Source of the DNA: Bolinopsis microptera
Lineage: Eukaryota; Ctenophora; Tentaculata; Lobata; Bolinopsidae
NCBI RefSeq assembly: GCF_026151205.1
Contig: NC_087084.1
Span: forward strand, 2,636,845-2,700,844
Length of the DNA stretch: 64,000 nucleotides
Direction of reading: 5' to 3'
The notes beneath the pieces were generated by a model. It made no database searches and was not told where the DNA came from. It saw nothing but the letters and a program-made list of their open reading frames with translations. The position numbers and the translations under genes are program-made. Shown here piece by piece: positions 1 to 64,000 of this stretch; positions within the stretch are counted from its first letter, which is position 1, and every line of letters begins with the position of its first letter.

Positions 1-2285
1 TAATTGTGATCAAATCTCGCATCTTCACTATCCCCAAAATCTGCCCAAAAAATTAAAATTTAAATTTAAAACAAATCTGCAAAATTAAAATCGTCAGTTA
101 AAATTGCTGTTTTTTGGGGGCCCGGGAAAAAAGACAAACTTTCCCTAAGTTTTCAATCAAACGCATGCTTTCTCAGCTTCCAAACATCTTAAATGAACAT
201 ATTATAGTCATAGGGCCCAAAAACAGTTCTACGTTAATTTATAATTTTAATTTTTTAATGATAATCAAATGTGTTTGATCTTTTTGGTGGGTTTTTTTAA
301 CCCCCAAAAAAGATGGCTTTTAAAAAAAAAAAAAAAAAAAAAAAAGGGAAAAAAAAGCACACGTTCACATGATGTGATAACTTTAAAATTTTAGCACATA
401 GCGGGAGCTATAAACTTGTTAGGGTTTTAGCGCTTTTTAAAACGCTTTTAAGGGAAAGTTTTACAATTTAGACACAAAAGTGACCAACACGCTTGGGTTT
501 TTACACCGATATATTTGGGGGATGTTTTTTGTCAAAATAAGGTGTATCGCCCCTTCCACTAGCGACATTTTAACTTTGGAGAAAGGTTTTTAAACATGAA
601 AAAAAAATGGTTTGTGCTTTTTCTTTGCTGCTGCTTTTCGTTAAAATGTTCTTACCGGGTTTAAAATTTGGGGATCAAACCAAATTAAAAAACATCGTTT
701 TAAAGGGTAAAACCAAAATTATATTTTATAAATTTAAAAATCGTTTATTGGCTAAAAAAAATATTTTATGAGCTATTTTTTTTACGCTCTATTTGGTTTC
801 CCTTGGTGGTTACATTGGGGGATCACTAAAAAATCTTAAACTGGTAATGTTTCTGGTTTGGTGTGCTTCAAAATTTTAGGGGGATATGTTTCCGAAAAAA
901 ATAAGTTTTAATATAGAATCTAACTGCTTTTACAAAATTTAAATTTTCTTGATACCCAAAAAACATTTTGTCACAGATCCCAAACAAAGTTAAACAAATT
1001 TTAAAAATTAAACGGACTTCCAAATAAGGGCAAAAACAAACTTCCAAAAAAGGGGGATACCACTGAAAGATTCTAAAGGGGCTCCCTTTCAGTGGTTTGT
1101 TTGGGATTCCTTTATAGGAAAGGGTTTCCAGCCCCTTTTTCCCCGGTGGTAAATCAGTTTTATTCCCCCGGGAACTCCTTTGCTGTACTCCCTGCTAAAA
1201 AAGAACGCATCGCTCCTCCATCCCCCGGGGGAAGGGAAAATTTTTTTTGATGTTTCCCCGTTTTTTTTTTAAAAAAAAGGCTGGGCCAAAAAGCCTAAGA
1301 GAAGAAAACATTGAAAATCTCTGGGTACCCCCGGGGGGCTGTATACTGGTGTTTGTCGGTTTTCCTTTTCTTACGAAAATTTTCCCGGGGCGAATATTTT
1401 CGTCAAAATTGAACTCCGATGTATAAATTTTTATGTCTTTAAATTTTTTTTAAAAATTTTTTTTTAAGAGGTCCCTTTTTTGTCCTTTTATTTAAAAACT
1501 TAATTTTAAAAACGAGTTTAAGGGTTTAATTTTAAAGGCCCAAATTTAAAAGTATCTTAACGTTCCCAAATGAGAGCCGCATCATAAAACCCCGAGGGGT
1601 TTTATTAGTCAGTAAGTAACTGACCACAGAAAAGTTAAACAATTTTGATAAAGGTTTTTCAATTTTTTCCTTTTTCACATTTTAATTACACGAAAAAAAA
1701 AACTACCTCCTATTTTTTTCCTACTCAACCCCATTATTATTCAAACCCAAAAATTTAAAGGGAATCGTCTGTCGTCATTTTTTTATTTTTTTTTTCAAAA
1801 GAAAAAGATTTCGAAACATTGTAACAAAATCCCTTCCCCCAAAAATTTTTTAACAAATTTATGTAATTTCTGTATTTAGACTAGAAAAGAATTGGGAGGG
1901 AAAGTTTTGATTTAAAAAGGGGTGTTGTCTGTGATATAAACTGGCAGAAAACTGCTCAACCCTCATTTTTATTTAAACAAGTCCCACCAAATATAAAACC
2001 TTTTTTTTTAAAAATAACTTTGCCCTCCCTTTTTTAACCCCCCTTTAAAAAATATTCTTTTAGATCCTGACTCCCCGGTTTCAATAACCCCCTGCGTCAC
2101 GAGATTCAAAAAGCGGAAGGGGAAGACAAAGAAAATGTTTTCCAGTAAAAACATAAGTAGGGGTCCCCCTTTGGGGGTTTTAAAAACCCCGGTTTTCCCC
2201 CAAATTTTGGAAAAAACATAAACAAAAAAATATATCACAGGGGAGTACCAGATCCAAAGACGGGGTTAAGTTTGGTGACAATGAC
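1..2285. other. abnormal, homopolymer-inflated sequence with no gene
   Basis: This stretch has an extreme density of A, T, C and G runs of four or more bases, and CCCC/GGGG blocks that do not occur at this rate elsewhere in the window. No reading frame resembles a protein family. The change near 2.3-2.5 kb is fairly sharp and coincides with frame breaks in a GPCR gene that would otherwise continue into it. I infer unpolished or low-quality consensus rather than real composition. Genes could be hidden here. Confidence 0.55.
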
Positions 2286-2520
2286 GTGACTGTTCTGTTT
2301 TCCCCCAGCAGAGGTTTTCAAAGAGGAACGGTTTGTCTCAGTAGACCCATGAGGGCGAGGCAGATGATAGTGAGGATACAAGGAAACCCTGAGTGGGATC
2401 CAGGGTCAGGTAAAAGTACAAACTATTCCCCGGGGACAGTGAGTCCCCCGCTTCATCGCACCCTCCCAATTTATTTTGACACAAGGTTTCCCCCCAATCT
2501 CCCAAAAATAATATAAGGGG

Positions 2521-3084
2521 CTATTCGCTGAGTTTCCCGAAAGTTAGTAGCAAAAAAGTGTGATTAACTATCCTTAAAAAAACCCCCAGAACCCCAAGGT
2601 ACCCCGCAAAGAAGCCTAATGCTACCTTCTTGTTTATCTTCCTGAAGGGTCTGGCTGTATTGATAGTCCTGGTGACACACAACAGAGTGTTTGCAAACAC
2701 TGATATTCTCTGGCAAACCTCTATCAAAACTTTAGAGATTATGAGCCCCCAGAGAGACACACTGTCTTCATTACTAGCCCTGTTCAGCACAGCTAACACT
2801 ATATACTGACTATACAGTCCCAACACCATGCCTCCATCAAACAACGCTATCAACAGATACAACCCCGGCACGAAGCTCTTATCCTTTAACCGAGCAAGAT
2901 AGACAGTAGCTACAGTGATGTCCAGGAAGAGAACACAGATACCCAGGACTGAGTTGTAGGGAATGTAGGGGAGGATGTAGGAGGAGGCGTAGAGGAGGTA
3001 CTCATACACGTAGGTAGTAGAGGAGGTGATGGTGGAGGAGGTGGGGGAAAGCGTGGTGATTTCATGGATAAAGGTTTGGTTCAT
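2521..3084 (-). CDS. rhodopsin-like GPCR, N-terminal half (TM1-TM4), 3' part broken
   Basis: The 187-residue frame starts at an ATG at 3084. It has a Ser/Thr-rich N-terminus of about 40 residues and then four hydrophobic segments, near residues 43-68 (TM1), 72-100 (TM2), 108-140 (TM3) and 155-180 (TM4). After TM3 the sequence VTRTINTARPF sits where family A receptors carry the DRY-type motif and second intracellular loop. A seven-helix receptor should be about 330-400 residues, so this is roughly half. The frame stops at 2521 where the homopolymer-rich sequence begins. Hydrophobic stretches such as ILTIICLALMGLL continue in another frame at about 2330-2400, which suggests the break is a consensus error or a frameshift. 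The ligand and subfamily cannot be named. Confidence 0.6.
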   Translation of the reverse strand: MNQTFIHEITTLSPTSSTITSSTTYVYEYLLYASSYILPYIPYNSVLGICVLFLDITVATVYLARLKDKSFVPGLYLLIALFDGGMVLGLYSQYIVLAVLNRASNEDSVSLWGLIISKVLIEVCQRISVFANTLLCVTRTINTARPFRKINKKVALGFFAGYLGVLGVFLRIVNHTFLLLTFGKLSE

Positions 3085-6000
3085 GGTAGGTTTATCACTT
3101 TACTGAAATATACATTATAGTTATACTCACAACCTTCAGTTCCGAATAATGACTCAGTAAGAAGTTAAAGCATTTAAAATGTTTGAACTATGTTTGAAGA
3201 TGAAGAGCGACTAGATGACAAAAGGAGGAAGAAACTATTAACTTATTAACTACTTCGTTAATTAGTTAATTGCATGTCAGTAGGCACGAAGTCTACTGAA
3301 TATACCTAGGTCGATCCAATATATACTAGTACTAAAATATAATTAAACCATATAAAATATACCCAAGGCTGTAAGGCAAGTCGTTTAAAATTAAACATGA
3401 CAGAAAAGATGGGTCTAGTTCCAGATAATTGTCAGTGGACGCTATATCAACATTTGTGAACCAGCGAATAGAAGTTAAACGATGATCGTTTTAAACGATG
3501 GCATAAATAAACTAATTACACACACGGATAATTATTCTATATAATTTATATAATTTATAGAACCATATAAGAGAACAGTATAGTCTCTAAGAGAAGAGAC
3601 GCCACGGAAATAGTTTACATCAGATTACCACTATAGCAAGAAATGCGGCCACTTTTCTTTTGTGGATGGCCGCTCAATTTCCCAATCCCCAGGCTTTACT
3701 GTTTATAAACATGCAGATATGGCGGAGTTATCTAAGTATCTAGGCCGAGCTCCGCCCAGTTACATCCATATTGATTTTGGAAATCGTGTATATTTCCTTG
3801 CAACCCTATGTTTATTGTTTATGCAACCTGTGCATAATAGTAATACCAACTCGAAATACAGTCCAAATAATCGGTTCTTTTGCGATAGTGTAAACGCGAT
3901 AGCTAGCGCCATCCAGCGCCATCCATTGTTACATATAATATCTTATCTACATATCTTAAATGAGTGCCTAGTGGCTTAACGGGAGACGTACATGGTGAAA
4001 TTAACGATTTACTTGTGCGTGCGGGGACGCCGTACGACGGACACAAGCTACCATATATGATATACAAAAAAAACTCAAGGGTTAATGGCTAAGGAAGTTC
4101 GAACCTTGAGTATAAATAAATAAATTAAATAGATTAATCACATTTTGGTTGTGTAGTATAATGTAGGTTTAATAATTGTGGCGGAGGGTTCATTCCATTT
4201 TAGTAATTTTTCTCTGACGAATAATATATCCACGGAGCCTAGCGGGCGGAGCGATATAACTAGGTGAGCTGAAATTAATAACTAATGTTGAGATGAGCAG
4301 ATCTACAGGATATTATATATAATATATTATAGTAATAGGTAAGTCTGCGTGTTATAACTTTATAAGTTGCCCTACGCTGTGGGCCTGCTACACACAAGTA
4401 CACAGCCACAGGAGGAGGAGCCGAGATTAATGAGTTTTATTAAATAACGCGATAGTATCATAGTGCAGAAAACAAGGATGGGTATTAACAAACATAAGGT
4501 TAGATTACATAGTAATAAAAAACTGTAAACAAATAATAAATATCTTGATCCACAGAAAGTGAATGATATCCGGGCGGACTGATATGCGGATGCCCGAGGA
4601 GGCAATATTTTTTCGTATAACACGCAGGGATCATCGAGCCGAATGCAAGAATGCAGACTGCAGGGTGGTTTACGACACTTCGGCTTTTTCAGGTTTGGGA
4701 TTTATGATTTTATATTTGTAGGAATATATGAATTCAGATGCTGATTGTAACTTTATTGTTAAAAGTAAATTTTAACAAGATTAGTCTGGATGCCGAGCCG
4801 CCAGAAGCCAAACGTTTTTAATTCGGGTGTTCGGGAATTTTTCGGATAGAAAGTAAGAAATTTGCTTATAGCTGGATGTATTCAGGGCTGTCAGGCATTT
4901 TAGCACCTGCCTAATTGAAAACTTTTGAAAGATCGAGGCAATCGTCACCTTAACTGATCGAACAGGTACTAACACAATTTTCAGAGCAAAGCACGATACT
5001 ATATCGTCGATAGCAAAGTTAAAATAAACACAATGTAGGTAACCACTAACCAACACCACAATCATGATAACAACTGAATTAAATTCATTCTGAACGACGA
5101 GCAGCTATGTGCTCCGTGATCACGAGCGACCAATATCAATATTAGAGGACAGATGTGTTATGTCAGTGGTATGTCCAGAGGTGTTATGTCAAGGTGCTAT
5201 GTCAAGTGCAAATCCGTCCAATTACGAACAGGAAAAGCGATCCTGCGAGCAGACGGATATCATATGTTTACTTTCCTTATACGTATTTGACCCTCTGTTC
5301 ACATTGTTATCTTTACCACAGCTTGGCTCGGCAATTTCGAGGTGCTATCTGCAACGTGGTACACATATCATGATCTTATTACGTCATAAACTAGAAATCT
5401 TACTATATATAAAGCGAGACGATATATATATATTTATCAGAGCCATTTTACTGACACCACGGCATCAACTTTAACGCGAATTTCCGCAGATATCGTAAAA
5501 GATATACAACTGAAACTTTTTGACTGGGTCAAATGCTTTAATGGCCTCGAAATCAGCATGAAAAAATAAAAATTGGCCAAGAAATAGGAGTTTTAGAGCC
5601 CAAAATGTGGACCACCAAGTGGTGTCAAAAACGCGAATTAAATAGGTAATAATTATTTTAGTCTCTTGAGTCTTGACACCATTTTAGGGTTATACGGGTT
5701 CCTGCTGGCTGCTAGTAATATGAACGTGTAACCGTGCCCAAGTATAATACAAACTGTTTGGGGGGAGGTTAACTTTTAAGATAGGCAACCGATCCTTATA
5801 ATAACAGTGTTTAGGTCGCTCCTCTAATAATAATAATAAATTAGCAATATCTTAAATCCTAATATCTTTTAAATTCTAATTGTCCCGAAAAATCATCTTA
5901 TGGGTGCCTGATCATTAATATTATGTTGAGCTATTTAATAAAAATAAGTACAACAATGCTATTTGATTGACGATGCCAACGTAGCTTTGCAACGATATCG

Positions 6001-7144
6001 TCAGCGAATATTAACAATTAACAATTAAGCGAAGCAAGCATGATAATGCGCGTCGAAGCGACGACGTCCTCCTATCGGCTACACTCGACAGTGCTATAGT
6101 ATTATCAAGTCAGAACAGTCTGTAACGATTTGTTAAAACTTCAATCTAAACGAAAAGAGGAGTAATGATCAATATGAATAACGTTGATGTGAAGAATCGA
6201 TTTCCATTAAAAATGTTGGAGCACTAGCACTGTGGCTGATATGAGCTTATGAGGACAAAAGGGGAACAGTAATAACACTGTAGTGTAATACTGGCAGCAT
6301 TCTTAATCTTATTTTTCATTCGAACACAATTATGGATGATCAATGATGATTAATCACTCTATACTGGACTGTCACGTGACTTCTTTTGACACATTCTCTA
6401 GATGGCCCTGAATCACTATTCGAAACCTTGTATCACGTCGTGACCCCCATCGTTAGTTCACTAAACTTAAAGAGTTTCTACGATACAGGGTCATACAACG
6501 TATGACAATCGAAACCCTAACCCTATAATTTGATTCCAACCCTAACCTTAACCAAATTCCTAACTGAAGCACATCCTGAACCCTAACGAGAAATTATATC
6601 AACTTCCTTATATGGTCATATCACGTGATCTTGGCAGTTTTTTGCCGATATCTCGCCAGGGGCGAATTTTAACCTATAATGTCATGCGGGGTGATTCGAA
6701 ATTAGCGTATGAAAATACATCGGTTCAAGTGCAGTGTCGGGGCCCTTCTTGAAGCAGTGTCGGGGGCCTTTCTTAAAAAATCTCGAAGTTCGAGTGTAGA
6801 GTGATTTAGATCACGCTTGCACAATTACATTGTTCAACTGGTTCCAGAGAAATAAAAAATAGTTCGTATATAACTACAAATATAACTATGAGAGATCGTC
6901 CACATTATTACATATACAGGAATATAACAAATACAAAGTAAAGAAAAAAAGAAGATCCCTCAATTACAATTCCAGGCGATGATCATAAAGCTTGCGGTAG
7001 GATTTGGATGTTGGGAAAGCGCGGATATGGGATACTGAAAGCTCACTTGCCCTACGCAGTACGCGCGCTGGATTCATCACAATCCTTCAACATCTTGAAA
7101 TTGAGTCACTTTAGTAATTCTCTAGACTCAGTTTGTTTTTTACA
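3085..7144. other. gene-free stretch
   Basis: I see no supported coding exon, RNA gene or long tandem repeat here. The frames of 60-120 codons on either strand lack family resemblance and codon regularity. A phrase near 3691-3722 (aggctttactgtttata followed by a GCAGATATGG) recurs near 12650-12690, so part of it is a dispersed repeat. Telomere-like CCCTAA words occur at about 6512-6555. Confidence 0.5.
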
Positions 7145-7390
7145 CTTTTCTCATGTTGTTCGACTAATGTGTGAATGTAAGCTGATTGAGACAATTTGAA
7201 TTGATCTGAAGAGTTGGTGTTTACCTCAGTGGCGCCAACAGGAAATGTACGCCACTGGTGTTTACATGCCCTGTAACTCCATTGAATGGAATTACAGGGC
7301 AGGTATACACCAGTAATTAATTATCTCAATCAGGCAGCGCCTGTTTAGATTACATTCACACTCACACACAGTTGAACAACACGAGACAAG
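7145..7390. repeat. fold-back (inverted-repeat) element
   Basis: The two halves are imperfect reverse complements. TGTTGTTCGACT near 7154 pairs with AGTTGAACAACA near 7370, CTGATTGAGA near 7180 pairs with TCTCAATCAG near 7323, and the centre is a hairpin around TGCCCTGTAA / TTACAGGGCA (7268-7305). The left arm is longer because it contains a 31-bp insertion that is absent from the right arm. There is no coding capacity; this looks like a non-autonomous fold-back element. Confidence 0.7.
7227..7257. mobile_element. 31-bp hAT-like mini-element with 8-bp TSD
   Basis: The element begins CAGTGGCG and ends CGCCACTG, the same terminal repeats as the 249-bp MITE at 62422-62670. It is flanked by GTGTTTAC at 7217-7224 and 7258-7265, with two extra bases on the left. 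Removing it and one flank copy restores pairing of the fold-back arm. It is either a terminal-repeat-only deletion derivative or an insertion scar. Confidence 0.65.
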
Positions 7391-8118
7391 TGGAAAACAA
7401 ACAATTAACAAACGAATAGACTTCGCAAAGGGTTTCGCTTGAGATCGAAGATTTCAAAACTCTAGTTCGACAGTCGAACTCAAGGGTTTGTCGAACTACA
7501 GACATAGTACATGTCGAACTAGAGTGCACGTCGAACTAAAGTATGTGTAACACTAACTTCCTCCGCTATTGTGTCCTCCGCCCTCGTGCCCAATTATACC
7601 CATCGTTACAAAAATGAATTTAAGTATTACTATCCCGTTCGCTTTGGTAGCAAATTGATGCGAAATCCTCCATTTTCAATGTTGCACTGTTATAAAAGGG
7701 GCCCATTCATGCTGGGGAACATTTCAGTTTTATTCTTTTATATTTCACCCCACATTGTTAGTGTGGGACGTGGGTGTAGGATTCATATAACAAATCTTCA
7801 CTGGAAAGCAGAAGCCGTTCGCACCTTCTCTAGAGGGCCCTGACAGACAATCTGAAATCCTAAAGTTCGCGTTTTGAGGTTGGGGTTGGGGTTAGGGTCT
7901 AGGACATGGTTCTGGTTACACAAGCAGTAAAGACGATAGTAATATATTGATATTTATAATAATCAAAGATCATCGCGTTTCATAATGCATCGATACAGAA
8001 ACTTGAACAAGTGTTCCAAAACAATAAACTTTAACATCGACAACCATAGATCGATGGACCTATATAGCTCTAGACAGCGCTAGTGGGGTCCGGACTCTAC
8101 GGCGTAAGACTCTACGGC

Positions 8119-8154
<36 letters not shown>

Positions 8155-8155
8155 T
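8119..8155 (+). repeat. interstitial telomeric repeat (TTAGGG)n, short block
   Basis: About six TTAGGG units, one with an extra T, lie directly inside the left terminal repeat of the element at 8086-8498. Confidence 0.9.
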
Positions 8156-8268
8156 CACCTAACCATGTGCTTTCGCGCCACTTCGGGCGCGCTTGTTTCA
8201 CAAGTCAAGAGGACAAGTCGTGAGGCGGGCGCGCGCTACTGCAAGCGCAAGGGCTCTGGATAGAGCAA

Positions 8269-8459
8269 GGTTAGGGTTAGAGTAAGGGTTAGGGTTAGGG
8301 TTAGGGTTAGGGTTAGGGTTAGGGTTATAGGGTTAGGGTTAGGGTTAGGGTTAGGGTTAGGGTTAGGGTTAATGTTAGGGTTAGGGTTAGGGTTAGGGTT
8401 AGGGTTAGGGTTAGGGTTAGAGTTCCGGTTAGGGTTAGGGTTAGGGTTAGGGTTAGAGT
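8269..8459 (+). repeat. interstitial telomeric repeat (TTAGGG)n, long block
   Basis: About thirty TTAGGG units with a few variants (for example TTATAGGG, TTAATG, TTAGAG). Ordinary sequence continues on both sides, so this is not a chromosome end. Confidence 0.93.
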
Positions 8460-8754
8460 CTCACGACGTAGAGTCTTACGCCGTAGAGTCCCGGACCCAG
8501 CGCTAGTGATGCTAGATATCGTTTCGACAGCCAGCGACAGATTGCGATCGATGACTGTCGTATAAAAGTGGCAAGCTGACATTATCCGCTAGAAGGCGCT
8601 AGTAGGCGTTATATTTCGCTGTGACAGTCAGTGACACTTAGTTATACTTGAAATAGCGATCGATAACGCCTAACCTAGCGCACCCAAAAAGCTAAGAAAC
8701 TGTCGAAATATAAAAGTTGTGTCTGGATGATTTAGTGTGTATTGAGGGGAATCG

Positions 8755-8940
8755 GTCACGAGGAAACTTCCGCCCTTGTGTCATGTGATCGACCTCCACC
8801 CTCACGACTTCCGCCCTCGAGTCCAGCCTTTTAGGAAACTTCCGCCCTTGAGTCCTACGCCCTTGGGTCTTCCGTCCTCGCGACCTCCGCCCTCGTGACT
8901 TCCGCCCTCATTGTCCTATACCCCTCAGTCCTCACTACTA
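8755..8940. repeat. degenerate minisatellite, CTTCCGCCCTCGTG-like units
   Basis: Units related to ACTTCCGCCCTCGTGTC recur with variable spacing (about 15-18 bp). Related units occur near 7560-7590 and 9148-9195, so the family spreads around the telomeric-core element. Confidence 0.6.
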
Positions 8941-9028
8941 TACTGAGTAGTTAAAGTTTTAGGATCTAAACAGACTCTTCTTCAAGTTCATGATGCCTAC
9001 GATTGAAATATTGTCAAGATGCTTAGCG

Positions 9029-9333
9029 TTATCGAGACCGAATGGGTGCATAATTATAAGTTTGTATATTTCATCCAATTCGCACGCCATTGTCCTTCCT
9101 AAGCCGTATGTGGCTTAAAATTATATTGTTGAATTGTGACTCACAATGTGACCTCCACCCTCGTGTCCTACGCCCTCGTGACTTTCGCCATAGTGTCTTA
9201 TAACCTTTATCGAGACCGAATGATCAGTGCATATTTATAAGTTTGTATATTTCATCCAATTCGCATGCCATTGTCCTTCCTAAGCCGTATGTGGCTTAAA
9301 ATTATACTTTTGAATTGTGACTCACAATGTGAA
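9029..9333. repeat. direct duplication, about 125-bp copies
   Basis: The block at about 9029-9152, beginning TTATCGAGACCGAATG and ending CTCACAATGTGA, is repeated at about 9209-9333 with few changes. The spacer holds CCTCGTG-type minisatellite units. Confidence 0.85.
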
Positions 9334-11066
9334 TAAACTACGGTCGCCGCGGTGGACACTACGGTGGTTTACGGTACGAAGGAGCTGAGGTTCTGGTTAC
9401 TACTACTACAGACAGTACAGCGGAATCGCATGACACTCACATTAGTACTATGGACAGTACGGTGGAACCAATGTTAAAACTCATGAGACCAATTGTTCGA
9501 ATTATATCATTCAAACATGCGAGCTGCTCTTATATGGTAATCTTACTATAATACCCCTGGACCAAAAGGGTCCAGAGAACTATAATTTACGGTGAATACA
9601 CGTATGTTAAAAAAGTTCGCCATGGTACTGAAAATTCAGACCTAAACCCTGATCTTTGCGTGGTAACAGAAGAAGACGAAGACCCTGCGACAGAAGTGGA
9701 AATGGGGATGTGAAATACTAGGATAAAATTAAGCTAATCCCATTATTCAAAATAAAACGGACCTAGTTGGGTGGAATTCTGACTCTTACGTAATGTCTTA
9801 AACTTGAAGTTTCCTATCAATTCAAGATGTACAATTAACCTATAGAAAATATCCTCGAATAGAAGGTTTTACAATAAGGTGACAGGTTTTTAGGTTTTAC
9901 AATAAGGTGACAGGATAGCTGGGCCCTGGGGCTATAGTTGAGCTGGTGATGAGCCAAATTGAAGTAGAGTATTCAATATTATAATTTTATATCTTTACAA
10001 TGTAAGAATTAAGATTCCAAAACATTGTGTGTACTTAAGCGACTAATGACAATGTGACTAAAATAAAATGACTGTATTTCAATCTGATGAGGGATTGTGA
10101 TTTAGCTTAATAAGTTGTTCATTTGCCAAGATTCACTCTCTTTAAAAAATTTAATAATGCATGGATAATATGAAAAGTCGATTCATTATCAATGCAACTT
10201 GCTATCTGATAATAATACTAAACGTTCAAGAAATCTTCTAAAATGTTCAACGACCACCCTTGGTTCTGCCACACCCGGGCCATATTGCTACTGGTCGAAT
10301 TATGTGGCATGTGCTGGTGGCGCCTGCAGGTGGGCTGTGTTTTCAGCAGGTTATAGCATGAGCACGGGCCTTTTCAAACTTGCTTGTAAAAGTACCGTTA
10401 GAAATTCTATGGTTAGAATGCATGGCAAAATAGAGAAAATAAAATAATAACCTCTCTGTGATATGTCCTAAACCACATCTCTAAAAAACAAATCTTCTAA
10501 ATGGTCTAAACAAGAACTTTAAATCTTTTTAATATGAGACTAGACGTAATAAACAAATTAATTTAACGTATCAAACAAATTAATTTGACGTATTAAAGAA
10601 ATTAATTTCATTTCCCCCTCATCACATGATGAACACTGAACAGTCTTCTCGACAAGAACGGAGCTGTAGGACTGTTTTCAGGCAGCTTAAAAACATGCCC
10701 CAAAATATTATTTTAATATCATATACGAAATTATGACTTTTCTCTCAGTGTCCCGAGAATAAACCACGACGTTTATCATCGCAAGAGATTAAAGTATGTA
10801 GTATAATAGAATGTAAAGTAAATAGTATGTTTAACAACGTCAGCCGATAAAAAATTGTATAATTTTAAGTTTTTTTACGGAACTAAAGATAAAAATAAAA
10901 TCACCTGAAACGTCGAGTAAAACAGAGTGTTCAACTTGAATTATATGTCAATATTAGTTCATTAATGCAGGAAAACTAATTTATTAAACAGCTGAACTAT
11001 TTAATTAGATTAAGCGAGTCAAATTCCTGAAAGATCCTCAAAAATCGTCGAGCCTCTTATTTCCTA
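9334..11066. other. gene-free stretch
   Basis: No supported gene. Small direct repeats are visible: a 29-bp doublet at about 9868-9914 (AGGTTTTACAATAAGGTGAC) and three AAATTAATTT-type units at about 10550-10610. A 75-codon open stretch at about 9336-9557, with YGG-like residues at its start, lacks a start codon and family resemblance. Confidence 0.5.
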
Positions 11067-11306
11067 AACAAATAGCATCTAGTCAAGCTGACAGCAGACT
11101 TGAAGCTTTAAACAACAAGAATAAGAGCACCAAATAAGCTTTGCTCCGATGTTACAATTTTATTGCTCTCATGCTTGGAGACTAAAAACAAAGAAACCGG
11201 TTGAACCATAAGTCCATAACCATGGCAACGGTAGCTCACTGCTCAAGATGTGTATGCTCCGAGCATCGAGGGTTCAATATCTGAGAATAGTCCATGCGTT
11301 AACCTA
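11067..11306 (+). repeat. tRNA-like SINE copy 1
   Basis: It contains an A-box-like TAGCTCACTGCT (about 11229) and a B-box-like GAGGGTTCAATATC (about 11269), spaced as in tRNA-derived SINEs. A second copy lies at 12229-12480 with the same upstream leader (CTTTGCTCCGATGTTACAAT). It is followed directly by a LINE endonuclease fragment. Confidence 0.6.
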
Positions 11307-11309
11307 TCC

Positions 11310-11630
11310 TTTTTTGATGAAACAGTTCAGCCCTGCAATGAGGAGTTCACAGCAGGTCAAATCGAGTCCTACCCTTCTTACCACAAACAACGAGCAAGCA
11401 GAGACCCTGTCGTCAATGAGACCCCCGTCAATGACCGGGGTAAAAAATTTATAGACTTAATTCAGAGCTGTAACATGTCTATCCTAAATGGATCCACTCT
11501 AGGTGAAATATTTGGCGAATTGACGTCACACCAATAAAATGGAACTAAAATTGTGGACTACATGGCATCATCAAACGACACACGACATGTCATAAAATGT
11601 TTTAAAGTTTCAGAATTTGGCCGCCAAGTT
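11310..11630 (+). mobile_element. LINE fragment, end of APE endonuclease domain
   Basis: The translation contains a run typical of the C-terminal half of the LINE AP-endonuclease: FIDLIQSCNMSILNGSTLGE followed by GTKIVDYMASS. A stop (TAA at about 11535) interrupts it. The upstream part, coding ETVQPCNEE, is shared with the fragment at 14040-14230. Dead remnant. Confidence 0.7.
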
Positions 11631-12228
11631 AAAAGTTTTTATATAAAGTTACAATTTTATTACTTTCAACACTATGCTATATAACAAATAATTAGAGAAT
11701 ATGAGTATACGTTATTCAGCTATTTATTTTCATTATAATCTGTCTTCACTGAGTCTATTCAGAAACAATCAGAAATTTGAATGAAAGAAACATCAAATCA
11801 TGAGACTCAATAACACTACACGAATACACCAGAAAGCTTAATATAGAATAACATCAAAAATTAATAAAGGACCCTAAAACTGTTAAAAATTTAAAAAAAT
11901 AAAAGTTGGCAGACACGAATATAATATAAGAGCCCTAAATACTTATTAATATTATATATTAAATATAATAATTGTCATAAACAACTATAACTTAACACAT
12001 TCTTATAGTTATAAGTCCTAGTGGCCGAATCCTGAACAAAGATTTATTCTAGTACATAAATAGTTAATTCTTGTTTTTAAGGCTGTTTTGTTCCACCTAA
12101 GTATGAGTCTAACTTAATTCTATTCAGGAGGTTCTCTAAAGATTATATTTTATTCGAAGAATTCAAGAGCCTAAACTGTGTATGATTCGCCTCTCCAAAC
12201 AAATCTAATATTTCATAAACAAATTTTA

Positions 12229-12480
12229 TTTCCTAAATAAATAACATCTATTCAAGCTGACTTGAAGCTTTAAACAAGAAGAATAAGAGCACCAGATAAG
12301 CTTTGCTCCGATGTTACAATTTTATTGCTCTCATGCTTGGAGACTAAAGATATAACAAAGAAATCGGTTGAACCATAGCATAGGTCCATAACCATGGCCA
12401 TGGTAGCTCAATCCTCAGGATGTGCATGCTCTGAGCATCGAGGGTTCAATATCTGAGAATAGTCCACGCGTTAACCTATC
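12229..12480 (+). repeat. tRNA-like SINE copy 2
   Basis: Second copy of the block at 11067-11306, keeping GGTAGCTCA and GAGGGTTCAATATC. Unlike copy 1 it is not followed by LINE sequence. Confidence 0.6.
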
Positions 12481-12752
12481 AAACTTATAGCTTGTGGTTG
12501 TGATAAGGCACTGGGCAGGCTGGCACCAGTAGCAAGCCACAGATTTAATGCTATTGTGGGGGGATCACGAGTCCCGACGAAAATGGCCAAATTCTCGTTC
12601 TCAACAAGAAAATGGCGTATTTTATCATATTCCATACAACCTGGGGGCCCCAGGCTTTACTGTTTATACTTTATAAGCATGCAGATATGGAAGTCGTTTT
12701 AAATACTTCGTACCTACATTATGTTCTAACCACGGACTAAGATTGTGCCGCG

Positions 12753-12793
12753 CAGTGGAGACTCGTTTGACGTAAAAAAACGAGTCTCCACTG
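12753..12793. repeat. short perfect hairpin
   Basis: CAGTGGAGACTCGTTT at 12753-12768 is the exact reverse complement of 12778-12793, with a 9-base loop. GGAAGCCGTCCTA occurs nearby at about 12807 and 12874. Nothing else is supported between 12480 and 14040, apart from an unclassified repeat-like tract ending in AAGAAGAAGAA near 13910. Confidence 0.6.
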
Positions 12794-14039
12794 AGACTAA
12801 AAAGTGGAAGCCGTCCTATTATACAGGGCTTCCATTTTTCTGGAATCTGGATAGCCTGGCCTAGGCCTATTAACGGAAGCCGTCCTACGTCTAAGGGGTG
12901 TTAAACTTAAAGTCTTTGAAGGTGAATTATTAGTACTAACTGACAGCTGTCGGTATATTGATTTAGCGAAGAAATAAAAGAGTTATCATCTGTCTACTTT
13001 TTAAAGTTTAAAAGTTTCTGAAACAATGCTGCAAAAGTATCCAGAGACATAGTAAACTTTCCTTAGTTCAATTTTACAGGTAACAGGGTGTTGTGGCAGC
13101 TGGTTTGAAAAGATAAATAGAGTCCAAGACCTGCAGTTCATAGACCGTTTTGTAAAGAAACAAGAGGACACGTTTACAAGACCATGTCTTTAGAACAGCT
13201 CCCGAAAGAGTCCTCTAGTTACTCAGATCTGCAAATATCACGTGATATAGTGATAGTAATACCACTGTTATGTTGTAAGTTACCTTATACAAACTGATAT
13301 TAACGTACTGAGAGCATTAACGGGGGCGAATATTGTTCCCTTTAATTACCATCTGATGATCTAATTACCATATTCATTGTTCATTGTTATATCAACTTCT
13401 AACCAGACAAAACAAAATGAAAAAAGCACTAATAACTCGACAAGCAGCCCCAGGAAAATTCGAAAACCTCGCCGAGCCTCCACGCGGTATGGGATAGGAG
13501 GCTCAAACGACTAGCCATCTCTACTACAAAGGAAAGAAGGAAAGGCTCTAGTAGCCATTACTTACCCTAAAACCGCAGCAAAACCGCTCTTTCCCGCAGG
13601 CAAATAACACCTTCCGCAGAAAACTAACAGTCATACGAGTTGCAAAGAGTAGGACACGAACCGCTCCTGGAAGTCCCTGTTTCTCCGTCCTAAACCGATT
13701 GGGTTGCACCAGGGGTGGTGGTAACAAAGCTTCAAGACTCCAGGAGTCTGTTGCCTATATCTAATATCTATATGATTAACATGAATATGGTATATTGTTT
13801 GGGAGTCTCTCTCCAGCAGCAGGAATTGAAGACGTAGGGACGCGTTGTGAAAGCCACCGTACATGCAGGCTTAGTGGCTTACAGTCGACTCCAACCAATA
13901 AGAAGAAGAACTCGACAAGCAATATGTATAATGCCACTGTTGAATGGAATATTGTTATTCATTACCATGAAAATAAGTATTTTATAATTTCTGGCCCCTG
14001 TTACCGACATAATATGTGACCTGTTACTTGATATTCGCG

Positions 14040-14230
14040 ATACATCTAGTTGGGGACTTCAACGCAAGAACAGGTAACCTTAACGCAGATGAAACTGTTC
14101 AGCCCTGCAATGAGGAACAGGTCAAATCGAGTCCTACCCCACTTACCACAAACAACGAGCAAGCAGGGACCCTGTCGTCAAATACCGGGGATCCTGTCGT
14201 CAATGACCGGGGTCTATTCCAGTACATCAA
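14040..14230 (+). mobile_element. LINE fragment with APE motif GDFNARTG
   Basis: VGDFNARTGNLNADETVQPC is the diagnostic GDFN motif of LINE AP-endonucleases. The following sequence matches the 5' part of the fragment at 11310 and carries an internal duplication of CCTGTCGTCAATGACCGGGG-like words. Truncated on both sides. Confidence 0.75.
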
Positions 14231-14802
14231 TAGTTAATTATCTCTTAATATTGGCATTTTGCTCGGGTATTGTCAACATGTTCTAAATAAGAAAGCGGAC
14301 TAAAACACTCTACTAATTGTGGTGGAAATCACTTCCTTGGTCCTCAGGGTTAAGGAGGGGATAGAAAAGGAAGAACTATACAAGTTTAGATTCCTCAGCA
14401 ATATGACGGTGAAGGTTTATTAGTCAAAACTATTCACATTTCACACCGCCCAATAAATTAACAGCCAATGAACCAATTTAGAAGAAAAATATATGAGGCA
14501 TAACACATAATCACAATAAATTAACATAATATAGTTGTCCGTATAAATAGACGCAGATTAGAAAATAAAAGCAGTAGTCACTCCTTATTTTATCTATTTT
14601 CTTTGCCGCATGAGAATTTAATTCAAGTTGCTTAAATTCTTTCGGCTTGGCACGGGTTTCAAAGAGAGTAAATTGTGTGCATTCGTAGATTCCACTACCA
14701 TCGTGTAACTTCGTTAAAAATACTCAAGTAATTTGTTCTCTGGTATTTTAAATTAAATTACGTACCGCGTTAACACCACGCAAGATAAATTTTCTCAAAA
14801 AA

Positions 14803-14957
14803 CTGCAGTGACTGAGAATTGAAACGGCTGTCAGTCGTCAGATGTAAAATGCAAATTTGAGTTATCAAATTACAAATTTAGTATCTTCTTGACAGTTTTA
14901 GTGTCTACTCGAGTACTCGCAATTCGAATTAAGAAAATACGAAACCTTGGGAGAAAC
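14803..14957 (+). repeat. dispersed repeat of about 155 bp (copy 1 of 3)
   Basis: The block starts CTGCAGTGACTGAGAATTGA and ends near CGAAACCTTGGGAGAAA. It recurs at 17361-17522 (through the segmental duplication) and independently at 32293-32452. No coding capacity. Confidence 0.85.
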
Positions 14958-15761
14958 TAGAATGCATCCTGCACTGTAAGGCACCATTTCTGACATTGCT
15001 GACATTTTTCACGATACCATGCCTCCGGGCCGGGCACTGTTTAGCAATAACGTGCGCTACATATCACAAAATACCTCTTGACTATATAACTGACACGTGA
15101 GCACGTCTTCAGGATGGTCACGTGACAACGAAAACGTAATCACGAGACCTGACAACTGCACGTGTGTAATTTCCGAACGGCTTATTCAAGAAAACGGTAA
15201 GAGTTAAGGGATTGGTTTTTTTCGTATAGTTTCGACAAAATTCTGACGAAGCCAATAAGCACATTTTAAAAAAATTGGATACGTTTTGGGCGCTCAGAAT
15301 TAAATTAACTCAAATGCAGCCGGTTTCGACTGAGCGAGTTCATGCTTGTGCACTGTTTTAAATTTTGCACCGTTTATAATTTTGCAATTCAACTGTGATA
15401 GTGAAGTCCCGGCCGTAGGCACGGGTTACACTTATAGTATTCAATATGACGGCCCCAATGTTAATGTGGCTCTTGCTATGTGTTGGTTCAGCCGAATTAA
15501 TTATTATATTATCAAGTTTATTTTTCTAGTGTAGTTTGTTGTCACTTGTCATCCAGCCACACAATAAGCAACTTATATTGCAGTACCATTTATCAATTAG
15601 TATATCAAAATATGTCATTGTAAATTTTGCATGGCTGAAATGTGACGTTTGATTTATATATATATAATAATTAATTGAATTTTCAAAACAAACAAAAAAT
15701 ATTGATTAAATTACATTAATTCCTTACTTTGCAATCTAAAAGCTCCTGAATGTGGATCCCA

Positions 15762-15918
15762 GTTCAATATGTAACAGAGTTTTATGTTAACAGTAAACGA
15801 CGCAGCGAAACTATCGGACTACGATGTATGGGGACTTGCCACCCCATGGCAACATTAAAATATATTAACTCTGTTACATCGTTTCCTGTTAATATAAAAC
15901 TCCGTTACAAATTGAACG
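15762..15918. mobile_element. MITE-like inverted-repeat element
   Basis: Both ends are inverted repeats of about 38 bp (GTTCAATATGTAACAGAG at left, CTCCGTTACAAATTGAAC at right). The duplicated copy is at about 18330-18485. The centre (GAAACTATCGGACTACGATG) occurs independently on the opposite strand at about 45050-45117, so the family is mobile. Confidence 0.7.
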
Positions 15919-16072
15919 GGTATCTGGCGATACTACTATACTTCTATATTACTATATAACACCTAATTAGTATTGACAAAATTGATTCCACAAGGCCAAT
16001 GATAAACAAATAATAAGTTATTCATAAGTTATTTATAAGTTAAAATAAATAGTAAGTTCAATAGCCACAGAC

Positions 16073-16174
16073 CTGCCCACCACATCATGAGTTGGAACTT
16101 GCAGGGTATCTTCTGGCGGAGGTTTAAGTTTAGTAGTCCCGATAGGGGGAACACATTCACTAGACGGGCTACAG
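16073..16174 (-). CDS. exchanger exon (copy A), [11 protein letters not shown] segment
   Basis: Acceptor TTTCAG at 16175-16180 and donor GTCTGT below 16073. It encodes [15 protein letters not shown] and ends LMMWWAG, matching the NHE6/7/9 segment RAAHIYPLSFFLN..MMMFSG. It begins with two bases that complete the codon split with the 16425 exon and ends one base into a codon. It is the last exchanger exon recognised. Confidence 0.85.
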
Positions 16175-19100
16175 CTGAAATTATATGGTCCTGTCTGGGT
16201 CTTTGTTGTTATTTTTACTTTCATTTGGTAAATATATATTATCATTTCTTTAATTAAATTGACTAATAATAAACTGTTATGAATAGTTATAATAGTGACT
16301 CTTTAATTGACTAATAATAAACTATTAGCTATGATTAAATACGATATCCCGTATCTTACCGATAGCAAGGAATGACTAATAATAAACTATTAGCTATGAT
16401 TAAATACAATATCCCGTATCTTACCGATAGCAAGGAATGAGCACACAATAAACCCAGGTCTCCACTCGTGACCATCGTACGTGAACAAGAACAGCCCGAT
16501 GTAGGAGAACACGAAGTTCTCAGCCAGAAAGTTCAGTGTTTCAAACAGTTCGAACACGCGCTGCTTTGATTCCACAGAGAGATTACGGGAGGTGTAGTGC
16601 GCTTGTGTTATCGCACAGAAGAGGATACCCACAATACCTGGAATGCAGGGTTTGGTAGAAGCACGTACAATATCTTCAAGTATGGGGGAAGTATTAACTA
16701 GAAACAAGTAGGTAGTTACGGACATTTTCTCAGCCTAAACTTTTTTTGCCGCCATTTAAATTTATTCAAGTCTCCATGTTGTATATTCTGTATTATTTGA
16801 TGGAAGTTTAAAATCAAATCCTTCTGTCTATGAAGTTTAAGATGATGATAATGACGCATAATGACGCATAATGACGCATAATGACGTATAATGACGTATG
16901 ATGACGTAATAGTATGACATACCAGTAAAACCGGCAGCCTCAGAGAGAAGGAAGGAAGAGTAACTCATCAGGGTGAAGAGAGATGTCTCCAAAACGGGGA
17001 AATCACAGAGTCGTGTTAACTTAGTTATCATAGCTGTTATCAGACCTGACAGTTAATTTATTAGTCACAGAGTCGTGTTAACTTAGTTATCATATCTGTT
17101 ATCAGACCTAACAGTTAATTTATTTAACTGATTGGTAGAAATTGTGAGCAACCGATAAATATCCAATTGTGACACTTTAAGCTCAATTTGTCCCGATTGA
17201 CAAGAGCTTAACAATTCTTTAGGTTACTTTAGGATATGGTTGCAGGTCGTAGATTCCGACCACATGTAAACTTCGTTAAAATACCAATAACTCTGTGTCT
17301 TGTATTTTAATTAAATTACGTACCCGCGTTAACACCAAGCACGATAAATGTTCTCAAAAAGCTGCAGTGACTGAGAATTGAAACGGCAGTCAGTGTCAGT
17401 CGTCAGATGTAAAATGCAAATTTGAGTTATCAAATTACAAATTTAGTATCTTCTTGACAGTTTAGTGTCTACTCGAGTACTCGCAATTCGAATTAAGAAA
17501 ATACGAAACCTTGGGAGAAACTCAGAATGCATCCTGCACTGTAAGGCACCATTTCTGACATTGCTGACATTTTTCACGATACCATGCCTCCGGGCCGGGC
17601 ACTGTTTAGCAATAACGTGCGCTACATATCACAAAATACCTCTTGACTATATAACTGACACGTGAGCACGTCTTCAGGATGGTCACGTGACAACGAAAAC
17701 GTAATCACGAGACCTGACAACTGCACGTGTGTAATTTCCGAACGGCTTATTCAAGAAAACGGTTAAGAGTTAAGGGATTGGTTTTTTTCGTATAGTTTCG
17801 ACAAAAATTCTGACGAAGCCAATAAGCACATTTTAAAAAAATTGGATACGTTTTGGGCGCTCAGAATTAAATTAACTCAAATGCAGCGGTTTCGACTGAG
17901 CGAGTTCATGCTTGTGCACTGTTTTAAATTTTGCACCGTTTATAATTTTGCAATTCAACTGTGATAGTGAAGTCCCGGCCGTAGGCACGGGTTACACTTG
18001 TAGTATTCAATATGACGGCCCCAATGTTAATGTGGCTCTTGCTATGTGTTGGTTCAGCCGAATTAATTATTATATTATCAAGTATATTTTTCTAGTGTAG
18101 TTTGTTGTCACTTGTCATCCAGCCACACAATAAGCAACTTATATTGCAGTTACCATTTATCAATTAGTATATCAAAATATGTCATTGTAATTTTGCATGG
18201 CTGAATGTGACGTTTGATTTATATATATAATAATTAATTGCAATTTTCCAAAACAAACAAAAAATATTGATTAAATTACATTAATTCCTTACTTTGCAAT
18301 CTAAAAGCTCCTGAATGTGGATCCCAGTTCAATTTGTAACAGATTTTTATGTTAACAGTAAACGACGCAGCGAAACTATCGGACTACGATGTATGGGGAC
18401 TTGCCACCCCATGGCAACATCAAAATATATTGACTCTGTTACATCGTTTCCTGTTAACATAAAACTCCGTTACAAATTGAACGGGTATCTGGCGATACTA
18501 CTATACTACTATATTACTATATAACACCTAATTAGCATTGACAAAATTGATTCCACAAGGCCAATGATAAACAAATAATAAGTTATTCATAAGTTATTTA
18601 TAAGTTAAAATAAATAGTAAGTTCAATAGCCACAGACCTGCCCACCACATCATGAGTTGGAACTTGCAGGGTATCTTCTGGCGGAGGTTTAAGTTTAGTA
18701 GTCCCGATAGGGGAACACATTCACTAGACGGGCTACAGCTGAAAATGATATGGTCCGGTTTGGGTCTTTGTTGTTATTTTTTACTTTCATTTGGTAAATA
18801 TATATTATCATTTCTTTAATTAAATTGACTAATAATAAACTATTAGCTATGATTAAATACAATATCCCGTATCTTACCGATAGCAAGGAATGAGCACGTA
18901 TAATAATGACTCTTTAATTGACTAATAATAAACTATTAGCTATGATTAAATACAATATCCCGTATCTTACCGATAGCAAGGAATGAGCACACAATAAATC
19001 CAGGTCTCACTCGTGACCATCGTACGTGAACAAGAACAGTCCGATGTAGGAAACACGAGTTCTCAGCCAGAAAGTTCAGTGTTTCAAACAGTTCGAACAC

Positions 19101-22100
19101 GCGCTGCTTTGATTCCACAGAGAGATTACGGGAGGTGTAGTGAGCTTGTGTTATCGCACAGAAGAGGATACCCACAATGCCTGGAATGCAGGGTTTGGTA
19201 GAAGCACGTACAATATCTTCAAGTATTAACTAGAAACAAAAAGTTGATGGATATTTTCCCAGCTTAAACATTCTTGTCGCCATTTAAATTCATTCAAGTC
19301 TCCATGTTGTATATTCTGTATTATTTGATGGAAGTTTAAACTAGGCTATCCACTCCGATAATCGTAACCGATAATTATCTCCGATAATTCGTTTAAAAAA
19401 GTTATCTGTTTATCTAGATAAAATATATTTTTATCGGTATAAAAATTCACTAGAAATTACCGAAAATACTGCCACAATACAGTGAAATTTAAAAGAAATA
19501 TTAGTAGTTTTGCCTCTCTCTGTTCCCAAGTTATCCAAGAAACAGTCCCAAATGTCTTCTAGTATGATAGAAGTGGTAGTTTACTTGGATGTGAGCTTAA
19601 GAGGTTTATTTACATTTGTATACTGTAGAACTGTATGAACTGCAGAAATCCAGAGAAGGTTATTGACATTGTTCTCTAGAGGGTGCTGGCGTTTTACCTT
19701 ACAACCATTCTAGAGACGGGCACAAGCATGGTACTGTTAACAGAAGTCAAAATACCGGCAGGGCACTCAATTGAATTCCGGACGTGTTCTGGGGGTGAAA
19801 CATTGTCTTCAAGAGAAGGAATCTGTTGCTCCAAGTTATCCACAGGATAAGGAAACGGTTCACTGAATCACTTTAAATGCTTTACTGTTTTGAAGAGAAC
19901 TGGTACGTAGTACACTACTGTTCTCAGGATAAGGAAACCGTTGGTCTACTGTTTTGAAGAAAAATAGTGCGTTAATGTTCTCAGGGTGGTGTAGTGGTAA
20001 CACGATCTGCGATCGCCTCCCAAGCAGAAGACCCGGGTTCAAATCCGGTCGGATGCAAGTCGGCCAGTTACCAAGCTGTGATTTGGTACAGCTTCGGCTG
20101 GTGATACACACTCTCTGGCTCGTAGGACTAACCCCCCTACAGCTAGTATAGTGCCTCGGCACAGAGTGGCTTAGGGTTACTGAAAAGGAAATAAGCACCT
20201 CAGGCCAACCCACCGTTCGGGAGAGACCTGCCCTTGTATTTTGTCTTTGTTGTTGATGTTCTCAGGAGAAGGAAACCGGCGGTCTACTGTTTTGAAGAGA
20301 ACTGGTACACTACTGTTCTTAGGAGAAGAAAACCGTTGGTCTACTGTTTTGAAGAGAACTGGTGCACTACTGTTCTTAGGAGAAGGAAAATACTGTTTTC
20401 TGGAGAATGTTCACCCCTGTTCTTAGGATAAGAAAACTGATGCTCTAGTATTTTAAAAAGAATTGGTGCACAACTGTTCCCCGGAGAAGAAAACTGATGC
20501 TCTAGTATTTTCAAAAGAAAGGAAGTGGTACTTTACCAAGATTACTGGTAAAACAGTCATAAAGCTCGACAATTAGTTTTTGTGAAATTTGGAAAACATT
20601 TTGGCTTTGGCCTTCAGCAGAAAATTATCGGTTTTATCGGTTTTATCTAGATAAAACCTAAATCTTTATCTGTTTATCTAGATAAAAAATTTCATACCGA
20701 TAATGGATAGCCTAGTTTAAACTCAAATCCTTCTGTCTATGAAGTTTATGATGATGATAATGACGTATAATGACGTATACTGAGTACTGACGTATGATGA
20801 CGTAATATGACGTACCAGTAAAACCAGCAGCCTCAGAGAGAAGGAAGGAAGAGTAACTCATCAGGGTGAAGAGAGATGTCTCCAAAACGGGAAAATCACA
20901 GAGTCGTGTTAACTTAGTTATCATAGCTGTTATCAGACCTAACAGTTAATTTATTAGTCAGCAAACTTAGTTAACTGATTGGTAGATATTGTGAGCAACC
21001 GATAAATATTCAATTGTGACACTTTAAGCTCAATTTGTCCCGTTTGACAAGAGCCCCAATTAACCCAATTAACCCAATTAATCCAATTAGTAACACTTAC
21101 CCACGACAGTTCCGATGAAGAAGGAGCCGAAGAAAGTGAGACAGAATTGTCCCACACAGGATAAGAATCCTACGGCACTAAATGAAGCGTTCCTGTAGGG
21201 CGCATACGATAGCACTGACCTGGGGAAATTAGCTTGTAAACTAGTAATTAGTCAATTAGCTAAAAGTCAGTAATTAGTTAATTAGCTTTTCAACATGTAA
21301 ACTAGCCATGCATTTAGTAGGTAACTTTATTGCACTAATTATATATTTACATGAGTTATATAAATATTATCTAGTTACTTAGTTACAAAAACAGTACCAC
21401 ACTCACTCGAACAAGACGATAGCGACAGCGTCGTTCATTACTGACTCTCCAAAGATAAGAGCGTACAGGTCAACATCCACGTTCAGCTCAGAAAATAACG
21501 CCAGTACAGTTACTGAAATAGGGAAAGTTAATCCTCTGCGGCTTTTAAAGGAGGTGACAATCTTTGTAACAGTTGAAATGTAAGATTTAGGAAAGTTTTT
21601 AGTTTGGATGCCGTCGATCTATTATCAGTTATATTCAATGTATTATTGAATATTATATTCAATGTATTATTGAATATATCAACATATATTGAATGTTGAA
21701 GTAATATACCGGGCCGGATTGATCGCGCGCGCGTTTTATTGAACCACATGCTTTTTTGCGCGGAAAATCTATAATCAGCCTCTTCGCGCCTTCCAACCGA
21801 AATATGAGTAGACCTTATTAAACGAAGCGCAGGTGTGCTCCCAATAAATACATTTAACAATTAATACGGTAACATAACACAAGATCGAACTGTTGTCCTC
21901 CGTAATAATTAGATTATACACAATAGAGAAAGAGTGTTCGTATCACAATCGTAATCGAGCAATAATAGAATCGTTTAACTGATTAAATGTGAAGATGGAT
22001 CTAGATAATATAACTCAGCTCTCAGATTCAAGGGGTTTGTTCCAGTGCAAGAAACAATGCACCGTAGAAATTCCATGAAGAAACTAGTAAGATGACGTGT

Positions 22101-25100
22101 CGGTTAATAATGTAAGTTTGAAATTCAGCGTTGTCTGTAAGAATGTAGAATATGCGAACTACAAATTCTATGGTTAAACTGTTTCCCACACATTCCGTAT
22201 AGCAATGTATTTTATCCTCATTATTAAGTTATTAATTTAAAACTTCTAGTAAAGACTAAATAACTAGTTTCTGAAAAATAGAATTCACATTCTAACATTT
22301 CAAGTACTCAGCCCTATATACCTGGATCAGTGGCTGATATGAGAGCTCCAAACAGTAAACACTCGAAAAATATGAACTCCTCTTTGAGCCCTGCTTCCAT
22401 TCCCGTCTGACAGTACAGCCACATAATGGCTCTGAAAGAAAAGGGAATAAGATGGGTTTAAGAGTCGCATGACGTAATGTTGATAGGTGAAAATTCTGTT
22501 TTTCCTCCACTAGCGAGCTCAACAAATGAATTAATGGTTAACTGCTTGTTTCATTTGTTGAGCTCGCTAGTGGAGGAAAACAGAATTTTCACCTATCAAC
22601 AGAAAAGGGAATGTTTAGCAGGGTTATTTTACTTCCTATTCTGTTTTAATACCGTAATATCAGGATGTATGATTATGTAATACACCTACTATGACTAGGA
22701 GACGTAGTCGATACATACAAATGTTGTAATCGCACATTATTGTACCACTATTGTATCGTGTACTTTTTATGCATTACATCCCATGTTCATTATTCCAATA
22801 TTCCATATACATTATCCCATATACATTTTACAGAATACACACTGTATTTCTAAACTTGAGCTGTTTCTGTACACATACACAACATAAAGAAACTGATTTT
22901 AACCCCACAGAAACATATATTTACTGTTTAATTTTATAAATTCGCTTTGTGAATAATCGATTAGACACATTGTCCATGATCAATAAAAATTAAAAGAATG
23001 TAAAAGAAATAAAGAAGCTAAACATCTAACTCCATATTCCATAACCCACATGTGCATTTAGCACATTTTTAGCACATGTTGCACATTTATAGCACATTTT
23101 TAGGGAGTGCCCTCCATTCGCTGGTCTTCGAATAATTTCCCACCAATTTAATCGAATAGCCGACAGTTTTTCCTACACAGGGATACCAAGTTTGTGCAAT
23201 GCATGGCCACAATGTTAAAACGCGCTGAATGGTGACAATTTAGTGTAGTGTATATTTATGACTGAGATGTTTAGAGAGCAAAATTTCTGATAATTCTGTA
23301 CATGCAACCAAGGGAAACTGCTATTTTTCAGGTAAAGGAAACTGGTCAACATTTCAATGTAACTACATCATGTTCTTAAATTCTTTATCATATTTTTAAC
23401 TGAGAGTAAGTTTAACCTGGACTACAGCACATTAGCCTGGGGAGACAGTGCACAGCCCTCATGGCACTAAGCAGGAATGTAACCAGATACTAGAAATGTA
23501 GTGAAAGTGTGGAAAAGTACCCGACTACCTGACTTCTCTCGTGTGGAGCTATACATAAACGGTTTCTTGGGCAGGTCCCCTGGGTATGTGTGGTATGTGT
23601 GGTATGTTATAGAAATGTGTATGTTAAATACTTATTAAGTACTTATAGAGGCACTGCAGGTTCTAAATGTCACACACACATTCACTTGCACTCAAAATCA
23701 CGAACTATTTATATTGTGTGATAACTACATAATTACCCCTCTATTTTGTAACAAGTCAGTTATTTCATGGGGCGAACTTACAACTCAGTACATGTATTAT
23801 ATAAAACATTATAAGCGGTGTTAAGTTTCTAAGTAACTTTAACAATGACAATGTACACTAGTGAAATAGTTTACTAGATTTGCCATGCTGTTAGAATACA
23901 AACAGTGTAATATATATATACCGGGCCATCCTGGTATATATATATGGGTCAACTAGACCTGTATAAGCCAGGGGAACGGCCCATAGCAGGGTAACCAGGA
24001 TGACCCGGTACCCAAAAATTAATTAGCACAAACAGTGCAATGAAGGACAGTAAAATTAGGATTCCTGCCTAGATAGAGCCACAGTTTGGGTAAGGACCAC
24101 GTGGACCAGCTCAGACATTATAATAAGGAGTGTAGTAGTGTTAGTTGTAGGTGTAGTAGTGTTAGTTGTGGAGTGTAGTAGTGTTAGTTGTGGAGTGTAG
24201 TAGTGTTAGTTGGGAGTGTAGTAGTGTTAGTTGGGAGTGTAGTAGTGTTAGTTGTGGAGTGTAGTAGTGTTAGTTGTAGGTGTAGTAGTGTTATTTGGGA
24301 GTGTAGTAGTGTTAGTTGGGAGTGTAGTAGTGTTAGTTGGTAGTGTAGTAGTGTTAGTTGTAGGTGTAGTAGTGTTAGTTGTAGGTGTAGTAGTGTTAGT
24401 TGGGAGTTTAGTAGTGTTAGTTGTGAGTGTAGTAGTGTTAGTTGGGAGTTTAGTAGTGTTAGTTGTGGGTGTAGTAGTGTTAGTTGGGAGTTTAGTAGTG
24501 TTAGTTGTGGAGTGTAGTAGTGTTAGTGGGAGTGTAGTAGTGTTAGTTGGGAGTGTAGTAGTGTTAGTTGTGGGTGTAGTAGTATTAAATGTGGGTGTAG
24601 TAGTGTTAGTTGTGGTGTAGTAGTAGTGTTAGTTGGGAGTTTAGTAGTGTTAGTTGTGGGTTAGTTGTAAACAAACTGTCGGTACAGGGCTTCTTCTCCG
24701 TGTTTTATTAGTGTTACTACTTCCTGCAAGTGTTGTTCATGTTGTACAGTCTACAATAAACAATCACGTGATGTGGCGTGTGTGTGTACTGTGTACTGTG
24801 TACTGTGTACTGTGTACTGTGTACTGTGTACCAGTGTACCAGTGTACCAGTGTACCAGTGTACCAGTGTACCAGTGTACCAGTGTACCAGTGTACTGTGT
24901 ACTGTGTACTGTGTACTGTGTACTGTGTACTGTGTACTGTGTACTGTGTACTGTGTACTGTGTACTGTGTACTGTGTACTGTGTACTGTGTACTGTGTAC
25001 TGTGTAATGTGTAATGTGTACTGTGTACTGTGTACTGTGTACTGTGTACTGTGTACTGTGTAACAGTGTACTGTGTACTGTGTACTGTGTACACTGAACT

Positions 25101-28100
25101 TATATTATTATTAATATAACCGTCCTGAACAAACTTTCTCATGGTAAGATAATGGAGTAGGCCTCCACTAAATGTTTGGCTTCTGGTGTACTGTGTACTG
25201 TGTACTGTGTAAGAACCGACCGAAAATCCGGTCCGGTCCGGTATCCGGCCGTTTTTGATCCGGTCCGGTCCGGTTTTAATGCTGATTTTAGCCAGAACCG
25301 GATTTTAAATTCATTCCTATTTTTATCGAGTGAACTTATATTTTTTATAACTTTACTACTATTTTACTATCAAAATATCATCCCCTTAGCGATCCCGGCT
25401 GACTGTCGCCCTACAGCAGTTTAGACGAGACACTAAGTCTCAGCAGATTAATTTAGATACTCGCCTCGCGCAAAATGTTCACAAACGCCAGACAGTCTGA
25501 AGCCAAGTTGTGCAGAGGTTGGAGACTCCAAGTCTGAGCTCATTGTTGCTATATTTGTTGCACGTGCACGGCGCACAGGCGCCAGCTCGTCAGGGGGTGA
25601 AATCGAGTTTGATTTTGTTGTTCCTAAGTTTAACGACATGGTATAATATATATCTAGATACTATATTCGAAATTATCGTGCAGCAACTGTTTGAAATCCG
25701 GTATAATCCGGCGAGCCTTTAAATAAGAGCCCGAATCCGGTATCCGGTCCGGTCCGGTCCGGCATGCCGGATTTTTTATTGAGATCCGGTCCAGTCCGGT
25801 CCGGCAGCAAAAAAGCCGTTCCGGTCGGTTCCTAGTACTGTGTACTGTGTACTGTGTATCAGTGTACTGTCTCCTGTGTCCTGTGTACTGTGTACTGTGT
25901 ACTGTGTACTGTGTACTGTGTACCAGTGTACCAGTGTACCAGTGTACCAGTGTACCAGTGTACTGTGTACTGTGTACTGTGTACCAGTGTACCAGTGTAC
26001 CAGTGTACCAGTGTACTGTGTATTGTGTACTGTGTACTGTGTACTGTGTACTGTGTACTGTGTACTGTGTACTGTGTACTGTGTACTGTGTACTGTGTAC
26101 TGTGTACTGTGTACTGTGTACTGTGTACTGTGTACTGTGTACTGTGTACTGTGTACTGTGTACTGTGTACTGTGTACTGTGTACTGTGTACTGTGTACTG
26201 TGTACTGTGTACTGTATTGTGCACTGAACTTATATTATTATTAATATAACAGTCCTGAACAAAATTTCTCATGGTAAGATAATGGAGTAGGCCTCCACTA
26301 AATGCGTGGCTTACTACTAGAGTACTAGTAAACCCAACACAACTTTTGGCCAACGTTAATTAAATTTGAACAAACTTTTCCATTTTTGGTACAGGCTAGT
26401 CCTAAACTATCTCACAGCTTAGCCCACCAGCTTCAGAGTCTGAGTACCTAATACAGTAACCATAGTAACCATAGTAACCATAGTAACCATAGTAACTGTT
26501 GCTATAACTCATTGATTAGAAAATTAGAACTAGCTAACTAGCCTGAAATAGAGCCTGAAGGAGCTATGTTATGGTTGCTTGGGTACAAGCTAAATGTCTT
26601 TCCAATAATAACGACACCCTGCAGAGTGCAGCTGTACCATAGCAACCCCTTCCAGGACAAGGAAAAACTCCTTCTGTACGACATGTTTCGGTGCATAACA
26701 TCAGCACAGCTGCCAAGAAAATAATTACTATCTACCATTCTAAATTTGAAACTGTACGCCGCCAAGTTTACCTACAAAAATGACAGGCACCAGAAAAACG
26801 AGCTCTAATCTAGATTTCTAACACTCTTTTGTGGCATCTGTCATATTAATGAGTTTACTTTTTGTCTAGCCACGTTATCAGCTTATTAGATAGTCATTAG
26901 TAAAATAAGAGCATTTAGATCTCATTGCATGCTTCGCTGACTGCTGTAATCACTAATGCCTGCTGTAATTTAGCGATCACAGAGCGTTAAAGTGCAACTT
27001 TGATCCTGCTAAATTAGTTTGAAATAAGTCACCTGACGGTGGACTTTTAGGATTGATATTACATAGTTTAACTACTATTCACAGCGAAATTTTGACCAAA
27101 TAATGAACCAGTTACGGTAATCCGAGTAAAATGTAGGGCTGTAGTCTGTACCTTGCGCAACTAAGGTACGTTAATATAATAGCTATATTTTTCTTAACCA
27201 CTTTATGTAATACACTAATACAGTCATCACGAGGGTTACTAATAGGGCCTGTCGTGATATCATGGATCGCTTAGGTTCCACCAGTCCTCATAATTCTGCG
27301 GCCTCTATGTGTCGTCAATTAGTAACCGTTACTAATTAACACACTACCCCACCCCAAGGTAAGCGAGTGAGAGAGTCTGCTTGTTAAAGTAAATTATTTT
27401 GAAGTGTGCACTTTATAATATATTACAAAATAAAGGTCATAAAGAAAAGGTCTATGTTTAGATTTATACTGTTGAAATATTATTTAATAGATCTTACAAT
27501 ACAAAAACAGGCCTTATCAATTTTTAAAGGAATATATCATACTTTGGAAATGGGCGGGATATATTATAATATAATATATGATATTTTGTTTCAGTTCATT
27601 AAAGTGAGGGATAAAGAGTGGGCAGTGTTGTAATGGTTTCTACACGGTAAATATCAGGATGGGACAGTGTTGTAATGGTTTCTACACGGTATATACCAGG
27701 GTGGGACAGTGTTGTAATGGTTTCTACACGTATATACCAGGGTGGGACAGTGTTGTAATGGTTTCTACAAGGTAAATACCAGGGTGGGACAGTGTTGTAA
27801 TGGTTTCTACACGGTATATACCAGGATGGGACAGTGTTGTAATGGTTTCTACACGGTATATACCAGGATGGGACAGTGTTGTAATGGTTTCTACACGGTA
27901 TATACCAGGATGGGACAGTGTTGTAATGGTTTCTACACGGTATATACCAGGATGGGACAGTGTTGTAATGGTTTCTACACGGTATATACCAGGGTGGGAC
28001 AGTGTTGTAATGGTTTCTACACGGTATATACCAGGGTGGGACAGTGTTGTAATGGTTTCTACACGGTATATACCAGGGTGGGACAGTGTTGTAATGGTTT

Positions 28101-31100
28101 CTACACGGTATATACCAGGATGGGACAGTGTTGTAATGGTTTCTACACGGTATATACCAGGGTGGGACAGTGTTGTAATGGTTTCTACACGGTATATATC
28201 AGGGTGGGACAGTGTTGTAATGGTTTCTACACGGTAAATATCAGGGTGGGACAGTGTTGTAATGGTTTCTACACGGTATATACCAGGGTGGGACAGTGTT
28301 GTAATGGCTTCTACACGGTATATATCAGGATGGGACAGTGTTGTAATGGTTTCTACAAGGTATATACCAGGGTGGGACAGTGTTGTAATGGTTTCTACAC
28401 GGTAAATATCAGGGTGGGACAGTGTTGTAATGGTTTCTACAAGGTATATACCAGAGTGGGACAGTGTTGTAATGGTTTCTACACGGTAAATACCAGGGTG
28501 GGACAGTGTTGTAATGGTTTCTACAAGGTATATACCAGAGTGGGACAGTGTTGTAATGGTTTCTACACGGTAAATACCAGGGTGGGACAGTGTTGTAATG
28601 GTTTCTACACGGTATATACCAGGGTGGGACAGTGTTGTAATGGTTTCTACACGGTAAATACCAGGGTGGGACAGTGTTGTAATGGTTTCTACACGGTATA
28701 TACCAGGGTGGGACAGTGTTGTAATGGTTTCTACACGGTATATACCAGGGTGGGACAGTGTTGTAATGGTTTCTACACGGTAAATATCAGGGTGGGACAG
28801 TGTTGTAATGGTTTCTACACGGTATATATCAGGATGGGACAGTGTTGTAATGGTTTCTACAAGGTATATACCAGGATGGGACAGTGTTGTAATGGTTTCT
28901 ACACGGTAAATATCAGGGTGGGACAGTGTTGTAATGGTTTCTACACGGTATATACCAGGATGGGACAGTGTTGTAATGGTTTCTACAAGGTATATACCAG
29001 GGTGAGACAGTGTTGTAATGGTTTCTACACGGTATATACCAGGGTGGGACAGTGTTGTAATGGTTTCTACACGGTATATACCAGGATCAAGGATGCGACA
29101 GTGTTGTAATGGTTTCTACACGGTAAATATCAGGGTGGGACAGTGTTGTAATGGTTTCTACACGGTATATACCAGGGTGGGACAGTGTTGTAATGGTTTC
29201 TACACGGTATATATCAGGGTGGGACAGTGTTGTAATGGTTTCTACACGGTATATACCAGGGTGGGACAGTGTTGTAATGGTTTCTACACGGTATATACCA
29301 GGGTGGGACAGTGTTGTAATGGTTTCTACAAGGTAAATATCAGGGTGGGACAGTGTTGTAATGGTTTCTACAAGGTATATACCAGGGTGGGACAGTGTTG
29401 TAATGGTTTCTACACGGTAAATATCAGGGTGGGACAGTGTTGTAATGGTTTCTACAAGGTATATATCAGGGTGGGACAGTGTTGTAATGGTTTCTACACG
29501 GTATATACCAGGGTGGGACAGTGTTGTAATGGTTTATACACGGTAAATATCAGGGTGGGACAGTGTTGTAATGGTTTCTACAAGGTATATACCAGGGTGG
29601 GACAGTGTTGTAATGGTTTCTACAAGGTATATACCAGGGTGGGACAGTGTTGTAATGGTTTCTACACAGTATATACCAGGGTGGGACAGTGTTGTAATGG
29701 TTTCTACAAGGTATATACCAGGGTGGGACAGTGTTGTAATGGTTTCTACACAGTATATACCAGGGTGGGACAGTGTTGTAATGGTTTCTACACCTGTTCG
29801 TAAACACCCAAGTGTTGTTGGTTCTGAGCATGCAGTATATCAGCTCAGCGTGGACGCTGTTACTGGTTCTCTACAATGACCGGAACACGTATTATAGATC
29901 AACAAGCACAGCACATAGTGATTTATTGTATTGATTATGGTTTTATCTTTAGTAACCAAATTAGTGAGACCTATATTAATAGTAATGTACACATTCACAC
30001 AGTAAATCTCCTAAGACTCAGCGTTTGAATTACCAGCAACCGTCCCATGGTAATTAACCGGGTGTTAACAACACAATCTATTGTTTATATCACCGAAGGT
30101 CGGCAGCACAGTGATTCGGGGCGATTTGACAGCATCTTGCTAAAGAAGTACATCACCATACTGGCAGTGTATGTAATATAGGCTTTTCTTTATTATTAAC
30201 ATACAAGATTGGGACATTTCAACATGTCTTTGTCGCACACTTATCACACGGATGGGAATGTTTGTTAAATGGTAGAAAGTAAGAATTACACAAGGTAATA
30301 TATCTGTGTACAGGGATATGTAACTGGTTATATATCTACGTTATACCAGGTGGGACATGTTGAGCATCTTCTACATCGTATGAATGTATAGTAAGTGGTC
30401 TAAGACCTTATTTGATTTAATGGTTTTTACGTAAATTCAGGATGTTAAACGTTTCAAAATAGGTACTTTACAAATACCAGTCAATATCCACAGGTTATTA
30501 TGGCAGTTGATTTATACCTATTTAATTGATAAAAAGTAATTAATACCTTTGGAACGTAGTCGTTTTTGGTTTCTAGTATGCAAAAAGTATATTTTACAGT
30601 TAAAGGATGGTAGTGGTGTGTAATTTGTACACGGTAATAGTCCTGCCACAAACCTTAATGGATTCTACCGCCGATTAATACTTACAGTTGCCATGATTGT
30701 ATGTTCTAACACACACGATATAGTACTATCAGATTCGGTTGCAAGACAGGATATAAACGTTGTCTTTTAACCTAGAAATGAAGTTTAAGACAGGCTGGAC
30801 TGCACGTTAAGGGTTCTATTCGGAATTTCTACTGGCAGCATCGTAATACTGTGTGATGGAAGTGTATCGTAAATGAATATGCTACAGCACCGTACAATTC
30901 TTCCTTTGTTACGGTAGTGTGTCGTTGTAAGCTATTTACACGTATGCACTCGTTGAGGTAACGTTAGTATGTTAGTAATGTGAGTACTCGTGACTCATAA
31001 CTTGATGTTATACCGGGGTGTGGGTTGTAAGAATGGATGTGCGGATGAAGTAGAGCTTACCACACGCTATACCAGGGTACGCAGTTACGATCTTGATATA

Positions 31101-34100
31101 AGAAATGGTAAGATATCGCTGATAGATCAAGAATCACCTGGAGTGGGAAGTTTCTCGCAGAAATGGTGGTCTACAAAGTGAATATAACCTAGGATGTCAC
31201 CCTACTTACTAAAGGTTTCTACACGGTATGATACGATCCCTGTTGGGACCAGGTTGTGCAATGGTTCCAGGTAATCAATACAGGATGGTAACCCACATGC
31301 ATTGTAATCTACACAGTATATACCAGTGGGACAGTGTTGACTAAGGGTTCTAAACACCTGTTCCCAGTTAAAACACCCAAATTAGTGTTGAGTTACTGAG
31401 CATGCAGTTACAGCTCAGCGTGACGCTGTTACTGCTTCTCTAAATGACCGAGATATTATTAGATCCAACTATAGCACAGACACATAGTGGAATTTATTTG
31501 TATTGAGTTATGGTTTTATTCTTTAGTAACCAAATTTAAGTGAACCTATCATTAATAGTCAATTACACAATTACACATGTACTAAGCTCCTTTAACCAGC
31601 GTTTTAATTACCCAAGCAACCGTCACCATGGTGATAAATTAACACCAGGGTGTCAACAGCACCATCTGTTGTTATATATCAGCTCTAAGAGTCGAAGCAG
31701 CAGCAGCAGGATATCGGGCGCGATTTGACAGCATCTTGCTAAATTATGAAGTACATCAACATACTGCAGTGTATATAATTATAGTGCTTTCTCTTTATTA
31801 TTACATTCCAATATTGTACAAATTTCAACATTTCTTTGTGCGCACCACATGCATCACACAGATGGAATGTTATGTGTAATTGTATGGTAGAAAGTAAAGA
31901 ATTGACACAAAATGAGACATTATATTCTGTGTACAGAGGACATGACACTACATAATATAATCCTACTGTTACCATGGAGACATGTTAGCATCTCTACATC
32001 TGTTGATGGAATGTAGGTAGTAAGTGGTTCTTAAGACCTTACTTTATGATTTAGATTTATTTACTGATACATTCAGGATTTAAACTTTCAAAAAAGGTAA
32101 CTTTAACAAAATACAGTCAATACTCCAGTCTCCACAGGTATATTATGGCCAGTCTGATTTATTACCATAATTTAATTGATAAAAAGTAAATTTAAGTACG
32201 CTTTAAACGTAGTCGTTTTTGCTTTCTAGTATGTCAAAAAGTATATTTTAAACTTAAAATTGGTTGGTAGTGGTGTAGTAATATGGTAAAAAACTGCAGT
32301 GACTGAGAATTGAAACGGCTGTCAGTCGTCAGATGGGAAATGCAAATTTGAGTTATCAAAATTACAAATTTAGTGTCTTCTTGACAGTTTTAGTGTCTAC
32401 TCGAGTACTCGCAATTCGAATTAAGAAAAGACGAAACCTTGGGAGAAATTCACCACCCTGATTACATACTTTACAGTTCCAATGATTGTAGCTCTAACAC
32501 AACACGATATCAAAGTACAATATAGATTTCCGAACTTGGCAAGCACAGATCATAAACGTAGTACTTTTAACCCAGAAATATAAAGTTTTAAGGAAAGCTG
32601 AGACTGCACGTTAAAAGAGCGTTCTATTCAGGAATATTATCTATCTGGCAAGCATTGTAGATTTGTGCTGCATGAAGTGTCCTGTAAAGAATTCACACTA
32701 CAGCAACCGTACAATTCCTTCCTTTGTTACCGAGTAGTTTGTCGTTAAGATAACATTTCACTTTGCAGCTCGTTGAGTAACTCGTTAGTAACTCGTTAGT
32801 AACTCGTTAGTAACTCGTTAGTAACTCGTTGAGTAACTCGTGAACTCATACCGTTGATTGTTAGACGGGGTAGTTGGAGTTGTAAGAATGGATGAGCGGG
32901 ATGAAGTAGAGCTTACCACAAGCCTAACAGGGCTACCCAGTATATACGATCTTGATAAAGGAAATGGTAAGATATTCGCCTTGATAGAATCAGGGAATCA
33001 CACTGGAGTGGAGAAGTTTCTGGCAGAAAGGGGTCACAAAGTGAATATCACACCAAAGATAGGATGTTCTCCCATACACTACTCAAAGTTGAATCTTGCC
33101 AACTGTGAGAATGAAAATGACGATACTCCACTGATCATGGCAGCCAAGGTTGACTGCAAGATGGTCCAGATAGTTATCAAGTACGGAGGTAACCCCAACC
33201 ATGCCAATAAGGATAGAGATACCCCACTCAGCATCGCAGCCAATAGAAGCGACAGAGAAACTATAGATGTACTTCTGTTAGCAGGGGGTAACCTCAGGGC
33301 TGCTGTGGTAAAGCTTACATCAGCATTAAGGTACATCTCTGAAAAACAGCTCAAAGAATCTACCAGAGCTGGCTTCAGTGTCAGGCCCTTGACTATTTTA
33401 TTAGCAGATGATGTATATCTAAAGTGCAGAGATCCTATAAAAACAGCTTTCGATGTCTGTAAAGATATCGAGCACATAAAGGACGTAAGAGACGAGTTCA
33501 AAATTGAATTTGAGTTGCTGATGAGGGATTCAGATCTTTTTGCATACAAGTTTCTCAACCATTGTGATAAAATGTTTGAAGCGAGGGAGATATTAACGTC
33601 ATCTCTAAACCTCCTTACAACTGCGATAGATCGAAGCAAGAAAAAATTTGTCTCTCACCCGTTCAGCCAGCAGATCATTAATGAACGTTGGTACGGTGAA
33701 ACTGCTAACAGATTATTGTTCGGAAAGACTCTAATAACATTCAAGTACTTGACAAGCCCTCTAGTACTACCATTACTCTTTCTGAAGTTTCTCTTCATTG
33801 ATATTTGCAGAGGTATTCCTTTCATGGACTCGTCTTTTGCTGATCTATTGAGGTTGTTGTTCGTCCCTTGTTTGTGCTTCACAACAGATGCAATAAACTA
33901 CATAGGCTTCATGGCTGTGATGGTTAGTACTTGCCTTATTCCATTTGGAGCGGGAACATATAAGGTGACCGCTATAGAATACGTGCTTTACTACTGCGTA
34001 TTCGCTAGGATTCTCATTGAGACTGACCTTCTCATTCAACAAACCTGGAAGCGATACTTTCGCAACTTCTGGAACTTTGTAGATTTATCCGTCATATTAC

Positions 34101-37100
34101 TGTTAGTGGTGGCTGCAATTTATAAGGGCAGCATAAACTATATTATAAGCAGACAGCAAAACATTATCGAGGCAAGCAATTACAATTCCCGCGAGTTCAA
34201 CATCACGTGGTATGCGGGCCAAGAAGATATCCTGATCAACCAGCATGACAATTCTATGAACGTGAACTTCATCTACGCTGTTGCCGAATTCATCTTGACA
34301 ATTAGGCTGCTCAGTCTTCTAGAAATCCACAAATCACTTGGTACAATGTTGATTGCACTGAAGTATCTGGCTGCTGACGTCATAAAATTTGGTGTGATCC
34401 TTCTTACAATCATATTAGGAACATCTGTAGCTATTTTCTCCATGACCATTGCTCTGCAAGAATGGAATCAGGAATTGGAGACGATAGCGGTGCTTTATGA
34501 CTGGCCAGAAGGCCTCCCAAAGAAGCTGCCTGACGTAACTGATGAAAGGAATAGGATAGAAATACCAGATGTATTTGCCACCTTCTCAGACACATTACGA
34601 AACATCTTGTGGGGGACGTTTGGACTTCTTGATGTCGTGGTAAGTCATATAATTTGTAGATTTTTTAGCTTTATACAAATCTGTATCACTTTGCCCGTTT
34701 CATATAGCGAGGGAAAATACATCTGTAGATTCAATAGATGAATATGATGACTATGATAAACAGGACAAGCGAAATCTGTGATCATTCTCTTTCAGAATCT
34801 GAAGATAGAGAAAGAACAACCTACCACAGACTTCATAAACATAATGATGATTCTGTACGTTCTTCTCTCATGTGTGCTTCTGCTAAACATGCTCATCGGT
34901 ATTCTGAGCAGCACGTTTGACATGGTTAAACAGAACTGTGATATTGAGTGGAAATATGCACGAAGTACCCTGCTCAAGGTACATAATTTAGTTTTTCATT
35001 TAATTGTATTTTAGTTTTTCAACAATGCTAACCCGACCTACACAAGGGTAAAAAAACAGTTGCAGAATATTTAGTGTGCTGTAGTACCATTCCAAGCAGT
35101 CTAACCAACTATGTATCAGATATATTTTATGATTTATGAGGGATTGACAATTAAATTTTCAGGAGTACAGCAGGGCGCAACCTTTCCTCTTTCCATTCTT
35201 CCCTTTTCTTTTTCCCTTTATTATTTGGTTCCGCCGAAAGTTGAGACAGGAGCAGACTAAGAACCGTCAGAAAGATAGCAATCTTACAGAAGAGAATGAA
35301 CGTGACAAGCTAATTGAGGCAGTCTGCGATAGGTTTATGTTTGGGAACTTAGTTGGTGGATCTGATGGTGATGGTGATATGGAGGATCAATCTTTTGAGA
35401 CAAGAATGAAGTTTAGAAAGCAAAAATCTGTGTTGCTACAGATAGCACAAAAAGTAAAAAGCAAAAGTAAAGCACAAAAGTAAAAGGAAAGAAGTAGAAT
35501 TTGAAAGAGAATAGAGTGAGTGATAATGGATATTGATTCGGACAGAGTAGTAGATTGTTATTAAATAAACTAATTACAACACTACAAATCTATTACATTT
35601 AAATTTGAGAATTATGTAATGTAACGCGATGGAAGTATTTTAAGCGGGCATATCCTGTCTAAACCCAGGATGCACGACATAAAGAATTTGTTTTAACTTG
35701 TTTGTATGAAAAGCATCAATAAACAATTTATATCTTTATATCTAGCGTGAGTTCAAGATAGGTAACAATTGAATAATACGGTCAGAAAGTCTAGTGTTAT
35801 ACACTAATTACAGGGTGTTCCACATAAAATATGACCTCGTTGAAAGAGAATAAACAATCTTTATGAAGGAGCATATAATGCATTATGTATATATTTTGTA
35901 TATATAATTATGAATATTTTATATATATATTGTGATATAATTGAGTGAATCGTTGGTTAGTTTCTTATAATTTATTTATTTTGTTAGCTTCTTGAAAAGA
36001 GAGGGAATGTTTTATTGATTTAGCAAACAAATAATTTTATCAAAATTACAAACGTAGATGAGAATAATTAATACTATATTAATTAGCCTCTTAGACTAGA
36101 ATCAGTAAAGACGCTTCAGTTATTCATGAATTGTGAAACTCAACATGAGATGGAGTTTCCAGAATTTTGATGATTTCTTGAATATAAATACCGAAATGAT
36201 GATACCGAGTGTATCCTACTTTTGAAAGGTACGCACAGGTATTGCATAGAACAAAGCTTCAGACCTCCTTAAAAGCTTAAATTTTTAATGTACATTTCGG
36301 GAGTAAATTCAAATTAATCATTGGCTTCATGGAAGAAATTTATGAGATTCTAAACAGAGTTACCATCCGTTCAAGCTTTGAAAAATAAAGGCGTCAAGAT
36401 CTTCAAGTAGATTTTTCTAACAATTATCCAGTTGTAACTTATTTCATGAGGATGAATTATTGAAAAGTCCCTCTGAAGCTTTCAAGATTACGGCAACTCC
36501 TATATTATATTCTAAACAGCAGATGTTGCAATAAAAATATACTGTAAGGTCATCTCAAAAATTCAAAAATTCAACAAAGTCAAGAAAATTGATATTTGTA
36601 TTACTGTTTAAAAAGTAATATTCATATTTATCTTAAAATTTACGATCTTTATTCAGAGTATTGGTTATCATAACGCCACAATGAATAGAAATAATTCATT
36701 GTTGATGCAAGTTCGGTATTTCAATGTGATGTCTAATCTGTATTCTTCTCGTTACTTCGCACATTTTACTTTTCATTGATTTAAATCTGCAGCTGTCGGT
36801 AGATTTTAAGCCACCATCTGATTTTTGCGGTTGAAATAAGACTATGTGTGAACTGTGAAGAATGAAGCAGGAAGACAAGATGCACGACACACAGCTTGAT
36901 GTTTCTATCGCTGCAAAACAAGAAAAAGAAACATCCAGAGAAATAGAAGGTCTGGAGGAACCAAGGGAAAACGGATCAAAGAGGACAGAAAGAGGCCTCA
37001 AAGTAGAAATATCAATTCCTGAAATCAAAATGGAGTGCTTGTCCCTCCACTCCAATTCAGACCTAGATTACAAGAAAAATGAAGATGAACCGACTGTGGC

Positions 37101-40100
37101 ATCCAGGGACTTCAAGACAGTAGAAAAAGAACCACAAAGTAGTCCCAAGCTAGCAGGCATGCCCAGCATTCGTGACCTTGATAAAGGAAATGGTAAGATA
37201 TTCGCCTTGATAGAATCAGGGAATCACACTGGAGTGGAGAAGTTTCTCGCAGAAAGGGGTCACAAAGTGAATATCACACCAAAGATAGGATGTTCTCCCA
37301 TACACTACTCAAAGTTGAATCTCGCCAACTGTGAGAATGAAAAAGGAGATAGCCCACTAATCATGGCAGCTAAAATTGACTGCACCATGCTGGATATCAT
37401 CCTAAGTTATGGAGGTAATCCAAATTATACCAATGTAGACAGAGACAGCCCATTAACCATAGCAGCCAATCGTTATGACAAGGAAACAATAAGTGCTCTA
37501 CTGTTAGCAGGTGGTAACCTCGAGGCTGCGGTTGTAAAGTTAACTTCGTCTCTAAGGTACGTATCAGAAAAAGAGGTCCAGGATAACAGTGAAAGCGGCT
37601 TTAGTGTTAGGCCATTGACAATCTTGTTGTCTGATAACGTATACTTGAAGTGCAGGGACCCGATTAAAACAGCATTATGTGTCGATAAGAGCATCAAGAA
37701 GATTAAGAACGTCCGTGATGAGTTTACAGTTGAGTTTGAAATGTTGATGCAGGAAGCAGATGTTTTTGCGTACAAGTTCCTGGACCACTGTGATAAGATG
37801 GCTGAGGCAAAGGAAATCCTATCTCACCCAGTAAACTTATTGAGAATAGCCATAGATCAGGAGAAAAAACAGTTTGTGTCTCACCCATTTAGTCAACAGC
37901 TCATCAACGAGCGTTGGAATGGAGATTTAACCAACACCCTCATTCATGGAAAGACAGTGATATATCTGAAATATATCACAAGCCCGATAGTACTGCCATT
38001 GCTCTTTCTTAAGTTTCTCCTGTTTGAAATCCACAAGGGTATCCCAATCATGAAGTGCTCTTTCGCGGCCCTTCTGAGACTAACATTTACTCCTTACTTA
38101 TGCTTTCTCACGGACACAATAAACTACTTGGCCTTTCTGGCAATAGTGGTGTGTGTTTGTGTGATTCAGACCGATTACCAAGTTGGACCGATGGAGACTG
38201 CCCTGTACAGCTGTGTCTTGTCCCGTATCTTCATTGAAGTAGATTTCCTGGTGCAGCAAGGGGCGAGAAGGTACTTCCGCGACTTTTGGAATATGGTGGA
38301 TATCATGGTCATTCTTTTGCTGTCTGTTGCCTCATTCTATGAAGTAATGATCCACTTCAGAGTGGAGCATATTAACCGAAAGTACAGTAAGGAAATGGAG
38401 ACAGAGCAGCCATTTGATTACAAAAAACTGGAAGAAAACGTGATGAAGGCACATCAGGATGCAATGAGAGTCAACTATATTCATTCGGTCACAGAATTTA
38501 TCCTGACAATACGCATTCTTGGTCTGTTAGAAATCTCTAAATCACTTGGCACAATGCTGATAGCCCTGAAATACCTGATAATAGATGTTCTGAAATTTGG
38601 AATTCTTTTGCTGACAATCGTCTTCGGAACAGCCATAGCAATTTACTCCATGACAATAACCATCAATGAATGGAACGTCGAACTGGAAAGATCGTCAGAA
38701 TTATTCGCTGATAACTACACTTTCACCCTGCTACCGTACAACAGGAGCCACCCTGAGGGTATAGTAAAGCCCCCAGGCGTATTCAAGACTTTTCCTGATA
38801 CCATGAGGAATCTTTTGTGGTCTACATTCGGCCTGCTTAATGTTGAGGTAATAATCTTGTTTGCCTGCTCTGTTATTTTTAAATGACGCTTCATTTCATC
38901 ATGAATCCTTTATTACTTTTTCAACTGTAATGACAATTTTCCATCGACATAATTCATTAAATTACGTCCGGTTTCATTAAACCAATCCACAGGAGCTGTC
39001 CTGTAAACACGAGAACTCAACAACAGACTTTATCAACGTGGTTCTCCTCCTTTACATCATCCTATCCTGTGTGTTGCTCCTTAACATGCTGATTGGTATT
39101 CTGGGAAGCACTTTTGATAGGATCAAGGATAATTGTGATGTTGAGTGGAAATATGCTCGGAGCCAATTACTCAAGGTAATTAATTAATTAATTATATAAT
39201 TAATTAATTAATTATATAATTAATTAAAATAGTTATCAATTAAATAGTTATCAACAGTTATACATGGCGGGTCTATACTTTAGTTATACCCGATAATTTT
39301 CCATTTTCATCATATATATTATTTAGGACATCCATTCCATTTGCTGCAACTTTATTATTTCAGGAATACAGTAGAGCCCAACCTCTTCTTTTTCCTTTCT
39401 TTACCCTCTGCTTCCCATTCATCATCTGGTTCCGTAAACAGTTGAGAGAAGAAAGAAGGAGAGTTGTGGAGAAGGAAACTGGTTTAACGGAACAAACTGA
39501 ACGTGATAAGCTCATCAGTACCGTCTGTCACAGGTTTTTTAATCACCATATTAATGTCACTGATTTGTTGAAAAGTTTGATTTGCCTCTTTGATAGAATT
39601 GCTTTTGACACTTCCTTTTCTTTCAATGTAGTTTAACATGCGGTCGTATACGATAAGATCGAGGAATGAAAATAAAACTTCTGTTTTTTCATTCTTCTTT
39701 TTATGTTTATATATTTGCCTTTTCATTTTCCTATTACAAACAACACTTAGGTTTACATTCGAGATTGAAGGCTCTAGGCAAATCTCAGCTGATACTGATA
39801 AATGTACAACATTCGAAGAAAGAGTACCAAAACAAAGGTCTGTGCTGAGAAAAGTTGCTGCCAGAATGAAGAAATAAAGAATATTATAGACAGAAACACG
39901 TACTTGTAACTTATAATAACTATGATAACTATGATAACTATGATAACTATGATAACTATGATAACTATGATAACTATGATAACTATGATAACTATGATAA
40001 CTATGATAACTATGATAACTATGATAACTATGATAACTATGATAACTATGATAACTATGATAACTATGATAACTATCATAATTATGATAACAATGATAAC

Positions 40101-43100
40101 AATGATCACAATGATCACAATGATCACAATGATCACAATGATAATAATGATTTTTAACTTCTTTCTGATTGTCAAGAATTAGCTTTAAAAATGTTTAAAC
40201 TTTTCATGATTTGAACAAGATTGGTAGTTAGTATCTACAATGAGGTATATACGATCATTGATTATAATATTATAGCTTTCAATAATATTAGGTTTGGTGA
40301 CAAAATGATAGTTATACGATTTAAATGTGTTTGTAAGGCGGGTTTTTTGATGCTGTCCAGTATTCTAATGAAAACCATAATTAATTATTACAATTTTCTT
40401 GATCAGTCCTTGTTTTCTTTGTTAGGCTCATGTTCCAATCTCAGATATGAGAGGTAAAGCTGCTATAATCTGCTACATCCAACTTGGTAAAGAGTAATTT
40501 ACCGAAGCTTTGAGTTTGTCCACGTAACACATGTAACCACTAACCATGTAACATCAATAATTAATGTATAATTCATGATGTTGACCCGAGCTTATATTAT
40601 GACTGTTTCAGTTGTAATAATTATTCATTATTCAAGTGTAGTTCACGTAGGTATGGGGTAAGATTATTGTAACCTAAACACGAACCCTTTAAAGAACTGG
40701 TACATTTCAGAAACGTGCTCTTGCATATATTATACTAATATTATAGAGGTATTACATACATTTTTAGCAAAATGTATTAACTAAATTTAGTATGTTATGT
40801 AACCGAACATGATTACACTGAACGCTTTAAAGTCAAAATACTTACGCAACAGCAAACGCAGAGATTGTCGTTCCAACAAATGCAAACATCAAGATAGATC
40901 CAATATTCCGGAAGAAATGTTTCTGAAAATATGTAAAATATGTAAAATATGTAAAATATGTAAGTAAACAAATTGTGCTTTACAACGGCCTGAGAACCTA
41001 TCTCAGCGATGATACACAGTATTTACTTAAAATCCACGCTGATTTAGGTTCTCAGGCTGCTAACAGCCATACCGGTGTGCAATGGCTGTTAACGAGTTTA
41101 ACCTCACTGTGCATCTCACCACGTCATGCTCTATAATGTAATTTTACTGTATGGTAAACTTAACCGGAACTTGAACCGAAATCTTAAGTTGAGATCTTAT
41201 AGTTTTGGTTTATATTGTAACACTTTCAATGACAAAATAAATATTAAAACTCTTATCTTGCATGTTCTCCATGTTATGAAATTACAAAGTACAAATTATC
41301 GAGATTTTTTTCTACAGTATTTGTGTTTCAAAAATTTAAAACGTCGTCCTTCCTAACCCCACTTCCTGACGATTAGGCTTTATTTGGTAACTTGGTTCAA
41401 AGGTTGCAACATTTCGCGAAAATAAAATTCCACGGAACCAACAAAAATGATGAATATGCAACGATACCTAGATAGTAGATACTAATAAAAATATTGCTCA
41501 GGTAAAATTTTGTAGGTACAGTGCAGTTATTCCATATATAATAATCTTGCCATTTGATTCGTTTATCACAAATTCGTCAAGTAAAAACTATAAAATTGAA
41601 AGGCGTAAAATACTTTAAAGCATAAATTATTAACAGTTCAAAAGTTCAGACCTTTTTAGAGCTAAAAACTCGGGACAAATTTATAAAATATGGTAAAGAA
41701 GTTCGATAGTAACTGTTTTAAGACAATACAAACCGATGTTAGAGCTTGGTGTGAAGAAATCCTGACCTTCTTTTACACCATTGGAGACAAGGAAACAGCC
41801 CGGGGAGTAGAGGGCACCATTGGTTTTGGTAGGTTGCATATTTTAGAAATAAAATACAAAAAAGACAATACGAACCTTTTTGAGATCATATCCCGCAAAG
41901 AAGATGATAGGTGGCAGCAAGATATAGAAGAAGATCTCCGGATCAAATTGTAACTGAAAAATAGTGTTTTAGTGTTTACTAGGATATTATTATCGTCTTA
42001 TTTCTTCAAATAAATTCAATCGTATTTTGAGGTGATCCAAAAGTCCGGCCACGATTTACTTTTTAAAAACCGTACAAGATAATTCATAATTCATGCAGTA
42101 ACAAGTTTTTTGAGGTATGTATGACGTATGTGCAGTCACTAGTCATTAGATAAGAACATAACATTACTACTATAATGTTTAAGTATCTAAGTAAATATCT
42201 CTACTGAGAAGTGAGTATGCAAATGTAGAATGTAAATAATAAACTACTAAGCTATAGATTTCAAATCACTCTCCTTCATCTAATCATAAGATGGTACATG
42301 ACAATGTCGACTGCAGTACTTAAGCAGTACAGTAATTATACCATTAACAATGAACAGCGGCCAAATTTTGGGTACTGCGAGGGCTCATATTATAATTTAG
42401 TAAGCTCGTTTGTTCGAGGATATCGCCATTACCTCACCAATTAAGATGTCCTATCATTAGGTCCGATTTTCACCATGGTAAGGCGGAAAAGGTACAGGAG
42501 ACCACTTATTCCACGATGGCATCTAATATACAATGCAATTAACTGTTAATCAGATAGTTAGAGATGGTTAATTAATCGAAGGGGAAGACCGCATCTCACA
42601 TATATATTGACATTCTTCGGAAGGACACGGGGCTTGACGACAGCATGGAGATTAACAAACTCATGCTCGACAGATTTGGAAGAAAACTATCTCTGTTCGG
42701 ACGTTGAAGCCGCCCTAAGTCGAGTAAGTCGAGATGGTTAATTACGAGAGCTGTTTATCAGTTGGTATAAGGTCTACTGTTTAACTATAAGCCATAACAC
42801 TTAGCTATCACCACTTTAAAAGTTAGATTAAGTCTGTAGTACGCTACACACTTTCTTATCAGACCTTATTTGAACGGATATTAATTGGACGCTGGAGGCT
42901 CTATAGCGTTCAAATAACGTCCGATAAGGTAAACACACTCTGCTTACCGCTTCTGATAACTTGTTGATCACAACCAGTGCTGTTTCATTGTTCATCAGAG
43001 TGTCCGAGTAAGCGTACAATCTCTTTAATTTTGACGAACCGTTCGTAAACTCTGAAAAGGTAAGGAGTGAGTTTGATTGCTTTATTACAACACTGGGCCA

Positions 43101-46100
43101 GATATGCCTGTAAGTTGTAATTGTATACTCTTAAATGTTTAGCTGGATGAAAGGACATGGATGAACTACTTTATTGTTCTTAATAACGAGTCCAACGTTC
43201 AACACATCTACATTCTACAACACTTAATAAAGTTAGGTTGTGATCTAGAGCGCCGCTCTAGAGACTTGCAACCTAGACTCCCGGATCCACTCCAGTGTTT
43301 CCAGTACACAACAAAGCAGCACTATAATATGTATGTGTGTACTCAGTACACACATTTTTATTTTGTATTAATTGAATATTTTACACAACAAGTCCAAATT
43401 TCTCCAAATTTCCTTATCTTGAAAGATAGGAATGTTGCCTAACGGTCTCGAGTTTCAACAGAGTAACATGACGCTCTACATTCTTCTTCTTCTCAATTCT
43501 ATTGTACTTACAGCATAATGCATATATCTATATTATATTGGCCATGGGCGTGTGTGTGTACTGTGTGGGTAATGTGTGTTCCATTGTTTTAAATACCTTT
43601 TTGTGTACATGTTGACAATGCGTGCCACACTACACACTAGAGTGGTTCATTTTACCAAAAGTTGTTCAAATAATTAGAAATCATATCTTATTAGTTGCTC
43701 TATAGGGTCAGGAACGACCAAACAAAATTTTTTGACTCTAGTGTTCCGGATATGGTCCGCACATGCCACGCCCATTTTTATAGCGTTTCTTATACAGGTA
43801 AAATAGGGAAAATCGCATTTTTTAACATGAAAGCGTCATTTCTGTGCTTTGAGACTTTCTACTCTAATATAAATGTGATGATGGCATTTCGTTTAAACAT
43901 ATTTTCAAAACTCTGTGACCACGCCCTGGCCGTGGAGCACGCCCCTATTTCTTATACACATAAAAACACGAAAATCGCAGATTTTTAAATGATTGGATTG
44001 ATTTAGAGCTTTGAGACTTTCTACTCGAATATAAATGTGACCCAAGCATTTCGTTTGAACATGGTTTAAAATTCCTGTGACCACGCCCTATGTGCCACAC
44101 CCATATTTTTTTAACAAATTTGTACATTAATTTTATTGTTAAAAGTTATGAAAATTAACTACACACTGTGTAGTGTGGCACGCATTGTCAACATGTACAC
44201 AAAAAGGTATTTAAAACAATGGAACACACATTACCCACACAGTACACACACACGCCCATGGCCAATATAATATAGATATATGCATTATGCTGTAAGTACA
44301 ATAGAATTGAGAAGAAGAAGAATGTAGAGCGTCATGTTACTCTGTTGAAACTCGAGACCGTTAGGCAACATTCCTATCTTTCAAGATAAGGAAATTTGGA
44401 GAAATTTGGACTTGTTGTGTAAAATATTCAATTAATACAAAATAAAAATGTCTGTATAAATAATATTACATCTAGAAAGGACATTGGTTATGCAATTATG
44501 ATACCATAAACCAGAGAAGATCTTCGTTATACCCATATTATGAGGATAAAGATGAAAATCTTGTCAGTTGATTTAAAATAATTTCTTTGTATCAATAAGC
44601 AGCTCCTCTGAAGTGATAAAGTCTATACACAGTTGTAGTGTACTATGTACTATGTACTATGTACTATGTACTATGTACTATGTACTATGTACTATGTACT
44701 ATGTACTATGTACTATGAACATTGTACAATGATACAACGTCAATATTCACGTGCACATTATAAATTTATACAGTTCCATCGATGCGCGTGTGCTAACGTG
44801 CACGTGCCAGTGGCACAACGTTGCCTGTTGGCGCCCCCCCCCCCCTCCTCCCGCTGAAAAAGCACCCCCCTGTTGGCGCGCCCCTCCCCTTTTGACGCCC
44901 CTCCCTAAAATTGAACAAATTAGATGATTTTAGAGGATACGCCAGTAAAATCCCAGTTTTGCTAGTACGGTAGTTAATTTTTTTTAATTGTCCCCCTCCT
45001 AAGTCAGTAAGTCCTAAGAGGGCCCCCCAGGAGGAAACGATGTAAGGGTCGATATATTTTAATGTTACCATGGGTGGCAAGTCCCCATTCATCGTAGTCC
45101 GATAGTTTCACTGCATCCTTAATCCTAATATTAACATTTTAGTACTTTTTTTTAATAAATAATATTTTAGTCCTTCAGTAGCGTTATGTGTAATGTGTAG
45201 TTACCTGTTGTGATGTAGTAGGGTAAGGTCTCCTCTGAGAAGTTGTAGGTAACTTTGTCACATGTTCCGATCCTGGGACTTCTTACCTCGCTGATAGACA
45301 CTCCCACCAACTTTATTATCAGTCCCGCGACAACACCTGATAAATTGTATCATAATATCGTTTTATTAATATTATTATTATCAGCCTTCCATTACCCAAG
45401 CACCAATGAAGTTCCTAGGAATGTACATGTATGTAGATCTTGAGGTGAAGGAAATTCGGTCCATGATTAAGAAGAAGTTAGAGGACCTTTTAGAAACTAC
45501 ATCTAATGATGAAATCACCGGTCCAATGAAGGCGTGGGTGTATAAACACCTCATCATTAGTAAGATGTCATGGGGGTTTACTGTTTATAACCTACCCATC
45601 ACATTTGTGAGAGAGCTTGAGGCACTGTGTAACAGATACCTTAAGAAGTGGCTAGGGATTGCGCATCCTTGCACCACCACCGTCCTCTACAGGAGTAGAG
45701 ACCAGAAAGGATTGCAGCTGAAAAACATCTGCACTGAGTACAAAGTCATCCAACTTATTAAGGGACACCAACTTTGTAACTCTAGTGACCCCTACATAAA
45801 AAAAGTGTACTCTAACCATAAGGCTATTGCAGACACACAGAAGATGTGGTCTTATCCCAAAGAGCTGAAAGACCGTCAGCGCCAACTTTACTTCCAAGAG
45901 TTAGTTGGAAAACCTGCAGTTGGTACAACTGGCCTCGGTTATGGGACAAGATATGAGGACACATCAGAGAGGAAACTGCTAACCAACATGGTGAGGACCT
46001 TTGATGAAGAGACACTTATTTGTTCACTTTTTGACAAAAAGCGGCAAAACCTCTTTCTCACATGGGAAAATACAATGACATTCGACACCACGTGGAATAA

Positions 46101-47603
46101 CCTGATCTATCAACTTAGTCCGGAACTGTTAAACTTTCATGTCAATGCTATCCATGACACTGCGTCAACACCTAGCAACCTAAAGCTTTGGAATAAAGCC
46201 GTTTCAGGAAACTGTAAACTCTGCAGCAAACAAGGGACACTTAATCATATCCTCACGTTCTGCAAGGTTGCACTAAGACAGGGACGTTTCAACTGGCGCC
46301 ATGATCAGGTCCTACGTGAAATCATGAAAACTGTTTCATCACAGATTGACGAGTTTAATTCCGACATCGCCAAGGAATCGAAGAGGGCACCGTCGGTCTT
46401 TCACAAGGCAGGCAATAAGCGCGAGAAGGTTACCTTAGCTGACCCAACTCATCATAAGACCCAAAGATATTTCTTTTCAGATGCCAACGACTGGAAGATA
46501 ATATTTGATGAGGATGAGAGACAGAGGAACTTCCCGCAGCACATTGCAGCTACACCACTAAGACCTGATGTAGTGATCTATTCAGATAAAGCAAAGAAGG
46601 TTTATATAATGGAGCTGACTTGTGGAAATGAGCAGAACTTTGCTGATCAAGAGAAGCGAAAGATGAAGAGATATCAGCAGCTGACAGAAGAGATAGAAGC
46701 CAACGGATGGGCTTGCAAGCTCCAGACAGTAGAAGTGGGAGCTCGAGGCATTTACAACTATAGCCTCCCAACATTTATGAACCACCTGAACGTAAAGAAC
46801 AAAGAGAAGAAGAAGGCCTGCCTGAAGATCGCTGAGATCAGCCTGAGGGCATCGTATACCATCTATTTGTCCAGAAACACTACCATATGGACAGATGATT
46901 GGGAGTTAGTCAAGAGACCAGTAATAGCATAGTAGGAGCGTAGAATGTTTGGGCCCAGAAAAACATGTTTAATACCGCTATGAACCCGTCATAAGCCGGG
47001 GACTACTATGAAAATGATGATGCTGTGTTGTTGAAAGACCTTCGACCAATCAAAGATGTACTTCATCACGCCAAGCAGTTATGCTTGTAGGTGAATATAC
47101 ACTTATAGAGTACAACAACTTTATAACACTCCCATATTGAGAAAAGTATCATTAATTTGTCTTTAAAAGTTGTCATCAAGTTGTCATAATGTTATCATAA
47201 AGTTATCATAACGCTATCATAAAGTTATCATAAAATTATCATAAAGTTATCATAAAGTTTTCATAAAGTTATCACAAAGTTATCGCACGATTACTATAAA
47301 TTCACTACACGTTTGGCTTATAACACAACCGCCCAGTTACCCACCATAAACCAACGAGATAGCAGGAAGTGTGATGAACCTAACATGACATCTCTTAACC
47401 ACATACAGTGTAACAGTAGACACGAACAGCAACCCCACAACTATGAGCAGGAGCACGGCTAGCTGACGTGAAGCAATACCCACTACATCTGTTTCAGAGT
47501 CTGCCAGGTTGGTGTAACCAATGAGTACCTCCGCGTAGTCGGGTACTGTGGAGTAGGAGGAGGAGAGTAGGTCTGGAGACAAACCCTCTGGAGACGAACC
47601 CAT
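16073..47603 (-). CDS. Na+/H+ exchanger, NHE6/7/9 (SLC9A6/7/9)-like, multi-exon, 3' end not found
   Basis: Antiporter exchanging luminal H+ for Na+/K+ in endosomal-type membranes (family knowledge). Exons in transcript order are 47603-47345, 45336-45205, 43051-42948, 41953-41876, 40922-40846, 22431-22322, 21512-21407, 21219-21101, 17045-16923, 16637-16425 and 16174-16073. All have GT/AG borders and compatible phases, giving about 474 residues. Visible motifs are [27 protein letters not shown], the ion-site motif [14 protein letters not shown] and [18 protein letters not shown]. The family is usually 600-700 residues; the last core helices (the LRGA region) and cytosolic tail are missing. The 18.4-kb intron between 40846 and 22431 contains two TRPC-like genes on the other strand. 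Two alternatives exist: a different 5' end at 57.6-57.9 kb and duplicated exons at 18.6-20.9 kb. Confidence 0.88.
16312..16445. repeat. 68-bp tandem duplication across an exchanger splice donor
   Basis: ACTAATAATAAACTATTAGC through the sequence CTTACCGATAGCAAGGAATG occurs twice in tandem, and the same doublet occurs in copy B (18830-18990). On the minus strand the downstream repeat supplies a second copy of the exon end plus a GTAAGA donor inside the intron, so a decoy donor is present. Confidence 0.75.
16425..16637 (-). CDS. exchanger exon (copy A), [13 protein letters not shown] segment
   Basis: A 213-bp exon with acceptor ATTCCAG above 16637 and donor GTAAGA below 16425. It encodes [20 protein letters not shown], then [20 protein letters not shown] and FIVCSFLAI. 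This closely follows the NHE6/7/9 signature with HYT and FLAENFIFSYMGL. The frame is intact, unlike its duplicate at 18971-19180. Confidence 0.92.
16853..16918. repeat. 10-bp minisatellite ATAATGACGC/T
   Basis: About six units of ATAATGACGCAT type lie in the intron just after the donor of the exon at 16923-17045. A shorter version follows the duplicate exon at about 20755-20810. Confidence 0.85.
16923..17045 (-). CDS. exchanger exon (copy A), [17 protein letters not shown] segment
   Basis: A 123-bp exon with acceptor ACTGTCAG and donor GTATGT. It encodes [12 protein letters not shown], then [20 protein letters not shown] and EAAGFTG, matching the NHE6/7/9 stretch [20 protein letters not shown]. 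The downstream intron edge is locally duplicated (17002-17064 and 17065-17125). Confidence 0.9.
18638..18738 (-). pseudogene. duplicate of exchanger VARLVN exon, 1-bp deletion
   Basis: 101 bp against 102 bp in copy A. One base of the C-run (GGGGG in A, GGGG here, plus strand near 18710) is lost, shifting the frame. Both splice signals persist. Confidence 0.85.
18971..19180 (-). pseudogene. duplicate of exchanger HYT exon, three 1-bp deletions
   Basis: 210 bp against 213 bp in copy A. Single bases are missing near 19005, 19050 and 19057, so about 25 residues in the middle are read in wrong frames (the [11 protein letters not shown] helix is lost) while the overall frame is restored. Splice signals are kept. 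Confidence 0.85.
19341..20715. mobile_element. 1.4-kb TIR element inserted in a duplicated intron
   Basis: Begins CTAGGCTATCC and ends GGATAGCCTAG. TTTAAA flanks both sides (19335-19340 and 20716-20721), and copy A at about 16807-16816 shows the empty site GTTTAAAATC. Subterminal regions share TATCTGTTTATCTAGATAAA and CCGATAA words in inverted orientation. The interior holds imperfect tandem repeats of about 60-66 bp built from GTTTTGAAGAGAACTGGT and GTTCTTAGGAGAAG (about 19840-19975 and 20256-20530), interrupted by a SINE. No transposase frame. Confidence 0.82.
19986..20255 (+). mobile_element. tRNA-derived SINE, about 270 bp, with 11-bp TSD
   Basis: The head GTGGTGTAGTGGTAACACG (A box) and GGGTTCAAATCC (B box) resemble a tRNA-Gly. 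A body of about 200 bp follows and ends in a TTGTTG-type tail. ATGTTCTCAGG flanks both ends (19975-19985 and 20256-20266). It is inserted inside the internal tandem repeat of the 19341-20715 element. Confidence 0.82.
20816..20938 (-). CDS. exchanger exon (copy B), [17 protein letters not shown] segment
   Basis: Same length, frame and protein as the copy A exon at 16923-17045, with acceptor TGTTAG and donor GTACGT. Being intact and nearer the upstream exon at 21101, it could be the one used, joined to the copy A exon at 16637 by skipping the two broken copy B exons; phases allow this. Confidence 0.8.
21101..21219 (-). CDS. exchanger exon, [20 protein letters not shown]
   Basis: A 119-bp exon with acceptor CCCCAG and donor GTAAGT. 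It encodes [20 protein letters not shown] followed by [13 protein letters not shown], matching the SSIVAYQP..GSFTMGAVTG region of NHE6/7/9. Confidence 0.9.
21407..21512 (-). CDS. exchanger exon with ion-site motif [10 protein letters not shown]
   Basis: A 106-bp exon with acceptor ATTTCAG and donor GTGAGT. It encodes [20 protein letters not shown] followed by [16 protein letters not shown]. The Glu and Asp of FGES.NDAV are the conserved transport residues of the NHE family; VDLYAL is characteristic of the NHE6/7/9 branch. Confidence 0.94.
22322..22431 (-). CDS. exchanger exon, [12 protein letters not shown]
   Basis: A 110-bp exon with acceptor TCTTTCAG and donor GTATAT. It encodes [19 protein letters not shown] and then [16 protein letters not shown], matching DCLFFGAIISATDP of NHE6/7/9. 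An almost perfect 52-bp-arm hairpin sits 47 bp upstream in the intron. Confidence 0.92.
22479..22600. repeat. long hairpin, 52-bp arms, 19-base loop
   Basis: 22479-22530 is the reverse complement of 22550-22600 except for one T in a T-run. AGAAAAGGGAAT flanks the hairpin at about 22436 and 22601, suggesting a local duplication event. Confidence 0.9.
22601..24117. other. intronic stretch without recognised genes
   Basis: Lies inside the large exchanger intron. Only small repeats are seen, such as a TAGCACATTT cluster at 23055-23100 and a palindromic ATATATATACCGGG / GGTATATATAT at about 23919-23945. Confidence 0.5.
24118..24660 (+). repeat. minisatellite, about 18-20-bp units GTGTAGTAGTGTTAGTTG
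   Basis: Around 27 units of GTGTAGTAGTGTTAGTTGNG with one- to three-base length variation. The frames through it read only as Val/Leu-rich repeats and are not genes. Confidence 0.93.
24779..25092 (+). repeat. satellite of 7-bp CTGTGTA units with an embedded 9-bp CAGTGTACC block
   Basis: Heptamers CTGTGTA flank a central run of nonamers CAGTGTACC (about 24828-24892). Followed by a unique-looking tail (CACTGAACTTATATTATTAT) that also follows the second array. Confidence 0.95.
25093..25174. repeat. array-flanking block, copy 1
   Basis: The block CACTGAACTTATATTATTAT through CCTCCACTAAATG is repeated at 26221-26304 with three or four differences, showing that array plus flank was duplicated as a unit. 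Confidence 0.9.
25186..26220 (+). repeat. second CTGTGTA/CAGTGTACC satellite array, split by a TIR element
   Basis: The array starts at about 25186 and resumes at 25835 after the insertion at 25210-25834. It again contains nonamer blocks (about 25919-25965 and 25983-26015) inside heptamers. Confidence 0.93.
25210..25834. mobile_element. hAT-like TIR element inserted in the satellite
   Basis: Ends are TAAGAACCGACCG and CGGTCGGTTCCTA. The 8-bp GTACTGTG is present on both sides (25202-25209 and 25835-25842), although in a heptamer array this duplication is weak evidence alone. Subterminal regions are packed with CCGGTCCGGT words in both orientations. No convincing transposase is present. Confidence 0.72.
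26221..26304. repeat. array-flanking block, copy 2
   Basis: Second copy of 25093-25174. Beyond it, 26305-27617 holds no recognised gene, only a five-unit CATAGTAACC repeat at about 26453-26500. Confidence 0.88.
27618..29792 (+). repeat. 42-bp minisatellite, about 52 units
   Basis: The unit begins GTGGGACAGTGTTGTAATGG and ends GTATATACCAG, 42 bp, with a few common variants (TACAAGG/TACACGG, ATATACC/AAATATC, GGTGG/GGATGG). Because 42 is divisible by three, frames stay open for up to 455 codons reading [14 protein letters not shown] repeats. I regard these as a by-product rather than a gene. The array lies inside the exchanger intron. Confidence 0.95.
29793..31190 (+). repeat. segmental duplication copy 1, noisy
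   Basis: Aligns with 31365-33060 over more than 1 kb, starting at CACCTGTTC and including GCATGCAGT, GACGCTGTTACTG and TTTGACAGCATCTTGC. Differences are dominated by small indels, and fragments resembling the 42-bp satellite (TATACCAGGTGGGACA near 30340) appear where copy 2 has a different but alignable sequence. Confidence 0.75.
30990..31190 (+). pseudogene. truncated 5' fragment of a TRPC-like gene
   Basis: Corresponds to the start of the gene at 32858: it keeps DEVELTT, YDLD and NGKI and has GTTTCTCGCAGAAATGG, with several indels. It stops at a TGA after about 60 codons. The base pattern CTCGCAG matches the second TRPC gene (37247) rather than the first (CTGGCAG). Confidence 0.7.
31365..32760 (+). 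repeat. segmental duplication copy 2, 5' flank of first TRPC-like gene
   Basis: Counterpart of copy 1. It additionally holds a copy of the 155-bp dispersed repeat (32293-32452) that copy 1 lacks, so that insertion is younger than the duplication or was lost in copy 1. Confidence 0.75.
32293..32452 (+). repeat. dispersed repeat of about 155 bp (copy 3)
   Basis: Starts CTGCAGTGACTGAGAATTGA as in 14803-14957 and 17361-17522, with a handful of differences. Confidence 0.85.
32768..32838 (+). repeat. 11-bp repeat CTCGTTAGTAA just upstream of a start codon
   Basis: Five to six units of CTCGTTAGTAA or CTCGTTGAGTAA end about 20 bp before the first ATG of the TRPC-like gene at 32858. Confidence 0.85.
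32858..35483 (+). CDS. TRPC-like cation channel 1 (three coding exons)
   Basis: Predicted tetrameric plasma-membrane cation channel. Exons 32858-34639, 34796-34978 and 35163-35483 join in phase 0 to about 761 residues. In order: ankyrin-type repeats near residues 87-145 ([15 protein letters not shown]), the TRPC N-terminal region ([31 protein letters not shown]), S1-S5 in residues about 290-550, the pore near 571-594 with [10 protein letters not shown] (TRPC pores carry LFWSIFGL), S6 with [15 protein letters not shown], then [12 protein letters not shown], the TRP-box-like EWKFAR motif of TRPC. The tail is basic. The start is uncertain between ATG 32858 and 32888. AATAAA signals lie at about 35565 and 35719. 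It sits in the exchanger intron on the opposite strand and is a tandem paralogue of 36862-39877. Confidence 0.9.
35562..35720. repeat. dispersed repeat, copy in 3' flank of the first channel gene
   Basis: TAAACTAATTACAACACTAC and then GCGGGCATATCCTGT / AACCCAGGATGCAC recur in whole or part at about 53506-53540, 56415-56515 and 57210-57300. Not coding. 35721-36860 otherwise holds no recognised feature. Confidence 0.8.
36862..39877 (+). CDS. TRPC-like cation channel 2 (four coding exons)
   Basis: Exons 36862-38847, 38993-39175, 39364-39533 and 39751-39877 join to about 821 residues. A charged extension of about 100 residues precedes the region shared with channel 1. Then come ankyrin-type repeats (SPLIMAA, SPLTIAA at about 160-200), the TRPC region ([31 protein letters not shown]), six helices, the pore [11 protein letters not shown]6 with [15 protein letters not shown], and [12 protein letters not shown] as TRP box. 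Introns 1 and 2 sit at the same positions and phase as in channel 1; the tail has one extra intron. A 170-bp stretch of exon 1 (37174-37343) is almost identical to channel 1 although the rest has diverged. Ion selectivity cannot be read from sequence. Confidence 0.92.
39917..40153 (+). repeat. 9-bp minisatellite ATGATAACT
   Basis: About 18 units of ATGATAACT grade into ATGATAACA and ATGATCACA. It starts 40 bp after the stop of TRPC-like gene 2. Frames through it (MITMIT...) are artefacts of the unit length. Confidence 0.95.
40846..40922 (-). CDS. exchanger exon, [11 protein letters not shown]
   Basis: A 77-bp exon with acceptor TTTTCAG and donor GTAAGT. It encodes [25 protein letters not shown], matching KRHFFRNLGSILAYAFLGT of NHE6/7/9. 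The next exon is 18.4 kb away at 22431. Confidence 0.92.
41876..41953 (-). CDS. exchanger exon, [16 protein letters not shown]
   Basis: A 78-bp, 26-codon exon with acceptor TTTTTCAG and donor [26 protein letters not shown] and GYDLKK match the highly conserved NHE segment [20 protein letters not shown]. It lies entirely under an unrelated plus-strand frame (41690-41953). Confidence 0.93.
42948..43051 (-). CDS. exchanger exon, variable luminal loop
   Basis: A 104-bp exon with acceptor CTTTTCAG and donor GTAAGC. It encodes [20 protein letters not shown] and ends VVINKLSEA. It is not conserved in sequence, but it converts phase 1 of the preceding exon to phase 0 of the following one exactly, and it corresponds in place to the variable loop before FDPE in NHE6/7/9. 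NGS is a potential N-glycosylation site. Confidence 0.75.
43352..44451. mobile_element. 1.1-kb element with near-identical 285-bp terminal inverted repeats
   Basis: 43352-43640 is nearly the exact reverse complement of 44166-44451 (it starts ACATTTTTATTTTG). The 525-bp centre carries two or three imperfect tandem units of about 130-160 bp, each with TTTGAGACTTTCTACTC and GTGACCACGCCC. No transposase is present. A perfect palindrome (TGTGTGTACTCAGTACACAC) abuts the left end. No clear TSD. It lies in an exchanger intron. Confidence 0.8.
44639..44707 (+). repeat. 7-bp satellite ACTATGT
   Basis: About ten units of TACTATG. Like the 24.8-kb array it is a heptamer, but with a different unit. Confidence 0.95.
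44808..45117. mobile_element. composite MITE remnants
   Basis: 44808 begins CAGTGGCACAACGTTGCC. The first 130 bp align with the reverse complement of the hAT-like MITE at 62422-62670 (shared CCCTCCCTAAAATTGAACAA and GATTTTAGAGGATAC), with long C runs. 45050-45117 is the centre of the 15762-15918 family in reverse orientation. The right terminal repeat is not recognisable. Confidence 0.65.
45205..45336 (-). CDS. exchanger exon, [16 protein letters not shown]
   Basis: A 132-bp exon with acceptor TTATCAG and donor GTAACT. It encodes [20 protein letters not shown] and then [20 protein letters not shown], the second helix and following loop of the exchanger. It accepts phase 1, which both candidate first exons (47345-47603 and 57594-57736) supply. 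Confidence 0.85.
45375..46932 (+). mobile_element. R2/NeSL/HERO-type LINE, 5'-truncated, with endonuclease ORF
   Basis: The 508-codon frame from ATG 45406 begins in the region after the reverse transcriptase palm ([19 protein letters not shown]). It then has a CCHC zinc knuckle [17 protein letters not shown] near residues 271-287, and a restriction-like endonuclease near residues 385-405 with the signature RPDVVI followed by MELT (R/K-PD-X12-14-E). That layout defines LINEs of the RLE group (R2, NeSL, HERO; family knowledge). The reverse transcriptase itself is absent, as expected for 5' truncation on insertion. The remaining frame has no stop or shift, suggesting a fairly recent insertion. 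The 3' UTR probably runs to about 47030. It lies in an exchanger intron, opposite strand. Confidence 0.85.
47168..47285. repeat. 11-bp repeat AAAGTTATCAT
   Basis: About ten units of AAAGTTATCAT lie just downstream (gene direction) of the exchanger exon at 47345-47603. Confidence 0.88.
47345..47603 (-). CDS. exchanger first exon, divergent form (start codon at 47603)
   Basis: ATG at 47603. About 47 polar residues ([15 protein letters not shown]...) precede a helix [20 protein letters not shown], then [19 protein letters not shown]. Position and ending match the NHE first helix plus RVRFLHETGLAMIYG, but HETG is replaced by TLPA. The phase-1 donor GTGGGT follows TAT-G; the nearby GTAACT would give the wrong phase. 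It is a divergent alternative to 57594-57736. Confidence 0.75.
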
Positions 47604-48187
47604 CTTCAGGTGGAGGTTAGCTACTGATGGTTCCCTGGTTATCTACTCTTACAGAGCTCTCCTTTGACACTCTTTAGACACTCTTTAGATACTTTCTTTA
47701 GTCTTTCAAAGTTTGGGGTGACTCTATAGTTGATAGACTTTGGAAACTCTAACCTCAAAATGAAAACTACCACCAGAACAAAGAATCAGAAAAACGGTTA
47801 TCAGGTGATTACGAGAACTGTTATTTGCTGTCTCAACGATTATAAACCAGATTTATCTAATAATTAGGGCTCATTATGTCTTATAAGGCTTTAACAAGTT
47901 ATTAGCAAAAATGCAGCTGTCCCTGCTCCCTTTCCCCAGTAGACAGTAGACACAAGTCCTCCAATTGTCCGGTATGAGTTGTGGCCAGCTTAGTAGTACC
48001 AGACAGTTGGCTGGTGGATCAAGCAATCTAGAGTAAAACAACTTATAACATAACAAGCAAGTACCACAAGGTCACATCTTGTACGGTGGTATATGAAATG
48101 TTAGCCTAGTACAGCACGTTGATAATTATAACATGATCTGTAAGCACAGTGTGGATCTGACTAACATCGGGGGCAGCCTGTTATAAT

Positions 48188-48410
48188 TTGTTATGTTGGT
48201 ATCTTTTAGGGTTGATAATATGGTATGTTGGTATCTTTTAGGGTTGATAATATGGTATGTTGGTATCTTTAAGGGTTGATAATATGGTATGTTGGTATCT
48301 TTAAGGGTTGATAATATGGTATGTTGGTATCTTTAAGGGTTGATAATATGGTATGTTGGTATCTTTAAGGGTTGATAATATGTTGTGTTGGTATCTTACA
48401 GAGTTGATAA
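48188..48410 (+). repeat. 32-bp minisatellite TATGTTGGTATCTTTAAGGG
   Basis: Six to seven units of 32 bp (starting TATGTTGGTATCTTT and ending TTGATAATATGG), with T/A variation at one position; the last unit is degenerate. Confidence 0.92.
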
Positions 48411-48786
48411 CATTGTATGATTGTATATTATATTATATTACATATTCGAGCTTGTACTCTTTTACTGATACGGATAATATCCGGTTGAAAGAGACAAGGA
48501 CAAATGATATTTGGTGAATCGTTTTGTTGCTTGTATGAAGCCGATGATCCTTGATAGTGAGAACTTTATCCATATTAGTAACTTCAATTTTTTTTATCTG
48601 GTTTGTGCACTTTATACTTTATAACATGCTTGTGGGAGGTGTCCAGATAGTTTTTAACGGAAACTATGAGCAAGTTTGCTGCAGATTCTTTTTAAATAAA
48701 TAACAAAGCTTTTGAAATAGGTGTACTATCATCGTCTTTTTGTTTTTCCTTTACTGTATAAATTATTTGTTGACTTACTGACTGAC

Positions 48787-49641
48787 TTAAGGCGGGTAGT
48801 ATTCCCGAGATCCATTGACAACAGTTCTCCACAGCTTTCTGTCCTCCATCAGTCTAGCTATCTCATCTACTGATTTCAGCCCAGTATCTGCTTTTAGGTT
48901 ATCTAGTAGTGTTAGGTAAGGTCGCCCCCTGTTAGTATGCCCATGACTCGGCTTCCAGAGGATCAGTTTGTTCAGTGTCAGCTCCGGATGTCGGTGAGCA
49001 TGACCTGCAAGTCTGAGCCTTCGTTGGGTTATCTTGGAGCTGACTTTAGGAAGATCACCGTACAGACTGTGGTTGCTGACATGGTCTCGATATTGATTGA
49101 TGTTAAGGGCCATTCTTAACATTCGTGTATAGCAACCATCAACCATCTTCTCCAGCCTTTTCGTCATAGTCCAAGTCTCAGAACCGTATAGAAGCACCGA
49201 CTCGACTAGTGCTGTGAACACTCTGGTCTTGATAGACTTTCTAAGGTTAGATTTCCAAAGTTTTTTGAGAGTGTGGCATGCTCCCCATGCTCTTCCTTTC
49301 CTAACCCTGATATCACTCTCACTGTCTCTGATTCTAGAACCAAGATAGGTAAAGTCTTCCACGTGCTCTATTGTGTTGTTACCCAGGGACTTGATGGTAT
49401 CAGGGTTCTCGATGTTCTGAGTAATGAATTTGGTTTTCCCTTCATTCATTTTAAGTCCCACTGTAGCAGCAACTCTTTCTACCTCTAGCATCAGCATCTC
49501 TGCCTCCTTTACAGTATCTGCTATCAGAGCAATGTCATCTGCAAAACCAGTGTCTGTTATCTTCTCCGCCTTGACTCTCCTACTCCGATAAGGCTTAATG
49601 GTAAATCCTATTTCAGGATGCTTGCTTAAGGCTTGTCTCAT
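48787..49641 (-). pseudogene. LINE reverse transcriptase, C-terminal part with FADDIAL
   Basis: 284 codons. The catalytic motif FADDIALIAD lies near residue 34. The C-terminal LINE module follows (RRLRLAGHAHRHPELTLNKL, GHTNRGRPYLTLLDNLKAD). Its first codons overlap in another frame the end of the upstream piece, because about ten residues expected after GDTLAP are deleted. Confidence 0.85.
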
Positions 49642-50650
49642 AGTATGGTGCTAATGTATCCCCTTGAAGAACTCCTGCCAGGATATCAAATAGCTCGGTA
49701 TCCCCATCTGGTGTTATAACTTTGCCCTTCGTGTTGACATAGAGAAGATTAATGATATCTACAATACTGTCCGGTATTCCATAGGCCTTTAGTATTTGCA
49801 TCAAAATTCCCCGGTGAAGTGAATCAAAGGCCTTCTTAAAATCAACAAACACCATAGCTACCGGTAGATTTCTCTGTCTAGCCCCCTCTAGAATCCTTCT
49901 GAGTGCCAAGATGTGACTAGTAGTGGACCGTCCTTCCCGAAAACCATTCTGAGTGTCCCTAAGTACCCCCTCTATAGCCGGCTGGATCCTATTAAGCACC
50001 ATTCTATTGAGAGTCTTAGCTACGAGAGAAGTCAAAGATATCCCCCTCCAGTTTCCAGGGTTGGTCAAGTCTCCCTTTTTGGGAACCGGGATGATGTTAC
50101 TTATCCTCCACTGATCTGGCGCAATACCATCTGTCAGGGCTTTGTTGCAGAAGGACAGCACGATTTCATCCAGGTCGCATCTTTTGAGGACTTCAGGTGG
50201 TATGTCGTCATCACCTGGTGCTTTACCTTCTTTTATCCTGTGTTTAGCAGCTTTAAGCTCATCCACAGTAAAAGGTTCTGTACTGATGTTGAGTCCTTCA
50301 AATTGAGTCTCGATCCTAGGATGCTCGTTTTCCACATCCGGTATACTCCCTAACAGATTCGTGAAATGCCCAAGCCAATTTTTCTTCCTTTCTTCGGCTC
50401 CGTTGCCCCTTATTTGAGTTGCCCCCTTGGCCTTCCTGCCAGTTATCTCATTTATGACATTCCAACTTTCTTTGTTTTTGCATCTGTCTGCAGCCATTTC
50501 GACCCTTCTAACCTTGGCAACTAGATCTTCTTCAAAGATGTCCTGGTACACCTGATCCAGTTCAGTTTTTAATAGCTTAACAGACAGTCGACTGTCTTCA
50601 CTAGGATCCCGGTGATAGACAGTCTCTGCTTGCTGCAAGGCTGTACACAC
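49613..50650 (-). pseudogene. LINE reverse transcriptase, N-terminal part
   Basis: 345 codons. They include APGDDDIPPEVLK, NWRGISLTSLVAKTLNRMVL, the catalytic-Asp motif FVDFKKAFDSLHR and AGVLQGDTLAP. The frame then runs out at about 49645 by the deletion. The upstream end joins the endonuclease frame by a shift near 50690. Confidence 0.88.
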
Positions 50651-52074
50651 GCTTTGAACTCGCTGATCACCCGCGAAATCGTCACGTCTCTTCTTTTCTC
50701 TCTTAGCTTAGGCAGTATGGCTTTGTTGGTATCAGCAATCGCATCAACAAAATGCCCATACAGTTCCGTAACCTCACTTTCATCGGTTTGCTCGCATAAA
50801 GCAGAGTACCGATTCTTGACTTCTACTGCATATCTCTTCTGTAGGTCTTCATCCGATTTAAGTGCTCCCCAATTATACCAGGTTTTCTTGGGTTGCTTTT
50901 TTGCTCGTCGAAGAGATAGCTTGATCTTAGACAAAACAAGTCTATGATCAGTACCCAGTGTACTAAAGAAGCTGTAGACTTCAGTATTTTTGACACTGTT
51001 CCTCCACTTCTTCCTCACTAGAATAAAGTCTAACTGAGACTTATTCAGGGTTCCATCCGATAGGTGAGTCCACATCTTACCCCGCTTCTTTCTGAACCTG
51101 GTGTTTGTAATCTCCAGATTACTTTCCAGGGCAGTATCCCGAAGCAGCTCCCCATTTCTGTTGGTTCTCTCATGGAAATACCAACCAAAGTCATTCTCGT
51201 CCCTCTTTGATAGATGAGCGTTAAAATCCCCAATCACCTCCAAGAAGTTGTGAGCAGGGATCTGTGAGACTGCACACCTTAGATCATTATGAAACTTCTC
51301 TGCTGCTTCTACACTATCTGCCTCCGTAGGTCCGTAGACACAGACGAAGGTTGGTTTAGGATTACCATTTAGAGATATCTTAGGGATTCTCTCCGTTACT
51401 GGTGTTATCTCCGTAGTTGCGTCAAATGCCTTGCTAGTTAGGATGAATCCCACTCCGCCCACTGCTGCCTGGGCTCGATTCCTAGTAGCTGATGAAGTAA
51501 TTAGATAGCTGCTCTTGCCAACTCTCTCTACTTTGACAGGCTCTTCATGGACTATCCTGTGCTCTTGGATACCTACAATCTCTGCTCCACTCTTCTCGAA
51601 AAGATGTACCATCTCCAGTTTCCTCTGAGCAGTTCTTATCGTTCTAGTGTTAAGAGTGCCTACCCAGGTAATGTCGGTACATGAAAATAAACTTTTTTTG
51701 TTGTTTTCGTTTATGTTGGGTGTTTCAGGTTGATTAGGCTCATCATTCACCAACCTTCCATTCGGATTTAAGTTGGTGAAATCATTACCACCTTCACGTC
51801 CAGAAACAAAAGTAGGGGCTGATACCCTAGTGCTGTAAGAACTATTCATCATGTTTCTTTTCTGTTGGCTATGTGACACGTGAGCCACCTGCGCCACTGG
51901 AATGGCTCTCTTGATAGCTACTTCATCAGTAGATGTTCCCACATACAGTAAATAAAACGGAAAGATGACAGATGGTGCTCCCATAGTTCCGGAATCTGTT
52001 ACATCTTCATTAACCCAAATCACCATCATCACGAGCTTGTTCTGAGGATGCCCGGCTTTTTTTCGGGGGTGCAC
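50569..52074 (-). pseudogene. LINE AP-endonuclease domain
   Basis: 501 codons. The APE domain begins with WVGTLNTRTIRTAQRKLEMV, has GIQEHR, GDFNAHLSKRD and LDFILVRKKWRN, and ends with GTDHRLVLSKI; these carry the catalytic N, E, D/N and H positions of LINE endonucleases. The last 30 or so codons are read out of frame after a shift near 50690. A further 5' piece in another frame (52198-52010) probably belongs to the original ORF. Confidence 0.88.
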
Positions 52075-52387
52075 CCCTAGATCCGCTGTGTTCAGTTACA
52101 ACTCCATCACTGAAGTTGCATGCAGCCCCACCTCGAGCAGGATGTGGCTCTTCACCACGCACAGACGGTCTGAATGTACAGAGTTGAATCTGCAGCATCC
52201 TAGGTTTACCCGTAATAGAGCAAAACCTTTGGGGCCAAAAATTATTTGTTCCCTTACTTTAATCATAATTCATAACCCACATAATATTATTATAATATTC
52301 ATATTATTACTCCTTAAACACAAGCTATTAAATGTAAGTTACCTGACTTTATTAATTAATGTAAATCTGACTGCTGAGTATGGGATA

Positions 52388-52570
52388 ATGTATTCTTGTG
52401 TAAATTTGTATTGATCCCGTTTGATGCGACAAGGAAAAATGCTCTTATCAGGAAAGGAATTTCTCAACGTTTCAATGTTACAACATCGTATTCATGATCT
52501 CAAATTATTTTTTATATATTTTTCCTTGTCGCATCAAACGGGATCAATACAAATTTACACAAGAATACAT
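52388..52570. repeat. perfect hairpin, 53-bp arms, 77-base loop
   Basis: 52388-52440 is the exact reverse complement of 52518-52570. A frame spanning it (52494-52808) has two hydrophobic stretches but no family resemblance. Confidence 0.9.
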
Positions 52571-54096
52571 TGCAACCATGCGACTCATAAACAATACTCC
52601 AATCCGGATTTTATATGGGATAATGGCTGTAATATTAACTCTCCTAGTCATTACGTTATGTTGCACAGGGTTTAGTAAATACAGCCATCTACTTTGTCTT
52701 CTTTCGATAGCATTTCTCAATTTCTCAGCAGTTAATTGGGGAATGGGGAAAATGGATTCCTTATTAAGTTTATATCAGTTTCTATTTATCGACAGTTTAT
52801 TTTGTTGACTTAATATTTGTGTTAGTGCTTTTCGTTTGCGTGTAATTTTCAAATCGTACTGTATTTCAGATGTACTCCAATCCTCACTTAACTGCTGCAG
52901 TTACAAAGTAGTACAGTACTCAGTAGGGTAACAATGACACAAACAAATCTTGGTTTGGAAAGCTTTCAGGAAACCTAGCATCTTCCTTATCTACATTATC
53001 TACTTCCTTATCGGGAATGTACTCTATTGGTGACAAATTGAACATTAATCATTTAATAATTGTATACAAATTTATGTTAGGCGGCATCGATGTAAAACTA
53101 ATACTACATACCCAAATGATGTTTTAGCTACGTTATGTACTGGCTTATACCCATATAAGGAGTTCAAGTATTAAGGTACTCGAAAATCATTATCCCTTGT
53201 TCGTACTAATTGCTCTTAGAAATACGACTCTAATTCAATTATCTTCGACAGACGATTCAGTCATCTTGTACATTGCCCATCTCCTTTGGTTTGAGCACGT
53301 CCAGGATTGTAATGTGGTAGTTTTATTTTGTTATTGTATTGTACCAGATGCAATCGTGGAGTCACCTTTTCCCCTCGACATAACAGAAAAAACCTAGACA
53401 TGCAACCTGCAATCATAAGGTGATTGCAGTCCTTACAGAAGACTATAAGATCTTCGTGCTTTTACAATTAAATGATAAATAAATATTTTGTTAAGGTGTG
53501 AGTTTTAAACTAATTACAACACTACAAATCTATTATATATTAATTGTTGAAGCTAAGGTCACTGAAGATGACGCCTTGCAACATGTTTAACGAAAGCCTG
53601 TAAATTCATTCTACCATAAATTTAGTCATACTTTTGAATAAAATTGTTGTAAACCAAATTTCATGAGACTATATTTTTCGGCGACTAATTTTAAAGGAGA
53701 CCAAAATTTCAGTAGAGCATAATATATTACATGAATATTATTGAGCTTACATTGTTCCTACTGCTGAACTACTTTGTTGGGAGGAAAGACCGTTGTGAAA
53801 CTGCGAAGCACAAAACTGTACCAAAGCGAGAGTGCTAAATCACTCTACAATATATCTTCAGTCGAGTGTAGAGTTATTAATCATCATCCGTACCAACATG
53901 TTCTGTTGAAACGGCTGAAGGATCATATCGACATAAACTACGTCGTACCGACAGAAATGGTATTTGGTAAAGTCGAAAAAGGGTGAAAAAGAAACCGAAC
54001 AGCGTACTGAATAACTTAGTGATACAGAGTAACTGTAAAGTTATTCTACCCTTCCTTTCTGTTGTGATACAATTTTCCGCTCTGATCCAGAATAAG
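52571..54096. other. stretch without a recognised gene
   Basis: Short frames at 52578-52808, 53197-53397 and 53774-53986 have no recognisable domain. A piece of the dispersed repeat family lies at about 53506-53540. Confidence 0.45.
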
Positions 54097-54149
54097 GTTT
54101 ATAGTTAGGCATGTTGATTAGATTTTAATCAACATGCCTAACTATAAAC
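54097..54149. repeat. short perfect hairpin
   Basis: GTTTATAGTTAGGCATGTTG at 54097 pairs with CAACATGCCTAACTATAAAC ending 54149, with a 5-base loop region. Confidence 0.85.
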
Positions 54150-54593
54150 GTTTAACTATAAAGTATGACTTTATTATGCGAAATCGAGAAAAGAAACTAG
54201 CTGAATAATGGAAAAATCAAACAAATGGAATGGAAAATGGTCTCGAAAAGTCTAAAAATGTGACTAAAATCGTTGTAGACTAAAAATTTGCGAAATTTGT
54301 GACCAAAATTATTACTTTATTAGCCCTAAGATAGTTTGACTTCAGTATTATATGCAAAAAATTATCTAGTTTCATTGTTCAAAGGGAAAAATATTCCATA
54401 GCTCAGGTGTTAGTTTTACCTTGTTAAAATGTTAGTTTACCTTGCTACTGCACGTAGGAAGCATCTTCCTAATTATTTTTTGCCAATAAGTTGTATCATT
54501 AAATATTACTCGTTTTAGCGACTGTTGGTTAGTGAAAAAATTTTCCAGGTCTTACTTTACAGTTTACATATATTATAGCCGTATAGCTGATAA

Positions 54594-55354
54594 GGCAAAT
54601 AGGCACAATGCCGACCGGCTAATAACCGGCTGATGACCAGTTAATAGCCGGTTAATAGCCGGTTAATAGCCGGTTAATAGCCAGTTAATAGCCGGTTAAT
54701 AGCCGGTTAATAGCCGGTTAATAGCCGGTTAATAGCCGGTTAATAGCCGGTTAATAGCCGGTTAATAGCCGGTTAATAGCCGGTTAATAGCCGGTTAATA
54801 GCCGATTAATAGCCGGTTAATAGCCGGTTAATAGCCGGTTAATAGCCGGTTAATAGCCGGTTAATAGCCGGTTAATAGCCGGTTAATAGCCGGTTAATAG
54901 CCGGTTAATAGCCGGTTAATAGCCGGTTAATAGCCGGTTAATAGCCGGTTAATAGCCGGTTAATAGCCGGTTAATAGCCGGTTAATAGCCGGTTAATAGC
55001 CGGTTAATAGCCGGTTAATAGCCGGTTAATAGCCGGTTAATAGCCGGTTAATAGCCGGTTAATAGCCGATTAATAGCCGGTTAATAGCCGGTTAATAGCC
55101 GGTTAATAGCCGGTTAATAGCCGGTTAATAGCCGGTTAATAGCCGGTTAATAGCCGGTTAATAGCCGGTTAATAGCCGGTTAATAGCCGGTTAATAGCCG
55201 ATTAATAGCCGGTTAATAGCCGGTTAATAGCCGGTTAATAGCCGGTTAATAGCCGGTTAATAGCCGGTTAATAGCCGGTTAATAGCCGGTTAATAGCCGG
55301 TTAATAGCCGGTTAATAGCCGGTTAATATCCAGTCGACATTGTACCTATTTGCC
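54594..55354. mobile_element. TIR element with an 11-bp minisatellite core
   Basis: Ends GGCAAATAGGCACAATGC and GACATTGTACCTATTTGCC are inverted repeats of about 22 bp with two mismatches. GCTGATA(A/G) flanks both sides (54586-54593 and 55355-55362), a 7-8-bp TSD as made by hAT transposases. The whole interior is the repeat AGCCGGTTAAT. No coding capacity. Confidence 0.8.
54630..55335 (+). repeat. 11-bp minisatellite AGCCGGTTAAT, about 63 units
   Basis: Very homogeneous; only a few units differ (AGCCGATTAAT, AGCCAGTTAAT), indicating recent expansion. It fills the element at 54594-55354. Confidence 0.96.
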
Positions 55355-55448
55355 GCTGATAGCAGTAGATAAGTTAATCTATAAATGTTTGTAAACAAGT
55401 TGAACCACATTACTATCGCTCCAACTACACCATGTTGTATTGTTGTGT

Positions 55449-55596
55449 GTTACTTGTTGTTACTTGTTGTTACTTGTTGTTACTTGTTGTTACTTGTTGT
55501 TACTTGTTGTTACTTGTTGTTACTTGTTGTTACTTGTTGTTACTTGTTGTTACTTGTTGTTACTTGTTGTTACTTGTTGTTACTTGTTGTTACTTA
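55449..55596 (+). repeat. 10-bp minisatellite TACTTGTTGT
   Basis: About 15 nearly perfect units, 95 bp downstream of the 54594-55354 element. The next stretch, 55600-57590, has no recognised gene; copies of a dispersed repeat occur at 56415-56515 and 57210-57300. Confidence 0.95.
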
Positions 55597-56414
55597 GTAA
55601 GAACAAGTCACGTGATGCCCCACAAAGTATCACGTTACATTCCATTAATAACTACCTCTAGATAACACGGCCTCTTTAATGTTATACAGAAATATTAACT
55701 ACATTATAATGTATTTATAATGTGTTTAAAAATTGATTATTCGCAATAACTAAAGTCAAGAGCTGGTGATAACCACGCTATATGTGACGTACACCACACA
55801 CAGACCCTATTTTATCAGCAGTTCTCTCTTGCTGTGTGCTGTCGGTTTGATAAATACTTATCATAATTATCATAATTATCATACTCGTTATTTTAACATA
55901 TTATTTGATTGATATTCAAAGAACTGTGCATCATTTAGTTTGAAAATTGTAGTGCCCGGGCCGGGTGACTGTAATAATACCATATATGATTTATTAGATG
56001 AGCTGTGGATTGATCACGAGTGCGATCACGGACCAATTTTAATGATAAAAAATTATGCCTCGCCTTCTCACCAGAATCCAAATCTATTATACTCACAGAC
56101 ACTAGGGTCCCTTACATTAAAGTTGAAATATATTACTCATGCATATAGGTTGTGTGTGTGTGTACACTGCACTGCTGTGAGCCCATATAAGTAGTGAGTA
56201 TTTCTCAAATCAGTAGTTTTGCAGTGTTATGTCATCAACTTGAGTTCTCTGTACATTACATTTCTCTCGTTTGTCTTTTACATCGTATTAAATAACTGTT
56301 ACAGCTAATTAGCTAGTCACTTGCAGATGGAGTTCAACTAGACGAGCATTTTCTCAGACTAGCTGGGTTCTTTACTCATAGTTTAAATTCGACATCTAGT
56401 AAAATCTGGTGCTA

Positions 56415-56515
56415 CATGTAACGTGATGGAAATATTTTAAACGGGCATATCCTGTCCAAACCCAGGATGCACTACATGAAGAATTCGTTGTAACTTTGTT
56501 TGAAAAGCATTAATA
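56415..56515. repeat. dispersed repeat, copy
   Basis: Matches 35617-35720 (CGGGCATATCCTGTC, AACCCAGGATGCAC) over about 100 bp. Confidence 0.8.
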
Positions 56516-57593
56516 TAGCGCTTTATTATAGTGCTATATAGCACTATCTAGCGCTATCTATCTTTATTCTTTCAAATATTTAAAGAACCACGTGCACTTG
56601 CTGCTCTGTTTTAAAACACTCTGAAACACACACTCCCAAAGTCTAGATGTGTCCGTGTGTTACTGTGTAAGAATGTAACATGTAATTAGAGCGAGCAGCC
56701 AGTTCTATCAAAGTATCAAGTACATGTCACTTTCTATTTCATATGCTGTATTTGCTTTTGTACACTGTGTTTGCTAGCAGTATTACACCGTGTTTTGTGA
56801 TATCTTCTTTTGTGATATTATCTCGGTTTAGTGTTTATCTGGGTTTTTTAGTTTTGTTAGTTTTATGCCAAGTATTTTTATTGACCAATCATTCTAGTTT
56901 ACGTTCTGTTTTGTTTCGTATAAAGTCATATTGATTGTGATAGGACAACAGGGCTTGTCATGACCCATTCTCTTTAAACAATTCCTGCGACTTTGAAGTC
57001 ATGACAAGCTAGAAGAAACAACTGCCCGAAAAACTTGATCCAAATTATTTCCTTAATATTATTTACTGAATTATTCCACAGTATGTGAAATTTCCGACCA
57101 GTTTGCATTTCACTGTTTCTCGTTTTAAAATATCTGAACAGTGCTCGGAAGATGTAAAGGCAAACTTGTAATATAAGTCTATAATATCTTATATTACAAG
57201 TTTATCGATGTTAAACTAATTACAACACTATATATTATAATGTCTATTACATTTATTGATTTTGTATGTAATCATGTAATGGGATGGAAACGTTTAAACC
57301 AGGTAGAGCTGGTCAACACCCTAGCTACAATCTACATGTCATGAAAATCTCTAATAGATGTACTGGCTAATACTAGCATGACAATCTACAAAGAAATATT
57401 CACATTATGTTACCATGGTAACAGCAACTACCTGGTGTAGTTCTGATGAAAGTGGCAGTCACTTATTTGTTTTTTTCATTCTTCCATAATTTTAGTGTCA
57501 CATAAGATAACATTGGCAGAACAACTCAGTTCTATTTAAGCTAATACAGGTTCTTATTAATCAATTAATCAATTAATTAATTATTTCTCTTAC

Positions 57594-57736
57594 CATAGAG
57601 AAGAGAGAGACCTGTCTCGTGAATGTACCGTATCCTCTTCTGCTTGAAGATCCATATCGTACACACATTCAGGACAAGTAATAGTATTATAACTATGTAG
57701 GTGATACTAGTTACTCTCTTTGCTACCTTGGCGTGC
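57594..57736 (-). CDS. Na+/H+ exchanger exon, first helix with HETGLSLLYG
   Basis: A 143-bp exon with acceptor TTTTCAG and donor GTAAGA. It encodes HAKVAKRVTSITYIVIILLL, then VCTIWIFKQKRIRYIHETGL and SLLYG, matching the canonical NHE6/7/9 first helix (TIWLFKHRRVRFLHETGL..YG) better than the exon at 47345-47603. It ends in the same phase at the same codon. No further exchanger exons were seen between here and 47603. Confidence 0.85.
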
Positions 57737-57883
57737 CTGAAAATAGATTTAATTAATTAATTAATCGATTAATTACAACATTTTCAGTTAATAAACACTG
57801 TGTTTAAAGTACAAACCTTCTAAATGATAAATAAATGATTTGGTGGGATATCCTATCTGGCTGATTGATATTATAATACTCAC

Positions 57884-57933
57884 GTATCTCCTTCATTTTC
57901 TTCAATGTCCTCATAAGGGTTCCCTAACAACAT
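57884..57933 (-). CDS. Na+/H+ exchanger start exon (alternative 5' end)
   Basis: ATG at 57933, reading MLLGNPYEDIEENEGD, with donor GTGAGT after 50 bp. The split codon AC-G joins perfectly to the 57736 exon. The short acidic N-terminus replaces the 47-residue N-terminus of the other first exon. Confidence 0.7.
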
Positions 57934-58161
57934 GGGGATAACAACATGCCACTACACCTATAAAAGCATCAAATTAATCATAATATAATCATAATATAAT
58001 TAATCATAATATAATCAATCAATATCTTAAATCAAGTAAGCAGTAAGCACTATCATCATTCAAATCAAAAGCCCTACAGAGGAACTTTCGATTTTGCATT
58101 ATACTGTTAATGATCATGACCATAAAAGGAATAATCAGAGCTTCCACTCAGCAGCCCTAAA

Positions 58162-58380
58162 ATGCAGAACCTAATGATACCATTACCCAGTCACTCATTT
58201 TCTTTCAACAAATATAGATTGGGGAGACCTAGAATGAACTTGTTATCGGTTTTAAGAAGTGATTTAAGTAGTAGAAATTTGCAAATGGACAACTCTCATG
58301 AATTAAATGAAATTAGAGATATAGCTGCATGCAACAGATGTTGGGAAAATCTTTTTCAAGGGTACAGTTTACCGCATTAA
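58162..58380 (+). mobile_element. LINE 3' fragment
   Basis: The frame ends with GRPRMNLLSVLRSDLSSRNL, then EIRDIAACNRCWENL, the terminal module of RTE/CR1-like LINE proteins (RGRPR.TW.D.IR.DL followed by A.DR..W). Only the last 70 codons remain. Confidence 0.65.
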
Positions 58381-58565
58381 GGTATTTTTAAGAATCATTT
58401 TTGTCGGTAAGATCCTGTTTATAATAATAATAAATATATATGTAATATTAAAATTGTGCTTTTCCAAGCTAATTCCAAAACACTCGATTCTAGAATAAAA
58501 TAATGTTCGATCATGCTTCAAGTACGTAAAGCGGTCATACATCCGGATCCCGATGATACTGTCGT

Positions 58566-58652
58566 AGCACTCTCGTTGTGGCACTCTCGTTGCACTGTCG
58601 TGGCACTATGGCGGCACTGTCGCGGCACTCTCGTGGCACTATGGCGGCACAG
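58566..58652. repeat. 12-bp-type repeat TGGCACTCTCGT, copy 1
   Basis: Seven or so units of GGCACTNTCG/GGCACTATGGC. A second array lies at 59327-59385. Confidence 0.8.
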
Positions 58653-59326
58653 TGCCAACGTTCAACATGTTCGTTCAAAAGCATAAGACGATCATTACCC
58701 AGGTCAATATCATTACATATTTCGCATATAAATATACGACATATTTCGGAGGAAAACCACGACATAACCAAATTATTGTTAAATTTTGTTACAAACTAAT
58801 TTAATTTCAGAAATAATTGATTACAAAATTCCTTTCTTTTTTTTTTTTGAAAAAATTTTGCGCAATATTTTCATATTTTCATGATATCCGAAATCAAGAC
58901 ATCCGAAATCATGAGATTTGACTCTTTGGAAATTTACGTTATTTAGATTTTGCAGTATTGATTACAGTACCAATTTAGATTTGGTTTATACTTTTAATCC
59001 AATTTAACGACTTTCAGTTTTATCTTTTTTAATTTGACATGAAATTCCGAACTTCCTTGACAAAAATGTCGTGATATAAAATTTCTAATCGAAGACAAAA
59101 TCTGGTTTAGTCATGATGGGCATCTTTAAAGGCAACTCGGTACCTAGTCACGGTCATTTATATTAGCCAATATTTTTCCTGACTGCATAGTGCATATTGC
59201 TAAAATCAAATATCGTAATATTTTAGTGTCTAATATGAATAGCTGATGTCCACTTTACCATCATATCCCCGCTCTCAAGTCTCAACTCTGTAACCGTGAT
59301 TAATTTAAATTGTATGGTCATACGAC

Positions 59327-59385
59327 ATGGCACTCTTGTGGCACTGTCGAGGCACTCTGGTGGCACTATGGCGGCACTCTCGTGG
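59327..59385. repeat. 12-bp-type repeat TGGCACTCTCGT, copy 2
   Basis: Five units related to 58566-58652. Sequences around the two (CATCCGGATCCCGATG at 58538; CATCGGGATACGGATG at 59686) are inverted relatives, suggesting an inverted duplicate of one element. 59386-60534 holds no recognised exon. Confidence 0.75.
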
Positions 59386-60534
59386 AGATTTGAGAGGAGA
59401 TGTGGAGGATAGTTGATCGATAACTGCAGTAGGTAGCTGGTAGCTGTATCATGCACAACTGAACATTACACTTGGGACTTGTTACTGCTATACAGTGATA
59501 CATAAGTGTATCCCATAATTGGATAGCATGTGAGACGACACCAGATCAGGATTGTAGATCACAAGGCTCCGACAAGGCTAGTAAATAAAGGGTAATGCTT
59601 TAATGACATCGTGGTTATTGTGAAAAGATAATAATTAAGGTATAATGATTGTCTTATGTTTTTGAACGAACATAATTGTTGTGCCATCGGGATACGGATG
59701 TATAACCTGTAAAACGTGTTAATTACAATCAGAGAGGAATTTTTAACAGGAAACTAGTCTTGAATTAAAAGTACCAAGCGTGGGTTCTAATCATGTATAT
59801 TCCTTGTGTACTGTAGAAACAGTAGAATAGTTTAAATTTTTCTTAACCTTTGTTAGTGTTGTATCTCACCTTGTGTATTTCAGAAGCTTCGTCTTTAACA
59901 CGAAACCAAGTGTGCCAAATTTATTTGAAGACTTAAATTTTAACATCTTACTGCACTGTACTGAATTTATTTTATCGAGTGTGCCAACACTTTATCATTG
60001 TTCTTTACTTTATCATTCTTTAATGAGCTTTTTAAAAAATTTAATAATGAAACTATTTGAAGCTAAATGGGTAGTACACGACATGGGTTACTCATATCCA
60101 AAGATATTTGCTCAACTGACACTAACGACTGTTTTATGTTGGATTGGAGGTAGTAATATATTACTATTGATTGTTTGCTAACTTTACCAAGATTGATATT
60201 TTTCCATCCTATCGACTGCCTGCATTCAAAAGTTTGATCTTACGGATATAATATACAAAATATAAACAATGTATTTAAATTTTAAATTATATAACGAAAT
60301 AATACGGCGCCTATAACTCACACATCTTCCCAGGTTCCTATTACTATCATGACAGTAGTCAAGAATTCCAAATATATTCTACAAGTGAAAATGAGAACTT
60401 CTCGTTGAAACACCTTCTATGTGAGTCGTGAGTATGAAGACAACTAATTTGTAAGATGATGATATTTTAAAATTGTAAACCATGGGTGGTCTCAAGGCTG
60501 GACCTAGAAGGTTTTAACAGTTAACATAATTCAG

Positions 60535-63114
60535 CAAATTACAAGACCTCGCCCCTCCAATTAGAAGAACTAGATAAGCTTTACAATATCACAAGAGTCC
60601 CGAACTATAGAGAAAAGCTTTCAGAAATAGGATACCTAGATAACTTTTACTATTATAACCAGAAGGTTTGTTATTTCAATTGTCGAGTTATCAATACTAT
60701 TAGGAGAATGCAGAAAAAAGTAGCTGCAAGCAAGCAACCATGAAGTTGTAAAGCGGCTAATCGAATTCAAATTAATTTTCGTATTTCTATCTCTACCAAA
60801 TTGGCAGGTGGTAGACAATACCATCCAGAAGAGAATGGAGACAATTGACAAAGTTTGTCAGACAATAGATACAAGACACTACGGCTCAGTTCACCTTTAC
60901 CAAATGAAGTGAGGGCAAATCGTTAAATTAAAGCTATTCAGTTTAATCTTTCAGTTGGTTGAAATTATTAAAAATCATAAAATTCATTTTTTCATTTAAA
61001 TAAACGTCTTTTCTTTCCCTCAAGATCAGGAGGATAAGTGAGATGGATTTTTAATCAGGCAAAATGCTGATGAGTAGAACGTAAGATAAATTTTCCTAAA
61101 ATATATATATATAAGCAATGAGTTTACCCATTTCAGTGAGTTAGGGGTCACATGGTGTCCAGTTTTTAAAGCTGGAAGCACCACTTGGAAGAACTACTTC
61201 TTGAAAAAATTTGTCAACATAAGACTTACAAACGATCTTTCTCTCTTGAAGAATAGAATCCTGGCGTAAGTGTTACTTTAAATACCGTTATGATTATGAT
61301 AATATAATGATCCAATAGATGTTTTTCTATTGTGTCAATTGACCAACCAATATCATTTGCTTCATAATAAGCCTATTTCTGAACCAAATCAATGGAAATT
61401 ATTGTTTTTCTTGACTAAATTAAAGATTTTTGCAGAGTAAAATCAGGGTTGGTAGATGGGAAACAAGTGTACAGGGATGAGAGTGTGACTAATATGAGGT
61501 TTACAGTTGTGAGGCATCCACTATCGAGGATCGTAAGTCTATTAACTTAAGCATTGTTTTTACTTCTATCAACATATTTCATTAGTGTATATTGTATAGT
61601 GAGTATATATGCTATATAATAGGAAGTGATCCGTATGCGGCGAGCACTTGCTAATAATTAGCTGATTGATAGCCAATTAGTTCTATTTAACATTGAAGTG
61701 GGATTAATTTTTATCAAAAATAATAATAATACCAATTTGTCATATCTAATTCAAATGATGGAGTAGTTTGCTGTTTATTAGTCTCATGATTGAAATACTG
61801 ATAGTTAGTTCGTAACTTCCTGTTTCATTTGTCCTTGTCTCTTCCAACCGGATATTATCCAACTATCAGTATATCTAATTCAGATTAGTCATGTTAACAA
61901 TGCAGCAAAAGATAGTGAAATGGTCGCAATGAAAAACTCTTGGATTTATGAAGCAATTGTTCATAACAGAAAGGGATCATTGATTAATTCGACTATTGAA
62001 TTGAACACATATAAAAGAGAATTGGATCACTACTTTTTATGGGTAAGAAATCATTTGATTTTCTAAAATTATTAATATTCAAGACAAGAGCTTTGACAAG
62101 ATTTAACATCTCTGTTAAAATATAACATCCAACGGGACCCAAATTGAAACTCAATTACAGGGGTGTCTCTGGAGTCTATGTATTAATTTTCTGCCTCTAT
62201 AATCTACATGAATTAAAAAGAAATTTAACCTTTATAACAATTTTCAGCTAACACTAAAAAAAGTCTACAGCAAACCTAAAATATCAGATAAAAATCCTTT
62301 TCTTCATCCACCATATCCTCAATTAGATGATCTGATCAATTATATCAGGTATGCAATTTTATCGGGTACCTTTTAAAATTTTACATCTCGAACTTTCTGC
62401 AAGACTCTACTTTACTAAGATCAGTGGCATAACGAAGGGCCCCGCTGACCCCGCTGTGCGGGGGAGGGGGGCGCCATCTTAGGGGGGCGCAAAATGGTCG
62501 TTTGAATGTGGGACAATTTTGAAAAACTTAACTGAGGTATATACTAGAGCAAAACCCTAGTATCCTCTAAAATCTCCTAATTTGTTCAATTTTAGGGAGG
62601 GGCACCAAAAGGGGAGGGGGCGCATTTTCGGCACAGGGGCGCGCCGCCAACAGGCAACATTACGCCACTGACTAAGATCATTAAATAATGGTTTGTTTGT
62701 GGCATGGTGATGTCAAATTTAGGTAAGAGAGCACATAATATTATTATATATAAGTGATGTTGGAACTTAGAATAATAATTTTGCTAAGATAATCATTCCA
62801 TTAACCAAGCTACTCTTCACAGATTAGGTTCATACAATGGGCATTGGGCTCCAGCTTGGAAATGGTGCAATGTCTGCACTAATAAGTTAAACTATATGAT
62901 AAAGCTTGAAGAAGAACCCTTAGAGCTTTGGTATTTACTTGACAAACTAGGGATGTGGTCAGAAAGAGGACTTTTTCATGATGTTAAAGCCAACAGCTCG
63001 CCAAAAGTACAAAACTTAACTAAAGTTTGCCCCACTTTAGACAATGACCAAATTGAATGGCTGAATAGATATTATGAGTATGACCTTAAAATGTTTGACT
63101 ACGAAGTGTCGTAG
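60535..63114 (+). CDS. carbohydrate sulfotransferase (CHST family), seven exons recognised, 5' end not found
   Basis: Predicted Golgi enzyme moving sulfate from PAPS to a sugar acceptor. Exons 60535-60665, 60808-60908, 61137-61265, 61436-61532, 61884-62042, 62248-62348 and 62823-63114 have GT/AG borders and agreeing phases, giving about 336 residues to a TAG at 63112. PAPS-binding motifs are visible: the 5'-phosphosulfate loop in CPVFKAGSTTWKNYFL (exon 3) and the 3'-phosphate motif FTVVRHPLSRI (exon 4). The last exon has GHWAPAWKWCNVCTNKLNYM, the HW.P....C..C...Y signature of the CHST8-14-like group. A start codon and membrane anchor must lie upstream of 60535; the hydrophobic frame at 59873-60181 is a weak candidate. 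A hAT-like MITE sits in the last intron. Confidence 0.9.
62422..62670. mobile_element. hAT-like MITE, 249 bp, perfect 8-bp TSD
   Basis: Starts CAGTGGCATAACG and ends TTACGCCACTG. ACTAAGAT is directly repeated at 62414-62421 and 62671-62678, the 8-bp TSD of hAT elements. The interior is GC-rich with long G runs (GGGGGAGGGGGGCGCC), unlike its surroundings. It lies in the last intron of the sulfotransferase gene. Confidence 0.9.
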
Positions 63115-63425
63115 TATATAATATGTATAATCATTTAACTATTTTAACCAATTATTTTATCTTTCACAAAGTCAAACCATTAGCTTAGGTCTTTAGTTAG
63201 TCGTCAATAATTTGGATTAACTTTAGATTATCATATGAATTACTATTCCGACTCAGCTGAATGATTAACCGGTGAAACACGTAAAATATTTGTTCCGTGA
63301 TGAATGGTTAAAGGAAAAGGAGCCTTGGTAAAAGATTTGAAATTTTTGTACACTCAATACTGCAAATCAAAATATTATACCAAGTAAAGTCCAAAATAAA
63401 CTGTGATAAACTGTTGGTGAAACAA

Positions 63426-63832
63426 CTGGTTATATATCTAAATTAGATTACTGTAATTCTCCGTACATGAATCTACCTAAGACCAAACTAAGCAAACTTA
63501 GATCCACCCTTAATGGGGCAGTTCGTTTCATCTATAACATAGAAGACAGAACCCACAAATCAGTTCACGGTACTGCACCTGATTACCTCAAAGCACTACT
63601 GGATTTGGATGTAGCGGATATAGAACTCTCAAACACCATGACCAGGTCGAAGAGACCTGGTGACCATCTCATGCTCAAGGTACCAAAGAATAAAAGGTCC
63701 AAAGTTGATGACAGACGTTTCTCAAGCCATGCACCGATTGCATGGAACTCTCTTCCACTGATGTTGAGATGTATTACTGATAGCAACTGCTTCAAGCGAA
63801 TGTTAAAGAACCATCTATATAATAAGTTTTGA
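63426..63832 (+). mobile_element. LINE 3' fragment (CR1/L2-like terminal region)
   Basis: YISKLDYCNS upstream of the ATG, followed by LPKTKLSKLRSTLNGAVRFI, HGTAPDYLKALL, RRFSSHAPIAWNSLPL and FKRMLKNHLYNKF, is the C-terminal module of CR1/L2/Rex-like LINE proteins. About 30 residues expected between EDRTHK and SVHGTAPDYL are missing, so it is an internally deleted remnant. Its terminal TAA/TGA region runs to about 63835. Confidence 0.82.
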
Positions 63833-64000
63833 TGTTTTTTCTTTCCATTTGTCTTCACTTTGCAAGACACCTTGGCTTTTATTTCTTGCCGCACTCCATT
63901 TTATGTCTAAGATCTCTACCTTTCTGTGTCGCTGTACTAACCTTTATTATACCTACATGTATTGTATGGTCTCTGCTTCTTTTTAGTTTAGTGTGGTTTA

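Follow-up and report, generated by a model that had tools for sequence, protein, structure and literature searches.

The window, by which we mean the whole 64-kb stretch of DNA analysed here (G000:C13:2636845-2700844, from a 264.65-Mb assembly of 232 contigs), contains at positions 8085-8498 an element of 414 bp in which telomere-type repeats are enclosed by inverted ends. These ends are ~35 bp long, have the form (G)GGGTCCGG(G)ACTCTACGGCGTAAGACTCTACGGCG and are made of 15-bp units. The left terminal inverted repeat, GGGGTCCGGACTCTACGGCGTAAGACTCTACGGCG (8085-8119, + strand), which was also found at other loci, carries two GACTCTACGGCG units at 8093 and 8108, spaced by 15 bp; its counterpart on the right, ...CGTAGAGTCTTACGCCGTAGAGTCCCGGACCC (8464-8498, - strand), was recognised by inverted-repeat and GACTCTACGGCG matches. 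Pairing of 8084-8119 with 8464-8499 extends over 36 nt at 89% complementarity, and the 12-mer GACTCTACGGCG, allowing one mismatch, matches four times in the 64-kb window, always within the element ends, against a chance expectation of 0.05. Folded as a single strand, the element gave a z of -8.3, with none of 100 shuffles equally good, a strong fold that is due to the inverted ends. The sequence AGCGCTAGT(G) stands on both flanks, and the best limits of the element, GGGGTCC...GGACCC at 8085-8498, are accompanied by a 9-bp target site duplication, AGCGCTAGT, at 8076-8084 and 8499-8507 (both unstranded). The left copy extends to 10 bp, up to 8085, with a shared G, and AGCGCTAGTG forms a direct repeat at 8076-8085 and 8499-8508. 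The first-pass annotation had described TTAGGG blocks inside terminal inverted repeats of about 30 bp and an 8-10-bp direct repeat around the whole; the 36-nt pairing and the two AGCGCTAGTG copies agree with both descriptions.

The core of the window element is only partly telomeric, with a GC-rich stretch (~8155-8268) between arrays at 8119-8155 and 8269-8456. As features, these are a first telomeric block (8119-8154, + strand, ~6 GGGTTA units), a GC-rich non-telomeric insert (8155-8268, unstranded) found in none of the other loci compared, and a second telomeric block (8269-8456, + strand, ~31 GGTTAG units at 90% match). When one mismatch is allowed, GGGTTAGGGTTAGGG matches 24 times in the window, 23 of them within 8119-8458, where the expectation is 0.00. 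We call the core telomeric from its TTAGGG sequence, which may not be the telomere repeat of the host. Comparison of window 8150-8272 with 89 other merged loci gave no match longer than 21 bp, and an Rfam search of window 7900-8700, up to E 5, gave no match to a telomerase RNA or any other family. The RNA fold of 8154-8272 had a z of -2.25, with 3 of 200 shuffles equally good. The insert of ~115 bp that splits the telomeric core of the window copy is possibly captured DNA.

Beside the element, 15-bp repeats of the GACTTCCGCCCTCGT type, equal in unit length to the element's end units, occur at window 7560-7590, 8761-8921 and 9137-9197; they are perhaps the ends of another family. Elsewhere, the window holds a 42-bp tandem repeat of ~52 copies (27618-29793), which contains a repetitive 455-aa open frame, and two further frames, at 32858-34741 (ankyrin Ank_2 above the cut-off, Ion_trans below it) and at 36862-38886 (PKD_channel, polycystin-channel, above the cut-off). 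These similar neighbours are likely a tandem pair of channel genes. Reverse-transcriptase-like frames are also present in the window, with matches below the cut-off; together with the channel-like frames they point to an animal.

The ends of the window element recur throughout the genome. A 24-base end stretch, with up to three mismatches, was found at 512 sites, against none for the reversed-pattern control, and the outer end, GGGTCC followed after 0-6 bases by ACTCTACG, occurs exactly at 89 sites (control, 3), some few of which are unrelated minisatellites (e.g. C3:17203465). The left inner junction, ACTCTACGGCG followed directly by GGTTAG, is present at 44 sites if one mismatch is allowed, 31 of them exact (control, 1), and the right inner junction, allowing two mismatches, at 136 (control, 0). 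Of these 136, 100 places were listed, and 41 of the 100 have zero or one mismatch; many of the right-junction sites with two mismatches represent bare end units that lack a telomeric core. The family's ends are asymmetric, with GGGGTCCGGACTC on one side and GGGTCCGGGACTC on the other.

From 90 merged loci, a sample of 32 telomeric copies was drawn by a strict two-end rule combined with a minimum of 18 telomere-like bases; telomeric copies failing the strict rule, such as C4:5445045, C11:3870606 and C13:9139357, were left out. At least three duplicated regions are counted twice in the sample (C12:3683312/3770530, C4:11716262/C122:11478 and C3:1815263/C169:16909), so that at most 29 of the 32 copies, and 18 of the 19 target duplications described below, are independent. 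The telomere rule is only weakly satisfied by C4:11716262 and C122:11478, whose cores begin with GCAGATTT. Copy length in the sample ranges from 58 to 413 bp, with a median of 195, and the telomere-like bases per copy from 18 to 295; six perfect consecutive GGGTTA units are present in 9 of the 32. The smallest copies read, of 58-59 bp (C3:20174124 and C5:11345708), consist of about two TTAGGG units and the two ends. End units, countable in 30 of the 32 copies, number 1-8 on the left and 1-3 on the right. Longer arrays of the 15-bp unit occur at C1:932766 and C2:22537600, and C2:22536103-22538429 has ~55 copies of it at one end, as estimated from length. Many scattered copies with the same inverted ends are the mark of MITE-type dispersal, and inverted ends assembled from varying numbers of short tandem units are the mark of Foldback/Tm1-like elements; the present family shows both.

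Flanking repeats of 8-10 bp, with at most one mismatch, border 19 of the 32 telomeric copies. When the left flank of one copy was paired instead with the right flank of another, the frequency was 0.26% on average and 3.3% at most over 200 shuffles. These duplications are specific to their loci, as is usual for a TIR DNA transposon; examples are CAGCCGTGC, CTTAATGGT, CTTTCCCAC, CACTACCAC, GATATTTTG, GTTTGCTAC and TCCAGAAAT. A long relative, C12:4702581-4706811, has a clean boundary, GAGCATATA/GGGGTCCGG...GGACCC/GAGCATATA, which indicates that the duplication is 9 bp and that the element starts with GGGGTCC. An exact 9-bp duplication was also found at C13:2791578, and such exact copies identify the tenth base in the window as a target G coinciding with the first G of the element. 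By the rule applied, the other 13 of the 32 copies have no duplication; they may be old.

Empty-site queries were made from the joined flanks of 17 copies, with one target copy each, and the genome was searched with 10 joined flank pairs together and with one pair (C6:16750924) alone. The empty counterpart of the window copy lies at C4:5653529-5653645, which matches query 687-807 across the junction at 89%. The part of this paralogue that was read runs ...CTCTAGACAGCGCTAGTGACGCTAG..., and the 60 bases read at C4:5653572-5653631 contain AGACAGCGCTAGTGACGCTAG with one AGCGCTAGTG. The copy at C7:15620374 lies in a 30-bp satellite; its neighbouring units show no break at the corresponding junction (99% over 124 bp). 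For C6:16750924, whose host repeat we take from its letters to be tRNA-like, 25 of 41 matches to the joined flanks cross the junction, and the best of them has 93% identity in 120 bp. A weaker match across the junction of C6:13371124 (59 bp, 81%) was found at C11:11347138, and both flanks of C11:2741016 appear again on C5, ~80 bp apart, at a counterpart that is presumably occupied. Seven of the 10 flank pairs searched together found only their own locus. The family has empty sites, then, as a TIR DNA transposon does. Flanks differ between loci for most of those read. At least eight sets of loci have common flanks, by duplication or tandem repetition (C12:3683312/3770530; C4:11716262/C122; C3:1815263/C169; C4:5445045/5555098; C3:20174124/20243398; C2:714068/C13:12704515; C8:17812203/17846158; and C4:2609100 and neighbours with C5:746617), and some family loci have been multiplied by segmental or tandem duplication.

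Fixed ends in dispersed copies, together with target duplications and empty sites, indicate insertion as a unit. We consider it very probable that the family is a non-autonomous cut-and-paste MITE with Foldback-like composite ends and telomeric cargo, most likely of the Mutator superfamily. The first-pass annotation had read the locus as an inserted TIR element with a telomeric core and, provided that it had sister copies, as a transposition route for spreading telomeric DNA. The first reading is supported by the ends, duplications and empty sites, and the second by the dispersed, two-ended telomeric copies. As support it had named many loci with the same ends, variable TTAGGG counts, 8-10-bp duplications varying from locus to locus and an empty site holding AGCGCTAGTG once; these were found in the 89 exact outer ends and 44 inner junctions, in the spread of telomere-like bases among the 32 copies, in the 19 copies with flanking repeats and in the paralogous site on C4. 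The converse picture it had named, in which the ends occur here only or are always joined to the same flanks, does not describe loci whose flanks mostly differ. A dispersed 15-bp minisatellite lying near telomeric microsatellites, with no transposition, is a reading that draws on the long 15-bp unit arrays at C1:932766-933171 and C7:11244955-11245091, but it does not account for the fixed outer boundary GGGTCC/GGACCC, the duplications or the empty sites. For copies that have duplications and empty sites it is refuted, and as an explanation of the ends we find it hardly credible.

Mutator superfamily duplications are 8-11 bp, mostly 9 bp, and those of the present family, at 8-10 bp, fall in this range. 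It is the 9-bp duplication and the repeat-built ends that, by analogy, make membership of the Mutator superfamily most likely. Telomere-bearing elements (TBEs) belong to the Tc1/mariner family, with telomeric repeats at the outer tips and not in the core, and their type of target duplication is TA, unlike the 8-10-bp duplications found here. In the passages available of the source, the TBEs of the ciliate Oxytricha resemble the present family in being transposons with telomere-type repeats (PMC12242761). The closest described family, as far as the excerpts of its report extend, is Tm1 (Mutator/Foldback) of root-knot nematodes. Its composite inverted ends consist of 13-15-bp units in tandem, which vary in number, and have asymmetric terminal motifs, and its duplications are 9 bp, falling within 8-10 bp in 45 of 53 (PMC3169594). 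Tm1 thus shares with the present family composite unit-built ends, 9-bp duplications, MITE-like members and paralogous empty sites; its end sequences differ, and its cores, unlike those described here, contain MITE filler, a histone hairpin or, in some members, a Mutator transposase of the Phantom type (PMC3169594). The string 'telomer' occurs nowhere in the text of that paper (PMC3169594). In the passages of its report that were available, Tetris, a Foldback element of Drosophila virilis, is likewise non-autonomous, with repeat-built inverted ends and 8-10-bp duplications, and was put in Mutator on its ends and duplications, with no known transposase; it differs in its 220-bp units and kilobase ends, and those passages mention no telomeric core (PMC4079207). 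MITE-associated tandem repeats are already known (PMC6947457), with microsatellite or tandem-repeat cores in, for example, the (GTCY)n MITEs and Xstir; in these the repeat is other than the telomeric hexamer. A literature search of mostly open-access titles, abstracts and passages yielded no paper recognised as describing a TTAGGG core in a TIR or Foldback element.

The profile PF10551 has 98 matches in the genome, none of which lies between family ends in the sequence read. A proximity test set 240 Mutator-type hits, some of them parts of one element, against 137 end positions, which were drawn partly from the 100 places listed of 512 and the 100 listed of 136, with clusters entered once; it gave 3 pairs within 8 kb, where ~2 were expected. 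Comparison of 58 positions of a sister subfamily, described below (from the 100 places listed of 117), with the 98 PF10551 hits gave 0 pairs, where 0.34 were expected. In both comparisons, proximity did not exceed the level of chance. No autonomous element with family ends was found among the loci read, and two candidates were rejected. The first, C2:22536103-22538429, combines family ends with an open frame that has a weak FLYWCH match (E 1, below the cut-off) and a C-terminus that appears Mutator-like. This resemblance is supported by a 99%-identical copy at C9:14616856, which has a 341-aa open frame in register with the PF10551 match at C9:14617330. Family ends are absent within the 751 and 451 bases read after the close copies on C9 and C11, and the Mutator-like fragment in the C2 element is edged by its own CACTAATTATACGTCA repeats. 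With its own borders and copies elsewhere, this fragment seems to be a nested piece of a different element, and C2:22536103-22538429 was dropped as autonomous partner. The second, the 4.2-kb relative at C12:4702581-4706811, has exact ends and the duplication GAGCATATA; the 1.2 kb read in its middle contains one open frame, a reverse transcriptase (PF00078, E 7.2e-19), for which reason it too was dropped. Its interior is probably a nested retrotransposon. A possible long relative extends from C1:25693480 to about C1:25699704.

The sister subfamily has ends with GACTCTAGGGCGTAA units, which contain CTAGGG, and these ends occur exactly at 117 genome sites (control, 0). From the 100 places listed of the 117, 42 elements were paired, 34 of them 144-330 bp long, six 929-960 bp, and two 572 and 753 bp. 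The eight pairs with letters have GGGTCCGG at one end and GGGTCCGGG at the other. The length of the short elements (e.g. C1:7303091-7303288) is divisible by 6 in 29 of 34 and leaves a remainder of 3 in the other five; counted as distinct short lengths, the multiples of 6 make up 12 of 15 (p 1.3e-7 against an expectation of one in six, kinship of copies ignored). From these 6-bp steps, hexamer cores are predicted in the short copies, and the remainder of 3 suggests an occasional extra 15-bp end unit beside a hexamer core. TTAGGG cores are present in the three members read, C7:15620374, C6:16750924 and C5:11345708. Among the places listed, no short element of this subfamily on C1 coincides with a perfect six-unit array, and the short sister cores are accordingly predicted to be shorter, degenerate or of another hexamer.

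In 23 of the 32 telomeric copies, the strand that carries TTAGGG is directed from the GG end towards the GGG end; no copy has the opposite orientation, and nine are undecided. The core begins exactly with GGTTAG in 19 of 30. This common orientation and the shared junctions suggest that the telomeric cores trace to one main founding capture and then spread. At C7:15620374-15620568, the telomeric core has other inner junctions, CTAGGGTCTTAGGG and TTAGGGCGCCGCCCTA, so that a second origin or exchange is possible. The telomeric repeats at this locus begin at CTAGGG and GCCCTA motifs that belong to the element itself, which hints that such repeats may be seeded by end units. Cores could in that case have arisen repeatedly from telomere-like end-unit motifs (CTAGGG, GCCCTA) in an element that moves by its ends, by slippage or telomerase action and not by a single capture. 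The CTAGGG within the sister GACTCTAGGGCGTAA units, the 6-bp steps of the short sister copies and the different junctions at C7:15620374 point in this direction; the same two junctions and the same orientation in many telomeric copies point away from it, and we hold repeated origin to be possible but rather unlikely. If the cores do derive mainly from one capture, an ancestral element would have gained telomeric repeats between its GGCG and TAGAGTC motifs, mainly once. A transposase supplied in trans would recognise the ends, cut with a 9-bp stagger and move the element, and the core would later lengthen, shorten and degrade through slippage. Every insertion would then be a new interstitial telomeric sequence that involves neither chromosome fusion nor break healing.

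Six perfect GGGTTA units occur at 3233 overlapping genome sites. Ten separate long TTAGGG arrays lie on C1, all internal, and only one of them (17115158-17115331) is at a recognised family end. The nine C1 arrays without a recognised end, at 2450481, 11960027, 12167872, 12190028, 12537838, 16240408, 22183063, 24299736 and 25541848, have alongside them no exact outer end of either subfamily and none of the 100 places listed of the 512 matches to the 24-base end (up to three mismatches). With one array in 10 at a recognised end, the element accounts for some of the interstitial TTAGGG and may not be the main source of the long arrays; more diverged family ends may lie beside the nine. Interstitial telomeric sequences are commonly taken as traces left by chromosome fusion or by break repair, the latter being the usual account of short ones. 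Those formed by break repair have neither inverted ends nor a target duplication, and the window element has both. Placement of TTAGGG at each site by telomerase-mediated or capture-type double-strand break repair predicts neither the same ~35-bp inverted ends and inner junctions nor the fixed orientation to asymmetric ends, the 9-bp duplications or an empty site in which the target stands once. It is disfavoured for the present family, where we judge it very improbable, although a similar process may operate in this genome, nine of the 10 long C1 arrays being without a recognised transposon end. In the passages available, the TERC-ITS resemble the present family as interstitial telomeric repeats placed at new sites; they have telomerase-RNA fragments alongside them and are explained by break repair, and the same vertebrate study suggests that transposons took no part in their spread (PMC8537989). 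Two reviews mention transposition as one way in which interstitial telomeric sequences might arise (PMC6410037, PMC9693754).

The core might be more than cargo. It could be a working part that the element has retained, with telomere-binding proteins, G-quadruplex or telomerase acting on it in targeting, in the protection of excised ends and in extension of the core, and the family would then scatter portable telomere seeds; we regard this as improbable. If true, such seeds could heal breaks or mark new chromosome ends. Insertion by transposition is the reading we prefer, and with the vehicle, its ends, duplications and empty sites all identifiable, part of the interstitial TTAGGG requires no fusion or break. 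The family is a concrete route for copying telomere-type DNA into the interior of animal chromosomes, and such copies are best excluded when interstitial repeats are to serve as evidence of fusion.
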